The notes under the pieces: model-generated
What the model saw: the letters and a program-made list of their open reading frames with translations, nothing else
Told to the model about the DNA's origin: nothing
The model's database searches: none
Program-made: the position numbers and the translations under genes
Shown here: positions 1-40,817 of the stretch, in pieces
Position numbering within the stretch: position 1 is the stretch's first letter
Layout of the letters: every line of letters starts with the position of its first letter
From: a virus
Length of the DNA stretch: 40,817 nt
Virus record (IMG/VR): IMGVR_UViG_3300031957_000408
Location: 1 to 40,817 of that record
Direction: 5' to 3' (one strand)

Positions 1-2021
1 CCTGTTCCGATGTTGCCACCTCCAACTCCTGTTGGATCTGTTGGCGAAGCTCCTGTAGGTACTGGGCCAGTCTGTCCCATTTCACTTTGTCCTCCAGCAG
101 CGGCTGTATTGTTTTGATTTCCATTTGCCATCCCCATTATTTGTGCATAGATCGCAGCTTTTTCTGGATCATTGATTAATTGATCTGGATCAATATCTAA
201 AGATTTAGCTATTTCAGTTAAACATGTATGCCATCTAACAAACGGTGCAAGTGCAGGATTAGATGCAGTTTGCATGAATGTCATTAATCTTTGAGATCTA
301 ACTTCTTTCTGCATTAGAGAAGAAGTTCCTTGTGCTTTGATTTCTAGATCACCTTTGATATGTGGAGTATCTTCATTAAATTGCATGTTCCAATAAAATA
401 ATGATTCTCCTAGGGGCTTTAATAAATAGTCATCAATATTTTTGATAACTGTTTTAATACTTAATGCTGCTGCACCCATAAGCATTGACATGCCTGATGC
501 AGTTCTTGTTGTAGATTGTACACCTGTTGCTCCATGTGAGTATGATGGAATACCAGTTGCTTCATCTGCAATCTGTCTAAACTTGTCAAACATTTGTAAA
601 TTTTCATAAGCTGTATTAGGAAACTTAACTCCATGTATAGCTTGTCCTGTTTGACCACTTTGTCTTCTAAATATTTTACCAGGAAATACTTTCATATCCT
701 GACCTGGTACTAGCATTGTTTCATCAACATCAAATACTAAATTACCAGCTAGTGCTAAGTTATCAATAGCCATTCTTGCATGACCGTTCATAACTAATTG
801 TGAGTCTTCCATATTCTCAGGAATACCTACACCAAAAAATTGATAAGGGTTTAATTCATATGGACATACTAAATATGGTATTCTATTTGGTATAAATGGA
901 TTTTCTACCATTCTTAAAACTTTATTACCACATATCCATGCATTAATAGATATTACTTCAGCTGTGCTTTCGTACTCTAAACCACATTCATCTGCAGTTT
1001 TTTTATCTATTATACCCCAATATTCTAAAACTTCAAATCTATTTTTATAAATACTTTGTATATTTTCTCTATCATAAAGAGATGATTCAAAACCTCTTGT
1101 TTGATAATTAGGACCCATCTCTAAACACTCTTGCACTGCTTCAGCATTAAACATAGGTTTATCCATTAAATCTTGAAACTGTTGTTTATTGTAAGAATGT
1201 CTTTGAATAACATAATCACAATCATTCATATTAGTTGCGTTTGGATCTGGATAAAAATCCCAACACGATACTGCTTCTATTGATGGTACAGTTTTAACTT
1301 TTTTAACTCTAATATTTATTTCATTACCTTCATCATCTTCTGCACTATCAAATGAATTATATTCTTTTAAATCTGTAAAAGGTCCTTTTAATATTCCTGT
1401 ACCAAGTAATGCCATTTCAAAAAATACATGACGCATAATTGTGATAGCTCTACTTTCTTCTAATTGATCATGCAATAATTTTTGCATTGCTTCTGCAGCT
1501 TTTCTTGCTGGTTCTATTTGTGGTTCACCAGCTGGGGCAGGACCATCAGTAAATCCTAAATTAGAGTATTCCTGTGCAACATTTTTCATTAACTCATCAG
1601 CAGTTGCTCCTGGTGGCATCATTCTTCCATCACCATTAAAACCATATGGACTTATAGGTTCTTGTGGCTGAGGCTGTTGTTGCTGCTGTTTTAGATGTGC
1701 TCTTTCTGCAATATCTTCTGGTACAGAAGTTGGCATTACACCTAATGGAAATTTACCTTGTGAAAATAAAACTTCTATGATTTGTCCAAACGAAGCAAGG
1801 ACTTTAGTCTTTGTTACTTTAACAAAAACTCTAGACCTTTCGTTTTCACGAAAAGCCATTTCAGGTCCGTATATCCCTCTATAGTTTCTATAAGCCTTTA
1901 ACCATCTTTTTTCATCGTATACTTTTGATGTTTCAGCTTGTTGAAATCTACTTCTTATAAAACCGACAAGAGGATTACCCTCAGCTTCATAGCCGCCATT
2001 TTTAGTTTTATCTTCTTCCAT
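1..2021 (-). CDS. Portal protein, C-terminus cut by window edge
   Basis: Open frame of about 673 codons running off the left edge, so the C-terminus is missing. The start is the ATG at 2021 (MEEDKTKNGGYEAEGN). The N-terminal part reads RWLKAYRNYRGIYGPEM, followed by a Gln/Pro-rich linker, then YVIQRHSYNKQQF and a C-terminal helical part (DEATGIPSYSHG, then TTRTASGMSMLMGAAALSIK). This arrangement is typical of podovirus-type portals, the dodecameric ring at the capsid vertex through which DNA is packaged. It lies in the expected order TerS, TerL, small genes, portal. The family call rests on reading these motifs plus synteny; no profile search was possible. Confidence 0.82.
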   Translation of the reverse strand, partial: MEEDKTKNGGYEAEGNPLVGFIRSRFQQAETSKVYDEKRWLKAYRNYRGIYGPEMAFRENERSRVFVKVTKTKVLASFGQIIEVLFSQGKFPLGVMPTSVPEDIAERAHLKQQQQQPQPQEPISPYGFNGDGRMMPPGATADELMKNVAQEYSNLGFTDGPAPAGEPQIEPARKAAEAMQKLLHDQLEESRAITIMRHVFFEMALLGTGILKGPFTDLKEYNSFDSAEDDEGNEINIRVKKVKTVPSIEAVSCWDFYPDPNATNMNDCDYVIQRHSYNKQQFQDLMDKPMFNAEAVQECLEMGPNYQTRGFESSLYDRENIQSIYKNRFEVLEYWGIIDKKTADECGLEYESTAEVISINAWICGNKVLRMVENPFIPNRIPYLVCPYELNPYQFFGVGIPENMEDSQLVMNGHARMAIDNLALAGNLVFDVDETMLVPGQDMKVFPGKIFRRQSGQTGQAIHGVKFPNTAYENLQMFDKFRQIADEATGIPSYSHGATGVQSTTRTASGMSMLMGAAALSIKTVIKNIDDYLLKPLGESLFYWNMQFNEDTPHIKGDLEIKAQGTSSLMQKEVRSQRLMTFMQTASNPALAPFVRWHTCLTEIAKSLDIDPDQLINDPEKAAIYAQIMGMANGNQNNTAAAGGQSEMGQTGPVPTGASPTDPTGVGGGNIGT

Positions 2022-2026
2022 TTAGC

Positions 2027-2236
2027 TTAGTAATCTCTTTCTTCAGCCATTCTAAAGATTGCTGGGTCTACTTTTGATTTTGATTTACCTTTAGCATCAT
2101 TACCATCACCGCTTGTAGCTCCTTGATTCACTTTTGAATTAGGATCTATTTGCATAGGATCATTTGGTCTTTTAGGTGCATCAGGTGCAAGTTCCCCCTG
2201 TTTATATCTTTGCATCATGTTACTTGTCTCCTCCAT
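2027..2236 (-). CDS. Small hydrophilic protein upstream of portal, paralogue A
   Basis: 69 residues, strongly charged, with no hydrophobic segment and a disordered Lys/Ser/Gly-rich middle. It has KQGEL near the N-terminus and ends in IFRMAEERDY. The gene two places upstream (2414-2635) has KQGQL and ends LFKMADEKDY, so the two look like diverged copies or share a binding tail. It ends 5 bases before the portal start and its start overlaps the 63-residue gene upstream, so it is translated in the packaging operon. Function unknown; a head-assembly role is inference from position. Confidence 0.7.
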   Translation of the reverse strand: MEETSNMMQRYKQGELAPDAPKRPNDPMQIDPNSKVNQGATSGDGNDAKGKSKSKVDPAIFRMAEERDY

Positions 2237-2411
2237 TTAATAAGTCTTTCTCTCCGTAATCTTTACCTTTTTTAAAAGTACTTTTTACTGAAGATATAAC
2301 TTTTTTAGCTTTTGTTTTATATTTTTCCATAACCATGTTATGGGCTTCTTTTAAACCAGCAGTAACTTTAGGAATAAAGCCACTCGGTTTTCCTAACTTA
2401 TTATCATCCAT
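2220..2411 (-). CDS. Small basic hypothetical protein
   Basis: 63 residues, Lys-rich (KTKAKKVISSVKSTFKK in the middle), with no membrane segment and no recognised domain. Its 3' end overlaps the start of the 69-residue gene by 17 bases and it begins just after the stop of the 73-residue gene, so it sits inside a tightly packed operon between TerL and portal. Being basic and amphipathic it could bind DNA or the portal, but nothing in the sequence settles this. Confidence 0.6.
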   Translation of the reverse strand: MDDNKLGKPSGFIPKVTAGLKEAHNMVMEKYKTKAKKVISSVKSTFKKGKDYGEKDLLNGGDK

Positions 2412-2413
2412 AA

Positions 2414-2635
2414 TTAGTAATCCTTTTCATCAGCCATTTTAAATAATGACTCTTGAACATGCTCTGCTCCAGGTTTACTTGGAACATCTGGATCATATTC
2501 AAACTCTTGATACTTTTTAGGTGCATGTTGAGAAAAGTCAATATTAGTATGCTCCCTGTTTGGCTGTTTGCCATCAGGACCATCACTTAATTGACCTTGC
2601 TTAACTTTTGCTTTTGGATCAAATTTAGTTTCCAT
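2414..2635 (-). CDS. Small hydrophilic protein, paralogue B
   Basis: 73 residues, charged and Pro/Gln-rich, without hydrophobic segments. It has the KQGQL motif near residue 12 and the C-terminal LFKMADEKDY, matching KQGEL and IFRMAEERDY of the 69-residue protein at 2027-2236. The conserved extreme C-terminus, with a variable disordered body, suggests a docking tail. It lies between a 97-residue gene and the 63-residue gene in the minus-strand packaging operon. Function unknown. Confidence 0.68.
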   Translation of the reverse strand: METKFDPKAKVKQGQLSDGPDGKQPNREHTNIDFSQHAPKKYQEFEYDPDVPSKPGAEHVQESLFKMADEKDY

Positions 2636-2643
2636 GTTGTCTC

Positions 2644-2937
2644 CTATAATTTAAGTTTTTTTATTGCTAAAACATTCTTGGTAGGTATGGTTGTATAACC
2701 ACCGCCTTGTTTTATATCTCCATTATCTTCAAAACTAAAATCTGCCATTACAACTGTTGTTGTTGAATTTTCATTTATCAGCCATCCAACACTACAGCAT
2801 ATTGCTGTTTTAGATTTTTTGATATCAATTAGATCAGTCCAATTAGTTTCACCAATAATGTCTTCCCAATAAATCCTTACTAAGGGATAGGGGAAATCTT
2901 TTTTATTTATTTCTGGTATTTTTCTTTTTTTTGACAC
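2644..2937 (-). CDS. Hypothetical protein of marine-phage type, GTG start
   Basis: 97 residues starting at a GTG (MSKKRKIPEINKKDFPYP). It contains VRIYWEDIIGETNWTDL, a Cys pair (AICCSVGWLI) and an alternating beta-rich C-terminal half ending in IKKLKL, which looks like a small beta-barrel. No ATG lies near the N-terminus, which is why GTG is chosen. The first 35 bases overlap the end of the 48-residue gene upstream. Similar small proteins are familiar from marine phage contigs, but no function is known to me. Confidence 0.65.
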   Translation of the reverse strand: MSKKRKIPEINKKDFPYPLVRIYWEDIIGETNWTDLIDIKKSKTAICCSVGWLINENSTTTVVMADFSFEDNGDIKQGGGYTTIPTKNVLAIKKLKL

Positions 2938-3049
2938 CTTTTAATTTTCCAGAATTTTCCATAGCATAGAAAACAGACTGGCCTTTTTTCTTGCCATACT
3001 GTTTTACCATTGCCTTTTTAATTTTTTTACCTTTTTTATTTAGTGGCAT
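2903..3049 (-). CDS. 48-residue Lys-rich phage protein
   Basis: Short frame of 48 residues beginning MPLNKKGKKIKKAM with core QYGKKKGQSVFYAMENSGK. This GKKKGxSVFYA type of mini-protein recurs in marine podovirus contigs next to the terminase or portal. Its ATG shares one base with the TerL stop codon (TAATG), a typical re-initiation coupling, which supports it as real despite its size. It is highly basic with no membrane segment. Function unknown; a DNA- or capsid-binding role is only a guess. Confidence 0.75.
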   Translation of the reverse strand: MPLNKKGKKIKKAMVKQYGKKKGQSVFYAMENSGKLKGVKKKKNTRNK

Positions 3050-4683
3050 TAGTATCCAAATTTATTATCTACCATATGATAGCTATCTTGAACTGATGAT
3101 AATCTAAACCTTGCTGCATATTTAGGATGTGTAGGTCTACTCATACATCCATATCTTAATGCATCGTATGCATGATCTTCTGCATTTGTATCAACATCTT
3201 CAGGATTCTTATCATCCGTGGGTAATGTTCCTAAAGTTCTAATTAAATTTCTACAATTTTTAAAAATTCTTATACCTGGTACTTTATCTTCACCTACTCG
3301 TAATCTCTTGTGAACTTCTAACTTACCATTAATTCTACTCTTTGGAGATCTATCTGATGGTCTCCATCTACAACCTTGTTGTATCATTGTCTCTGCAATA
3401 CTAGGACCAACATCACCTCTCTTAGCCCATGTACTAACATCTAATACACCGTAGTGTATATATTCACCTTTTTCTAAATTAAGGACTTGTCGTGCGAAAT
3501 AATCTGCTGTAACCTTTTTGGTATACAATTCTCTATAGATCCAGATATTGTTATCATAATCAATAGCAAACCAAAGGACACAAGCAGGAGAACTGTAACC
3601 CCAATCAGCAGCACGAAATTTATACCAACTACGAGGTATCTCAAAAGGTTCGACCACGTGAGTTGTTTTACTAAATTCTGGAAAAGCTGAATCTTCATAT
3701 GCATCCCAATCTCCATCTAAAAATTGTTTTCGCTGTACTTCAGGTAATGATGCAAGCATGATGTAATAATCATCAGTTTGCATTAGATAGGGATTGTCTT
3801 GTAACTTTGCAGGAATAAACCTACGGGTAATATATTTTTTACCGTTAGGTGTATCTATCCCTACATCAAAAGCCGTATTGGGTTCTGCTGGTTCTACGAA
3901 CATTTCTCTTACCCATTGTGAACCAACGTTACCTGGATTACCCGTTGCTCTTAAGTATACTGGTATTTCAGGATCTACACTTCTAAGTGATGATCTTAAA
4001 AAGTTATATATATCTGGCGAAGGATATTGTGGAAGTTCGTCTATTCCTATCCATGTGTATGATTGACCTTGGTATCTTAAAACATCCGTCATGTTTTCTG
4101 CGTAACCAAACTCTATCTTTGCCCCTGATGGGAATCGCCACTCTTTTTCTTGCTCTCTCCATTTTGCTCCTGGAAATGCTTTCGAGTATAATAGCTGAGA
4201 CTTTTGAATTAAGTCTCTTAACTCTGGCATTGTCCTTCTAATTAGGAGTGCTCGGTGTTGAGCTTTGGAACAGTATCGAAGCGGATCTACTAGCATCGCA
4301 TATGATTTACCACCGCCTCTTGCTCCACCATAAAAAACTTCTCTTTCAGAAGCTGCAAGGAATTGTGTCTGTGGACCTTCATTAGGTTTAAAGATCACCT
4401 CTTGCTGATTTATGTGCTCTTTTACGTTTTTAGGAGCACTCTCGATTATGTCTTCCGTAAGTAGTTGAGTCTCTTTTCCTTTTAAAGACTTATCTATAGT
4501 TAACAGTTTATTTTTAATATTTTCTGCTGACTGTTTGGCAGATCTTAGAGATTGTTCTGCCTTTGCAACTTTCTTACGACTGCGAGCTAGAATCTGTTGT
4601 GTTGACTTCTTGGCTTTCTTTTGAATTATCTTCTTGGGTTTCGGAGGTTGTATTTCTTGCAAGTCTTTTTTTAAGTCCGACAT
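3049..4683 (-). CDS. terL: Terminase large subunit (TerL)
   Basis: 544 residues; the ATP-driven packaging motor and endonuclease. Walker A is GGARGGGKS near residues 119-127 and Walker B IGIDE near 212-216; RATGNPG near 245-251 fits the coupling motif. The RNase H-like nuclease domain shows acidic residues in RAADWG (Asp360), GVLDVS (Asp415) and EDHAYDALRY (near 503-507). An unusual Lys/Gln-rich, probably coiled-coil extension of about 95 residues precedes the ATPase. Its first 110 bases overlap the HTH gene upstream; the AGGA ribosome site lies about 13 bases before the ATG. It acts with TerS and the portal at the capsid vertex. Confidence 0.96.
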   Translation of the reverse strand: MSDLKKDLQEIQPPKPKKIIQKKAKKSTQQILARSRKKVAKAEQSLRSAKQSAENIKNKLLTIDKSLKGKETQLLTEDIIESAPKNVKEHINQQEVIFKPNEGPQTQFLAASEREVFYGGARGGGKSYAMLVDPLRYCSKAQHRALLIRRTMPELRDLIQKSQLLYSKAFPGAKWREQEKEWRFPSGAKIEFGYAENMTDVLRYQGQSYTWIGIDELPQYPSPDIYNFLRSSLRSVDPEIPVYLRATGNPGNVGSQWVREMFVEPAEPNTAFDVGIDTPNGKKYITRRFIPAKLQDNPYLMQTDDYYIMLASLPEVQRKQFLDGDWDAYEDSAFPEFSKTTHVVEPFEIPRSWYKFRAADWGYSSPACVLWFAIDYDNNIWIYRELYTKKVTADYFARQVLNLEKGEYIHYGVLDVSTWAKRGDVGPSIAETMIQQGCRWRPSDRSPKSRINGKLEVHKRLRVGEDKVPGIRIFKNCRNLIRTLGTLPTDDKNPEDVDTNAEDHAYDALRYGCMSRPTHPKYAARFRLSSVQDSYHMVDNKFGY

Positions 4684-4876
4684 GTGATATGTATCTTCCT
4701 GTTTTTCTATGTAGCCAAGATGCTGTCTCTCTTAGTGAGCAAGTCTTTGAATATTCTCTTGCTTGACCCAGAGCATCTAATTCTTCTTTGATGGGTTCTA
4801 AATAATTTGGATCACTAGATTGTTTAAAACCAAATGGTATTGTTCTAGCTCTCTTTTTTATTTTTATCGGTTCCAT
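4574..4876 (-). CDS. Small helix-turn-helix protein next to terminase
   Basis: 100 residues. The middle (SLRETASWLHRKTG then YISHVGLKKRL) reads as a helix-turn-helix in which the second helix would enter DNA. The N-terminus is basic and the C-terminus is a Ser/Thr/Glu-rich tail. It lies between TerS and TerL, overlapping TerS by 32 bases and TerL by 110 bases, an unusually long overlap in a different frame. It may be an accessory packaging-site recognition protein or a second small-terminase-like component; this is inference from position and the HTH. Confidence 0.72.
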   Translation of the reverse strand: MEPIKIKKRARTIPFGFKQSSDPNYLEPIKEELDALGQAREYSKTCSLRETASWLHRKTGRYISHVGLKKRLARNTTSETQEDNSKESQEVNTTDSSSQS

Positions 4877-5267
4877 CTTTTGCTGGTAATATAAATATAC
4901 CGTGTAGAGCTTTCATGTTAATATCTAATTGATCCTTTTTAACAATACCTACTCTGTCTAGTATTGAGTTAGCGGCTGCTAGACGAATACTTGCCTGTGG
5001 AGTAGTGCCGTCTTCATCTAGTAAGGCGATTAACCTATTAGCCGCTTGTGCAGAGTGTGTAGATAAATGAGTCTCCGCTAATTCTGTAATCTCTTTTTTC
5101 AAATTCCTAATTACTTTAGGATAAGAATGGGAGGAATATCCTGCCAATCTTGCTGCTTCTCTTGGATTTCCCTTCGCTTCTGCGAACAATACGTCTAGAA
5201 ACTTTTCCTGCATATCTGTTAAGTTTCTCTTTTGAGTTTTTGTTATAGAAGAATCCATGTTTTGCAT
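4845..5267 (-). CDS. terS: Terminase small subunit (TerS)
   Basis: 140 residues. Residues 15-52 (LTDMQEKFLDVLFAEAKG, then NPREAARLAGYSS) form the classical small-terminase helix-turn-helix that recognises the packaging start. Residues 60-115 are a helical oligomerisation region. It is the first confidently identified gene downstream of the promoter at 5414-5442. The start at 5267 (MQNMDSS) has only a weak ribosome site; ATG at 5258 is an alternative. An out-of-frame reading frame begins upstream at 5331 and overlaps the 5' part. Confidence 0.88.
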   Translation of the reverse strand: MQNMDSSITKTQKRNLTDMQEKFLDVLFAEAKGNPREAARLAGYSSHSYPKVIRNLKKEITELAETHLSTHSAQAANRLIALLDEDGTTPQASIRLAAANSILDRVGIVKKDQLDINMKALHGIFILPAKDGTDKNKKES

Positions 5268-5331
5268 TTATTAATTCCATTATCTCGCCAAATGGGAGAT
5301 CTTTTACTAGTTTTTTGTTAAGTTCTGTCAT
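5116..5331 (-). CDS. Doubtful overlapping leader ORF
   Basis: A 71-codon frame whose first 21 or so codons (MTELNKKLVKDLPFGEIMEL) lie in the leader of the TerS transcript and look coding-like, while the remainder overlaps TerS in another frame and becomes Arg/Lys/Ser-rich. Either it is a short leader peptide, an overprinted gene, or the original N-terminus of TerS separated by a frameshift. No ribosome site is evident. Listed because nothing else explains 5268-5331. Confidence 0.25.
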   Translation of the reverse strand: MTELNKKLVKDLPFGEIMELINAKHGFFYNKNSKEKLNRYAGKVSRRIVRRSEGKSKRSSKIGRIFLPFLS

Positions 5332-5413
5332 TTTATATGTTTTATTTGTGATGACCCTGTTTGTGTGTTAACTGTGTGTGTCTGTGTGTCCCTTAAATAA
5401 AACATATAAATAC

Positions 5414-5442
5414 ATTATAGTACTTATATGCAATTTTGTCAA
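5414..5442 (-). promoter_or_regulatory. Consensus sigma70 promoter for the packaging operon
   Basis: On the minus strand TTGACA (5442-5437) and TATAAT (5419-5414) are separated by exactly 17 bases, a perfect consensus. The predicted transcript would start near 5407, giving a CA-rich leader of about 75 bases before the first ATG at 5331 and about 140 before TerS. Confidence 0.88.
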
Positions 5443-5482
5443 GTATTATTTTTAAAAAATTACATCTGCGACATTATTGTAG

Positions 5483-5511
5483 TAGACAAAATTGAAATAG
5501 GGGTGTATAAT
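5483..5511 (+). promoter_or_regulatory. Divergent sigma70 promoter into a gene-free region
   Basis: TAGACA (5483-5488), 17 bases, TATAAT (5506-5511) on the plus strand. It points away from the packaging promoter; the two -35 boxes are 40 bp apart. Downstream there is no plus-strand ORF longer than about 20 codons until past 5944, where the minus-strand gene begins, so its product would be non-coding or antisense. Confidence 0.7.
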
Positions 5512-5517
5512 GTTCAT

Positions 5518-5922
5518 AGGAACCCCAGGGGGGCCTTTACACCTATCCTATTCTTATTTTTAGAAGTACCCCCTAGGGTATTCCCAGGGATATTGTCGGA
5601 ATATTAGGCCCTGAAATATGGCCCAGAGTTGGTTAACAAGGACTTTGGAGATTTTCTGGTAATGGTATATATATGGTATATACATACCCCCCTGTCCCCT
5701 GCGTATACCCCCTGCAAAATTTAGTTTTATTTTACAGAATAGCAAAGGCAACCCAAAAATATTGTCAGGGGTTACCCTAAAATTAATTTAAGTTTTTTTT
5801 GGTTACCACTTGAGGAGAGATTGGGGGGTGTAAATTTTTGTAACTAATAACCCCCCTGTGAACCACTAAATTTATTTTTTATGACACGCAAAAAAAACCC
5901 CCCGTATTTCTACAGGGGGTTT
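5518..5922 (+). ncRNA. Possible structured non-coding RNA of about 400 nt
   Basis: Candidate only. It begins at the predicted start of the promoter at 5483-5511 and ends at the hairpin shared with the minus-strand terminator. The tract is gene-free and, unlike the rest of this AT-rich genome, full of G and C runs that can pair. CAGGGATATT at 5585-5594 pairs with AATAT at 5600-5604 and CCCTG at 5609-5613. GGTATATATA at 5664-5673 pairs with 5679-5688 with one mismatch. GGGGGGT at 5823-5829 pairs with ACCCCCC at 5850-5856. ATATTGTC occurs twice (5590-5597, 5759-5766). The same features could belong to an origin or packaging site instead. Confidence 0.35.
5890..5922 (-). terminator. Intrinsic terminator after the 5944-6723 gene
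   Basis: Read on the minus strand, AAACCCCC and GGGGGTTT form an 8-bp stem (5922-5915 with 5902-5895) followed directly by a run of eight T. It is 22 bases past the stop of the unknown gene, and insulates it from the region ahead. On the plus strand the same hairpin is followed only by a weak T-run. Confidence 0.88.
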
Positions 5923-5943
5923 ATTAAAATCTAGCTTAGAGGG

Positions 5944-6723
5944 TTAAGCTGATTTTTCTGTTATCTCATCAGCTAAATTAATTTCATACTTACTGAAAGT
6001 ATCTCTAATCAAATTGAAATCAATCAAGCTAAATGATCCAATAACGCCAGCGTCCTCATCTGATATTTTTTCTAATATCTTTTCAGGTTTTTTGCTCTCA
6101 CAAATATTTTGCAAATTTTCTAAAATGCTTAAAGCCTCTTTTAAACTTTTAGAAATATTTACAGTATTTTTGGCATTTGGTCTTTTAGTTGTCGGATATT
6201 CTGCTGACCATATTTTATTAATGGTACTAGGCACAATCTCAACTAATTCTTCAGAAGTGTTTTTTACTTTTTTCTTACCACCCTTTTGACCTTTTTTAGA
6301 TTGTTCAATGAATGGTGTAGCCACTTTATCCATTACTAAAATTTCATTGTCTTTAGTAATATCAAATTGTTGTGGCTTTGAGTACATCATTATTGCTAAT
6401 CTAACTGCCATTGTGATTGAAACCTCAAAATTTTGGTTAAGGTCTTTTTTTCTGTCATAACTTGCTAAATTATAACAATGACCTCTCAAAAATTTCATTG
6501 TGTTCCAATCAGCTATCTCAACTTTTCCTGAGTTAATTTCTGTCATTAAAGTTTTAATAGCTTTAGCCATTTGAGGTACTACGACTGAGGTTAAGTTGTT
6601 AGTAATATTTTTTGCTTTAAATAATACTTTTCTTAATTCCTCATTTGATTTTAATGACTCCATAAAATTTTGATCTTTTATTTCCTCATTAGCCTCAATT
6701 ACATTTTTTACTTTTTTGCTCAT
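5944..6723 (-). CDS. Unknown soluble protein in its own transcription unit
   Basis: 259 residues from the ATG at 6723 (MSKKVKNVIEANEEIKD), chosen because AGGAA lies upstream of it; the frame stays open to an ATG at 6825 that lacks a ribosome site. It is Lys/Glu-rich and mainly helical, with a Lys/Gly-rich loop (KKGQKGGKKK) in the middle, and has no membrane segment or recognised catalytic motif. It is the only minus-strand gene between the packaging block and the plus-strand early genes and has its own terminator. A regulatory or nucleic-acid-binding role is plausible from the basic loop and location, but I do not recognise the family. Confidence 0.75.
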   Translation of the reverse strand: MSKKVKNVIEANEEIKDQNFMESLKSNEELRKVLFKAKNITNNLTSVVVPQMAKAIKTLMTEINSGKVEIADWNTMKFLRGHCYNLASYDRKKDLNQNFEVSITMAVRLAIMMYSKPQQFDITKDNEILVMDKVATPFIEQSKKGQKGGKKKVKNTSEELVEIVPSTINKIWSAEYPTTKRPNAKNTVNISKSLKEALSILENLQNICESKKPEKILEKISDEDAGVIGSFSLIDFNLIRDTFSKYEINLADEITEKSA

Positions 6724-6914
6724 TTTGTTTTTTCCTGTTCTATGATTAACCTTTAATGAATTGCCATTAAATTTAAAATTAATCATTACTATTCTTAAAC
6801 CATATAATTTTTTATTGCAACTCATTTGTTAAATTATTTTTTAGTTAAATGATTTAACTTGTATACTTCTGTCGCACCCCCCTTTTTTCAATCATTAGTT
6901 GAATAGAGCTTTGT

Positions 6915-6963
6915 TATTCCATTTTTGCATAGCTCATTAGTTGTATTCCATTTTTGCATAGCT
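6915..6963. repeat. Two direct copies of a 20-bp sequence
   Basis: TATTCCATTTTTGCATAGCT occurs identically at 6915-6934 and 6944-6963, a 29-bp period (close to three helical turns). The spacer contains CATTAGTTG, which also occurs just before the first copy. The second copy ends 20 bp before the -35 box at 6984, so the pair is well placed to bind an activator or repressor acting on the early promoter and perhaps on the divergent gene. Confidence 0.8.
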
Positions 6964-6983
6964 TGACCCTCTTAGTTATGCGT

Positions 6984-7012
6984 TTGACACATACCTCTTT
7001 TAGTTGTATTAT
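6984..7012 (+). promoter_or_regulatory. Early sigma70 promoter
   Basis: TTGACA at 6984-6989, 17 bases, TATTAT at 7007-7012. It lies 34 bases before the first small plus-strand gene, and directly downstream of the duplicated 20-bp repeat. Confidence 0.8.
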
Positions 7013-7045
7013 TAATAATAAAAAATAAAAAAGGAATAAAAAAAT

Positions 7046-7207
7046 ATGAATACAATTTTATATATTGGTATGGCTTTAATATTAATTGGCTTTGTTGGTT
7101 TTATAATTTGTGAAATAAAAATATCACAATTAGATAGAGAATTATATAGACAAAAACAATTAGATAAAAGTTTTAAAAAAGCAAAGGCAAATGATGATTG
7201 TCAGTAA
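7046..7207 (+). CDS. 53-residue single-pass membrane protein
   Basis: Begins MNTILYIGMALILIGFVGF: a short N-terminus followed by one strongly hydrophobic segment (residues 3-22) and a charged tail (LDRELYRQKQLDKSFKKAK). AAGGAAT lies upstream of the ATG. It is the first gene of the early promoter at 6984-7012 and overlaps the next gene by 17 bases. An inner-membrane protein with a cytoplasmic tail is likely; superinfection or host-takeover roles are common for such genes but not shown here. Confidence 0.7.
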   Translation: MNTILYIGMALILIGFVGFIICEIKISQLDRELYRQKQLDKSFKKAKANDDCQ

Positions 7208-7391
7208 TTGGCGTGGATATACAACTACAATAAAAAAAAGAACACCATTTTATTGTAAATGTGAGTTATATAATGCTGAAGATAATCATTTTATAATTGT
7301 ATATTCAGCTAATGATAAAGGTTTATCAAAGCTAGAAATAAATAAAAATATTTATGAAAGTATAGAAAAAAATGCCTACAAAAATAATTAA
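7191..7391 (+). CDS. 66-residue hypothetical protein
   Basis: MMIVSNWRGYTTTIKKRTPF then YCKCELYNAED. A small soluble protein with a single C-x-C and mixed strand/helix character. Its start is inside the end of the membrane-protein gene and its 3' end overlaps the 44-residue gene by 20 bases, indicating translational coupling. No family recognised. Confidence 0.55.
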   Translation: MMIVSNWRGYTTTIKKRTPFYCKCELYNAEDNHFIIVYSANDKGLSKLEINKNIYESIEKNAYKNN

Positions 7392-7506
7392 AATAAAAGT
7401 AAGTAAAGCTAGTAATCTACAATTACAAACACTATTACTTGAACTAGGTTTAATATTTAAACAATGGTTTAAAAAAGTAAAAGTAAAAATAGAAGTAGTT
7501 AAATAA
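7372..7506 (+). CDS. 44-residue basic hypothetical protein
   Basis: MPTKIIKIKVSKASNLQLQT, then a helical Lys/Val-rich end (WFKKVKVKIEVVK). Amphipathic and basic. Third and last gene of the unit starting at 6984; a new promoter begins 8 bases after its stop. No ribosome site stands out, so translation probably couples to the gene upstream. Confidence 0.45.
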   Translation: MPTKIIKIKVSKASNLQLQTLLLELGLIFKQWFKKVKVKIEVVK

Positions 7507-7513
7507 TAATCAC

Positions 7514-7542
7514 TTGACATATAACTTTTAATAATATCTAAT
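7514..7542 (+). promoter_or_regulatory. Promoter of a one-peptide unit
   Basis: TTGACA at 7514-7519, 17 bases, TCTAAT at 7537-7542. Transcription would start near 7549 and serve only the 22-residue ORF before the terminator at 7657. Confidence 0.75.
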
Positions 7543-7561
7543 GTTATTAGAAAGGATAATT

Positions 7562-7630
7562 ATGCAAACAACACTAGCTACATTTTTTTGGGCAACCATT
7601 ATAATGTTAATGATTGCTACATTTTTATAA
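7562..7630 (+). CDS. 22-residue hydrophobic membrane peptide
   Basis: Encodes MQTTLATFFWATIIMLMIAT plus FL: almost wholly hydrophobic with no charged residue, long enough for one membrane crossing. It has a good ribosome site (AAAGGATAATT before the ATG), its own promoter 20 bases upstream and an intrinsic terminator 27 bases downstream, so it is a complete monocistronic unit. Independent expression of such a tiny hydrophobic peptide suggests a membrane-active role (exclusion, toxin-like or lysis timing), which is inference. Confidence 0.6.
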   Translation: MQTTLATFFWATIIMLMIATFL

Positions 7631-7656
7631 AAAAATATATGGAAACAGATAGGTAG

Positions 7657-7691
7657 AACCCCTTGTGTCAGCTTGACGCAGGGGGTTTTTT
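7657..7691 (+). terminator. Terminator that contains the next promoter's -35 box
   Basis: A 14-bp stem (7657-7670 with 7674-7687, two wobble pairs) with a 3-base loop and a run of T at 7686-7691. TTGACG inside its loop and right arm (7673-7678) is the -35 of the following promoter. Confidence 0.88.
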
Positions 7692-7701
7692 ATTATATAC
7701 T
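7673..7701 (+). promoter_or_regulatory. Promoter embedded in the terminator
   Basis: TTGACG (7673-7678), 17 bases, TATACT (7696-7701). The -35 box is inside the terminator hairpin and the spacer is its right arm and T-run. The element recurs at 8031-8077 in the same geometry and is followed by AACAAAGGAG in both places. Confidence 0.75.
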
Positions 7702-7726
7702 ATAAGCATTAACAAAGGAGATGTTT

Positions 7727-7996
7727 ATGGCAACGACACCATATAGAAAACTTCAAGAACGAGTAAAAGAACTTGAAGATATAAGCAAAGCACACCAAAA
7801 ACAAAATGGTGATTTGCATTTAAAAATAGCTGACTTAGAGACTGTTATTAATTTATTAAAAGATAGATTAGAAACAACAGAAGAACCACTAAGACAACTA
7901 TGCCACATAATAAAAGTCACTAGCTTTTTTGATAATGCTAGGGCAACACAAATGAAACAAGCTAGAGATATAGTTGATATAAATTATGTACCATAA
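7727..7996 (+). CDS. Coiled-coil hypothetical protein
   Basis: 89 residues from the second ATG (MATTPYRKLQERVKELEDIS). The AAGGAG at 7715-7720 touches the first ATG at 7721, so the ATG at 7727 is at the correct distance. Residues 8-55 have heptad spacing of Leu/Ile and look like a coiled coil, followed by a short helical C-terminus. Only gene between two terminator-promoter elements, so it is a one-gene cassette. Function unknown; oligomerisation likely. Confidence 0.7.
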   Translation: MATTPYRKLQERVKELEDISKAHQKQNGDLHLKIADLETVINLLKDRLETTEEPLRQLCHIIKVTSFFDNARATQMKQARDIVDINYVP

Positions 7997-8030
7997 AAAT
8001 TAACAGAATCTTTTTCTCCCTCGGAAAAGT

Positions 8031-8067
8031 AAAACCCTTGTGCCTTAATTGACACAGGGGTTTTTTT
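8031..8067 (+). terminator. Second terminator overlapping a promoter
   Basis: CCCTTGTG and CACAGGGG form the stem (8035-8042 with 8053-8060), extended by A-T pairs and followed by seven T at 8061-8067. TTGACA at 8049-8054 lies in the loop and right arm. The sequence is a diverged copy of the element at 7657-7701. Confidence 0.88.
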
Positions 8068-8077
8068 ATTGTATATT
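8049..8077 (+). promoter_or_regulatory. Promoter embedded in the second terminator
   Basis: TTGACA (8049-8054), 17 bases, TATATT (8072-8077). It starts a three-gene unit (8108, 8352, 8537). Confidence 0.78.
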
Positions 8078-8107
8078 ATAGTTCTCAACAAAGGAGTATA
8101 TATATAT

Positions 8108-8350
8108 ATGACAAACAACACACCAACAATAGATACAAGCTGGGAATTAAAGTGGCGTAGGTCTTTAAGAAAAAGACTTATCAACTGCCTTGCTCGTATT
8201 GAAAATGATGGCAAACCTACACAAGAACTTGGTTATGAATTAGCAAAAGCTAAGGAGTGCTTTGTATATTGGAATAGTGATGTTGCCTTGTGGGAAAAAC
8301 ATAAAATGGTTATTCCTACTAAACCTATGGGCGAAAGTGACGAGGTTTAA
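8108..8350 (+). CDS. 80-residue hypothetical protein
   Basis: Start at the ATG following AAAGGAG and an AT repeat (MTNNTPTIDTSWELKWRRSL). The frame extends upstream but that stretch contains the promoter. Basic helical N-terminal half (RRSLRKRLINCLARIE), mixed second half ending in GESDEV. No membrane segment or known motif. First of three genes in this cassette, one base before the lipoprotein gene. Confidence 0.68.
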   Translation: MTNNTPTIDTSWELKWRRSLRKRLINCLARIENDGKPTQELGYELAKAKECFVYWNSDVALWEKHKMVIPTKPMGESDEV

Positions 8351-8351
8351 T

Positions 8352-8540
8352 ATGAAAAAAACCTTGATTTTATTGACTTTTTTAACACTTGTAGCTTGCA
8401 GTAATAAACAAGTTATGCTTGGCAAGAAGTGTTTAAAAGAAGTTAATGGTAAAGAAACAATCACAACCAAATCATATATATGGTTTGTAAATAAAGACCA
8501 CGATTGGTCTAGTGATTTAACGAAAGCTAATTGCAAATGA
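8352..8540 (+). CDS. Small lipoprotein
   Basis: 62 residues with a clear lipoprotein signal: MKKTLILLTFLTLVAC, lipobox LVAC with the lipidated Cys at 16. The mature part of about 46 residues has two further Cys (near residues 27 and 61) that could form a disulfide, plus Trp residues. It would be anchored in the outer or inner membrane facing the periplasm. Phage early lipoproteins often block superinfection (T5 Llp-like) and late ones can be spanins; its place in an early cassette far from the lysis genes favours the former, as inference. Confidence 0.8.
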   Translation: MKKTLILLTFLTLVACSNKQVMLGKKCLKEVNGKETITTKSYIWFVNKDHDWSSDLTKANCK

Positions 8541-8773
8541 GTACATCAGATAGTTTTTTTGAAATGGCAAAGTCAATTCAAGATACCTATTCAAGTGGAA
8601 GTATGCAAGGCGAACTATACACATTACAAAAGATAAAAGATTATCTTAATTCTGTTAGAGAAACAGATGAGATAAGAGTTATTAAATCTTATGTTAATGA
8701 GGGTATTGAAGATGTTCAAGCTAGAATTGGTAAGACACCAGTTGGAAAAGTATTGAACAACTTGACTCAATAA
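8537..8773 (+). CDS. Hypothetical helical protein
   Basis: 78 residues from the ATG at 8537 (MSTSDSFFEMAKSIQDTY), overlapping the lipoprotein stop (ATGA); a TTG six bases upstream is less likely. Helical, acidic to neutral (ELYTLQKIKDYLNSVRETDE, one helix), with a C-terminal GKTPVGKVLNNLTQ. Its last codons are also the -35 box (TTGACT) of the next promoter. Third gene of the cassette. Function unknown. Confidence 0.7.
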   Translation: MSTSDSFFEMAKSIQDTYSSGSMQGELYTLQKIKDYLNSVRETDEIRVIKSYVNEGIEDVQARIGKTPVGKVLNNLTQ

Positions 8774-8790
8774 AAATAATATAGTAATAT
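8762..8790 (+). promoter_or_regulatory. Promoter overlapping the end of a gene, followed by a 5' hairpin
   Basis: TTGACT (8762-8767), 17 bases, TAATAT (8785-8790). The word AATAATATAGTAATATA around the -10 recurs at 9946-9962 in an equivalent promoter. The predicted transcript start coincides with the base of the hairpin at 8795. Confidence 0.6.
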
Positions 8791-8794
8791 AATT

Positions 8795-8828
8795 AGGCGT
8801 TGTCAGGGAGACTTGGCAACGCCTTTTT
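8795..8828 (+). terminator. Hairpin with T-run between two cassettes
   Basis: AGGCGTTG (8795-8802) pairs with CAACGCCT (8817-8824), with an inner GTC/GAC, followed by T at 8824-8828. It can end the upstream cassette. Because a promoter lies just ahead of it, it would also form the extreme 5' end of the next mRNA, where it could protect the message or attenuate it. Confidence 0.75.
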
Positions 8829-8848
8829 AATTTAATAAGGAGAACAAT

Positions 8849-9283
8849 ATGTCAATAATACAATATGAACCTGTACACATTGGTGACTTCTCTAGCTTTA
8901 TAGAAAATCTTGTAAGTAAAACTAAATCAAAAAGATTTAGAGCAGGGTTTATTAAAGTTGATGGAAGTTATAGAACTGGTAAGTTTGATTTCAAATATCG
9001 TAAGACTTGGAAACAAACTGACGGCACAATGTATCAGCGTAAAGGTAAAGCTAGAACTACTAAAAGAGAAGATTATCTTTTAGCACACGACCTAGAAAAG
9101 AAAGCACCTAGAAATATCTCATACCGAAGATTGTTATGGATAAGTGTAGGTAAAAAAATATGGGGTGTCAGTCAATTTAGATTGGCTGATGAGCATATTA
9201 GGTTATATGTTTTAAACCCTACGAAGTATAGTCAGTTAAAGAATTTACTTCGTGGCAACCTAGATGGGAGTACAATGCAATGA
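8849..9283 (+). CDS. Hypothetical protein, possibly SH3-like
   Basis: 144 residues with a strong ribosome site (AAGGAGAACAAT). A beta-rich basic core (FRAGFIKVDGSYRTGKFDF, then DLEKKAPRNISYRRLLWISV) has the rhythm of WYL_2/DUF2693-type small SH3-fold phage proteins, in which a 'dle..a.R...' segment precedes a final strand. This resemblance is by eye and weak. It overlaps the next gene by four bases (ATGA). No catalytic motif; nucleic-acid or protein binding would fit the charge. Confidence 0.75.
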   Translation: MSIIQYEPVHIGDFSSFIENLVSKTKSKRFRAGFIKVDGSYRTGKFDFKYRKTWKQTDGTMYQRKGKARTTKREDYLLAHDLEKKAPRNISYRRLLWISVGKKIWGVSQFRLADEHIRLYVLNPTKYSQLKNLLRGNLDGSTMQ

Positions 9284-9504
9284 CAATGATTACATTTGAA
9301 AATGACCAACAAAGAAGTGAGTTTCGTATGCGTATGGCACTTGTTGCCTTACAAAGCGAGGCAATCAGCAAGTTTGGTTTGCGTGTAAGTCGCGTTAATA
9401 TCATACAAGTATTGCGTGAATACTTTCCTGACTTACCACGAACAAGAAAGTCAGCTTATAAATACTTAAAAGAGAAAGGATATTACAATGGCGAGAGAAA
9501 CTAA
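9280..9504 (+). CDS. Small basic, possibly DNA-binding protein
   Basis: 74 residues (MTMITFENDQQRSEFRMRMA). Two predicted helices with Arg-rich faces and VSRVNIIQVLREYFPDLP, then TRKSAYKYLKEKGYY, which could be a helix-turn-helix of the type used by small transcriptional regulators. Coupled to both neighbours: ATGA overlap at the start, 17-base overlap at the end. Function unknown. Confidence 0.7.
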   Translation: MTMITFENDQQRSEFRMRMALVALQSEAISKFGLRVSRVNIIQVLREYFPDLPRTRKSAYKYLKEKGYYNGERN

Positions 9505-9949
9505 ATGGTGTCAAAATCCCAAATGCCCCGAAAAGAAAAACTCAAATCAAATTAGGGGTAGCAAGGGTAGTAAGTATTATCAATCTAATCCTGCTAATGG
9601 ATATGGTAATGGTAATTTTTGCACACTTGGTTGTTATGATGCTTGGTCTAATATATATTTAGATAGAGCCATTGACGCAATAGGTGTTAGAATAACTGAA
9701 CCAGTAAAAGTTAATATGGAAAATGCTTGGCTTATTGATTCTGAATATCAGTATTCTAATGGTTATGGGGATAGTAATTGGCTTTATTTTTTAGTTAATA
9801 AATTATATAATATTAGACACCCTATTACTAAAGCACAAGCAATAAATGGAGAGCCTAACCCACAAGGATATAATGGTTGGAACGCTACAAAAACATCAGC
9901 ACAAGCCAAAGTTCTAGCAGAACAACTTGGCTTGACATCTCAACAATAA
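9488..9949 (+). CDS. Zinc-ribbon-like hypothetical protein
   Basis: 153 residues. N-terminal Cys pairs C8-x4-C13 (WCQNPKCPEKK) and C45-x3-C49 (FCTLGC) look like one zinc site with a Gly/Asn/Tyr-rich loop between. The rest (WLIDSEYQYSNGYGDSNWLY) is aromatic and polar. Ends in LGLTSQQ, where the codons for Leu-Thr also form the -35 box of the next promoter. Third gene of the cassette from the 8762 promoter. Confidence 0.75.
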   Translation: MARETKWCQNPKCPEKKNSNQIRGSKGSKYYQSNPANGYGNGNFCTLGCYDAWSNIYLDRAIDAIGVRITEPVKVNMENAWLIDSEYQYSNGYGDSNWLYFLVNKLYNIRHPITKAQAINGEPNPQGYNGWNATKTSAQAKVLAEQLGLTSQQ

Positions 9950-9960
9950 TATAGTAATAT
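9932..9960 (+). promoter_or_regulatory. Promoter overlapping the end of the zinc-ribbon gene
   Basis: TTGACA (9932-9937), 17 bases, TAATAT (9955-9960), with the same -10 surroundings as the promoter at 8762. The predicted transcript begins at a perfect 8-bp hairpin (GATACTAC at 9964-9971 with GTAGTATC at 9985-9992) that has no T-run, so it is a 5' stem-loop rather than a terminator. Confidence 0.62.
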
Positions 9961-10015
9961 ATAGATACTACTGACAACAAGTTGGTAGTATCTTCAACAA
10001 TGAAAGGAGTACTCA

Positions 10016-11011
10016 ATGGAGAAGAAAAAAGATATTAGATTGAATAAAGATTATCGGACAGCTTATATAAAAGACTTCCGAAGATTTTTAGAATCTAAAA
10101 AAGATAACCCAAAGTATGAAGCATTTTTATCAGCTAAAACTTTGTGTAAGACTAGGATTGATGACGCATTTAAGTTAGCAACCAAAGTTGTACATAGAGT
10201 CTATAAGCCCGAAGATGTTTCTATACTACAAAAAATGCAGAAGAAATATAATACTGTTGATGCCACAGCAAAAGACAGTTGTTTTTATTTTGCAGTTGTA
10301 GATAAAAAGGGAAAACCAGTAAATGTACTTAATGAATACAGAGATGAAGAACAAAAACAAAAACACTTCAGCTTTGAATTAGATGGTAGTCATACTGGTA
10401 ATTCATCATACGACCACGAAAATGACTTTGGTTATGCTTGGTATCGTGAGGAGTTAAAAGCTAATGGCTATAACCCCGATATAGAGATTGAGCAAAAGGG
10501 TAACCGAAGTAATCCTCATCACTCAACCAATGCAAATGAAAATCAACGTTGGTTAAAGGGTAATGACGGACAATCTACTAACTTCTATCAAGTATGGAAA
10601 GATAACTATGCATTAGATGTTATTGGTAGTGGTGGTTGTAAATCTCGTGCAATACCTTGCACAGAATCAGAGTTTGCTACATTTGAGCTGATGTTAATAG
10701 CAAAAGCTAATGTAGTAAAGACTCATCAAGACTGGATTAGTTCTATATTACGGGCAACTGATTTAGTAGGTGAGCAAATTAAAGCTATGAAAAATAAATC
10801 TGAAGTAGATATGTTAGCTAAAGAATATGAGTGGGAACCAAATGTTTCCATTAATAAAATCTTTGGTACTGCATTAACAGTTAATCCTGCTAGTGTTAAG
10901 TCTATGACAGATTCTATATTAGGTTACGAAAGGAAACCTAGCAAGGAAGAAAAGATTGCTAATGCAAAAATTGCTTTGCAGAAACATCTTCAATCCCAAC
11001 AAGTAGCTTAA
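10016..11011 (+). CDS. 331-residue early protein, function unknown
   Basis: Largest gene of the accessory region, preceded by AAAGGAGTACTCA. The N-terminal part is basic and helical (DIRLNKDYRTAYIKDFRRF), the middle has a His/Asn-rich segment (GNRSNPHHSTNANENQRW) and CKSRAIPCTESEF, and the C-terminus is helical and Lys-rich. The opening 'RLNKDYR' followed by a long helix recalls Nmad5-type nucleotide-modification-associated proteins, but the match is too slight to claim. It has its own promoter and a strong terminator, so it is expressed alone. Confidence 0.78.
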   Translation: MEKKKDIRLNKDYRTAYIKDFRRFLESKKDNPKYEAFLSAKTLCKTRIDDAFKLATKVVHRVYKPEDVSILQKMQKKYNTVDATAKDSCFYFAVVDKKGKPVNVLNEYRDEEQKQKHFSFELDGSHTGNSSYDHENDFGYAWYREELKANGYNPDIEIEQKGNRSNPHHSTNANENQRWLKGNDGQSTNFYQVWKDNYALDVIGSGGCKSRAIPCTESEFATFELMLIAKANVVKTHQDWISSILRATDLVGEQIKAMKNKSEVDMLAKEYEWEPNVSINKIFGTALTVNPASVKSMTDSILGYERKPSKEEKIANAKIALQKHLQSQQVA

Positions 11012-11018
11012 ATTACAT

Positions 11019-11052
11019 AAGGGTTAGGCGAGAAATCGCCTAGCCTTTTTTT
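11019..11052 (+). terminator. Strong intrinsic terminator with GAAA loop
   Basis: GGTTAGGCGA (11022-11031) pairs with TCGCCTAGCC (11036-11045) around a GAAA tetraloop, followed by seven T (11046-11052). The next ORF starts at the very next base. Confidence 0.92.
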
Positions 11053-11211
11053 ATGACAACAATACAATTAGGAATACTACAATTATTTATAGGTCTATGT
11101 GCCATATTGGTGGGTGGACTTATAGTTTATTTTGTGGTACAATACAATATTAAAAAAGAAAAACAAAAAAAAGAAAGGCAACTAAACAAGGTACACAACT
11201 ATGAGATATAA
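11053..11211 (+). CDS. 52-residue single-pass membrane protein after a terminator
   Basis: MTTIQLGILQLFIGLCAILV begins a hydrophobic segment to about residue 28, then a charged tail (NIKKEKQKKERQLNK). The layout resembles the membrane protein at 7046-7207. The ATG directly follows the T-run of a strong terminator, no ribosome site is present and no promoter was found, so expression would need read-through or antitermination. Its end overlaps the next gene by 11 bases. Confidence 0.55.
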   Translation: MTTIQLGILQLFIGLCAILVGGLIVYFVVQYNIKKEKQKKERQLNKVHNYEI

Positions 11212-11377
11212 ATACAAAGTAAGAGAATTAGGAAAAGAAATGTCAGAAGATATGGAAGCTATGTCTTTAAAAAAATTAAGAAGAAAGTTAGACCATAAAA
11301 AAGAGTATGCCATTGAGTATACAAACAAACATAATAATTTTATTTCAACTACAACTAAAGGGATAGAACCCAAGTAG
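11201..11377 (+). CDS. 58-residue basic helical protein
   Basis: MRYKYKVRELGKEMSEDMEA followed by MSLKKLRRKLDHKKEYAIEY: charged, probably coiled-coil, with no membrane part. It starts inside the end of the 52-residue membrane gene. About 70 bases of untranslated DNA with two short inverted repeats (11389-11405 and 11414-11441) follow before the next promoter. Function unknown. Confidence 0.5.
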   Translation: MRYKYKVRELGKEMSEDMEAMSLKKLRRKLDHKKEYAIEYTNKHNNFISTTTKGIEPK

Positions 11378-11444
11378 TATATTAACCCTGCCCCGAAACG
11401 CAGGATATCATAGCATACTTTTTGAAAAAAGTCTAGTATGCAAA

Positions 11445-11473
11445 TTGACACATCTATTAATTTATGGTATAAG
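11445..11473 (+). promoter_or_regulatory. Promoter of a probably leaderless mRNA
   Basis: TTGACA (11445-11450), 17 bases, TATAAG (11468-11473). The next ORF's ATG is at 11479, 5 bases past the -10 box, which is where transcription itself should start. Confidence 0.75.
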
Positions 11474-11478
11474 TAAGT

Positions 11479-11649
11479 ATGAAAAGAAAAATGACAGAAG
11501 AAGAACTATCAAATCTAATAGTTGATAAACTAACTTTTATTACAACAGATAAAGACGGAAAAGAAACTAAGTGGAGAACAACACCTGATGTTGACCATTC
11601 TTTTTTGTGTGATGGTTGGGATATAAAAGATTTTGAGGAGGATATATGA
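11479..11649 (+). CDS. 56-residue acidic protein, leaderless start
   Basis: MKRKMTEEELSNLIVDKLTF continues with TDKDGKETKWRTTPDVDH and ends in an acidic tail. No ribosome site can precede the ATG if transcription begins at the predicted place, so translation would be leaderless; an alternative ATG at residue 5 is also close. It overlaps the GP88-like gene by four bases (ATGA). Confidence 0.6.
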   Translation: MKRKMTEEELSNLIVDKLTFITTDKDGKETKWRTTPDVDHSFLCDGWDIKDFEEDI

Positions 11650-12281
11650 AACGAAAAGAGTTGGAGAAAAAGATAGGTACACTATCTAACCCTAGTAAAA
11701 TGCCTGCGTATGCGTGGGGTATATCAGCAAAGAAATGCAAGACAGGTAGTAAGTTAGCAAAGATAAAAGGAACTATCTGTAATAAATGTTATGCACTTAA
11801 TGGACATTATTTATTTCCTGTTGTTGCTAATGCCCACGAGTTAAGAAGAAAAGCAATAGAGAAACCTGAGTGGGTAGATTATATGGCAGAACTCATTACC
11901 CAAAAGTATAAAAACCTAGATAAATCAAGGCATTATCACAGGTGGTTTGACTCAGGAGATTTGCAATCTTTCTCACATCTTATGAAAATATTTGAGGTAT
12001 GTGAGCTGACACCTCACATAAAATACTGGTTAGCCACAAGAGAATATCAATTTATAAAAGATATTAAAGAAAAAGATGTGCCAAAAAATTTATGTTTGCG
12101 TGTATCTGCAATTAAAGTAGATAGTCCACCACCAAAGTTTTGGAAGTGGACATCAGGTGTACACAAAGATAAACCTGCAGTTGGACAGGAATGTCCTGCA
12201 TATAAACAAGATGGTGAGTGTAAATCTTGCCGTACTTGTTGGAGTCGTTCAGTTAAACAAGTAAGTTATAAGGAACATTAA
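11646..12281 (+). CDS. GP88-like Cys-rich phage protein
   Basis: 211 residues with GAGGAGGATAT before the ATG. Contains PSKMPAYAWGISAKKCKTG, then TICNKCYALNGHY, and a C-terminal cluster C183, C192, C195, C198 (ECKSCRTCW). The N-terminal C31, C45 and C48 and conserved aromatic residues match my recollection of the phage 'gene product 88' family, whose biochemical role is unknown. The Cys content would suit a zinc or iron-sulfur centre. It leads a chain of tiny overlapping genes. Family call is by eye. Confidence 0.75.
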   Translation: MKRKELEKKIGTLSNPSKMPAYAWGISAKKCKTGSKLAKIKGTICNKCYALNGHYLFPVVANAHELRRKAIEKPEWVDYMAELITQKYKNLDKSRHYHRWFDSGDLQSFSHLMKIFEVCELTPHIKYWLATREYQFIKDIKEKDVPKNLCLRVSAIKVDSPPPKFWKWTSGVHKDKPAVGQECPAYKQDGECKSCRTCWSRSVKQVSYKEH

Positions 12282-12442
12282 TGAGTGTAGATAAAAAGGG
12301 TGACCTAAAAATAATAGGTTGGTCAATAGATGTTGAGTGGTCTAATGGTAAGGTAGAAAAACTTATTGATATTCCTGATGATATTACTTCAGGAATAGAT
12401 GAATACTTAACAGAAATAGAAGAACAAAAAAATGATAATTAA
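12281..12442 (+). CDS. 53-residue acidic hypothetical protein
   Basis: MSVDKKGDLKIIGWSIDVEW, then LIDIPDDITSGIDEYLTEIE. Its ATG shares a base with the stop of the GP88-like gene (TAATG). Beta-hairpin-like first half and acidic helical end. Overlaps the following 43-residue ORF by 11 bases. Function unknown. Confidence 0.6.
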   Translation: MSVDKKGDLKIIGWSIDVEWSNGKVEKLIDIPDDITSGIDEYLTEIEEQKNDN

Positions 12443-12563
12443 AAAAATAATAGTAAGGCTTCGTATGTGGTATGCTGATATAAGGGGTCATCACGGAAAG
12501 AAATGGAACTATGAGCCAGGAGATTGGTATATGGGTAGGCATAGAAAGAAAGGAAAAAAATGA
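12432..12563 (+). CDS. 43-residue basic protein
   Basis: MIIKKIIVRLRMWYADIRGH followed by KKWNYEPGDWYMGRHRKK. Very basic, Trp/Tyr-rich. Nested in a relay of overlapping small ORFs (11-base overlap before, ATGA overlap after), which supports translation by coupling. Function unknown. Confidence 0.5.
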   Translation: MIIKKIIVRLRMWYADIRGHHGKKWNYEPGDWYMGRHRKKGKK

Positions 12564-12682
12564 AACAAAGAAATGCAAAAACTAAATTAATATTTAGACT
12601 TAAGTGTTTGATATTAAGATGTAGAGAAAAAGGTAAATGGGATTTAGCTATAAAACTACGCAACAAACTTTTAAATATATGA
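12560..12682 (+). CDS. 40-residue basic protein
   Basis: MKQRNAKTKLIFRLKCLILR then CREKGKWDLAIKLRNKLL. Helical, strongly basic, with two Cys. Starts and ends in ATGA overlaps with its neighbours. Function unknown. Confidence 0.45.
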   Translation: MKQRNAKTKLIFRLKCLILRCREKGKWDLAIKLRNKLLNI

Positions 12683-12789
12683 AATATATAATTATATTAT
12701 TACTACTTACATCTTGTAAGACTACAGATATAGATCCCAAAGTTACAATAATAAAAAATATTTTACAAAATCAGTTGACAAATAAATAA
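12679..12789 (+). CDS. 36-residue lipoprotein
   Basis: MKYIIILLLLTSC gives a short signal with lipobox LTSC and the lipidated Cys at 13, leaving a mature peptide of only 24 residues. It is coupled by ATGA to the previous ORF and is the last of the chain from 11479. Very short phage lipoproteins include Rz1-type outer spanins, but no partner inner spanin is adjacent here; the alternative is exclusion of other phages. Confidence 0.6.
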   Translation: MKYIIILLLLTSCKTTDIDPKVTIIKNILQNQLTNK

Positions 12790-12810
12790 AAATGTGATAA
12801 GGAGAAAACA

Positions 12811-13014
12811 ATGGAAACAAAGAACTACCTCATAAAAGTATACGGATTAGGATATACAGGGCAATACACATTACCACTCACAGGAGTCGTAGACGCAGAT
12901 AGAATAGATGATGAGGCAACACATCTAATACTTACCAAAAAACTTATTCTCACTCGAGATACCTTTTATGATAAAACTAAAACTAGGGTTACATACGAGG
13001 AAGTTAGTAATTGA
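12811..13014 (+). CDS. 67-residue hypothetical protein before primase
   Basis: METKNYLIKVYGLGYTGQYT, beta-rich, with AAGGAGAAAACA before the ATG. It overlaps the TTG start of the primase by four bases, so it belongs to the replication operon. A TTGACA at 12775 lacks a good -10 at normal spacing, so the promoter of this operon is uncertain. Function unknown. Confidence 0.7.
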   Translation: METKNYLIKVYGLGYTGQYTLPLTGVVDADRIDDEATHLILTKKLILTRDTFYDKTKTRVTYEEVSN

Positions 13015-13820
13015 ATTATAAACAGCAACTAAATATTATACAAGGACTATTTATTCCACCTGATACACAGATGAGAATGGATTGTCCTTTCTGTAAAAAT
13101 TTAAATACATTATCAGTAGACACTATGGATAATAATATAAACTGGTATTGCTTTCATTCAACTTGTAAAGCTAGAGGAAAAAAAGAAGGAGAAAAAAATA
13201 TGCAATATGTAGAGAAAGTTCTTAAAGGTAATCAAGAACTATATATAGAAAACGAAGAGTTTAAAATACCTGACAGCTTTACAGGTATATATTCTAATGA
13301 AAAAGCAATGCGTTGGTTATCAAATAATAATTGTTGGGAAGCGTGGTCTTGGGGTAGAGCAGATATAAAATATGATGTGCAACAAGATAGAGTTGTATTC
13401 TTAATAAAAAATCGATACTCACATAAATTTGTTGGTGCAGTAGGTAGAGGATTAAATAAAAATGTTTATCCTAAATGGTTTATGTATGGTAATAAAGATG
13501 TACCATTTAAATGTGGTGAGTGTGATGATGCAGTTATAGTAGAAGATTGTCCATCAGCTTGTGCTGTATCTAACATACTTACTGGTATTGCAATTATGGG
13601 TACAAAATTAAAAGATTTACATAAGAGTCATTTAAAACCGTATAAAAAACTATACATCTGTTTAGACAGAGATGCTACAACAAAAGCATATGATATAGCA
13701 AAAGATTTAAGGTCGTCAGGGTTTGACAATGTCGTGGTTAAACCGTTAGAAGATGACCTTAAATACTTTAATACAGAACAAATAAGGGAGATGTTTTATG
13801 ATAGAAAAACAAATGCTTAG
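13011..13820 (+). CDS. DNA primase (zinc finger plus TOPRIM)
   Basis: 269 residues from a TTG start with AGGAAG upstream. A zinc-binding motif C25-x2-C28 and C47-x4-C52 (CPFC ... CFHSTC) precedes a TOPRIM domain: Glu178 in AVIVEDCPSACA and the D-x-D at 219-221 in YICLDRDATT. It synthesises RNA primers for lagging-strand synthesis like the N-terminal half of T7 gp4, but here primase and helicase are separate genes that overlap by 23 bases, keeping their stoichiometry coupled. Confidence 0.9.
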   Translation: MNYKQQLNIIQGLFIPPDTQMRMDCPFCKNLNTLSVDTMDNNINWYCFHSTCKARGKKEGEKNMQYVEKVLKGNQELYIENEEFKIPDSFTGIYSNEKAMRWLSNNNCWEAWSWGRADIKYDVQQDRVVFLIKNRYSHKFVGAVGRGLNKNVYPKWFMYGNKDVPFKCGECDDAVIVEDCPSACAVSNILTGIAIMGTKLKDLHKSHLKPYKKLYICLDRDATTKAYDIAKDLRSSGFDNVVVKPLEDDLKYFNTEQIREMFYDRKTNA

Positions 13821-15009
13821 ACTAATGCTTGGTAAAGCATTCTATACAAAATACAAAGGCACTATATCACCTACTATATTTACAGGAGATATAAGTTCTT
13901 TGTTTGATACAATACAAAAAGCACATGCAAAATATTCAGATGATATAAGTGTTGATGAATTATATTCTTTACATACTGCTATATTTAATCCTGCATTAAC
14001 TCGTGCTGCGAAAGAAAAGTTTAGTGAGTTAGTAGAGGATATAAAAGAAATACAAGAACCTAGTAAAGAAATAGCAAAAGATATAATGCGTATTTTATCT
14101 GACAGAGATTTAGCACAACGAATAGCTGTTGAAGCTACAGAAATATTTAATGGTAAAGATGCAAACTTTACTGATATAGCTGGTATGATAGAAAATCATA
14201 AACAAGGTGACGAAGAAAAGACACCTGCAGTTACAAGTGATGTAAAAGAAGTATTAGGATTATTAAATGTAACTACTAAATGGAAGTTTAATATACCTGT
14301 GTTAAAAGAAAATGTAGGTGGTATTGGTGGTGGTAATCTTATGATTGCATTTGCTAGACCTGAAACAGGTAAGACAGCATTTTGGGTTAGTCTTTGTGCA
14401 GGACCTGAAGGATTTGCTGAGCAAGGTGCAAAGGTTCACGCATTTATAAATGAAGAACCTGCAATCAGAACACAGATGAGAGCCATATCTTGTTATACTG
14501 GTATGACTAGAGAAGAAATAATACAAGACAAAGAAATAGCACAAAATGCTTGGAGTGAAATAAAAGATAATATAGCTATGTTTGATACAGTTGATTGGTC
14601 AATGGAAGACATAGATGCACATTGTGAGAAACATAAACCTGATATAATAGTTATAGATCAGTTAGATAAAATAAATGTGACAGGTACATTTGCTAGAACA
14701 GATGAAAAGTTAAGGCAGATATATACAAGCGTAAGAGAGATAGCAAAGAGAAGAGATTGTGCTGTGATTGCTATATCACAAGCATCAGCAGATGCACACA
14801 ATAGAAATAGTATATCATTTGATATGATGGAAAACTCTAAGACAGGTAAAGCTGCAGAAGCAGACATCATTATAGGTATAGGTAGAAACTCTAACTCTGA
14901 TGCAGAAAATAAAATAAGAACATTATGTATAAGTAAAAATAAAATAAATGGTTATCACGGAGAACCATCTTGTACAATTAGAAGAAGTATAAGTAGGTAC
15001 GAAGTATGA
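13798..15009 (+). CDS. Replicative DNA helicase (DnaB/gp4 type)
   Basis: 403 residues. An N-terminal helical domain is followed by a RecA-type motor: Walker A ARPETGKT at 186-193, catalytic Glu in FINEEPA near 219-220, Walker B IIVIDQLD at 283-290, and the sensor region AVIAISQAS. It unwinds DNA 5' to 3' as a hexamer with the adjacent primase. AGGGAG lies upstream of the start. Length is typical of phage DnaB-like proteins. It overlaps the polymerase by four bases. Confidence 0.92.
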   Translation: MIEKQMLRLMLGKAFYTKYKGTISPTIFTGDISSLFDTIQKAHAKYSDDISVDELYSLHTAIFNPALTRAAKEKFSELVEDIKEIQEPSKEIAKDIMRILSDRDLAQRIAVEATEIFNGKDANFTDIAGMIENHKQGDEEKTPAVTSDVKEVLGLLNVTTKWKFNIPVLKENVGGIGGGNLMIAFARPETGKTAFWVSLCAGPEGFAEQGAKVHAFINEEPAIRTQMRAISCYTGMTREEIIQDKEIAQNAWSEIKDNIAMFDTVDWSMEDIDAHCEKHKPDIIVIDQLDKINVTGTFARTDEKLRQIYTSVREIAKRRDCAVIAISQASADAHNRNSISFDMMENSKTGKAAEADIIIGIGRNSNSDAENKIRTLCISKNKINGYHGEPSCTIRRSISRYEV

Positions 15010-17042
15010 TTACAGTAGTTGATGTAGAAACATCTTGGCAAGTTACAGATACAGGTGGCTATGACCCATCACCCTATCATCCTGATAATATATTAGTTAG
15101 TGTGGGTATAAATGATAAGTATTATTTTACTAATCACTCTGAAAGAATAGATGATGGTTGCTATCACAACATACAATCTACACTAGATAAGACTACATTA
15201 TTAGTAGGACATAATATAAAGTTTGATTTAATGTGGTTGATTGAAGCTGGATTTAAATATACAGGTAAAGTATATGATACTATGTTGGGGGAGTATATAT
15301 TAAATAGAGGTATAAGAAAAAGTTTAACATTAGAAATGTCTTGTAGAAGAAGACGGATTGGCTCTAAAGATAATCGTATAAAAGAATTTACAGATAGAGG
15401 TATACCTTTTCAAAATATACCAGCTAATGTTGTAGAAGAATATGGTAGAATGGATGTACAAATAACTAGAGATTTATTTAATTCACAGATGGCAGACTTT
15501 AGAATGCCAAAGAATAAACATCTATTAATGACAGCAAAGATGATGAATGAATTTTTAATTGTACTATCTGATATGGAAGCCAATGGTATTAATATAAATT
15601 TAGAAGAGCTAGCTAAAGTAGAAAAAGAATATAGGGCAGAGTTTGCATACTTAAAACAAAAGATAGATAAGATTGTATATAAACAAATGGGAGATACTAA
15701 AATTAATTTGTCTAGTCCTGAACAATTATCTTGGTTGATCTATAGTAGAAAGCCAAAAGATAAAAAACATTGGGCAAAGATATTTAATGTAGGTATAGAT
15801 AAAAATACAGGTAAAAATAAAAGACGACCTAATTTTTCTAGATTGCAATTTAGAAATCTAGTTGCAGACAACTCTGAAAAAATATTTAAAACTGTGGCTG
15901 AACAATGTATAGATTGCAAAGGTAAAGGTGTAATAAAAAAAATAAAGAAAGATGGTAGCCCATATAAAAATTATACTAAATGTGAACATTGCTTTGGGGA
16001 AGGCTTTACTTATGCTAATTTAGGTAAGGTTGCAGGATTCCAACAAAGACCTAGAAGTGTATATGATATTGCAGAGGCTGGATTTAGAACAGATAAACTT
16101 ACACTAACTAAAATAGCAGGTGAGGCAGAGGGTGAGTTTAAAACTTTTATAGATGCTATTGTAAGACATAATGCAGTTGATACATATTTAAATACATTTG
16201 TTACAGGATTAAAAAACTTTACAAATGAAAAAGGTTTTTTACATCCTAAATTTATGCAAGCTATTACAGCTACTGGTAGATTATCTAGTAGAGATCCAAA
16301 CTTTCAAAACCAACCTAGAGGTAAAACATTTCCTATTCGTAAAGTAGTATCATCTAGATTTAAAGATGGTAAAATTATAGAGATAGACTTTGCACAATTA
16401 GAATTTAGAACTGCTGTATTTTTATCACAAGATAAGCAGGGTATGGAAGATATAAAAAATAAAATAGATGTGCACCAATACACTGCAGATATTATTGGAG
16501 TATCAAGACAAGATGCAAAAGCACATACATTTAAACCTTTATATGGGGGTACAACAGGGACAGAAGATGAGAAAAGATATTATACTAAATTTTTAGAGAA
16601 GTATAAAGATATAAAAACTTGGCATGAAAAATTACAAAGCGAAGCTATTAGATTCAAAAGAGTTAAACTACCAACTGGTAGAGAATATTCTTTTCCATAC
16701 GCTGAACGTACCCCTTGGGGTGGATCTACATATGGTACACAAATAAAAAATTATCCTGTACAAGGATTTGCTACAGCAGATATTGTGCCATTAGCTTGTA
16801 TAAATATTTATAATCTTATGAAAGAAAAAAAAGTAAAAAGTTTGTTAATAAATACAGTACACGATTCTATTATCGCAGATGTATATCCAGGTGAAGAAAG
16901 AGTAATGGCTGATATTTTTAAACAAGGAACTGCAGACGTAATACCTGCACTTAAATCGTATTACAATATTGATTTTAATGTTCCCCTTGACACAGAACTT
17001 AAGATCGGTTACAATTGGCTTGATATGAAGGAGGCAATATGA
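15006..17042 (+). CDS. Family A DNA polymerase with 3'-5' exonuclease
   Basis: 678 residues. Exonuclease motifs are all present: VVDVETSW (Asp6, Glu8), GHNIKFDLMWL, YGRMDVQITRD. Polymerase motif A is IEIDFAQLEFR, motif B region AKAHTFKPLYGG with Phe at residue 509 (equivalent of E. coli Pol I Phe762), motif C NTVHDSIIAD. A zinc-finger-like insertion of two CxxCxGxG units (CIDCKGKG at 301, CEHCFGEG at 326) lies between exonuclease and palm, about where T7 polymerase carries its thioredoxin-binding loop. It replicates the phage genome with the adjoining helicase and primase. Confidence 0.96.
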   Translation: MITVVDVETSWQVTDTGGYDPSPYHPDNILVSVGINDKYYFTNHSERIDDGCYHNIQSTLDKTTLLVGHNIKFDLMWLIEAGFKYTGKVYDTMLGEYILNRGIRKSLTLEMSCRRRRIGSKDNRIKEFTDRGIPFQNIPANVVEEYGRMDVQITRDLFNSQMADFRMPKNKHLLMTAKMMNEFLIVLSDMEANGININLEELAKVEKEYRAEFAYLKQKIDKIVYKQMGDTKINLSSPEQLSWLIYSRKPKDKKHWAKIFNVGIDKNTGKNKRRPNFSRLQFRNLVADNSEKIFKTVAEQCIDCKGKGVIKKIKKDGSPYKNYTKCEHCFGEGFTYANLGKVAGFQQRPRSVYDIAEAGFRTDKLTLTKIAGEAEGEFKTFIDAIVRHNAVDTYLNTFVTGLKNFTNEKGFLHPKFMQAITATGRLSSRDPNFQNQPRGKTFPIRKVVSSRFKDGKIIEIDFAQLEFRTAVFLSQDKQGMEDIKNKIDVHQYTADIIGVSRQDAKAHTFKPLYGGTTGTEDEKRYYTKFLEKYKDIKTWHEKLQSEAIRFKRVKLPTGREYSFPYAERTPWGGSTYGTQIKNYPVQGFATADIVPLACINIYNLMKEKKVKSLLINTVHDSIIADVYPGEERVMADIFKQGTADVIPALKSYYNIDFNVPLDTELKIGYNWLDMKEAI

Positions 17043-17257
17043 GAAAAACAATAGAAGCTCTTGAGACTCTAGATGAGTACGATGATTCAGATTATGGTGC
17101 TTATCTAGAATATACAGAGTTAAAAGATAGATGTATGGTAGAACCCTCTACTATGTATATAGATGAGAACCACGAGTTTCTTAGTACATTTAAATACTTT
17201 GCACACTCAGATGGTTTAGAAGTAAAAGTAATAAAAGGAGATACAAGAATATGCTAG
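17039..17257 (+). CDS. 72-residue acidic hypothetical protein
   Basis: MRKTIEALETLDEYDDSDYG: strongly acidic first half, mixed second half ending in IKGDTRIC. Overlaps the polymerase stop (ATGA) behind a very good ribosome site (GAAGGAGGCAAT). An acidic protein next to the polymerase could mimic DNA or clamp the enzyme, but no evidence exists beyond position. Confidence 0.7.
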   Translation: MRKTIEALETLDEYDDSDYGAYLEYTELKDRCMVEPSTMYIDENHEFLSTFKYFAHSDGLEVKVIKGDTRIC

Positions 17258-17328
17258 ATGCTTTAGTAAATTATTTTTGGCTATTTGTTTATATTATTAT
17301 GCTATTAGCCTGTTTTGAAGGAAAATAA
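17251..17328 (+). CDS. 25-residue membrane peptide
   Basis: MLDALVNYFWLFVYIIMLLA plus CFEGK: nearly all hydrophobic, sufficient for one membrane crossing. AAAGGAG precedes the ATG by about 9 bases and the start overlaps the previous gene by seven bases. The TTGACT of the next promoter begins three bases after its stop. Possible membrane micro-protein; function unknown. Confidence 0.5.
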   Translation: MLDALVNYFWLFVYIIMLLACFEGK

Positions 17329-17331
17329 TGC

Positions 17332-17360
17332 TTGACTTTTTTATAAAAGTGTGGTATATA
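17332..17360 (+). promoter_or_regulatory. sigma70-like promoter for the SSB/nuclease operon
   Basis: TTGACT (17332-17337), 17 bases, TATATA (17355-17360). It is 23 bases upstream of the ATG at 17384, which has GGAGGA as ribosome site, so the leader is very short. Confidence 0.78.
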
Positions 17361-17383
17361 CAAATTAATAAAATGGAGGACAA

Positions 17384-18244
17384 ATGTCTGATAATCAACT
17401 AACAAACATAAAAGGAATGTCTGATGAACAAATCATGCAGGCAATTGGTCAAGATGATGGATCTAACATGGGTGTTAACATACCTAGATTAGCTATCAAT
17501 CGAACACCTGAAGATGACGATGGTAATCAATTACCAGTTGGTCATTACTACACTTATGATTCAAATATAGGTCAAAATATTTATGGTAAACCCATAACAT
17601 TAAGACCATTCATAAGTGCAATGCAATACATGCACTACGATGCTGACAAAGGAGAGTATGTAAATAGATCTATTATATTTAAAAGCTGGAAAGAAGAGGC
17701 TATAGATATTTTAGGTGGAACTAAATGTGGCAAGATAGCTTACAAAGAAAGAGCAAATCTTACACCTGAACAATTAGAACAGCAAAGAACTATTAGATGT
17801 TATAAACTTATCTATGGTTTATTATCTTTTAAAGATGGTAAAACTGCACAGGGTAAAGATCATTCAGTAGAAAACTTACCTGTTCTATATAGAGTAACAG
17901 GTACAGCATTCTCACCAGTAAGTGCTGCGTTAGATCAATTGAAGAAAAGAAAAAAACTTATGTTTAATTCTACTCTATCACTTGAAACTAAACGTCAGAA
18001 AAAAGGTGGCAATGTATTCTATGTACCTGAAATAATTGTAAATGCTGATGCTAATTTACAGTTGTCAGATGCTGATATGGAAACTTTAAAAGTATTCCAA
18101 GAGTCTATAGATACAGAAAATGAAGAGGTTATTGGTTTATATAATAAATCTAAATCTAATAGTCCTACTGGATCAGATTCTGTAGATGCTAAAGTTGTTG
18201 AAGAACTTGATGACAAAGTACCTGAGCAGGTACTGGCTAGTTAA
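17384..18244 (+). CDS. Putative single-stranded DNA-binding protein
   Basis: 286 residues. A compact beta-rich core with conserved aromatic residues (HYYTYDSNIGQNIYGKPITL, then YRVTGTAFSPVSAAL) is followed by a flexible acidic C-terminal tail (DAKVVEELDDKVPEQ). This arrangement, the position between polymerase and nuclease, and a dedicated promoter fit the phage SSB/gp2.5 role of coating unwound DNA and recruiting replication proteins by the acidic tail. The fold is not proved by motif. Its stop overlaps the nuclease start (TAATG). Confidence 0.6.
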   Translation: MSDNQLTNIKGMSDEQIMQAIGQDDGSNMGVNIPRLAINRTPEDDDGNQLPVGHYYTYDSNIGQNIYGKPITLRPFISAMQYMHYDADKGEYVNRSIIFKSWKEEAIDILGGTKCGKIAYKERANLTPEQLEQQRTIRCYKLIYGLLSFKDGKTAQGKDHSVENLPVLYRVTGTAFSPVSAALDQLKKRKKLMFNSTLSLETKRQKKGGNVFYVPEIIVNADANLQLSDADMETLKVFQESIDTENEEVIGLYNKSKSNSPTGSDSVDAKVVEELDDKVPEQVLAS

Positions 18245-19134
18245 TGAGTGATATACTTATTAAAGTACAAAAGTATCTAGACAAGGTGTCTAAGAGTCCT
18301 GTGCAAGCAGACAAAAAACTTGTAGAGGAGTTTGGTGAGGCGTGTAAAAACGCCTTACTAAAACAGTTTACTGAAGATAGATCTTCTAAGTTTGAAATTA
18401 GAATGTCTAATGCAGGTAGACCTCTTTGCCAATTACAGATGGAAGCTAAAGGTGTAAAGGGTGAAGGACAACCTTATAATGTAAAAATAAGAAATACATT
18501 TGGTGACCTCATTGAGGCACTAGCTTTATTTATTATGAAATCAGCAGGAGTAAATGTAAAGAATGAACAGAAAAAAGTTACGTATGAATTTGAAGGAAAT
18601 AAAATTGAAGGCAAGCAAGATGTTGAAATTGAGAACAAGATATGGGATATTAAAAGTGCATCGCCATATTCCTTTGAAAAGAAGTTTGGAGAAGACGGTG
18701 GATTTAATGAGGTTGTTAAGGATGATACCTTTGGTTATGCGTCACAAGGATTTTTATATGCGGAAAGTCAAAGCAAAGACTTCGGTGGTTGGATAGTAAT
18801 TAATAAATCTACAGGTGAGTGGACAGTGTGTGAAACTCCCAAACTCGTAGAGCCACATAAGAGTAATGCAATAAAAAAAGCTAAAGATAATGTAAAAGCA
18901 ATTAAAGACGGTGTGCCTTTTAAAAGACAGTATGATGCTATTGAAGAAACATTCAGAGGTAAACCTACAGGTAATAAAGTTTTGGGCTTAGCTTGTTCAT
19001 TTTGCCCATACAAACTTCCTTGTTGGGGAAGTAAATTGCAGTTGTTACCACAACAGCAATCTAAAGGTAAGAACCCTAAATGGGTTTGGTATACGGAGGT
19101 TAATAATCCTAAACAGGAGGAAGAGTCTGCGTAA
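18244..19134 (+). CDS. Cas4/RecB-like exonuclease with likely 4Fe-4S cluster
   Basis: 296 residues. PD-(D/E)xK nuclease residues are visible as GKQDVEIENK (Asp126) and IWDIKSAS (Asp135, Lys137), followed by a Tyr/Gln motif (GYASQGFLYAE). Cys62 plus C251-x2-C254-x5-C260 (CSFCPYKLPC) match the one-plus-three cysteine layout of Cas4 and AddB iron-sulfur nucleases. It likely degrades or trims DNA ends in recombination or host-DNA breakdown. Cas4-like proteins are common in phages and no CRISPR array is present. Coupled to the putative SSB. Confidence 0.87.
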   Translation: MSDILIKVQKYLDKVSKSPVQADKKLVEEFGEACKNALLKQFTEDRSSKFEIRMSNAGRPLCQLQMEAKGVKGEGQPYNVKIRNTFGDLIEALALFIMKSAGVNVKNEQKKVTYEFEGNKIEGKQDVEIENKIWDIKSASPYSFEKKFGEDGGFNEVVKDDTFGYASQGFLYAESQSKDFGGWIVINKSTGEWTVCETPKLVEPHKSNAIKKAKDNVKAIKDGVPFKRQYDAIEETFRGKPTGNKVLGLACSFCPYKLPCWGSKLQLLPQQQSKGKNPKWVWYTEVNNPKQEEESA

Positions 19135-19182
19135 CTGGGTGGGTATTAGTTTTGAGGGGTCTAGTATCCACCTTTACCGACT

Positions 19183-19347
19183 ATGTATTGTTTAATAATA
19201 AAAGATAATGATAAATGGAAAATATTCACCAATGAGATATGGGACTCAGAAAAAGAAGCAACTGATTATGCAAAAAGAAATAAATTTAAAAAGTCTATTG
19301 AGTGGAAAGTTGTTCCGTTTGATTACAAATATTTTAAAAAGTTATGA
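19183..19347 (+). CDS. 54-residue hypothetical protein
   Basis: MYCLIIKDNDKWKIFTNEIW, then SEKEATDYAKRNKFKKSIEW. Alternating strand-helix-strand pattern, like a small ferredoxin-type or BMC-like mini-domain. Overlaps the following gene by four bases (ATGA), which supports it. The 48 bases between the nuclease stop and this start hold no evident signal. Confidence 0.6.
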   Translation: MYCLIIKDNDKWKIFTNEIWDSEKEATDYAKRNKFKKSIEWKVVPFDYKYFKKL

Positions 19348-19682
19348 CAAAAAAATTTGATAAGTCAGCATTTAAAAATGCTATAAAAGTTTTAGTAACA
19401 CCTTGGGAAAAAGGTTTTACCTGTGGAATTGTTATGGACTCTAGTACTAAACTTACCACAGAAGAATATGAATTATGTTCTACAATAGCAAGAGGCATGA
19501 TAAAGATGGCAACTACTGATCCCCATTCTACGTTTCTATGGGGTCTTCGTGGATTTGCTGATGACAAGAAACAAAATAAAGATGATCTAACTATTAACTC
19601 TATAGCAGAGTTTGATGATGAAGATAATGTTATTGACTTTCTTGAATTTTTAAAACAGAAACGTGATAAGGAGTTAAATTAA
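19344..19682 (+). CDS. 112-residue hypothetical protein
   Basis: MTKKFDKSAFKNAIKVLVTP then WEKGFTCGIVMDSSTKLTTE. Mixed alpha/beta soluble protein with an acidic C-terminal half (AEFDDEDNVIDFLEFLKQ). Coupled at both ends (ATGA in, one-base TAATG out) to neighbours in the replication operon. Family not recognised. Confidence 0.7.
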   Translation: MTKKFDKSAFKNAIKVLVTPWEKGFTCGIVMDSSTKLTTEEYELCSTIARGMIKMATTDPHSTFLWGLRGFADDKKQNKDDLTINSIAEFDDEDNVIDFLEFLKQKRDKELN

Positions 19683-20425
19683 TGGCAACACATGTTGTAA
19701 TAGGTGACCCTCATTGCACACCTAAAGCAAGCAATGAAAGATTTCTGTGGGCAGGTAGGCTAGCCGCAGATGTAAGAGCTACACATATTATCTGTATGGG
19801 TGATTTCTGTAGTATGGATTCTTTATCTTCGTATGATAAAAAGAAAAAATCATTTGAAGGTAGAAGATATCAAAAAGATATGGAGCATTCACATGAAGCA
19901 TTATCTTTATTTAATAAAGGTTTAGGTAAATTTAAAGGTAGAAAGATTATGCTACATGGTAATCACGAAGATAGAATAGATAGATTCGTAGAAGAAAATC
20001 CTGAATTAGATGGCACTCTTAAAATTAGTGATCTTAAATTTAAAGAGTATGGTTGGCAAGAGATACCTTATAAACAAAACAAAGTTTTAAATGGCGTATA
20101 CTATGCTCATCATTTTCCATCAGGTATATTAGGTAGTGCAATATCAGGAGAGAATATAGCTAGAACTCTCTTGACAAAACACAAAGTATCTGCTACAGTA
20201 GGCCATAGTCATTTGTTAGATTATGCTACATCCACATTACCTAATGGTAGAAAGTTACATGCGTTGTCTGCTGGATGTTATTTAAATCATAAAGAACATT
20301 TTGCTAGAGATACTCAGCATATGTGGTGGAGTGGTATTGTAGTTAAGAGAGAAGTTACTAATGGTTCTTACAATATTGAAACAATTGATTATAATGCAAT
20401 AAGGAGAGAATATGGTAGACGATAA
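19682..20425 (+). CDS. Calcineurin-like metallophosphoesterase
   Basis: 247 residues with the full metal-binding set: GDPH (Asp9, His11), CMGDFCS (Asp41), LHGNHED (Asn94, His95), YAHHFP (near 143-144) and VGHSH (His175, His177). Such enzymes hydrolyse phosphodiesters or phosphomonoesters with two metal ions. In phages they may process nucleic acid ends, nucleotides or host signalling molecules; the substrate is not predictable. It begins in a TAATG overlap and its 3' end overlaps the DUF3310 gene by 14 bases. Confidence 0.93.
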   Translation: MATHVVIGDPHCTPKASNERFLWAGRLAADVRATHIICMGDFCSMDSLSSYDKKKKSFEGRRYQKDMEHSHEALSLFNKGLGKFKGRKIMLHGNHEDRIDRFVEENPELDGTLKISDLKFKEYGWQEIPYKQNKVLNGVYYAHHFPSGILGSAISGENIARTLLTKHKVSATVGHSHLLDYATSTLPNGRKLHALSAGCYLNHKEHFARDTQHMWWSGIVVKREVTNGSYNIETIDYNAIRREYGRR

Positions 20426-20630
20426 AGTTAATTCACCTGCACATTACAAGTATGGTAAAAAAGAAACTATAGATGTTATACGAGATTGTATGACAGATGA
20501 TGAATACCACGGGTACTTGAAGGGTAACGTTTTGAAATATGTTGCTAGATATAAATTTAAGGGTGAACCTTTACAAGACTTAGAAAAAGCACAATGGTAT
20601 TTAAATAGATTAATAAAGGAGGTTGAATGA
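20412..20630 (+). CDS. DUF3310 (SaV-like) protein
   Basis: 72 residues with the DUF3310 hallmarks: VNSPAHYKYGKKETIDVI near the N-terminus, GNVLKYVARYKFKG in the middle and DLEKAQWYLNRLI at the end. The family is widespread in phages and often labelled nucleotide-kinase-like, without solid biochemistry; it may bind nucleotides or regulate nucleotide pools. AAGGAG precedes the start. Overlaps the 50-residue gene downstream by ATGA. Confidence 0.9.
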   Translation: MVDDKVNSPAHYKYGKKETIDVIRDCMTDDEYHGYLKGNVLKYVARYKFKGEPLQDLEKAQWYLNRLIKEVE

Positions 20631-20779
20631 CACATGGTGAGAAGATGTCTTTGTATGGTAAGATTATAGCATTACAAGAAGTTATGATACATACACAAAA
20701 TGAGATAAATAAATTAAATAAAAAACTACAGGAGGCAAACGATGGGGGCAATAAAGCAAGCGTTAATAGAAGTAGATGA
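20627..20779 (+). CDS. 50-residue coiled-coil protein
   Basis: MTHGEKMSLYGKIIALQEVM, then HTQNEINKLNKKLQEAN: one long helix with heptad Leu/Ile spacing. Starts in an ATGA overlap with DUF3310 and overlaps the next gene by 38 bases in another frame. Function unknown. Confidence 0.5.
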   Translation: MTHGEKMSLYGKIIALQEVMIHTQNEINKLNKKLQEANDGGNKASVNRSR

Positions 20780-20933
20780 TATGGTCTGTGCCTGTTTAAG
20801 AACAGGCAGAACATTAAATCAAACTATAAGAGACTTGAGATTAGAGTTTAATAAAAAGGGTAGAGATAATCCATACTTATTAGATGAAGATTTAATTGAA
20901 GATAAGTATTATGCATTTAGGGGGTCTGAATGA
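20742..20933 (+). CDS. 63-residue hypothetical protein
   Basis: MGAIKQALIEVDDMVCACLR then TGRTLNQTIRDLRLEF. Helical, with two Cys and a charged end. Preceded by CAGGAGG, the best ribosome site in this stretch, and linked by ATGA to the next gene. A short three-helix DNA- or protein-binding unit is possible; unrecognised. Confidence 0.68.
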   Translation: MGAIKQALIEVDDMVCACLRTGRTLNQTIRDLRLEFNKKGRDNPYLLDEDLIEDKYYAFRGSE

Positions 20934-21151
20934 TTAGAACACAATTGATAAAAGCATTAGCTAGAAAGTATGAAGCTGATATTGCTAGTGCTAGAGCAAC
21001 TGCTTTAATATACTTAGAAAATTCTGCAGGTATAGGTGAGCATCCACAACATATAGAAGAACTAGATAAATTAATAACTAAAATAGCAAACGCAGAAGAA
21101 AATATTAAAATGCTAGAAAAACATTTTGAATATGATTCTGTACCATTTTAA
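20930..21151 (+). CDS. 73-residue helical hypothetical protein
   Basis: MIRTQLIKALARKYEADIAS continues into two Ala/Glu-rich helices (ARATALIYLENSAGIGEHP, then a helix with EELDKLITKIA). The helix-loop-helix pattern resembles small phage proteins found beside DUF3310. Starts in an ATGA overlap. Function unknown. Confidence 0.7.
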   Translation: MIRTQLIKALARKYEADIASARATALIYLENSAGIGEHPQHIEELDKLITKIANAEENIKMLEKHFEYDSVPF

Positions 21152-21162
21152 CAGGAGGATAG

Positions 21163-21351
21163 ATGGAAAAGAAAGAAGAGCAAAAAAAACAACAAACTAC
21201 CCCTAGAACTTACTTAATAAGTTCTGAACAACTTATGGATATTATGAGATACTTGATGACTAGACCTTACGGTGAAGTTGTTAAACTTATGAATGCTTTG
21301 TCTGTATTAACACCATATAGCGGAGGCAATACAGATGACCGAAAAAAATAA
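21163..21351 (+). CDS. 62-residue hypothetical protein
   Basis: MEKKEEQKKQQTTPRTYLIS: a charged N-terminus, then one amphipathic helical pair (QLMDIMRYLMTRPYGEVVKL). ACAGGAGGATAG lies before the ATG. Overlaps the next gene by 17 bases. Function unknown. Confidence 0.68.
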   Translation: MEKKEEQKKQQTTPRTYLISSEQLMDIMRYLMTRPYGEVVKLMNALSVLTPYSGGNTDDRKK

Positions 21352-21571
21352 TTTAGATAAATATACTGGTATACTATTTGAATTAAAAATAGGTCTTAAT
21401 AAAGATAATGCAATTGTTATTGATTATGGTGGTAAACCTGTTGCTAAAATTAGAGAAGCACTTAAAGGCTATCCCTATCATGGTAACTTATGTGCTGCTG
21501 TAATCAATCATGCAAATGCTGTAGGAAGGAAATTACAAGATGACATCAAACAACTTATACAAAAAGTTTAG
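21335..21571 (+). CDS. 78-residue hypothetical protein
   Basis: MTEKNNLDKYTGILFELKIG then DNAIVIDYGGKPVAKIREAL; mixed alpha/beta with a C-terminal helix. AGCGGAGGCAATACAG precedes the ATG. Its 3' end overlaps the 55-residue ORF by 32 bases. Function unknown. Confidence 0.68.
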   Translation: MTEKNNLDKYTGILFELKIGLNKDNAIVIDYGGKPVAKIREALKGYPYHGNLCAAVINHANAVGRKLQDDIKQLIQKV

Positions 21572-21707
21572 ATATTACTTTTGGCACAATCCTATTATGA
21601 ATAAACTTGAGGGTTGGGCTAGTTCATTAAGTAACTGGTTTTGGCAGAAACGATGGGGTGATAGAGACCTTTATCGTTCTGTCCAAAAAAAAAGACCACC
21701 TGACTAA
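21540..21707 (+). CDS. 55-residue Trp-rich basic protein
   Basis: MTSNNLYKKFRYYFWHNPIM then EGWASSLSNWFWQKRWGDRD. Five Trp and many aromatic/basic residues, so membrane-surface or nucleic-acid binding is possible. It is the last plus-strand gene; its stop lies inside a hairpin at 21692-21723 and precedes the main terminator. Also frame-overlapped by the previous gene. Confidence 0.55.
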   Translation: MTSNNLYKKFRYYFWHNPIMNKLEGWASSLSNWFWQKRWGDRDLYRSVQKKRPPD

Positions 21708-21723
21708 AAAGTCAAGCGGTCTT
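21692..21723 (+). other. Hairpin over the last plus-strand stop codon
   Basis: AAGACC (21692-21697) pairs with GGTCTT (21718-21723), and GACT (21702-21705) with AGTC (21710-21713), enclosing the TAA of the 55-residue gene. The following T content is poor, so it is more likely an mRNA 3' structure than a terminator by itself. Confidence 0.5.
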
Positions 21724-21737
21724 CGTGTTGCCTGCTA

Positions 21738-21769
21738 GGGGAGTCTATTAATTTAGGCTTCCCTTTTTT
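21738..21769 (+). terminator. Terminator ending the plus-strand operon
   Basis: GGGGAGTCTA (21738-21747) pairs with TAGGCTTCCC (21754-21763, two wobble pairs), followed by six T (21764-21769). It separates the replication operon from the convergent lysis gene, whose stop codon lies at 21768-21770. No equivalent T-run exists on the minus strand. Confidence 0.88.
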
Positions 21770-22346
21770 ATTGCAAGCTATCCATTTGTTCTGTTATTGG
21801 TTTTCTTTTTGGTAGTAAAAAATTTTCTGTTTGAAATATTGGCTCTATTCTATCTTTGTATACACTACTTAATATGTTTACATAATTAGGATTCTCTGCA
21901 TATACAGACATTCCTTTAAACATTTCATTAGGTCCTTTATCTATTGCATTTATAGCATCTTTATATCTTTCATCACCTTTAACTAAATTTATAAAAGCTC
22001 TAATGCTACCTTTATTATCTTCAAATGATCTAAGTTTAGCACCACCTGATGTTGGTAAAAAATCTTGATCACCAGTTGCGTGTATTCCAAAAAAATTATT
22101 AGCATTCTTTGCAGTATCTGCACCTTTAAAATTAAAGTTACCTGTCTCTACAGCTGCAACTGTAGCTATAAACGATGATGGTATTTTTCTCTCAATAGAA
22201 CCTTCAGGATATTCTGATTTTACCTCATCAACTACCTTTAAAAAGTCTTTTGTTTTTGTTATATCTGACATAGCTATAGTTATAAATAAAATTGCACTAG
22301 CAATTCCAAGCCCGAAGAGCTTTATTAATTCTAGAATTTGGATCAT
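21768..22346 (-). CDS. Glucosaminidase-type endolysin with N-terminal membrane anchor
   Basis: 192 residues. Residues about 8-26 (IKLFGLGIASAILFITIAMS) form one hydrophobic segment rich in Gly/Ala, then a lysozyme-like glucosaminidase (Bax/GH73 style) domain: SFIATVAAVETGNF with likely catalytic Glu67, NNFFGIHATG, and KGSIRAFINLVKGDERYKD. It should cut peptidoglycan glycan strands at lysis. The weakly hydrophobic anchor suggests a SAR-type endolysin, exported by the host Sec system and released when the membrane is depolarised. Its start overlaps the 77-residue gene by 50 bases. Confidence 0.87.
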   Translation of the reverse strand: MIQILELIKLFGLGIASAILFITIAMSDITKTKDFLKVVDEVKSEYPEGSIERKIPSSFIATVAAVETGNFNFKGADTAKNANNFFGIHATGDQDFLPTSGGAKLRSFEDNKGSIRAFINLVKGDERYKDAINAIDKGPNEMFKGMSVYAENPNYVNILSSVYKDRIEPIFQTENFLLPKRKPITEQMDSLQ

Positions 22347-22530
22347 TAGCTGTTTTTTTAGATGTTAATTTTTTTTTCATTCCCTTCATACGGGCACAGA
22401 AACTAGCTCTTCTTTTGTTTCCTACTTTTTTACTAGGTGCTTTTAAATTAGCACCAGTCGTTCTTTTAAAATATTTACGACCTGCTTCATTTAATCCACC
22501 TGAGGGGTTTTGATATTTTTTAGCTACCAT
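22297..22530 (-). CDS. Small basic protein, DUF6321-like
   Basis: 77 residues: MVAKKYQNPSGGLNEAGRKY, then NLKAPSKKVGNKRRASFCAR. The 'GGLNEAGRKYF' opening with a basic Cys-containing body and an R-I-N-K-A-L-R-A-W end resembles phage DUF6321 proteins by eye. Very basic, so DNA or capsid interaction is likely. Its ATG shares a base with the stop of the gene upstream (TAATG) and its 3' end overlaps the endolysin. Confidence 0.8.
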   Translation of the reverse strand: MVAKKYQNPSGGLNEAGRKYFKRTTGANLKAPSKKVGNKRRASFCARMKGMKKKLTSKKTANDPNSRINKALRAWNC

Positions 22531-22661
22531 TATTTTTTCTTAGCTGTTATTGCAGCTCTCCTAAAATTAGCAGCTGTAGGTGCACCTTTAGCACCTTTCT
22601 TTTTCATTTTACCACCACGCTTTCTTTTAGCATGGATGTTAGCGTATAGTCCTTTTCTCAT
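22530..22661 (-). CDS. 43-residue basic phage protein (MRKGLYANIHAKR type)
   Basis: MRKGLYANIHAKRKRGGKMK followed by KKGAKGAPTAANFRRAA. This mini-protein recurs in phage contigs with nearly the same opening and 'KGAPTAxxFR' ending, beside other tiny basic genes. One-base stop/start overlaps on both sides support it. Function unknown; presumably a DNA- or virion-associated peptide. Confidence 0.85.
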   Translation of the reverse strand: MRKGLYANIHAKRKRGGKMKKKGAKGAPTAANFRRAAITAKKK

Positions 22662-22807
22662 TATGCTTTCTTTTTCTTTTTATTTCTTAACATAGCAAAG
22701 TCTTTTTTAGTTAGTTTACCATCTTTGTCCATGTCTAGTTTTTTTCTTTTTCCAGTGGCTTTTTTGCCACCTTTCTTTTTCATCATTTTACCGTAGTGTC
22801 CTGGCAT
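22661..22807 (-). CDS. 48-residue basic protein with a single EF-hand-like loop
   Basis: MPGHYGKMMKKKGGKKATGK, then LDMDKDGKLTKKDFAML. The segment D-M-D-K-D-G-K-L-T-K-K-D is a 12-residue EF-hand calcium loop pattern, with a helix after it. Single EF-hands normally pair, so it may dimerise. Linked by one-base overlaps to its neighbours. A calcium- or divalent-cation-sensitive virion component is conceivable but unproved. Confidence 0.82.
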   Translation of the reverse strand: MPGHYGKMMKKKGGKKATGKRKKLDMDKDGKLTKKDFAMLRNKKKKKA

Positions 22808-23055
22808 TAGCTGTACCTCCTATATTTTGCTGTTTTCTTTGCAATCCCTTTCGGTTGCTTCACAAACTGTTTGCCCTTTTTTGTTCCTCTTCGTTTTGCT
22901 CTTGTCGTTGCCGCATACTCTGCAGATGACAGACTCTTTATAGCCTTCTCTGGTAAATACCGTTCTCCAGTTTCCGAAGACTTCTTGCCTGATTTCGTTC
23001 TCCATTTCTGTTTCCCCCATGCTTTTAAACTTCTTTGACTCTTTGCGAGTGCCAT
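22807..23055 (-). CDS. 82-residue basic phage protein (ALAKSQRSLK type)
   Basis: MALAKSQRSLKAWGKQKWRT, then GERYLPEKAIKSLSSAEYAA. A well-conserved small phage protein in marine contigs, very Lys/Arg-rich with a C-terminal KQPKGIAKKTAKYRR. Coupled by single-base overlap to both neighbours. Function unknown; charge suits DNA binding. Confidence 0.85.
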   Translation of the reverse strand: MALAKSQRSLKAWGKQKWRTKSGKKSSETGERYLPEKAIKSLSSAEYAATTRAKRRGTKKGKQFVKQPKGIAKKTAKYRRYS

Positions 23056-23342
23056 TATTTTTTTCTCCCTTTTCTTATCGCTTCTTTACCTTTCTTAAAT
23101 ATGCTTGCCACCTGCGTCTTACCCATAACTTTGGCTCTTTGCTCGCCAACTGTAAGAATTTGGATTTTTCTTGCAAAGGGTTTGTTGACTCGTTTAACTT
23201 TTGCCACAGTTTTACGGGCATCTGTAGGAGTTGCGAACTTAATACCGACAGTATCTTTAGGATTCTCATCTGTATACAATCTCCTACCTGAACCTTTTGG
23301 CTTTTTACCAGTTCCTACTTTAGGATCTCTTTTTTTTGCCAT
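23055..23342 (-). CDS. 95-residue basic protein, DUF5872-like
   Basis: MAKKRDPKVGTGKKPKGSGR continues with RLYTDENPKDTVGIKFATP. The 'GTGKKPKGSGRRLYTDENPxDTV' opening matches what I recall of DUF5872 proteins. C-terminal half helical and basic (ARKIQILTVGEQRAKVMGK). Overlaps by one base downstream and 23 bases upstream. Function unknown. Confidence 0.83.
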   Translation of the reverse strand: MAKKRDPKVGTGKKPKGSGRRLYTDENPKDTVGIKFATPTDARKTVAKVKRVNKPFARKIQILTVGEQRAKVMGKTQVASIFKKGKEAIRKGRKK

Positions 23343-23448
23343 AAGATTTCATTTCTTTAATATGTTTTTTAATAATGTTAGATTGTTTTTTATGTAACTT
23401 AGATGCTTTACCTAAAGCCTTAGCTACCTTATTTAATTTTCTTACCAT
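23320..23448 (-). CDS. 42-residue basic peptide
   Basis: MVRKLNKVAKALGKASKLHK then KQSNIIKKHIKEMKSYGKKK: an entirely Lys-rich amphipathic helix, without acidic clusters. ATG overlaps the previous stop by one base (TAATG). Function unknown; a DNA-condensing or membrane-active peptide would both fit the composition. Confidence 0.7.
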   Translation of the reverse strand: MVRKLNKVAKALGKASKLHKKQSNIIKKHIKEMKSYGKKKRS

Positions 23449-23627
23449 TACTTGTAACCTCCGCCAGCTTTTTTATATCTAGCTGCTAAAAGTTGAGCCT
23501 TTCTCGCACTCCATTGTCCAGGCTTTCCGCCTTTTGACCCAGCCATTATAGCATTAAACATTCTTTTTCTCATGCCTGGCTTAGTATAGTTACCTGCTTT
23601 ATTTACTGTTGACTTTTTCTTCGCCAT
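23448..23627 (-). CDS. 59-residue basic phage protein (KSTVNKAGNYTKPGMRKR type)
   Basis: MAKKKSTVNKAGNYTKPGMR, then KGGKPGQWSARKAQLLAARY. This recurring phage mini-protein has a central GGKPGQWSARKAQ motif and a Gly-rich end. It overlaps the 222-residue gene by 29 bases and the next gene by one. Highly basic; the conserved motif suggests a specific virion or DNA role, not known. Confidence 0.85.
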   Translation of the reverse strand: MAKKKSTVNKAGNYTKPGMRKRMFNAIMAGSKGGKPGQWSARKAQLLAARYKKAGGGYK

Positions 23628-24267
23628 CTTTTATCTCCTTATATTCATAATCATAACTTCCTTCTTGATTCTCATCAGTTATCCATTTTGATGTGTCTTC
23701 TACAGACCATATTCTAGTATTAACTAGTCTATGTATTAAAGGTTTTGATGGGTCTGCTGCCATTGATGGATCAAAGATTCTTAATCTATTGTTGGGTTGT
23801 ATTGCGTAGTTACCATCGTCTAATTCTATTACATGTCCACACTTATGTTGATCAGGTTTTTCTGCATAACCAAAATCTAATTCATTATAGTCTCCAGCAC
23901 ACCAATCAATAGTAAATAAATATGTACCTTCTCTTTGTTTCTTTCTTCTAGATGTATATATCATTTTACATCCATCCATTTGATAAAATTTAGTTACACT
24001 TACATTATAACTAAAAGAATCCCATAACATTAATTCATTTAAAGGTAACTCTTTTACACCTGGTTTTTTACAAAATGCAGATACAGGTGCTCTCCACCAT
24101 ATACCACCATCTGTCATCATATAATGAAACAAAGGTACTTGTTTTGGTATTGATGTAAAACCAAATACCACACATTCAAAGTATTTATCATGAGAATCTT
24201 TTTGATCTCTCAGATAATTACCTCTTACATAACATTCTATTGGGGGTATGTTTGCGTTTAAATACAT
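23599..24267 (-). CDS. 222-residue hypothetical phage protein
   Basis: MYLNANIPPIECYVRGNYLR then ECVVFGFTSIPKQVPLFHYM. Many aromatic residues and three to six Cys (WCAGDYNELDFGYAEKPDQH, HKCGHVIELDDGNY); beta-rich, ending in a charged tail. Common in marine phage contigs near the tiny basic genes, but with no assigned function that I know. It is translated before the mini-gene chain. Confidence 0.8.
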   Translation of the reverse strand: MYLNANIPPIECYVRGNYLRDQKDSHDKYFECVVFGFTSIPKQVPLFHYMMTDGGIWWRAPVSAFCKKPGVKELPLNELMLWDSFSYNVSVTKFYQMDGCKMIYTSRRKKQREGTYLFTIDWCAGDYNELDFGYAEKPDQHKCGHVIELDDGNYAIQPNNRLRIFDPSMAADPSKPLIHRLVNTRIWSVEDTSKWITDENQEGSYDYEYKEIKDGEEKVNSK

Positions 24268-24271
24268 AATT

Positions 24272-24352
24272 TTATGGTCTCAAAGTGTATAGGATCATCC
24301 AAACAATGAACAATCCAGCTATAATAGTATTCCAAGGTATAGTAACTTCCAT
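24272..24352 (-). CDS. 26-residue membrane peptide
   Basis: MEVTIPWNTIIAGLFIVWMI plus LYTLRP. One hydrophobic helix flanked by short polar ends. GGGATAAG lies before the ATG and the start shares a base with an upstream 18-codon ORF. Small lysis-region membrane peptide; possible holin regulator. Confidence 0.45.
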   Translation of the reverse strand: MEVTIPWNTIIAGLFIVWMILYTLRP

Positions 24353-24408
24353 TAGTTACTTATCCCGATTAACCAAAGCATAAGAAATATATAACAAATA
24401 GGTTCCAT
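24352..24408 (-). CDS. 18-residue hydrophobic peptide ORF
   Basis: MEPICYIFLMLWLIGISN, mostly hydrophobic, in a stop/start relay (TAATGG) between a six-codon ORF and the 26-residue peptide. It may be translated only as a relay or be a real micro-protein; no independent ribosome site. Confidence 0.3.
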   Translation of the reverse strand: MEPICYIFLMLWLIGISN

Positions 24409-24427
24409 TATTTTGCTAATCTATCCA

Positions 24428-24685
24428 TTAGTTTGCTAGTGGGTTTTTGTTACTTGCTTTTAATTCTTGTATTTCTAATTCTAATACTTCAATACTTTTT
24501 TTTAATACTGCAATATCTTTTTGATTAGTACCCATTACTTGCATAATTGGGTCTGGATTAAAAGGTTCTGCAATATTATTTACTTTTTCTTGTATCTCAC
24601 CATATTTAACAAAACCTGCACCGATAGCACCTAGTACACCTATAAGTGCTGCAATACCTGCTAGCTGTTCTTTTATTTTACCCAT
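24428..24685 (-). CDS. Membrane-anchored coiled-coil protein (lysis region)
   Basis: 85 residues: MGKIKEQLAGIAALIGVLGA begins a Gly/Ala-rich membrane segment (8-26), followed by a linker and a C-terminal coiled coil (IAVLKKSIEVLELEIQELKA). N-in, C-out orientation would place the coiled coil in the periplasm, as in inner-membrane spanins, or it may be a small holin. The start overlaps the 443-residue exported protein by 8 bases. Confidence 0.65.
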   Translation of the reverse strand: MGKIKEQLAGIAALIGVLGAIGAGFVKYGEIQEKVNNIAEPFNPDPIMQVMGTNQKDIAVLKKSIEVLELEIQELKASNKNPLAN

Positions 24686-26009
24686 TGTTTAATACCTCTA
24701 TTTCTCTTAGTAGTTTTTCTTTTTTAGTTTTGATATCATTAATGATATTTTGTTGGATAAATATTGGATCGCTTTGTTGATATTCACCCAAAGTCTTAGT
24801 ATATAATAATCTATCATCAAATATATTTAGTTGTTCTTCGTAAATTTTTTTATCTTTATAGAATGGTATATTATAATTTAATAATATAGAGTTATCTACC
24901 ATTGCATTTATTTTTACAAAATTTTTAGCTTGTAAATTTTTGTCTATATCTTTAATATTCTCATCAATTTTATCTAAAGTTTTAACAAGAGCTGAATGGA
25001 CTTTAGCCTGTCGTATTTCTTTTTCTTGTTTGGTATCACCTGTTGTTTCAGATTCTGCAGTTTGTGTAGGCTCTTCGCTACTGGATTCTTCTTTAAGTTC
25101 TTCTGGTCCTTCTTCTTGTTTTTCATCTTCTACAACTTCTATTGATTCTTCTACTACAGGTTTTTCTTCTTTCTCCTCTACCATTTCCATTGGCATATCC
25201 TCAATAAATTCTTCCATCATTGGATCATCTGCAAATTCTTCCATTGTAGGCTCATCTTTAAATTCTTCCATTTTAGGCTCATCAAATGTTTGAAAAGATT
25301 CTAATTTAGGTTCTTCCATTTTAGGCTCATCAAATGTTTCAAACATAGGTTCGTCAAAAGTAAAATTATCTTCAAATTTTAAATCTTCAAACTTTAGATC
25401 TTCAGTGATGTCATCAAAGGTAGAATTTAAAAATGCAGTTGTTGTATTATCTAAAACAATTGGATCAGATTCATATGTTACAGTGAGGGAGGGATTTCGT
25501 AAGTCGACCCCATAGTGAGAAGTTGTAGAAAAGCTAGTATCTGTGAAGTCATACCGAACTGAAACATCATAATCGGTTTGTAAATTTGATTGTACCACCA
25601 CACTGTCAGACCCAGGGCTATAAGACCCACAATTAAGAGAGCCACAAGAAGTGCTATTATAAGTTCTAATTTGTGTGATTGTTTCACCATCTGCTCCTAT
25701 TATCGTTTGTGTTGATTGTACAGTGGATCCATAAGTATTCCAATGCCAATACTCAAAACTGTGATTTGTTGTAAAACCGTATTGAATTTGTTCTTCAGTT
25801 AAAGACGCATCAGTTCTAAGACTAATAGAACTAGACTCGATATAAACATCATGCTCAGCAGCGATAACGCTACTACCATGCCTACCATCGGCAGTTCCCG
25901 ACCAACCTCCGTTATCAAAGTTCGTATCCAGGAGATTTTGAGTAGTCGTTTCAGCACTATTTAGTGTTGTCGATAACAGGATCAATAATGATACTATTAG
26001 CTTTTTCAT
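24678..26009 (-). CDS. Exported protein with acidic repeat region
   Basis: 443 residues with a signal peptide (MKKLIVSLLILLSTTLNSA). The mature N-terminal half is Ser/Thr/Gly/Tyr-rich and beta-like with two close Cys (TSCGSLNCGS). Residues about 200-330 are imperfect acidic repeats built on FDEPKMEE-like units (FEDLKFED, FDEPMFETFDEPKMEE, DEPTMEEFADDPMMEE), then a Glu/Ser-rich stretch and a helical C-terminal domain of about 110 residues. An exported acidic repeat protein may bind cations or envelope polymers. Unusual for a phage; no family recognised. Confidence 0.8.
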   Translation of the reverse strand: MKKLIVSLLILLSTTLNSAETTTQNLLDTNFDNGGWSGTADGRHGSSVIAAEHDVYIESSSISLRTDASLTEEQIQYGFTTNHSFEYWHWNTYGSTVQSTQTIIGADGETITQIRTYNSTSCGSLNCGSYSPGSDSVVVQSNLQTDYDVSVRYDFTDTSFSTTSHYGVDLRNPSLTVTYESDPIVLDNTTTAFLNSTFDDITEDLKFEDLKFEDNFTFDEPMFETFDEPKMEEPKLESFQTFDEPKMEEFKDEPTMEEFADDPMMEEFIEDMPMEMVEEKEEKPVVEESIEVVEDEKQEEGPEELKEESSSEEPTQTAESETTGDTKQEKEIRQAKVHSALVKTLDKIDENIKDIDKNLQAKNFVKINAMVDNSILLNYNIPFYKDKKIYEEQLNIFDDRLLYTKTLGEYQQSDPIFIQQNIINDIKTKKEKLLREIEVLNNG

Positions 26010-26562
26010 TTGCCTCCTCTATAATTTTTAGTTCTTTAACATATAAATCATAGTCAGGTCTTAGTTTGTCATATTTTTGCCATGCATTTGTAGCTTCTTT
26101 ACCTATCTTGCCTTCAAAAGGACAAGGTGTACCTGCATGATGCATAGCCTGAAAAACTCTTTCATCTTGGCATAACATAGATACTGCTGCAACTTTCATA
26201 CCTTGATTAGATAATTCTCTTGCTAATTTAATTCTTTCACAATTCTTATCTCTAAAATGTTTACCACCCGATACACCTAAACCAAAAGTCTGTACTCCAG
26301 CTGATGCACCTACAGCACAAATATCCATACCACCTGCACCTACATTAGGGGCTGAAGCTGTTGGGGGTGCTGATCTTATATTCGATGTAGAATTGTTTGT
26401 TGTTGTAGAACTAGATGAACTACCTGATTCATACGTTGTAGCATTTGTATAGCCACCTGTTATCGAAGTATTAGATCCGCTTGTGTTGTTCTGTGTAGTA
26501 TCAGCAAATAATATAGTGCTATATAGGCACACCAAGGCTATAATTAAAATTCGTATCGCCAT
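25957..26562 (-). CDS. Exported hypothetical protein with Ser/Thr-rich linker
   Basis: 201 residues with signal peptide (MAIRILIIALVCLYSTILFA), a Ser/Thr/Asn-rich linker to about residue 70 and a Cys-containing domain (ICAVGASAGVQTFGLGVSGG, then KNCERIKLARELSNQGMKVA and VSMLCQDERVFQAM). A similar domain occurs in other marine phage contigs. Four or more Cys suggest disulfides in the periplasm. It overlaps the acidic exported protein by 53 bases, so the two are expressed together. Confidence 0.8.
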   Translation of the reverse strand: MAIRILIIALVCLYSTILFADTTQNNTSGSNTSITGGYTNATTYESGSSSSSTTTNNSTSNIRSAPPTASAPNVGAGGMDICAVGASAGVQTFGLGVSGGKHFRDKNCERIKLARELSNQGMKVAAVSMLCQDERVFQAMHHAGTPCPFEGKIGKEATNAWQKYDKLRPDYDLYVKELKIIEEANEKANSIIIDPVIDNTK

Positions 26563-26600
26563 ATTATTTATTAAAGCCTGATGAGTACCAGTTAATAAAT

Positions 26601-26852
26601 TTATTCCAAAGATCCTTTATCTTTTGTATTATCTTCTTCATAGGGTTTTTCCTCTAGTTGTTGGGTTAATTTTTTAATTTCTTCTTGTGCTTTCTCTAAA
26701 TCATCTGTAACATTTTCTAGTTTCTGTAATGTTCTTTTATTAGCAGAATCTTTAGATTTACCAGCATCTTGTAGTTCAGCAACCTCTTGTTTTAAGATTC
26801 TGATCTGCTCTTTATACTCAGCTATGAGATCCTGGTATTCTGATTTAGACAT
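26601..26852 (-). CDS. 83-residue coiled-coil protein
   Basis: MSKSEYQDLIAEYKEQIRIL continues as an almost unbroken coiled coil (LKQEVAELQDAGKS, then LENVTDDLEKAQEEIKKL) with an acidic tail. No signal or membrane segment. One-base coupling with the holin-like gene upstream. It may regulate lysis or scaffold neighbours; unknown. Confidence 0.75.
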   Translation of the reverse strand: MSKSEYQDLIAEYKEQIRILKQEVAELQDAGKSKDSANKRTLQKLENVTDDLEKAQEEIKKLTQQLEEKPYEEDNTKDKGSLE

Positions 26853-27238
26853 TATTTTTTTCCGTTACGGAAAATCTGTGTACCTTTTATACCATAAATA
26901 CTAGCTACGACAAGAATCCACAGGTTGGTAAACCAACTTGGAAGTGCCGAGAAGTATTCAAAAAATAATTTTACTTTGTCCATCGCTTCGGGGTCGTCAC
27001 TTACGACTGCCCATGCAAGTACAGCTATTGGAGCTGACAATATAATAAGGACCGCTTCGTCTTTCCAGTCAGATTGTCTAGCTTCTAAGAGTTTACCCTG
27101 GTAAGCCTCCTCACCACGGGCCATCTTAGCTGCATGCATATGCTGTGCATCAGCCATAGCCATCTTAGTTTCTTGTCTTTTTTTATAAATGTGGCTTCCT
27201 GCTTGGATGCCCATCTTTAATAAACTAAACCACGCCAT
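26852..27238 (-). CDS. Holin-like membrane protein
   Basis: 128 residues: a helical basic N-terminus (HIYKKRQETKMAMADAQHMH) and two hydrophobic segments, about 63-80 (AVLIILSAPIAVLAWAVV) and 98-118 (LPSWFTNLWILVVASIYG), with a basic end. Two-segment topology and a place beside the amidase fit a holin that permeabilises the inner membrane. A neck or internal virion role cannot be excluded. Overlaps the amidase by 14 bases. Confidence 0.68.
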   Translation of the reverse strand: MAWFSLLKMGIQAGSHIYKKRQETKMAMADAQHMHAAKMARGEEAYQGKLLEARQSDWKDEAVLIILSAPIAVLAWAVVSDDPEAMDKVKLFFEYFSALPSWFTNLWILVVASIYGIKGTQIFRNGKK

Positions 27239-27653
27239 TTTTTATTAACCATCCTGGCACATCAAATGAAGGACATTCTTTAGATGCCTCTACCTGATAG
27301 TGACCTATAATTTTTTCTATGTCGTATTTGTCTTTTAATTTTAATATGATACTTTTTAATGTATCAAACTGTACAGGTGTAAAGTTATTCTCCCAACCCA
27401 TATCAGCTGTGCCACCGCCAGCTAATGCTATACCTATTGATGTACCATTAACTGCGACTGCATGTGCACCTACAAGATCTTCATCTCTACCTGTTTGTAA
27501 TGTGCCATCTCTTTTAATTAAATAGTGATATCCTATTGTATCAAATCCTCTTTGTGTATGCCACTCTGTAACTTTAGCTACATCAACATCCATATCTGCA
27601 GGAGTTTGTGTACAATGGATTACTATTGTATCTGTTATTTGTCTTTTGTCCAT
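27225..27653 (-). CDS. N-acetylmuramoyl-L-alanine amidase (T7 lysozyme-like)
   Basis: 142 residues. Zinc ligands by analogy with T7 lysozyme: His13 (VIHCTQTP), His118 (IGHYQV) and Cys127 (KECPSFDV); catalytic Tyr42 in IGYHYLIKRDG and Lys125 also match, as do VGAHA and NGTSIGIAL. It cleaves the amide between MurNAc and L-Ala. T7 lysozyme also inhibits its RNA polymerase, but no such polymerase is present here. It is the second muralytic enzyme with the glucosaminidase at 21768. Neighbours are holin-like genes. Confidence 0.93.
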   Translation of the reverse strand: MDKRQITDTIVIHCTQTPADMDVDVAKVTEWHTQRGFDTIGYHYLIKRDGTLQTGRDEDLVGAHAVAVNGTSIGIALAGGGTADMGWENNFTPVQFDTLKSIILKLKDKYDIEKIIGHYQVEASKECPSFDVPGWLIKNGVV

Positions 27654-27868
27654 TATGTAAATAATCCTAATAGTGTTAATATTGTAGCACCTAGACCACC
27701 TACAATAATATATAATATTTTATCTATTTTACTATGTAAGGATTCTACGTCTTGGTGCAAGTGTTTGAGGTGGTTATTTTTTATTGTGTTGATATCTCTT
27801 TTCAACCCTGTTATATATCCGTAAATGGATATTAAGTGTTCACTAGTTGTTTTGGGTTGCTTAGCCAT
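27653..27868 (-). CDS. Small tail-anchored membrane protein, possible holin or spanin
   Basis: 71 residues: polar and coiled-coil N-terminal part (NHLKHLHQDVESLHSKIDKI) and one C-terminal hydrophobic segment (LYIIVGGLGATILTLLGLFT). Coupled to the amidase by one base (TAATG). Similar small proteins with one C-terminal anchor appear in phage lysis cassettes (class III holin-like or antiholin). Confidence 0.65.
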   Translation of the reverse strand: MAKQPKTTSEHLISIYGYITGLKRDINTIKNNHLKHLHQDVESLHSKIDKILYIIVGGLGATILTLLGLFT

Positions 27869-27870
27869 AA

Positions 27871-30800
27871 CTAATTAAATATCTTTGTTTGAATATCTCC
27901 AAATACTTTTTGTATTTTTCTAGTTTTAATATTCTTTTTATTATATTCTTTGTAAGTTTTTGTGCCGAAATAATTAACAAAGAATGTAGGATCTTTAAGT
28001 TCTTTAATATCTTTTAATACATTAAATGCTAATTGATTTTCTTGTGTTTTATAATTGTCCATTAGTTCTAATTTTCTTTCTGCTGTTAAAGGCACTCCAT
28101 TAGAATCAAATTTTTTAAATTTAACACTTTCTCTTAATTCTCTTAAATCTTGAATTGTTTGTATTGCAGTTGTTAACATTGGTAATGCTCTCTCAGCATC
28201 CTGTACTCTTTCATCTTTAAGTTTATCTACATCTATTCCACCATCTCTTGCAATTTTTATAAGATTAGTTGATGCATTATTTTTATCTAAAGTAATTTTT
28301 TCTGCTTTAGCTTTTAATGTATATATTAATGAAACATTTTCACTAAATTTAGTAGGTGTTGCTTTTGCTACAAATCTTCTAGTTATAATAGAAAATATAT
28401 TATTAACTACATCATTTTCATCAATTCTTTTTTCTGGCATTGGACCATATGCTTTATCATCCCAAGCTAATTTAGCATCTGATATATCAGGTGCAAATTG
28501 TAAAAGTCCTACGAAGTAATTATTTATTAAATAATCTATTGTTAGTGGGCTAACACCTGTATCAGAAAATACAGATGAATCTGCTGAGTTATACATTTCA
28601 TTTATAAAACCTGCAAGTTTAATAGCCGATGGCCTTGTGTTACTATTAACCATTGAATCTCTAAATAATCCTTTACTTTTATAATATGGTATGATTTGAT
28701 TATTTTTATAATTTTTATTTATATATAAGTCTATAACAGGTGATAATAGTGTAGGCTTAACTAATCCTGGAAATACTTTTGCAATAGATGCAAAGAAGTA
28801 TTGAACTATTATTTGAGGATTACCTTCTTGTACACCTTCTGCAATACCTCTAAATATATTTGCAAATGCACCTAAGTCATATGGTTTTGGAATTAATAAA
28901 AAATGTTTTATTTTTCTTTGTCTGCTACCATCAGGCATTAGTCTAAGATGGGATCCATCTGTTTGATCTTCCATATATACAGGTATTGTATAGTGTAATA
29001 ATTTTATATCTTCACTTAATTCTTGATACTCTGGAGTTTCATTAGCAAGTGTCCAAAATACTAATTCAGGAACAACAACTGTAGCTGCTACACCTGCAGC
29101 GTATTTACCTGGACTTTCAAAAGGTCTTCTTAATATTCCTCTATAAAATCCATTTAAACTAGCTTGAAAAAACATAGTAACTCTATTATAAGCATTTAAT
29201 CCCACGCTTGCACCATGCATTCCAAAATCAGTTGATATTTCTCTACCAGCGAAAGAAGCTACTCTATCACTCATTCCTGCTTTTTTAGCTAAATTAAATT
29301 CACCTAGTCTAGATGCATATTCTACCCTATTAACTAACTGACCATAACCTTTAACTAAATCAGCACCAAAATAAAATATTTCTCTTAGTCCATTAATAGA
29401 TTTTTGATATGCACTTTTATCTTTTGCAGTAATATCTGCATTTTTTATTTTTCTATTTAAATTACTTAATAATCTTTCTGTATCTCTTCTACCAGAAAAA
29501 CCACCACCTGCATTTAACATTCTTCTGTAATAATCACTTACTTGAAATGCATTTTTAAATCCACGAATTAATTTTAAAAAGTTAGGATCTTTTGGATTTA
29601 ATGTTCCAAGTAATTCTTTTGCTATAGCTTTAGTTGGATTAAAACCTTTACCTAATCCAATTGCAGTATCTAATCCAGGAAAAAATCCTAAAGCATTAAA
29701 ACCAAATGCACTATTTACACTGCCTGATAATGTGTCCCTAATACCATTGAATGCAATAAAAGGTGGACTATGTGTAATAAAATTAGGAAAAGCTCTTGAT
29801 ACTTCTCGTATTGCTATTGCAGTTTTACCTGTTTTAGTATTACCTCTAAAATTACCACCACGAATAAGTTTATTTAAAAATTCATTACCAAACTTATTCA
29901 TATATGTAGCTGTAACACCACCTATAGATTTAAACATATCTACATATTCAGGTTTTACTATTTCATATGCTTTTAGTTTTCCATTTTTATAAACTAAATC
30001 TATAATTCTACCATCATCTAATTTAAAATTATTTTTAAGTGACATAACTTTTATAGCATCTTCACCTTCAAATAATTCTGAACTTAATCTCTTACTAAAT
30101 TTTATACCTCTAGTAGCTGCCTCTTCTTCAATAGCTTTTATTAAAGGTTTTTTTAATACTTTTGCAAACTCAACTCTTTTTACAGGTCTAATTATTTCAC
30201 CTGCTTCAAATATACCTCTACCTACAGCTTCATTAATTTCGTCATATACTCTTAACTTAGCTAAGTTTCTTTCTGATGCTTGGTATGCATAGAAAGTATA
30301 TTTCATAAATGCTTCATGCAATGGTAAAACTTCTTTATCACTACCTGTTATTTCAAATTTTACAGGACCTTTAACTCCACCTTTTGTAGGTGCAGGTTCT
30401 TTACCAGTTATTGCCGTAGGTGTTCTACCTTCTTTTATTTTTGCCAGCACTTGTAAATCTTTAATTGTGGCATCAAGTGTTTTAGTGTAGAATGGTGCAT
30501 AGATAGGATTTGCTCTTAATATTGCATTAAATTCTTTATCAGAAATAATACCAACCCTTCTATGTAATTCAAGCATAGTTTTACTAAACTGCCTTAATTC
30601 TATTATACCTTGATCAAATAATGGTTTTTGATTTGAATTTAATTTATTATATTCACCAATTGCTTTTTCAATATCTTGTTTAGACATAGAGGTTTTAATA
30701 CCTCTATTATTTAATATTTGTGAACGTCTCGCTTGAATGTAATTATTAAACTGTGGAACTAGTTTTAAATCTGAAATTGATTCGTATATTTTTAATAAGG

Positions 30801-32112
30801 GCTTAGTATCTGTGGCTTCCATACCACCCTTTACAACTATACCTAAATCTTTACCAACTGAATTTCTAGATGCTGTTACAGGTAAAGTTACTTTTCCAGT
30901 TTCTACTATAGCTGATTCTGCTTTTGCAAATGTAGCTGCAAGTTGTCTAAGCAAAACATAACCATAGTCTCCAGGATCTCTGTGAGATAAGTAATTTGTA
31001 TCTTTACCTTTACCTGATAGTAATCTAATTTCTTTTTTTGATAAAGCTAATCCTGCACCACCACTTAAATCACTATTGTCTAATTTAAAATACTTATTTA
31101 TTTTTGTACTTAAAGAGTTATCAGGATTATCACCAGCATAATCTTTTAGTAGTTTATCAATTTCTTTTCCTTTAACTTTATATCCCTCTATGTTAGCTTT
31201 TACACCATACAGTCTATTATTTAATTCTTTTAAAGGGTGTGCATAATCAAATGCAAATTGTGCAGCTTTATCTAAAAATTTTTTTATACCAGCTTCTTCA
31301 ATTTTTGTTTTTGCAGCACCATATGTATAAGGTAGTCCTGGTAGAATACCTACACCACCTTGAATGATAGCTGATGTAAACATTCTTTTTGGATCGTAAG
31401 TATTTCTTAATTGTAATTCTTTTTCAGTTGCTTGTATTGCTAAATCAACACTAGCACCTACTGCTGCATCAGTTGCAAACATAGCACCTGTTCCATAAGC
31501 TATAGATTTTCTTAATACAGATTTAGTAGTTATATCTACACCTTTTTTTGCAGCTTGTGATACAGCTGTTCCAATTGTAGCTTTTGCTACACCAGGACCA
31601 ATTAAATTTGTAGGATCAACAATACCTTTAACGAAGTTTGATATAATACCATCAATATAACCTCTACCACCAGCTTCATAAAAATTAGGAAGAGCATCCC
31701 AATAATCTGTTAGATATGCTAATCTTCTTTTCTGGTCATCACTAACACTTTCAGATGTTGCATAAATTAATTCTTTACCAATACTATAAGTATTTGCCTG
31801 TTTCCAAGTTCTATCATTTATAAACTTATCAACAACACCCCCATCTGTTTTAAAATTTAAACCGTCTCTTTCATAGTAGTAAGCTCTAGCAGTATCAATT
31901 AATTGTTGATCTTTATAAATGCTATTCTCTGCATCTTTATCAAACACATATTTACTATTACCATCATCATCTTTATCCACAAGTTTTACATTAGATGGTG
32001 GTGTAGCTTTAATCTCTCCAAATCTTTTCTTAAAGAAATTTTTTATTTCTTCTTCCGAAAAAGATCTAACCTCATTAGATTGTGTTGTTGCATCAAAATT
32101 TTCACTAGACAT
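27871..32112 (-). CDS. Very large internal virion protein (LPD38-like region)
   Basis: 1413 residues, the largest gene here. Mostly helical, with Gly/Ala-rich hydrophobic stretches near residues 155-230 (GIISNFVKGIVDPTNLIGPG) and a middle segment (REVSRAFPNFITHSPPFIAF, then NGIRDTLSGSVNSAFG) resembling the large polyvalent-protein LPD38 region. Size, position between lysis and other internal proteins, and membrane-compatible stretches fit a T7 gp16-like core protein ejected to make a DNA channel through the envelope. No clear transglycosylase motif was seen. Family call by eye. Confidence 0.78.
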   Translation of the reverse strand: MSSENFDATTQSNEVRSFSEEEIKNFFKKRFGEIKATPPSNVKLVDKDDDGNSKYVFDKDAENSIYKDQQLIDTARAYYYERDGLNFKTDGGVVDKFINDRTWKQANTYSIGKELIYATSESVSDDQKRRLAYLTDYWDALPNFYEAGGRGYIDGIISNFVKGIVDPTNLIGPGVAKATIGTAVSQAAKKGVDITTKSVLRKSIAYGTGAMFATDAAVGASVDLAIQATEKELQLRNTYDPKRMFTSAIIQGGVGILPGLPYTYGAAKTKIEEAGIKKFLDKAAQFAFDYAHPLKELNNRLYGVKANIEGYKVKGKEIDKLLKDYAGDNPDNSLSTKINKYFKLDNSDLSGGAGLALSKKEIRLLSGKGKDTNYLSHRDPGDYGYVLLRQLAATFAKAESAIVETGKVTLPVTASRNSVGKDLGIVVKGGMEATDTKPLLKIYESISDLKLVPQFNNYIQARRSQILNNRGIKTSMSKQDIEKAIGEYNKLNSNQKPLFDQGIIELRQFSKTMLELHRRVGIISDKEFNAILRANPIYAPFYTKTLDATIKDLQVLAKIKEGRTPTAITGKEPAPTKGGVKGPVKFEITGSDKEVLPLHEAFMKYTFYAYQASERNLAKLRVYDEINEAVGRGIFEAGEIIRPVKRVEFAKVLKKPLIKAIEEEAATRGIKFSKRLSSELFEGEDAIKVMSLKNNFKLDDGRIIDLVYKNGKLKAYEIVKPEYVDMFKSIGGVTATYMNKFGNEFLNKLIRGGNFRGNTKTGKTAIAIREVSRAFPNFITHSPPFIAFNGIRDTLSGSVNSAFGFNALGFFPGLDTAIGLGKGFNPTKAIAKELLGTLNPKDPNFLKLIRGFKNAFQVSDYYRRMLNAGGGFSGRRDTERLLSNLNRKIKNADITAKDKSAYQKSINGLREIFYFGADLVKGYGQLVNRVEYASRLGEFNLAKKAGMSDRVASFAGREISTDFGMHGASVGLNAYNRVTMFFQASLNGFYRGILRRPFESPGKYAAGVAATVVVPELVFWTLANETPEYQELSEDIKLLHYTIPVYMEDQTDGSHLRLMPDGSRQRKIKHFLLIPKPYDLGAFANIFRGIAEGVQEGNPQIIVQYFFASIAKVFPGLVKPTLLSPVIDLYINKNYKNNQIIPYYKSKGLFRDSMVNSNTRPSAIKLAGFINEMYNSADSSVFSDTGVSPLTIDYLINNYFVGLLQFAPDISDAKLAWDDKAYGPMPEKRIDENDVVNNIFSIITRRFVAKATPTKFSENVSLIYTLKAKAEKITLDKNNASTNLIKIARDGGIDVDKLKDERVQDAERALPMLTTAIQTIQDLRELRESVKFKKFDSNGVPLTAERKLELMDNYKTQENQLAFNVLKDIKELKDPTFFVNYFGTKTYKEYNKKNIKTRKIQKVFGDIQTKIFN

Positions 32113-32114
32113 AA

Positions 32115-33281
32115 TTAATCCGCAGGGATTGCATCTTCAAGAAGTTTATCCCAATATTGTCTAAATCCAAAATTAGAAATTACATATTCTCTATACGCTA
32201 AAGATTTACTATTTAAGAATCTTGCTATTAATTCAGCATTCATTGCAGTAAATTGATCATAACCACTCTGATTAAATTGTTGTGTTTTTTTACCATCAAC
32301 TTCTTTGTCAATTATTGGCATTATAGAAGTTGGTGACATTTTAAATTTCTTTAATGAGTTACTAATTAATCGATCATTATTTTTAACTATATTAGCAACG
32401 CTTGCTGATAGCCCACCAAATTGATTAAAATCAAAACCAGGTGAATTAAAAGTTGCATTTACTAAATCAGTAACATATGCAAATTTTGACCCTTCCAAGT
32501 CAGTAAAGTCACTAGTAGCTATATTCCCATTTACATCTCTAGTATATTTTCCATCTAAACCTAAACTAGTCATGGTATTATCAACAGTTGAATTAAATCT
32601 TATTCTAAATTCTGAAGCACTTACACCCGTATCTGAGCCACTACCTGCTGTAATTAGAGGACCACCAGGTACATTAGCAAATGCTTCTAATATATTATCA
32701 TCAGGTTTTTCTAAATCAGGTTGAATCTTATCTGTTTCTTTTTCTAATTGTAACATAGCTGGAGCTACGTCTCCTTGTTTTATAACTGGCCCGCCAAATA
32801 AAAACTTTCTAGTAGTATCTAATGCACCTGTTTTAAGCTCATTACCAAAATATAAATCAGATAAATTTTTAAGTTGACCTCTATTTAAATTACTAGCAAC
32901 AGTATTTTCTTTTGAAGATGTTGCTTCAACCATAGCTGAGTTATTATTTTTAAATACAAATTTAAGATCTTCAGGTTTTAAATTTTTTAAATTTTCTATT
33001 GCTTCAGGTTTTACTGTGTTTTGAATTATACTTAATGTTTCTTTCATATTATCAGTAATTAAACCTGCATGACCAAATGCTTCAACTACTTGCACTGGAT
33101 ACATAGTAGTTAGTTGATCATAGACTTTACCCTGAGCTTTAATTTTATTTTTATTAGCACTAGATTCTGCAAAGTAATTACTGGATACTGTATCTATAAT
33201 TGTACCTGCTAATTCATCTTGATCATCAGCAATTCTATTTCTTGCACCTAATGCACCAATTAAAAACGGTAATACTGCCAT
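32115..33281 (-). CDS. Probable internal virion/structural protein
   Basis: 388 residues. Starts MAVLPFLIGALGARNRIADD, then is helical and polar with Asn/Asp-rich loops (SGSDTGVSASEFRIRFNSTV, DLEGSKFAYVTDLVNA). No catalytic motif. Two bases separate it from the giant gene and one from the 173-residue gene, so it belongs to the same late transcript. A core or tail-internal protein is the most likely role. Confidence 0.68.
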   Translation of the reverse strand: MAVLPFLIGALGARNRIADDQDELAGTIIDTVSSNYFAESSANKNKIKAQGKVYDQLTTMYPVQVVEAFGHAGLITDNMKETLSIIQNTVKPEAIENLKNLKPEDLKFVFKNNNSAMVEATSSKENTVASNLNRGQLKNLSDLYFGNELKTGALDTTRKFLFGGPVIKQGDVAPAMLQLEKETDKIQPDLEKPDDNILEAFANVPGGPLITAGSGSDTGVSASEFRIRFNSTVDNTMTSLGLDGKYTRDVNGNIATSDFTDLEGSKFAYVTDLVNATFNSPGFDFNQFGGLSASVANIVKNNDRLISNSLKKFKMSPTSIMPIIDKEVDGKKTQQFNQSGYDQFTAMNAELIARFLNSKSLAYREYVISNFGFRQYWDKLLEDAIPAD

Positions 33282-33282
33282 G

Positions 33283-33804
33283 TTATACTTCCTCCTTAGG
33301 TTCTGGTTTAGCTAATAAACCTTTTGCTGCAGGTTCTTTTGGCATATCTTCTGCAATATCTTTTGAAGTTTGTTCTATTTTTTCTCTAGCTGCTTTAAGT
33401 TCTGCAATATTTGATATAAAATCTTTGTTAGATAAATCTTCTAAAGATAATGTAAGTTTTTCTATACCAGCTCTAATACCAATAGCAGATACCATATTCA
33501 TTAAGGGTTGCACTAAAACAAATGCTAAGTCAGGACTAAACTTTCCATTTAAAAAACCTGAAAAAGTCATAACTCTTACAATTGCTTCTACAGGTACTCC
33601 TGAATCTAACATACCAATTATTTGTTCTACTACCTCTGGTTCTGTAACTCTGTCATATAAAAATGCCATAGCTTCTTCAGGGTTAGTATATTGTGGTGGA
33701 TGCTCCCAAGGATAGTTTCCTGGTTCGTCAGTTAATGACTGGCCTGGTATTGGTGCATCAAATGGATCTACTTCGGGTTGAGTTAAATTACTTATATTTT
33801 TCAT
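33283..33804 (-). CDS. Hypothetical structural-region protein
   Basis: 173 residues: a Pro-rich N-terminal part (VDPFDAPIPGQSLTDEPGNY), then a hydrophobic helical core (VEQIIGMLDSGVPVEAIVRV, KFSPDLAFVLVQPLMNMVS) and a charged C-terminus with KPEPKEEV. The hydrophobic helices may touch the membrane. Found beside internal-virion-type genes. Function unknown. Confidence 0.68.
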   Translation of the reverse strand: MKNISNLTQPEVDPFDAPIPGQSLTDEPGNYPWEHPPQYTNPEEAMAFLYDRVTEPEVVEQIIGMLDSGVPVEAIVRVMTFSGFLNGKFSPDLAFVLVQPLMNMVSAIGIRAGIEKLTLSLEDLSNKDFISNIAELKAAREKIEQTSKDIAEDMPKEPAAKGLLAKPEPKEEV

Positions 33805-33805
33805 A

Positions 33806-34204
33806 TTATCCTAATTGTTTTTGGTAGTATTTAGCTTGAGCTAATCTTAAAGCTCTTGATCTGTATTCATCTAATACTTTTTGTAAACTTACAGCAGTAT
33901 TAGGTATATTTCTACCAACTGTAGATACAGCTCCTGTTGGTGATCTTGTATTAGTTCCCAATGCATACTTTCCTGAAAGTCTAACTTTATTATTTTTTAA
34001 TCTTTGAATAGTATTCATATAGTTTGCAAATTGTTTTTGTCTATAATCTTTTGCATCCATGCCTAGTGTTCTCTTAACAGCTTCTTGAGTTTTTGTAATT
34101 ATCTTACCAAAGTCTGCATCAAAGCCTTGTGTTGCTTCATTTACAAAACCTATATTTTTTTTAGCCTCATTATTAAAAAATTTTTTTAAATTGTATGATT
34201 GCAT
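33806..34204 (-). CDS. Hypothetical structural-region protein
   Basis: 132 residues, helical and basic (MQSYNLKKFFNNEAKKNIGF then KTQEAVKRTLGMDAKDYRQK), with a Gly/Thr-rich loop near residue 80-100. No known motif. Its position suggests a small core or head-tail-joining component of the virion. Confidence 0.65.
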   Translation of the reverse strand: MQSYNLKKFFNNEAKKNIGFVNEATQGFDADFGKIITKTQEAVKRTLGMDAKDYRQKQFANYMNTIQRLKNNKVRLSGKYALGTNTRSPTGAVSTVGRNIPNTAVSLQKVLDEYRSRALRLAQAKYYQKQLG

Positions 34205-34215
34205 TTATCCTCCTA

Positions 34216-35583
34216 TTAATCTCCAGCAAATACTTCCATACCAAACTGACCAAGTAGTCCGTATAGTGCAGCTTTTTGTGCTTCATTCTGTAGATCTAAA
34301 CTAGTAGTTCTTTCTAAAGCAGCAATTGCTAAGTTATGGTTTCTATTACTTTCATTTTGTGATGATGTATTTACCCAAGATGCTTCATCTCTCCACTGTT
34401 GCCATAGTGCTGACATAGCAAAGTTACTTAAATTTAATAAGTTCATTGCATTAGTTTCATTAGCAGCATTAACAGCTTGTGTATTGGCAGTATTTATTGA
34501 TCTTCTCCAAGTAGCATTAGACTGATCTATTACTCTTTGATTTTCTACATTAAATCTTTGTCTTGCATCTTCTAAAGTTTTATTATATTGTGATATTGCA
34601 GTTGCTCTTTGTGCATTTGAATCAGCTATTGCTGTAGCATTTTTAGCATTTAATGCTGTAACTTTATTAGACTCTGCAAGATTAAACTGAGCCATCGCAT
34701 CAGCTCTTTGGGAATTTTGTGTTTGAATACTAGTATTTAAATTATCATAAAATTGATTAACTTGATTTTGACTAGTTGCATTAAATTGTAATGATGCATT
34801 TCTAGCAGCTTGATCAGATAATAATATCTGTTGTCTACTATGTAAATTTTGTAAGTTAGCCTGCTGGCTATTTGATAAATTAGCCATATCCATTTGCAAG
34901 TATGCTTGTGCATTTACAACAGCAGCTTGCTGGTTATTAGCTAAGTTTTGAAATATAACTTGTTTATATGTTTCTGCATCTGCGGCAGCAATAGGAACAG
35001 AAGATTTTAATATACCTTCTGCTAATGCTTCAGCTAACATTGTAGAAGATCCTAATCCTCTAGCTTGCATAGTTGCTTTTGCAGCTTCAGCAGCTCCTCT
35101 AGCAAATGCAGGTAATGGTGTTCCCTGTGCTAGAGATTGTTCTATATCACTAGAAATACTTTCTAATTGACCTTGTACAGTTGCTCTTGAATCTAATGTA
35201 GCTAAAGATTGTTGAGCTGCAGTCATAGGAGCTGTTACAGTTCCTTGTGCAGCAGTCATAGTAGGTGAAGTTCCAACTACATCAGCTGTAAATTGCCCAG
35301 CTGCTTGTGGAGTTACTCCAGCAACTTGTTGTGAAGTTGCAGCAGTTCCCATAGTAGCAGTCGGTGCTGTAGCTTGTGCAGCTGTAGCAGATAGTGTACC
35401 TGTTACACCAGGTGTAGCTAGTAGTTCATTACTTTGAACATTTTGAGCTTGAGGTGTAATGCTTGTACCTTGAGGTAATGTAGGTGTACTTAATAAACTA
35501 TCTATTAGACTAACAGCTTTTTTAGTATTAGTCTGTTCTGTCTGTTGAGGTGCTAATGCACCTGCTGGTAATGTCGTTGCCAT
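34216..35583 (-). CDS. Ala/Gln/Thr-rich probable internal virion protein
   Basis: 455 residues. The first 130 are an Ala/Thr/Gln/Pro-rich low-complexity region (TPQAAGQFTADVVGTSPTMT), the rest is a long Gln/Asn/Ala-rich coiled coil with repeated NAKNATAIADSNAQ-like and NQRVIDQSNATWR-like turns. This composition is typical of T7 gp14/gp15-like core proteins that enter the cell with DNA. No catalytic residues seen. Next to the 132-residue gene. Confidence 0.72.
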   Translation of the reverse strand: MATTLPAGALAPQQTEQTNTKKAVSLIDSLLSTPTLPQGTSITPQAQNVQSNELLATPGVTGTLSATAAQATAPTATMGTAATSQQVAGVTPQAAGQFTADVVGTSPTMTAAQGTVTAPMTAAQQSLATLDSRATVQGQLESISSDIEQSLAQGTPLPAFARGAAEAAKATMQARGLGSSTMLAEALAEGILKSSVPIAAADAETYKQVIFQNLANNQQAAVVNAQAYLQMDMANLSNSQQANLQNLHSRQQILLSDQAARNASLQFNATSQNQVNQFYDNLNTSIQTQNSQRADAMAQFNLAESNKVTALNAKNATAIADSNAQRATAISQYNKTLEDARQRFNVENQRVIDQSNATWRRSINTANTQAVNAANETNAMNLLNLSNFAMSALWQQWRDEASWVNTSSQNESNRNHNLAIAALERTTSLDLQNEAQKAALYGLLGQFGMEVFAGD

Positions 35584-35585
35584 TA

Positions 35586-35720
35586 TTATTTTCCTTGTCC
35601 TCTATTTTTTTTCCTTTTAGGCACTCTCTTATTATATTTTTTGCTGTGCCTTCCAGGTCGTTTTTTCTTAGTCTGTTTTACAAAATTATTTATTCCGATG
35701 AGGGATTTACGTTTAGCCAT
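35586..35720 (-). CDS. 44-residue basic phage protein
   Basis: MAKRKSLIGINNFVKQTKKK followed by RPGRHSKKYNKRVPKRKK. An Arg/Lys-rich mini-protein; the same opening and 'KRPGRH' motif recur in marine phage contigs. It overlaps the end of the oxygenase gene by 8 bases. Similar in character to the chain at 22297-23627. Function unknown; virion DNA binding is plausible. Confidence 0.82.
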   Translation of the reverse strand: MAKRKSLIGINNFVKQTKKKRPGRHSKKYNKRVPKRKKNRGQGK

Positions 35721-36363
35721 TTTTTACTATACCAAGCATAGGTCTTTTATCATATAAGTTAGTTTTAGCATATGGACCATTTGCATGATTATAGTGTAAA
35801 AATACTTGACCACATAAATCACCTTGAAATGGTTCTCTCCAATGTTCAAGTTCACATCCTGAATATATTAACATGTCTCCAGGTTTTAAAGATATCTTAA
35901 TACCTTTAGGGGCGTTTGGTTTATGTATATTTTTATACTCGTCTATTACATTATCAGATCCTGTTGGATCTAAAAATATATCCCAGTTATCACCACCTAA
36001 GTTTAAAGTTGTAGATATTTCACAACTAGGTCTATCTTTATGTCGTTTTAGTATATTACCTTTTCTATAAAGTCTTGTGTAAGAATAGGTAGGTACTAGT
36101 TTTAATCCTGTTTTCTTTTGCATTACATTTATGGTTTTAACTAGTAATGTTTCCATAAATCTATCACCGTATTTAGCGTATGAGTTTGGTACTTGTTGAT
36201 CTGCAAAGTTTCCTATCAAAGGATTTTTAGAATGTGTAGCACCATTGCTTAACATCCACCAATCAGCTTCTGCAGATATTTGTAAATATCTATATCCAAA
36301 ATCTGCTAACTCTTTTGATATAGCACCACGAATAACTTGATATTTATTTTTTTTAAAACTCAT
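35713..36363 (-). CDS. 2OG-Fe(II) oxygenase-like protein 1 (HxD type)
   Basis: 216 residues. A double-stranded beta-helix pattern with His-x-Asp in LKRHKDRPSCEISTTLNLGG, the distal His in SGCELEHWREPF, then a C-terminal strand. This is the canonical iron facial triad; KPGDMLIYSG precedes the distal His as in prolyl-hydroxylase-like enzymes. Substrate unknown. Last of four adjacent oxygenase-like genes linked by four-base (ATGA) overlaps and driven from the promoter at 38891. Confidence 0.85.
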   Translation of the reverse strand: MSFKKNKYQVIRGAISKELADFGYRYLQISAEADWWMLSNGATHSKNPLIGNFADQQVPNSYAKYGDRFMETLLVKTINVMQKKTGLKLVPTYSYTRLYRKGNILKRHKDRPSCEISTTLNLGGDNWDIFLDPTGSDNVIDEYKNIHKPNAPKGIKISLKPGDMLIYSGCELEHWREPFQGDLCGQVFLHYNHANGPYAKTNLYDKRPMLGIVKNG

Positions 36364-36968
36364 ATCTGTATAAAATTATATGATACAGATATTCTCCAAT
36401 TCTTTTCACCCTTGTCTGTATTTAAATTTATATCAACACCATGAGGTAACCAGCTTGGAAAAAAAATCATTCTACCTTCTTTAGGTTCGTAAGCACAAAC
36501 TCTCCATAATTGCTCTGGTAAATTATCAAGCCTTCTAGGCATATGTGTATTAGGTCCTGGTCTAGGATCTTCTAAAAATAACTTGCCTGAGTTCTTAGGC
36601 ACTTTAATATAATATACACCTGACCATAATGAATTAGGATGTGTATGTGTTTTATTATAACTATATGTAGGATTAATATTAGCCCACATATTACCTAGTC
36701 CTAACTTAGGCTGTACACCGTAATCTTTATTACATTCTTCAGCCATCTTAAATAACTCTTGAACTAAAGGTTTATACTCTTCCCTTCTATCCATATCAGT
36801 TTTACTGTGCCAACCAAAACCAGAGTTTGTTTTTGATTCACCTGTTGGATCTTTCTTACGCCAATTTTTAATATGTTTAAATAAGTATTTATTAAGTTCT
36901 TTAGCGTTAGGTAGATCTTTAAAATAAACAGGAGTAGGAAATAATATTTTTCTTTGTAACTGACTCAT
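36360..36968 (-). CDS. 2OG-Fe(II) oxygenase-like protein 2 (HxH type)
   Basis: 202 residues resembling the TIGR02466 group: FPTPVYFKDLPNAKE near the start, NPTYSYNKTHTHPNSLWSGV with H-x-H rather than H-x-D, YYIKVPKNSGKLFLEDPRPG, distal His in FFPSWLPHGVDIN and an Arg in NWRISVSYNF for 2-oxoglutarate. The family is typical of marine phages and bacteria, with substrate unknown. Four-base overlaps with both neighbours. Confidence 0.88.
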   Translation of the reverse strand: MSQLQRKILFPTPVYFKDLPNAKELNKYLFKHIKNWRKKDPTGESKTNSGFGWHSKTDMDRREEYKPLVQELFKMAEECNKDYGVQPKLGLGNMWANINPTYSYNKTHTHPNSLWSGVYYIKVPKNSGKLFLEDPRPGPNTHMPRRLDNLPEQLWRVCAYEPKEGRMIFFPSWLPHGVDINLNTDKGEKNWRISVSYNFIQI

Positions 36969-37552
36969 TTAAAAGGTGGACCCCCAAACCACATAACTAA
37001 AGATCTTCTTGTACCTTTTTTAACTGGGGCAACTTTATGTCTTAAAAATGATGCAAAGAATATTGCTTGTCCTTGTTTTAATGGTAAAGGTTTATTATCT
37101 CCCATTTCTGAAAATAATAAATCACCGCCTTTAAATTCTGATGGATCTGATAACAAACAAGTCATTGATATCTTTCTAATTGGATTCTGACCTTCTTGAC
37201 CAAATGCATTTAAATCCATATGCCAATCATAAAAACCACCTTTTGGATATTCTGTAAACTGTGCAGGCTCTGTAAGTTTAACTCCATCAAAATAGAAATG
37301 ATTTAAATTTACAATAGATAATTGATTCTCAATAACTTTGTACATCTGTGGTAGTTTATCAAAAGGTATCCAAGAAATTGTTGTTACTCTTTTCTTAGTA
37401 TCATATTGACCAGATTCACCACCACCAACTTTAGCTTGTTCAGGTGCACATGAATGACCTGCATCAATAATCATCTTACATTGTTCAGGTGTAAATATTG
37501 GTTGTGTTGTAGTGGCAACATAAGATTGCCATCGTGGCATTCTAGGTATCAT
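36965..37552 (-). CDS. 2OG-Fe(II) oxygenase-like protein 3 (PKHD type, HxD)
   Basis: 195 residues close to PKHD-type hydroxylases: FTEYPKGGFYDWHMDLN with H-x-D, ISMTCLLSDPSEFKGGDLLF, LKQGQAIFFASFLRHKVAPV with the distal His, and KKGTRRSLVMWFGGP with the oxoglutarate-binding Arg. All catalytic residues appear intact. Substrate unknown: protein, DNA base or small molecule are possible. Four-base overlaps with oxygenases 2 and 4. Confidence 0.93.
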   Translation of the reverse strand: MIPRMPRWQSYVATTTQPIFTPEQCKMIIDAGHSCAPEQAKVGGGESGQYDTKKRVTTISWIPFDKLPQMYKVIENQLSIVNLNHFYFDGVKLTEPAQFTEYPKGGFYDWHMDLNAFGQEGQNPIRKISMTCLLSDPSEFKGGDLLFSEMGDNKPLPLKQGQAIFFASFLRHKVAPVKKGTRRSLVMWFGGPPFK

Positions 37553-38211
37553 TCCATTTGCCCCGATCCAGTTCTTGAACTTACTGGGTTATAATCAACA
37601 TCAACATTACAAACTAATGTTCTTCTAGTTTCTTTTGTAGAATTAAATGGATATACACAGTGACGCATATCATAAGGAAAAACATAGAAGTCACCAATCT
37701 TCATATTAGGTGAATAATCTGTTTTAGAAAATTGACCATTAGCAGATCCAATAATTTGTAATCTACCATTCATAGGTTTTGATTCTGCAGAATATTCTAT
37801 ACCTGTATCTTTTGGTAATTTTAAAATCATTACAGATGATAGCCCTGTATATAATTTACCTTGATGAATATGCACTGGATTATATTCATTGGCTTTCATC
37901 TCATTAACCCAAATAGAATTTATAGATTTTTGTGTTGGGCCAATCTTATTCCAATCTGTGTAATGATCAAAGATACTATGAAACCATTTTAAAATATCTT
38001 GTGGTAAAAAATTATGTTGATGCATTTTATCATTATTAGGTCCTGAATAAAATAATGATACTTCATCTTGTATTTTACCTACTAACTGTTTGTTAGCTTT
38101 AGGAAGTTGCTTCTTTTGTTTTTCATAAATCTCATTAAGACCTACAAATATTTCTAAAGGAACTTCGTATTTTAAAACAGTTTGCCCTAAGTAGACAAAA
38201 TCAAACTTCAT
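37549..38211 (-). CDS. 2OG-Fe(II) oxygenase-like protein 4 (HxH type)
   Basis: 220 residues. EYNPVHIHQGKLYTGLSSVM carries H-x-H as in oxygenase 2, IGDFYVFPYDMRHCVYPF the distal His, and KETRRTLVCNVDVDYNP the Arg. It shares the strand order of protein 2, but sequence similarity is low, so it is an old paralogue or separate acquisition. First of the four oxygenases in transcription order, after a coiled-coil gene; overlaps are four bases. Confidence 0.85.
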   Translation of the reverse strand: MKFDFVYLGQTVLKYEVPLEIFVGLNEIYEKQKKQLPKANKQLVGKIQDEVSLFYSGPNNDKMHQHNFLPQDILKWFHSIFDHYTDWNKIGPTQKSINSIWVNEMKANEYNPVHIHQGKLYTGLSSVMILKLPKDTGIEYSAESKPMNGRLQIIGSANGQFSKTDYSPNMKIGDFYVFPYDMRHCVYPFNSTKETRRTLVCNVDVDYNPVSSRTGSGQME

Positions 38212-38870
38212 TTTAACCTTTTTTTATTTTTAGGGGCCTGTAGTTCTTTATCTCTAATTACTCTTTCTAGTGTATCTAATTGTCCCATAACATTAAACAC
38301 TTCTGGTTGTGATGTGCCTGGTGTTATAGTATTCTTTTGATGTTGTAATCTTAACATATAAGAGTGTGCTTGATGTGTATTTACATCTTCTTTATCAAAG
38401 TTACCATCATCAAATTCTTTTTTAAGTTTTGACCATGTAGCCACTTCTCTCATTCTATGTTTAGCAACTAGTTCCATTTGAGCTTTACCATAAAGTTTTT
38501 CTTCTAACTCTACTTGTTTTAATTCTTTCTCTAATGGATCTTTTTCTTTTTTAATATCTCTTTGAATTTTTTTAATCTCAACATCATTTTTTCTAGAGTC
38601 AAATGATAGGTGTACTAAATTTTCAAAGTGTGTATTCTGTTCTCTAACTGACTGCCAATATTTAGCAGCTCTTGTTGGATACTTGTTATCAGATAAAACA
38701 GAAAATCTCATTTCAGTTTCTGTTCTAAACATTTGTTTCTTTTTCCAAGTATCTTGTAGTTCAGGAATTAATTTTTTAAACTCCTTAACATCTTCCTTAT
38801 CTAATATGTTAGTTAAATATTTAGATTCGGTTTCTAGCTTAGTAGCTATATTACGTTTTTCGTTATTCAT
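38208..38870 (-). CDS. Coiled-coil hypothetical protein leading the oxygenase operon
   Basis: 220 residues, almost all helical and highly charged (EVKKIQRDIKKEKDPLEKEL-like coils; residues 60-175), with MRFSVLSDNKYPTRAAKYWQ near residue 55. No catalytic motif or membrane segment. It is the first gene after the promoter at 38891-38918 with GAGGAG before its ATG, and overlaps oxygenase 4 by four bases. It may be the partner or substrate of the oxygenases, or a virion protein; inference only. Confidence 0.78.
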   Translation of the reverse strand: MNNEKRNIATKLETESKYLTNILDKEDVKEFKKLIPELQDTWKKKQMFRTETEMRFSVLSDNKYPTRAAKYWQSVREQNTHFENLVHLSFDSRKNDVEIKKIQRDIKKEKDPLEKELKQVELEEKLYGKAQMELVAKHRMREVATWSKLKKEFDDGNFDKEDVNTHQAHSYMLRLQHQKNTITPGTSQPEVFNVMGQLDTLERVIRDKELQAPKNKKRLK

Positions 38871-38890
38871 ATTTCTCCTCGTTTATATAT

Positions 38891-38918
38891 ATTATACCAT
38901 TCTGAGGGGAAAAGTCAA
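38891..38918 (-). promoter_or_regulatory. sigma70 promoter of the oxygenase operon
   Basis: On the minus strand TTGACT (38918-38913), 16 bases, TATAAT (38896-38891), with TGG before the -10 adding an extended -10-like element. It begins at the stop of the kelch gene and lies 21 bases before the next ATG, so a new transcript starts within the late region. Confidence 0.82.
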
Positions 38919-40775
38919 CTATGAAGTTGTCACTGTAGATACTGTTGCGTCAACAGTCCATTCTTCAGTTGCAGCACTATATGTTGTAGTCTCTCCTCCA
39001 AAAGTTAATGCCTGCAAAGCTGGTCCAGCAGCTCCTTGTTGTAAAGTTGCTGTAGCTATGTCTCCTACTTCTGTCCATGAGGAACCATCCCAAGCTTCAA
39101 CTTTTGTTTGAACTGTATTAGGTTCTACCCTACCTCCAATCATGAGAGCTAAAGAAGCTGACCCAGTTCCTGTGCCGTAATTTCTACCAGTATTTAAATC
39201 TGAAACTTCTGTCCAACTTGTTCCGTTCCATACTTCCGTAATTGCACTATTTGGAAGATTAGAAAATGATATCGCAGATGTACTACTTATTCCTGCTCCA
39301 GTCGTACCAGTTCTTGATGTATTTAAATTTGTACCTTCCGTCCAGCTATTTCCATCCCAAGATTCTACATTAGCTGTTCCATTTCCACCAGCACAGAGTC
39401 CATCTGACTGAGGAGAAGTGTTAGTAGCTGCAGCAGGGTTTCTTGCAGTGTTCATATCATTAACTTCAGTCCAGTTAGTTCCATTCCAAGACTCTGTTAC
39501 TGATACGCTAGCTGCTGTAGAAGTTAGATAACCTGCAAATACTAATCCAGCAGTTGTTGTACCAAAGCCATTATGAAATATTCTTCTTGACGTGTTTAAA
39601 TCATTTACTTCTGTCCAACTAGAACCATTATATATTTCAGTTGCGCCTGAATCTGACCCAGTGTAACCACCTGTAGCTAACGCTGCATCTTGTAGACCTA
39701 ATCCTGATATATCATATCTAGCTGTATTCAAAGAACCACCTGACGACCAAGTCGCTGCTGGTATCCCAGCCGCGGTTCCATAACCTTTTAAAACTGATGA
39801 AGAAGAATTAAACCACATGTCTCCTTCTTGTAAAGTTGTTGATGTTGATGGTGGGAAAGACCATTCCTCTGATGCTGATGTAACAGGTGGAGTTCCTCCT
39901 GCTGCAAAAGCTGATGTTGTTGCATTTGATCCACCAGCAGAACCAACGTCACCTCTACCTGTTGATAAATCATTTAATTCAGTCCACGAAGTTCCGTTCC
40001 AAGATTCTGTTTTAGCACTGCTCGATGGACCACCGAACCATAAAGCAGAGGTATATGTCCCCGCTGATCCTGTGCTTGACCTTGTAGTAGTCATTTCAGC
40101 AACTTCTGTCCAACTAGAGCCATCCCAAGACTCAACAGAGGAATCAGTAGGACCAACAACTATAGCAGCCGTTGATGATGTGCCAGCTCCTGATCCCCCT
40201 CCTTTTGTGGAATTTGTCTCTGTTGTTTCAGTCCACGATGAACCATTCCAAGTTTCTACAGCGTTATTAATCTGACTTGGTGGAGGGCCACCTGTAAAAC
40301 CACCAGTTATAATCGCACTCGTGTAAGGTGATGAACTTGAACTAGCAAAACTATATCTTTTTGTATTAAAGTCTGTTGTTTCACTCCATGCTGATCCATT
40401 CCAAGATTCACATAATTGTTGAATACCTGTTGGCCCTGCTGGCGGATAAGTGTATCCTCCTGCTAAAAATCCTGCTGTAGATGTGCCAAAACCTCCTCTA
40501 TTTGTTATCCTTGCTGTATTTAAATTAGCGACTTCTGTAAAAGTAGTTCCATCGTAAGATTCTGTTTCATTATGAATATAATAAGGTTGAGGATATGGGC
40601 TTGGTGCTGGTGAGCTTCCTCCAAACATTATTGAAGCTGTTTGTGTTCCTGCTCCTGCTAAATTTGATCTAGCTGTGTTTAAAGCTCCACCACTCGACCA
40701 AGACCCAACGTATACTACTGGATCTTCATCCAAGAATTGTATTGCTGTACCTTTTATTTCTTTTAGTGTTGCCAT
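38919..40775 (-). CDS. Kelch-like repeat tail protein with two six-bladed propellers
   Basis: 618 residues made of about twelve repeats ending in LNTxR-like words and beginning ESWNGxSWTEV (for example ESWDGSSWTEVAEMTTTR). Six repeats, then a linker (LQEGDMWFNSSSSVLKGYGT), then six more, predict two beta-propellers. The opening ATLKEIKGTAIQFLDEDP resembles phage tail-fibre heads. Such proteins are usually host-recognition or virion-surface components. The repeats also appear as repeated DNA of about 130-170 bp period. Confidence 0.85.
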   Translation of the reverse strand: MATLKEIKGTAIQFLDEDPVVYVGSWSSGGALNTARSNLAGAGTQTASIMFGGSSPAPSPYPQPYYIHNETESYDGTTFTEVANLNTARITNRGGFGTSTAGFLAGGYTYPPAGPTGIQQLCESWNGSAWSETTDFNTKRYSFASSSSSPYTSAIITGGFTGGPPPSQINNAVETWNGSSWTETTETNSTKGGGSGAGTSSTAAIVVGPTDSSVESWDGSSWTEVAEMTTTRSSTGSAGTYTSALWFGGPSSSAKTESWNGTSWTELNDLSTGRGDVGSAGGSNATTSAFAAGGTPPVTSASEEWSFPPSTSTTLQEGDMWFNSSSSVLKGYGTAAGIPAATWSSGGSLNTARYDISGLGLQDAALATGGYTGSDSGATEIYNGSSWTEVNDLNTSRRIFHNGFGTTTAGLVFAGYLTSTAASVSVTESWNGTNWTEVNDMNTARNPAAATNTSPQSDGLCAGGNGTANVESWDGNSWTEGTNLNTSRTGTTGAGISSTSAISFSNLPNSAITEVWNGTSWTEVSDLNTGRNYGTGTGSASLALMIGGRVEPNTVQTKVEAWDGSSWTEVGDIATATLQQGAAGPALQALTFGGETTTYSAATEEWTVDATVSTVTTS

Positions 40776-40776
40776 A

Positions 40777-40817
40777 TTAACTTACCGTAATTGTACTGTT
40801 TACTTCAGGAACTGTCC
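40777..40817 (-). CDS. C-terminal end of a gene entering from the right
   Basis: The last 12 codons (TVPEVNSTITVS, stop TAA) of a gene that begins outside the window, in the same orientation as the kelch gene and ending one base before its start codon. A tail fibre or tail-base protein is likely from position; nothing more can be read from 41 bases. Confidence 0.6.
   Translation of the reverse strand, partial: TVPEVNSTITVS

Follow-up and report, generated by a model that had tools for sequence, protein, structure and literature searches.

What function is served by the gene-poor tract of about 400 bp beside the terminase small subunit gene (TerS) of this phage? The 40,817 bases analysed (the window) form a virus record in IMG/VR, and the nearest isolate is Pelagibacter phage HTVC033P. 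HTVC033P is assigned to the HMO-2011 type, a dominant and broadly distributed marine group, in the available text of PMC9038755. The original prediction offered three functions for the tract: a large structured phage RNA, a replication origin or a packaging site upstream of TerS. Of these the packaging site was the best supported, with a core that recurs in related phages, in uniform orientation and near the pac position of Sinorhizobium phage phiM6. Sequence comparison suggests that the tract is, on balance, probably a pac region, at which headful packaging would be initiated, overlain by divergent promoters (Table 1).

Table 1. Features of the TerS-proximal tract and its surroundings (window coordinates).
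Feature	Position	Strand	Basis or remark
Terminase small subunit gene (TerS)	4845..5267	-	PHROG 51, E 4.9e-7; 87% identical to HTVC033P TerS
Hairpin element in TerS 5' leader; GGACACACA and GGTCATCAC conserved inside closing stem	5337..5405	-	Covariation, 96 sequences
TerS and late-gene promoter, TTGACA-17-TATAAT	5414..5442	-	Perfect match; TATAAT-type box also in related loci
Divergent promoter, TAGACA-17-TATAAT	5483..5511	+	Kept in 60/61 scorable HTVC033P-like loci
Conserved 5' domain directly after divergent promoter, 3' end GATTTTCTGG	5518..5660	+	Alignments
Candidate packaging core, whole	5631..5709	+	One regex match in window; same core in other HMO-2011-type phages
Core element GGTTAACA	5631-5638	+	
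Core element ATTTTCTGG	5651-5659	+	
Core TATA block	5665-5686	+	
Core C-run	5687-5692	+	
Core element TGTCCCCTGC	5693-5702	+	
Distal inverted repeat GGTTACCAC ... GTGAACCAC flanking TTTTTGTA	5801..5866	+	In 84/108 loci examined
Terminator-like hairpin of convergent gene, possibly two-way	5895..5922	-	T-run on minus strand
Convergent 293-aa gene, bounds tract downstream	5944..6825	-	Function unassigned; PHROG search without match

Composition and promoters of the tract

The tract (5518-5922) contains 11 runs of at least four G or C, compared with a mean of 0.63 and a maximum of 3 per 405 bp in the rest of the window, and its GC content is 0.40 versus 0.33. The predicted richness in G/C runs was thus confirmed. 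The sequence described as duplicated, ATATTGTC, occurs three times on the plus strand and once on the minus strand of the window, with two of these copies inside the tract. The region is indeed gene-poor, but the statement that it holds no ORF over 20 codons was incorrect, since it contains a 35-codon frame opening with ATG at 5673 and another of 31 codons beginning at 5629. The hairpin predicted to end the tract and to be shared with the opposing terminator was found at 5922-5895 as a terminator-like element; its T-run lies on the minus strand, and use in both directions is only possible.

The promoter said to point into the tract was located at 5483-5511 on the plus strand; the window has no second exact match of this type (0.13 expected). 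It stands back to back with the perfect TTGACA-17-TATAAT promoter on the minus strand. Among loci found via TerS with enough sequence to score, the divergent promoter was present in 60/61 HTVC033P-like, 77/77 HTVC103P/104P-like, 26/26 HTVC115P-like and 13/16 further loci; 19 of the 80 HTVC033P-like loci, and 11 HTVC103P/115P-type loci and relatives, were left out as too short. This conservation supports the predicted transcription into the tract. A profile of the promoter plus the 5' domain matched 181 of 197 loci (131 distinct) in a set that included loci fetched by TerS and by promoter pattern. TerS was found 228-725 bp from the divergent -10, in divergent orientation, in 124 of the 131 distinct loci, the other seven having too little upstream sequence. 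The spread of this gap indicates extra DNA between TerS and the promoter in some phages.

Alignments showed the roughly 140 nt after the transcription start to be highly conserved. Where downstream sequence sufficed, the next ORF of at least 60 aa past the promoter was convergent in all 61 HTVC033P-like loci and co-directional in all 33 HTVC103P/115P-type loci. The divergent promoter is therefore retained whatever follows downstream. At about 100 nt from the start, HTVC115P-type loci carry a terminator-like hairpin with a T-run, and similar sequence runs on beyond it.

A conserved core and its probable relation to packaging

Within the tract, conservation reaches deepest in a DNA-like core, located at about 5631-5709. 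Comparison between lineages gave the order GTTnACA (GTTAACA), an ATTTT-type motif, an AT-rich TATA block, a hypervariable G- or C-run and TGgCaCnnGC; the corresponding regex has a single match in the window (0.15 expected). The G/C-run flips between G-rich and C-rich among contigs with near-identical flanks (L245/L251, L313/L314, L305/L306 and others).

The core is also present in intergenic DNA of HMO-2011, roseophages CRP-2, CRP-3, CRP-207, CRP-212 and CRP-738, ctYwJ313 and rhizobiophages. A profile built from 90 SAR11-phage-type cores was tested on held-out phages against five-fold shuffled DNA, and matched ctYwJ313 (E 3.5e-5), HMO-2011 (0.005), CRP-2 (0.035), RHph_N3_13 (0.046), phiM6 (0.36) and CRP-3 (2.0). 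These six outrank the best shuffled-DNA match (E 2.6), with modest scores across lineages. CRP-738 ranked with the shuffled sequences, and the matches listed did not include CRP-207 or CRP-212; the cores of these three phages were recognised by pattern or by eye. A description of such a core was not found in the available portions of the literature on HMO-2011 pac sites or pelagiphage headful packaging. PMC10504331 deals with an HTVC010P-type phage, of another group, and its available text is silent on HMO-2011-type phages.

Orientation of the core to TerS was uniform in the window, HTVC033P, HTVC103P, HTVC104P, HTVC115P, HMO-2011, the five roseophages, ctYwJ313, phiM6 and three RHph phages. 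The core is separated from TerS by about 0.4 kb in the window, by 0.5-0.7 kb in rhizobiophages, and by 3-8 kb in the roseophages, HMO-2011 and ctYwJ313. The 3-8 kb separation in HMO-2011 and the roseophages led us to discard a function linked solely to TerS.

The closest link to packaging comes from phiM6, for which PhageTerm analysis reported a pac site and terminal redundancy (PMC6256558). Like the tract, the phiM6 pac region lies upstream of terS, is noncoding and contains the same core. The published, read-end-based pac position is base 1 of the record and the core occupies 65-93, placing the two 64-92 bp apart. phiM6 differs in coming from a distant branch, its TerS being 34% identical, and in its gene-free gap of about 2.5-2.6 kb. 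RHph_N3_13 likewise has a stretch of that size upstream of TerS free of annotated genes, and the two phages align with each other there in short stretches only.

The records of the Rhizobium phages RHph_N3_13, RHph_I3_11 and RHph_N3_19 start within the core, two of them at the identical base and one displaced by 2 bases. Their first annotated genes begin at base 451 (N3_19), at 2018 (N3_13) and beyond 1200 (I3_11), making a gene-based choice of record start unlikely. RHph_N3_13 (L201) matches the group I intron family RF00028 with 60.7 bits at 2019-2236, just upstream of the annotated terL.

Contig ends were also surveyed. In HTVC103P- and HTVC115P-like phages, contigs (L213-L339) end on the upstream side of TerS much more often than on the downstream side: within 900 bp of the gene, ends fell upstream versus downstream in 54 versus 5 of 80 HTVC103P-like loci, and the HTVC115P-like count was 26 versus 1 of 47. 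No such asymmetry was seen in HTVC033P-like loci (21 versus 17 of 80). Hypervariable DNA could by itself break assemblies and so explain these ends. The ends scatter over some 700 bp and share no single base, and a cos site was rejected on this ground.

The pac sites of P22 and SPP1 resemble the tract in lying near terS and in having a loosely defined cut zone between repeated TerS sites; neither is known to have a hypervariable G/C-run or a conserved promoter over the site. Lambda cos is similar in its position upstream of terS, its repeated TerS sites and its GC-rich cut site. It differs in that contig ends here are not confined to one base and phiM6 is reported to be terminally redundant with a pac site.

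In the proposed pac region, TerS would bind repeated GTTAAC-like sites around the core (TATA block, G/C-run and TGgCaCnnGC, about 5665-5702), and the terminase would cut near the core, the head being filled with TerS-side DNA first. The core has both divergent host-type promoters on its TerS side: the first would drive TerS and the late genes, the second a transcript of about 400 nt over the core. A pac function leaves the conserved promoter unexplained. A transcribed pac in SAR11 phages is conceivable, if rather improbable: the promoter would fire over the core, the transcript or its R-loop would gate terminase loading or act as a packaging RNA, and the hypervariable G/C-run would give each phage its own packaging specificity. 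A candidate packaging signal common to phages of SAR11, SAR116, Roseobacter and rhizobia would provide a handle on how these phages begin packaging. It is unusual for a conserved site next to a near-invariant promoter to contain a fast-changing run.

Replication, RNA and leader alternatives

The repeated GTTAAC-like sites and AT-rich stretches adjoining a conserved promoter would also suit a replication origin, in which an initiator binds the repeats, the strands separate in the AT-rich stretches and the phage PolA-type polymerase uses the divergent transcript as its primer. The early/late switch is close to the tract, as is the window's GC-skew minimum, at a distance of about 1.5 kb or less. 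An origin nevertheless seems unlikely given the setting of the core in other phages. In CRP-3, CRP-212 and CRP-738 it is embedded in a series of genes on one strand that ends 3-4 kb away, and no sigma70 promoter pointing over the core was found in CRP-3, CRP-212, CRP-2 or HMO-2011. The phiM6 report, moreover, fits packaging directly.

An independent noncoding RNA, about 400 nt long and acting in trans, would account for the near-invariant promoter and the conservation of the first 140 nt or so. The transcript in HTVC033P-like loci is not an mRNA leader, as the next ORF is convergent in every locus scored (61/61), which again suits such an RNA. Tests of RNA structure argued against it. The 408-nt sequence folds at -112.1 kcal/mol, compared with -107.2 (sd 6.2) for shuffled sequences (z -0.80), and 19 of 100 shuffles did as well; the several hairpins originally proposed are therefore no more stable than expected by chance. 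Group mean z-scores were -0.06 and -0.34 in the sense direction and slightly better, -0.66 in both groups, in antisense. MAFFT alignments with RNAalifold gave folds that disagreed between groups.

Covariation was assessed with our own R-scape-like test (G statistic with APC; null model of substitutions redistributed on a FastTree tree). For the 5' domain, the analysis used the 108 of 131 distinct loci in which the -10 could be read and an anchor resembling GATTTTCTGG was present. Neither the 5' domain (95 sequences) nor the HTVC103P-like set (67 sequences), both highly conserved and thus of limited power, yielded a pair at E<0.05. In a 3' set of 35 poorly aligned sequences the best pair (E 0.05) was able to pair in only 63 percent and was not counted as support. 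The same script applied to the TerS leader hairpin yielded one pair below E 0.02, indicating that covariation is detectable in such material. Rfam gave no gathering-level match in the window, and matches in the tract were all sub-threshold, mostly at the minus-strand terminator. The large structured RNA of the original prediction was accordingly not supported, with no covarying pair at E<0.05, a fold at chance and no Rfam family. High conservation limits the power of these tests, so they lower the chance of a functional RNA but do not remove it. The core also occurs in CRP-3 and CRP-212 with no promoter pointing over it, and the terminator-like hairpin of HTVC115P-type loci comes some 100 nt downstream of the start, although similar sequence extends past it. 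We consider an RNA acting in trans quite unlikely.

Very unlikely, finally, is an early promoter with a long leader, possibly bearing an antitermination (put-like) site: it suits the HTVC103P/115P-type loci, where the next ORF is co-directional in every locus scored, and HTVC104P, where this is the sole near-consensus promoter of that direction in 830 bp, but conflicts with the convergent ORF of all HTVC033P-like loci scored and with a further near-consensus promoter in the window, at 6984, ahead of the early genes.

Distal repeat and TerS leader hairpin

The arms of the distal inverted repeat showed marginal covariation. At two test positions, pairing was observed in 43/78 and 46/78 sequences, against shuffle means of 39.7 and 40.6. 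Both positions were paired in 33, versus a shuffle mean of 22.4 and a maximum of 35 in 10,000 shuffles; kinship is ignored in these counts. A comparison of each arm with its own and with the other arm was biased, because the windows had been picked by energy.

In the TerS mRNA leader, GGACACACA and GGTCATCAC lie inside an AT-rich closing stem. The pair detected by covariation belongs to the top stem, and the next pair scored E 0.2. This hairpin is a candidate cis-regulatory RNA.

Follow-up and report, generated by a model that had tools for sequence, protein, structure and literature searches.

Two copies of a compact element in the early genes of a SAR11-phage-like virus combine a predicted intrinsic terminator with a sigma70-type promoter nested inside it. 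Each copy most likely (probability about 0.85) represents an overlapping boundary that would end one early transcript and start the next with the host RNA polymerase. The window, meaning the whole 40,817-nt stretch analysed, is a single 40.8-kb virus record. Judged by replication and packaging proteins, its nearest relative is pelagiphage HTVC033P (helicase 85% and terminase 90% identical), and HMO-2011-like phages come next. Both composites sit in a rightward array of early genes upstream of the primase-helicase-polymerase block, where we mapped the following features.

7655-7691, + strand: predicted intrinsic terminator of copy 1, 3' of a small ORF at 7562-7630 (stem 7655-7670/7674-7689, loop 7671-7673, T-run 7686-7691)
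7673-7701, + strand: nested sigma70-type promoter of copy 1 (-35 TTGACG 7673-7678, -10 TATACT 7696-7701, spacer 17 bp)
7711-7720, + strand: AACAAAGGAG leader with a Shine-Dalgarno sequence, before the 89-91 aa gene
7721-7996, + strand: small gene between the composites (91 aa from 7721, 89 aa from the likelier ATG at 7727)
8031-8067, + strand: predicted intrinsic terminator of copy 2 (stem 8031-8042/8053-8064, loop 8043-8052, T-run 8061-8067)
8049-8077, + strand: nested sigma70-type promoter of copy 2 (-35 TTGACA 8049-8054, -10 TATATT 8072-8077, spacer 17 bp)
8087-8096, + strand: AACAAAGGAG leader before the 80-aa gene
8108-8350, + strand: 80-aa gene with copy 2 as its predicted start element
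8762-8829, + strand: boundary of a second class (promoter TTGACT-17-TAATAT 8762-8790, GAGA-loop hairpin 8795-8824, T-run)

The initial annotation placed overlapping terminators and promoters at 7657-7701 and 8031-8077, and both were recovered, with the copy 1 hairpin beginning at 7655. This hairpin (left arm AGAACCCCTTGTGTCA, loop GCT, right arm TGACGCAGGGGGTTTT) has a 16-bp stem and a 3-nt loop (-24.4 kcal/mol, z -6.7 versus shuffles), and that of copy 2 has a 12-bp stem and a 10-nt loop (-16.8 kcal/mol, z -4.2 versus shuffles). Folding z-scores of the nested elements, hereafter class 1, span -4.2 to -7.2. Over 48 nt the copies share 81% identity, and they lie 376 nt apart. In each, a stable GC-rich hairpin is followed directly by a T-run, and -35 and -10 hexamers stand at a conserved spacing of 17 bp, within the 17 ± 1 bp of sigma70-type promoters. 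Transcription is predicted to start near 7708 and 8084. The -35 box does fall in the loop and right arm as first described, with only one base in the loop in copy 1 and a division into TTGA (loop) and CA (arm) in copy 2. The 17-bp spacer to a TATA-type -10 likewise stands, but the T-run fills only part of it and not the whole; CAGGGG from the outer right arm and then a short run of A and T make up the remainder. Against a dual role are the copy 1 -35 box, which reads TTGACG and not TTGACA, and the G-U pairs in the copy 1 stem.

Each copy is followed by AACAAAGGAG and a start codon, as previously noted, except that ATG 7727 rather than 7721 is the probable start of the first gene, because GGAG-N6-ATGGCAACG is kept in relatives (e.g., locus L005). 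The product of this gene is coiled-coil-like, and a family search with it returned nothing above the cut-off. The 80-aa gene has a relative in HTVC033P (locus L010, 1794-2069) without a composite, and its relative in locus L125 is preceded by a different hairpin type. The micro-ORF adjoining the first composite (7562-7630) encodes a hydrophobic 22-aa peptide, MQTTLATFFWATIIMLMIATFL, and has its own TTGACA box upstream. Its HTVC033P counterpart (MQTTLATFFWATIILLVIASLS, L010 529-597) is conserved and absent from the HTVC033P annotation.

Could AT-rich promoter-like words simply coincide with terminators? We assembled 454 kb from loci fetched by protein homology to the product of the 144-aa gene downstream of the composites, together with HTVC033P and the window, a set chosen without reference to the pattern and containing 251 distinct intrinsic terminators. 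In 40 of the 251, the hairpin contained TTGAC and a -10-like hexamer followed at spacer 17; at spacers 16 and 18 there were 0 and 0 such cases among the same terminators. For 59 permutations of TTGAC the corresponding mean was 0.07 and the maximum 1; when all 1,024 5-mers were ranked in these terminators, the runner-up to TTGAC reached 13. A gapped strict pattern run against the viral collection returned 10 contigs, in 4 independent sequence groups by inspection, all with spacer 17 though 13-29 was allowed, and the reversed hexamer in the same pattern and collection gave 0 matches. In favour of coincidence, the region is AT-rich and promoter-like matches overall are no commoner than in shuffles (79 versus 98.8 expected). 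Nonetheless, the permuted-motif and spacing controls refute chance as the sole explanation, and we give it a negligible probability.

The hairpin and the hexamers appear to be constrained together. In the homology-chosen set, no two of the 32 distinct composite hairpins have the same left arm, and their right arms come in 27 versions; even so, arms pair with their own partner at 99% of positions versus 65% when arms are swapped between elements. Matching changes in both arms thus keep the pairing, while TTGAC and the -10 spacing remain fixed across composites. The arms diverge yet pair and TTGAC stays constant, which suggests that the hairpin is preserved for its structure in RNA and the hexamers for their role as DNA signals; such a joint constraint is to be expected where terminator and promoter share bases. 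The same observations bear on the idea that the inverted repeat around the -35 box chiefly binds a phage regulator, its terminator-like appearance being a by-product. The -35 box does lie within a DNA dyad (TGTCA..TGACG), and palindrome-binding regulators in promoters are known, such as GafZ, which binds between -35 and -10 (PMC11150451). A sequence-specific operator would not be expected to leave only TTGAC and the -10 fixed, however, and here the arms vary widely with pairing retained and the T-run always follows, so this role is disfavoured and seems to us very improbable. A divergent promoter was also rejected, since only 2 of 50 composites carry a promoter on the other strand. Rfam searches of the window and HTVC033P gave no match at the gathering score; sub-threshold matches to NsiR1, PyrR, RsaE, and a molybdenum riboswitch all fell far below the cut-off and were discarded.

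The combined pattern, suggested earlier as a search query for other phages, recurs both in relatives, including HTVC033P, and in unrelated phages. All fetched loci together yielded 148 distinct elements, with spacer 17 in 131, 18 in 14, and 16 in 3, although this set was partly selected by the pattern itself. The loci form 27 mutually unalignable groups, 24 of which contain a spacer-17 element. HTVC033P has two composites, at L010 629 and 1259, whose arms differ from those of the window, and Staphylococcus phage P108 (Kayvirus) has four, all with spacer 17 (permuted mean 0.14), at 3528, 9521, 24260, and 27269 of locus L200, corresponding to P108 positions 53528, 59521, 74260, and 77269. The recurrence of the layout in many unrelated phages suggests a real compact gene boundary. 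Matches in bacterial and archaeal contigs (22, of which 14 at spacer 17) indicate that the nested arrangement is not exclusive to phages; composites in bacteria are rare. They were absent from six other marine phages (HTVC115P, HTVC103P, CRP-1, CRP-738, the left end of HMO-2011, and HTVC010P). HTVC010P and the HMO-2011-like phages examined have none, a further point against the dual role, so the composite is a lineage-level solution rather than a requirement. Querying isolated phages by DNA similarity to the short element returned mostly weak matches; those in Moraxella and S-CAM9 proved on inspection to be terminators without a scored -35 overlap and were set aside.

Taken as RNA, the GC-rich hairpin and U-tract would act as an intrinsic terminator for the transcript of the upstream small early gene. 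Taken as double-stranded DNA, the shared bases would form a host sigma70-type promoter, with TTGAC placed across loop and right arm, a spacer supplied by the outer arm and T-run, and the -10 immediately after. The nested promoter would then start the next gene through a short Shine-Dalgarno leader or, in relatives, also without a leader, from an ATG 6-9 nt past the -10. Downstream of 43 distinct elements in relatives, we found a Shine-Dalgarno leader in 21 and an ATG 6-9 nt after the -10 in 16, the latter probably giving leaderless mRNAs. Loci L142, L155, L165, L166, L170, L171, L185, and L186 carry this subtype, with -10 TATACT, an ATG 6-9 nt later, and no Shine-Dalgarno sequence. In HTVC033P, gp06 (L010 1255) is annotated to start at an ATG within a terminator hairpin; the likely start is an ATG near 1297, which lies 9 nt past the -10.

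The element would thereby insulate and restart, with the upstream transcript ending in the T-run and host RNA polymerase starting about 17 nt further on, and the outcome would be a series of small early genes, each transcribed separately and divided from the next by about 47 bp of punctuation. Comparative sequence evidence, spacing, and arm pairing strongly support the original proposal of a compact boundary that ends one unit and starts the next; actual termination and initiation, use of the host RNA polymerase, and timing are what we infer from these patterns. Terminating and initiating polymerases need the same DNA, and therefore the two events would be mutually exclusive in time.

A further possibility adds coupling to this boundary role: a polymerase that terminates at the T-run may stay on the DNA and restart at the promoter beneath it, so that one enzyme serves successive early genes. 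In single-molecule studies, RNA polymerase usually remained bound to DNA once intrinsic termination was complete, diffused, and began again at promoters close by (PMC6978380, PMC11347151), and in the composites the predicted RNA end falls between -35 and -10, at about the shortest possible distance. On the other hand, in vivo demonstration is absent, as the authors of that work also state (PMC6978380, PMC11347151), and compactness by itself could account for the overlap, so we regard such coupling as attractive but unlikely. A specific form of it, in which the -35 and -10 on either side catch a polymerase that terminates in the spacer, so that upstream transcription primes rather than blocks the next promoter, is put forward tentatively and as unlikely. 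Were it true, early gene arrays would be transcribed by a relay of resident polymerases.

In a second class of boundary, the promoter precedes the terminator. A TTGAC-17 promoter stands before 51 of the 251 terminators, its -10 ending 0-15 nt ahead of the hairpin (permuted-motif mean 0.37), which would place the hairpin start at about +1. Roughly one in three terminators of these phages belongs to class 1 or class 2. Class 2 occurs in the window at 8762-8829, where a Shine-Dalgarno sequence and then the 144-aa gene follow, in HTVC033P (L010 3103-3170), and at many loci among L126-L188. Its recurring hairpin families are the GAGA-loop AAGGGCAATCAGCGAGAGTTGGTTGCCCTT and GACATCACTCAGACATCTGGGTGGTGTC. 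At 9932-9993 of the window, TTGACA-17-TAATAT is followed by a class 2 hairpin that has lost its T-run (ATCTTCAACAATG), unlike in L171 and L172, and its retention hints that the hairpin serves the mRNA 5' end in some way other than termination. Possible roles of class 2 are attenuation, production of a short RNA, and protection of the mRNA 5' end.

Duplication of the class 1 element had also been read as a sign that gene cassettes are swapped at it. Genes do change across the boundary. Loci L006 and L009 are 98.6% identical over 500 nt upstream, with homology gone 55 nt after the -35, and L125 and the window are 90.5% identical over 481 nt downstream, with different upstream hairpins; on alignment, both pairs show gene exchange at the boundary. 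Spacing and gene content between composites vary among relatives. The element itself might promote the exchange, through homology between copies or hairpin cleavage. In favour of this are such pairs, which match as far as the element and are unrelated past it, the 544 element-only matches between otherwise unrelated flanks, and the 89% of alignments entering a composite, from either direction, that end inside it. Alignments end at other gene starts within 2 kb in 54-60% of cases (47-58% where at least 30 nt are intergenic), and at gene starts 150-400 nt from composites in 72-79%, nearly as often as at the composites and with overlapping intervals. In a first breakpoint analysis, gene starts in general looked like break points, and hazard-type analyses gave an excess at composites over the region that was only modest over location-matched gene starts. 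Class 2 elements break less (27-33%), and neither a recombinase gene nor a fixed core site was identified. Nearby gene starts thus break almost alike in a hypervariable neighbourhood, so the composites border exchangeable genes, which supports the cassette proposal in part; that they cause the exchange we consider improbable.

The composite is a widespread natural element, defined by sequence, in which termination and initiation would compete for or share base pairs. It makes two issues testable by means of short constructs, namely polymerase recycling in cells and the insulation of neighbouring genes in very compact genomes. A hairpin containing TTGAC, a T-run, and a -10 at 17 may also serve as an annotation signature for early-gene boundaries in uncultured phages and would correct start-codon calls such as that of gp06.

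Side-by-side terminators and promoters are ordinary. In Kayvirus, RNA-seq defined early units with 58 early promoters and 42 terminators (PMC7698491), built from tandem parts like those of the window, where a hairpin and T-run end a unit and a TTGACA-17-TATAAT promoter starts the next. The bases are shared in the window, whereas the available part of the Kayvirus account makes no mention of overlap (PMC7698491); by sequence, the four P108 cases are nested as in the window. The extended start-associated sequences (ESAS) of cluster K mycobacteriophages resemble the composites as repeated inverted repeats upstream of the start codons of small phage genes; they adjoin the 13-bp SAS and their arms lack RNA-pairing compensation (PMC3203893). 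Composites differ in having divergent arms that pair at 99%, a T-run downstream, and an embedded promoter, and with covarying arms they were not classed as ESAS. We found no explicit description of the nested overlap in the literature searched, of which coverage was incomplete and included few subscription journals, and as far as this incomplete search shows, the nested form with shared bases jointly constrained across many phages is new.

Phage morons are extra genes with their own promoter and terminator. By sequence prediction the small gene here is likewise flanked by a promoter and a terminator of its own, lies where gene content varies, and is patchy in relatives; unlike morons, neighbouring cassettes share boundary bases and lie in an early array, not among late genes. 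In the frd terminator/ampC promoter-attenuator of E. coli, a terminator ends the upstream unit inside the region that controls the following gene, and the composites place a terminator similarly. At frd/ampC the promoter precedes the terminator, the order also seen in class 2 at 8762-8829, whereas in class 1 the -35 is within the terminator hairpin and initiation would occur downstream of the T-run.
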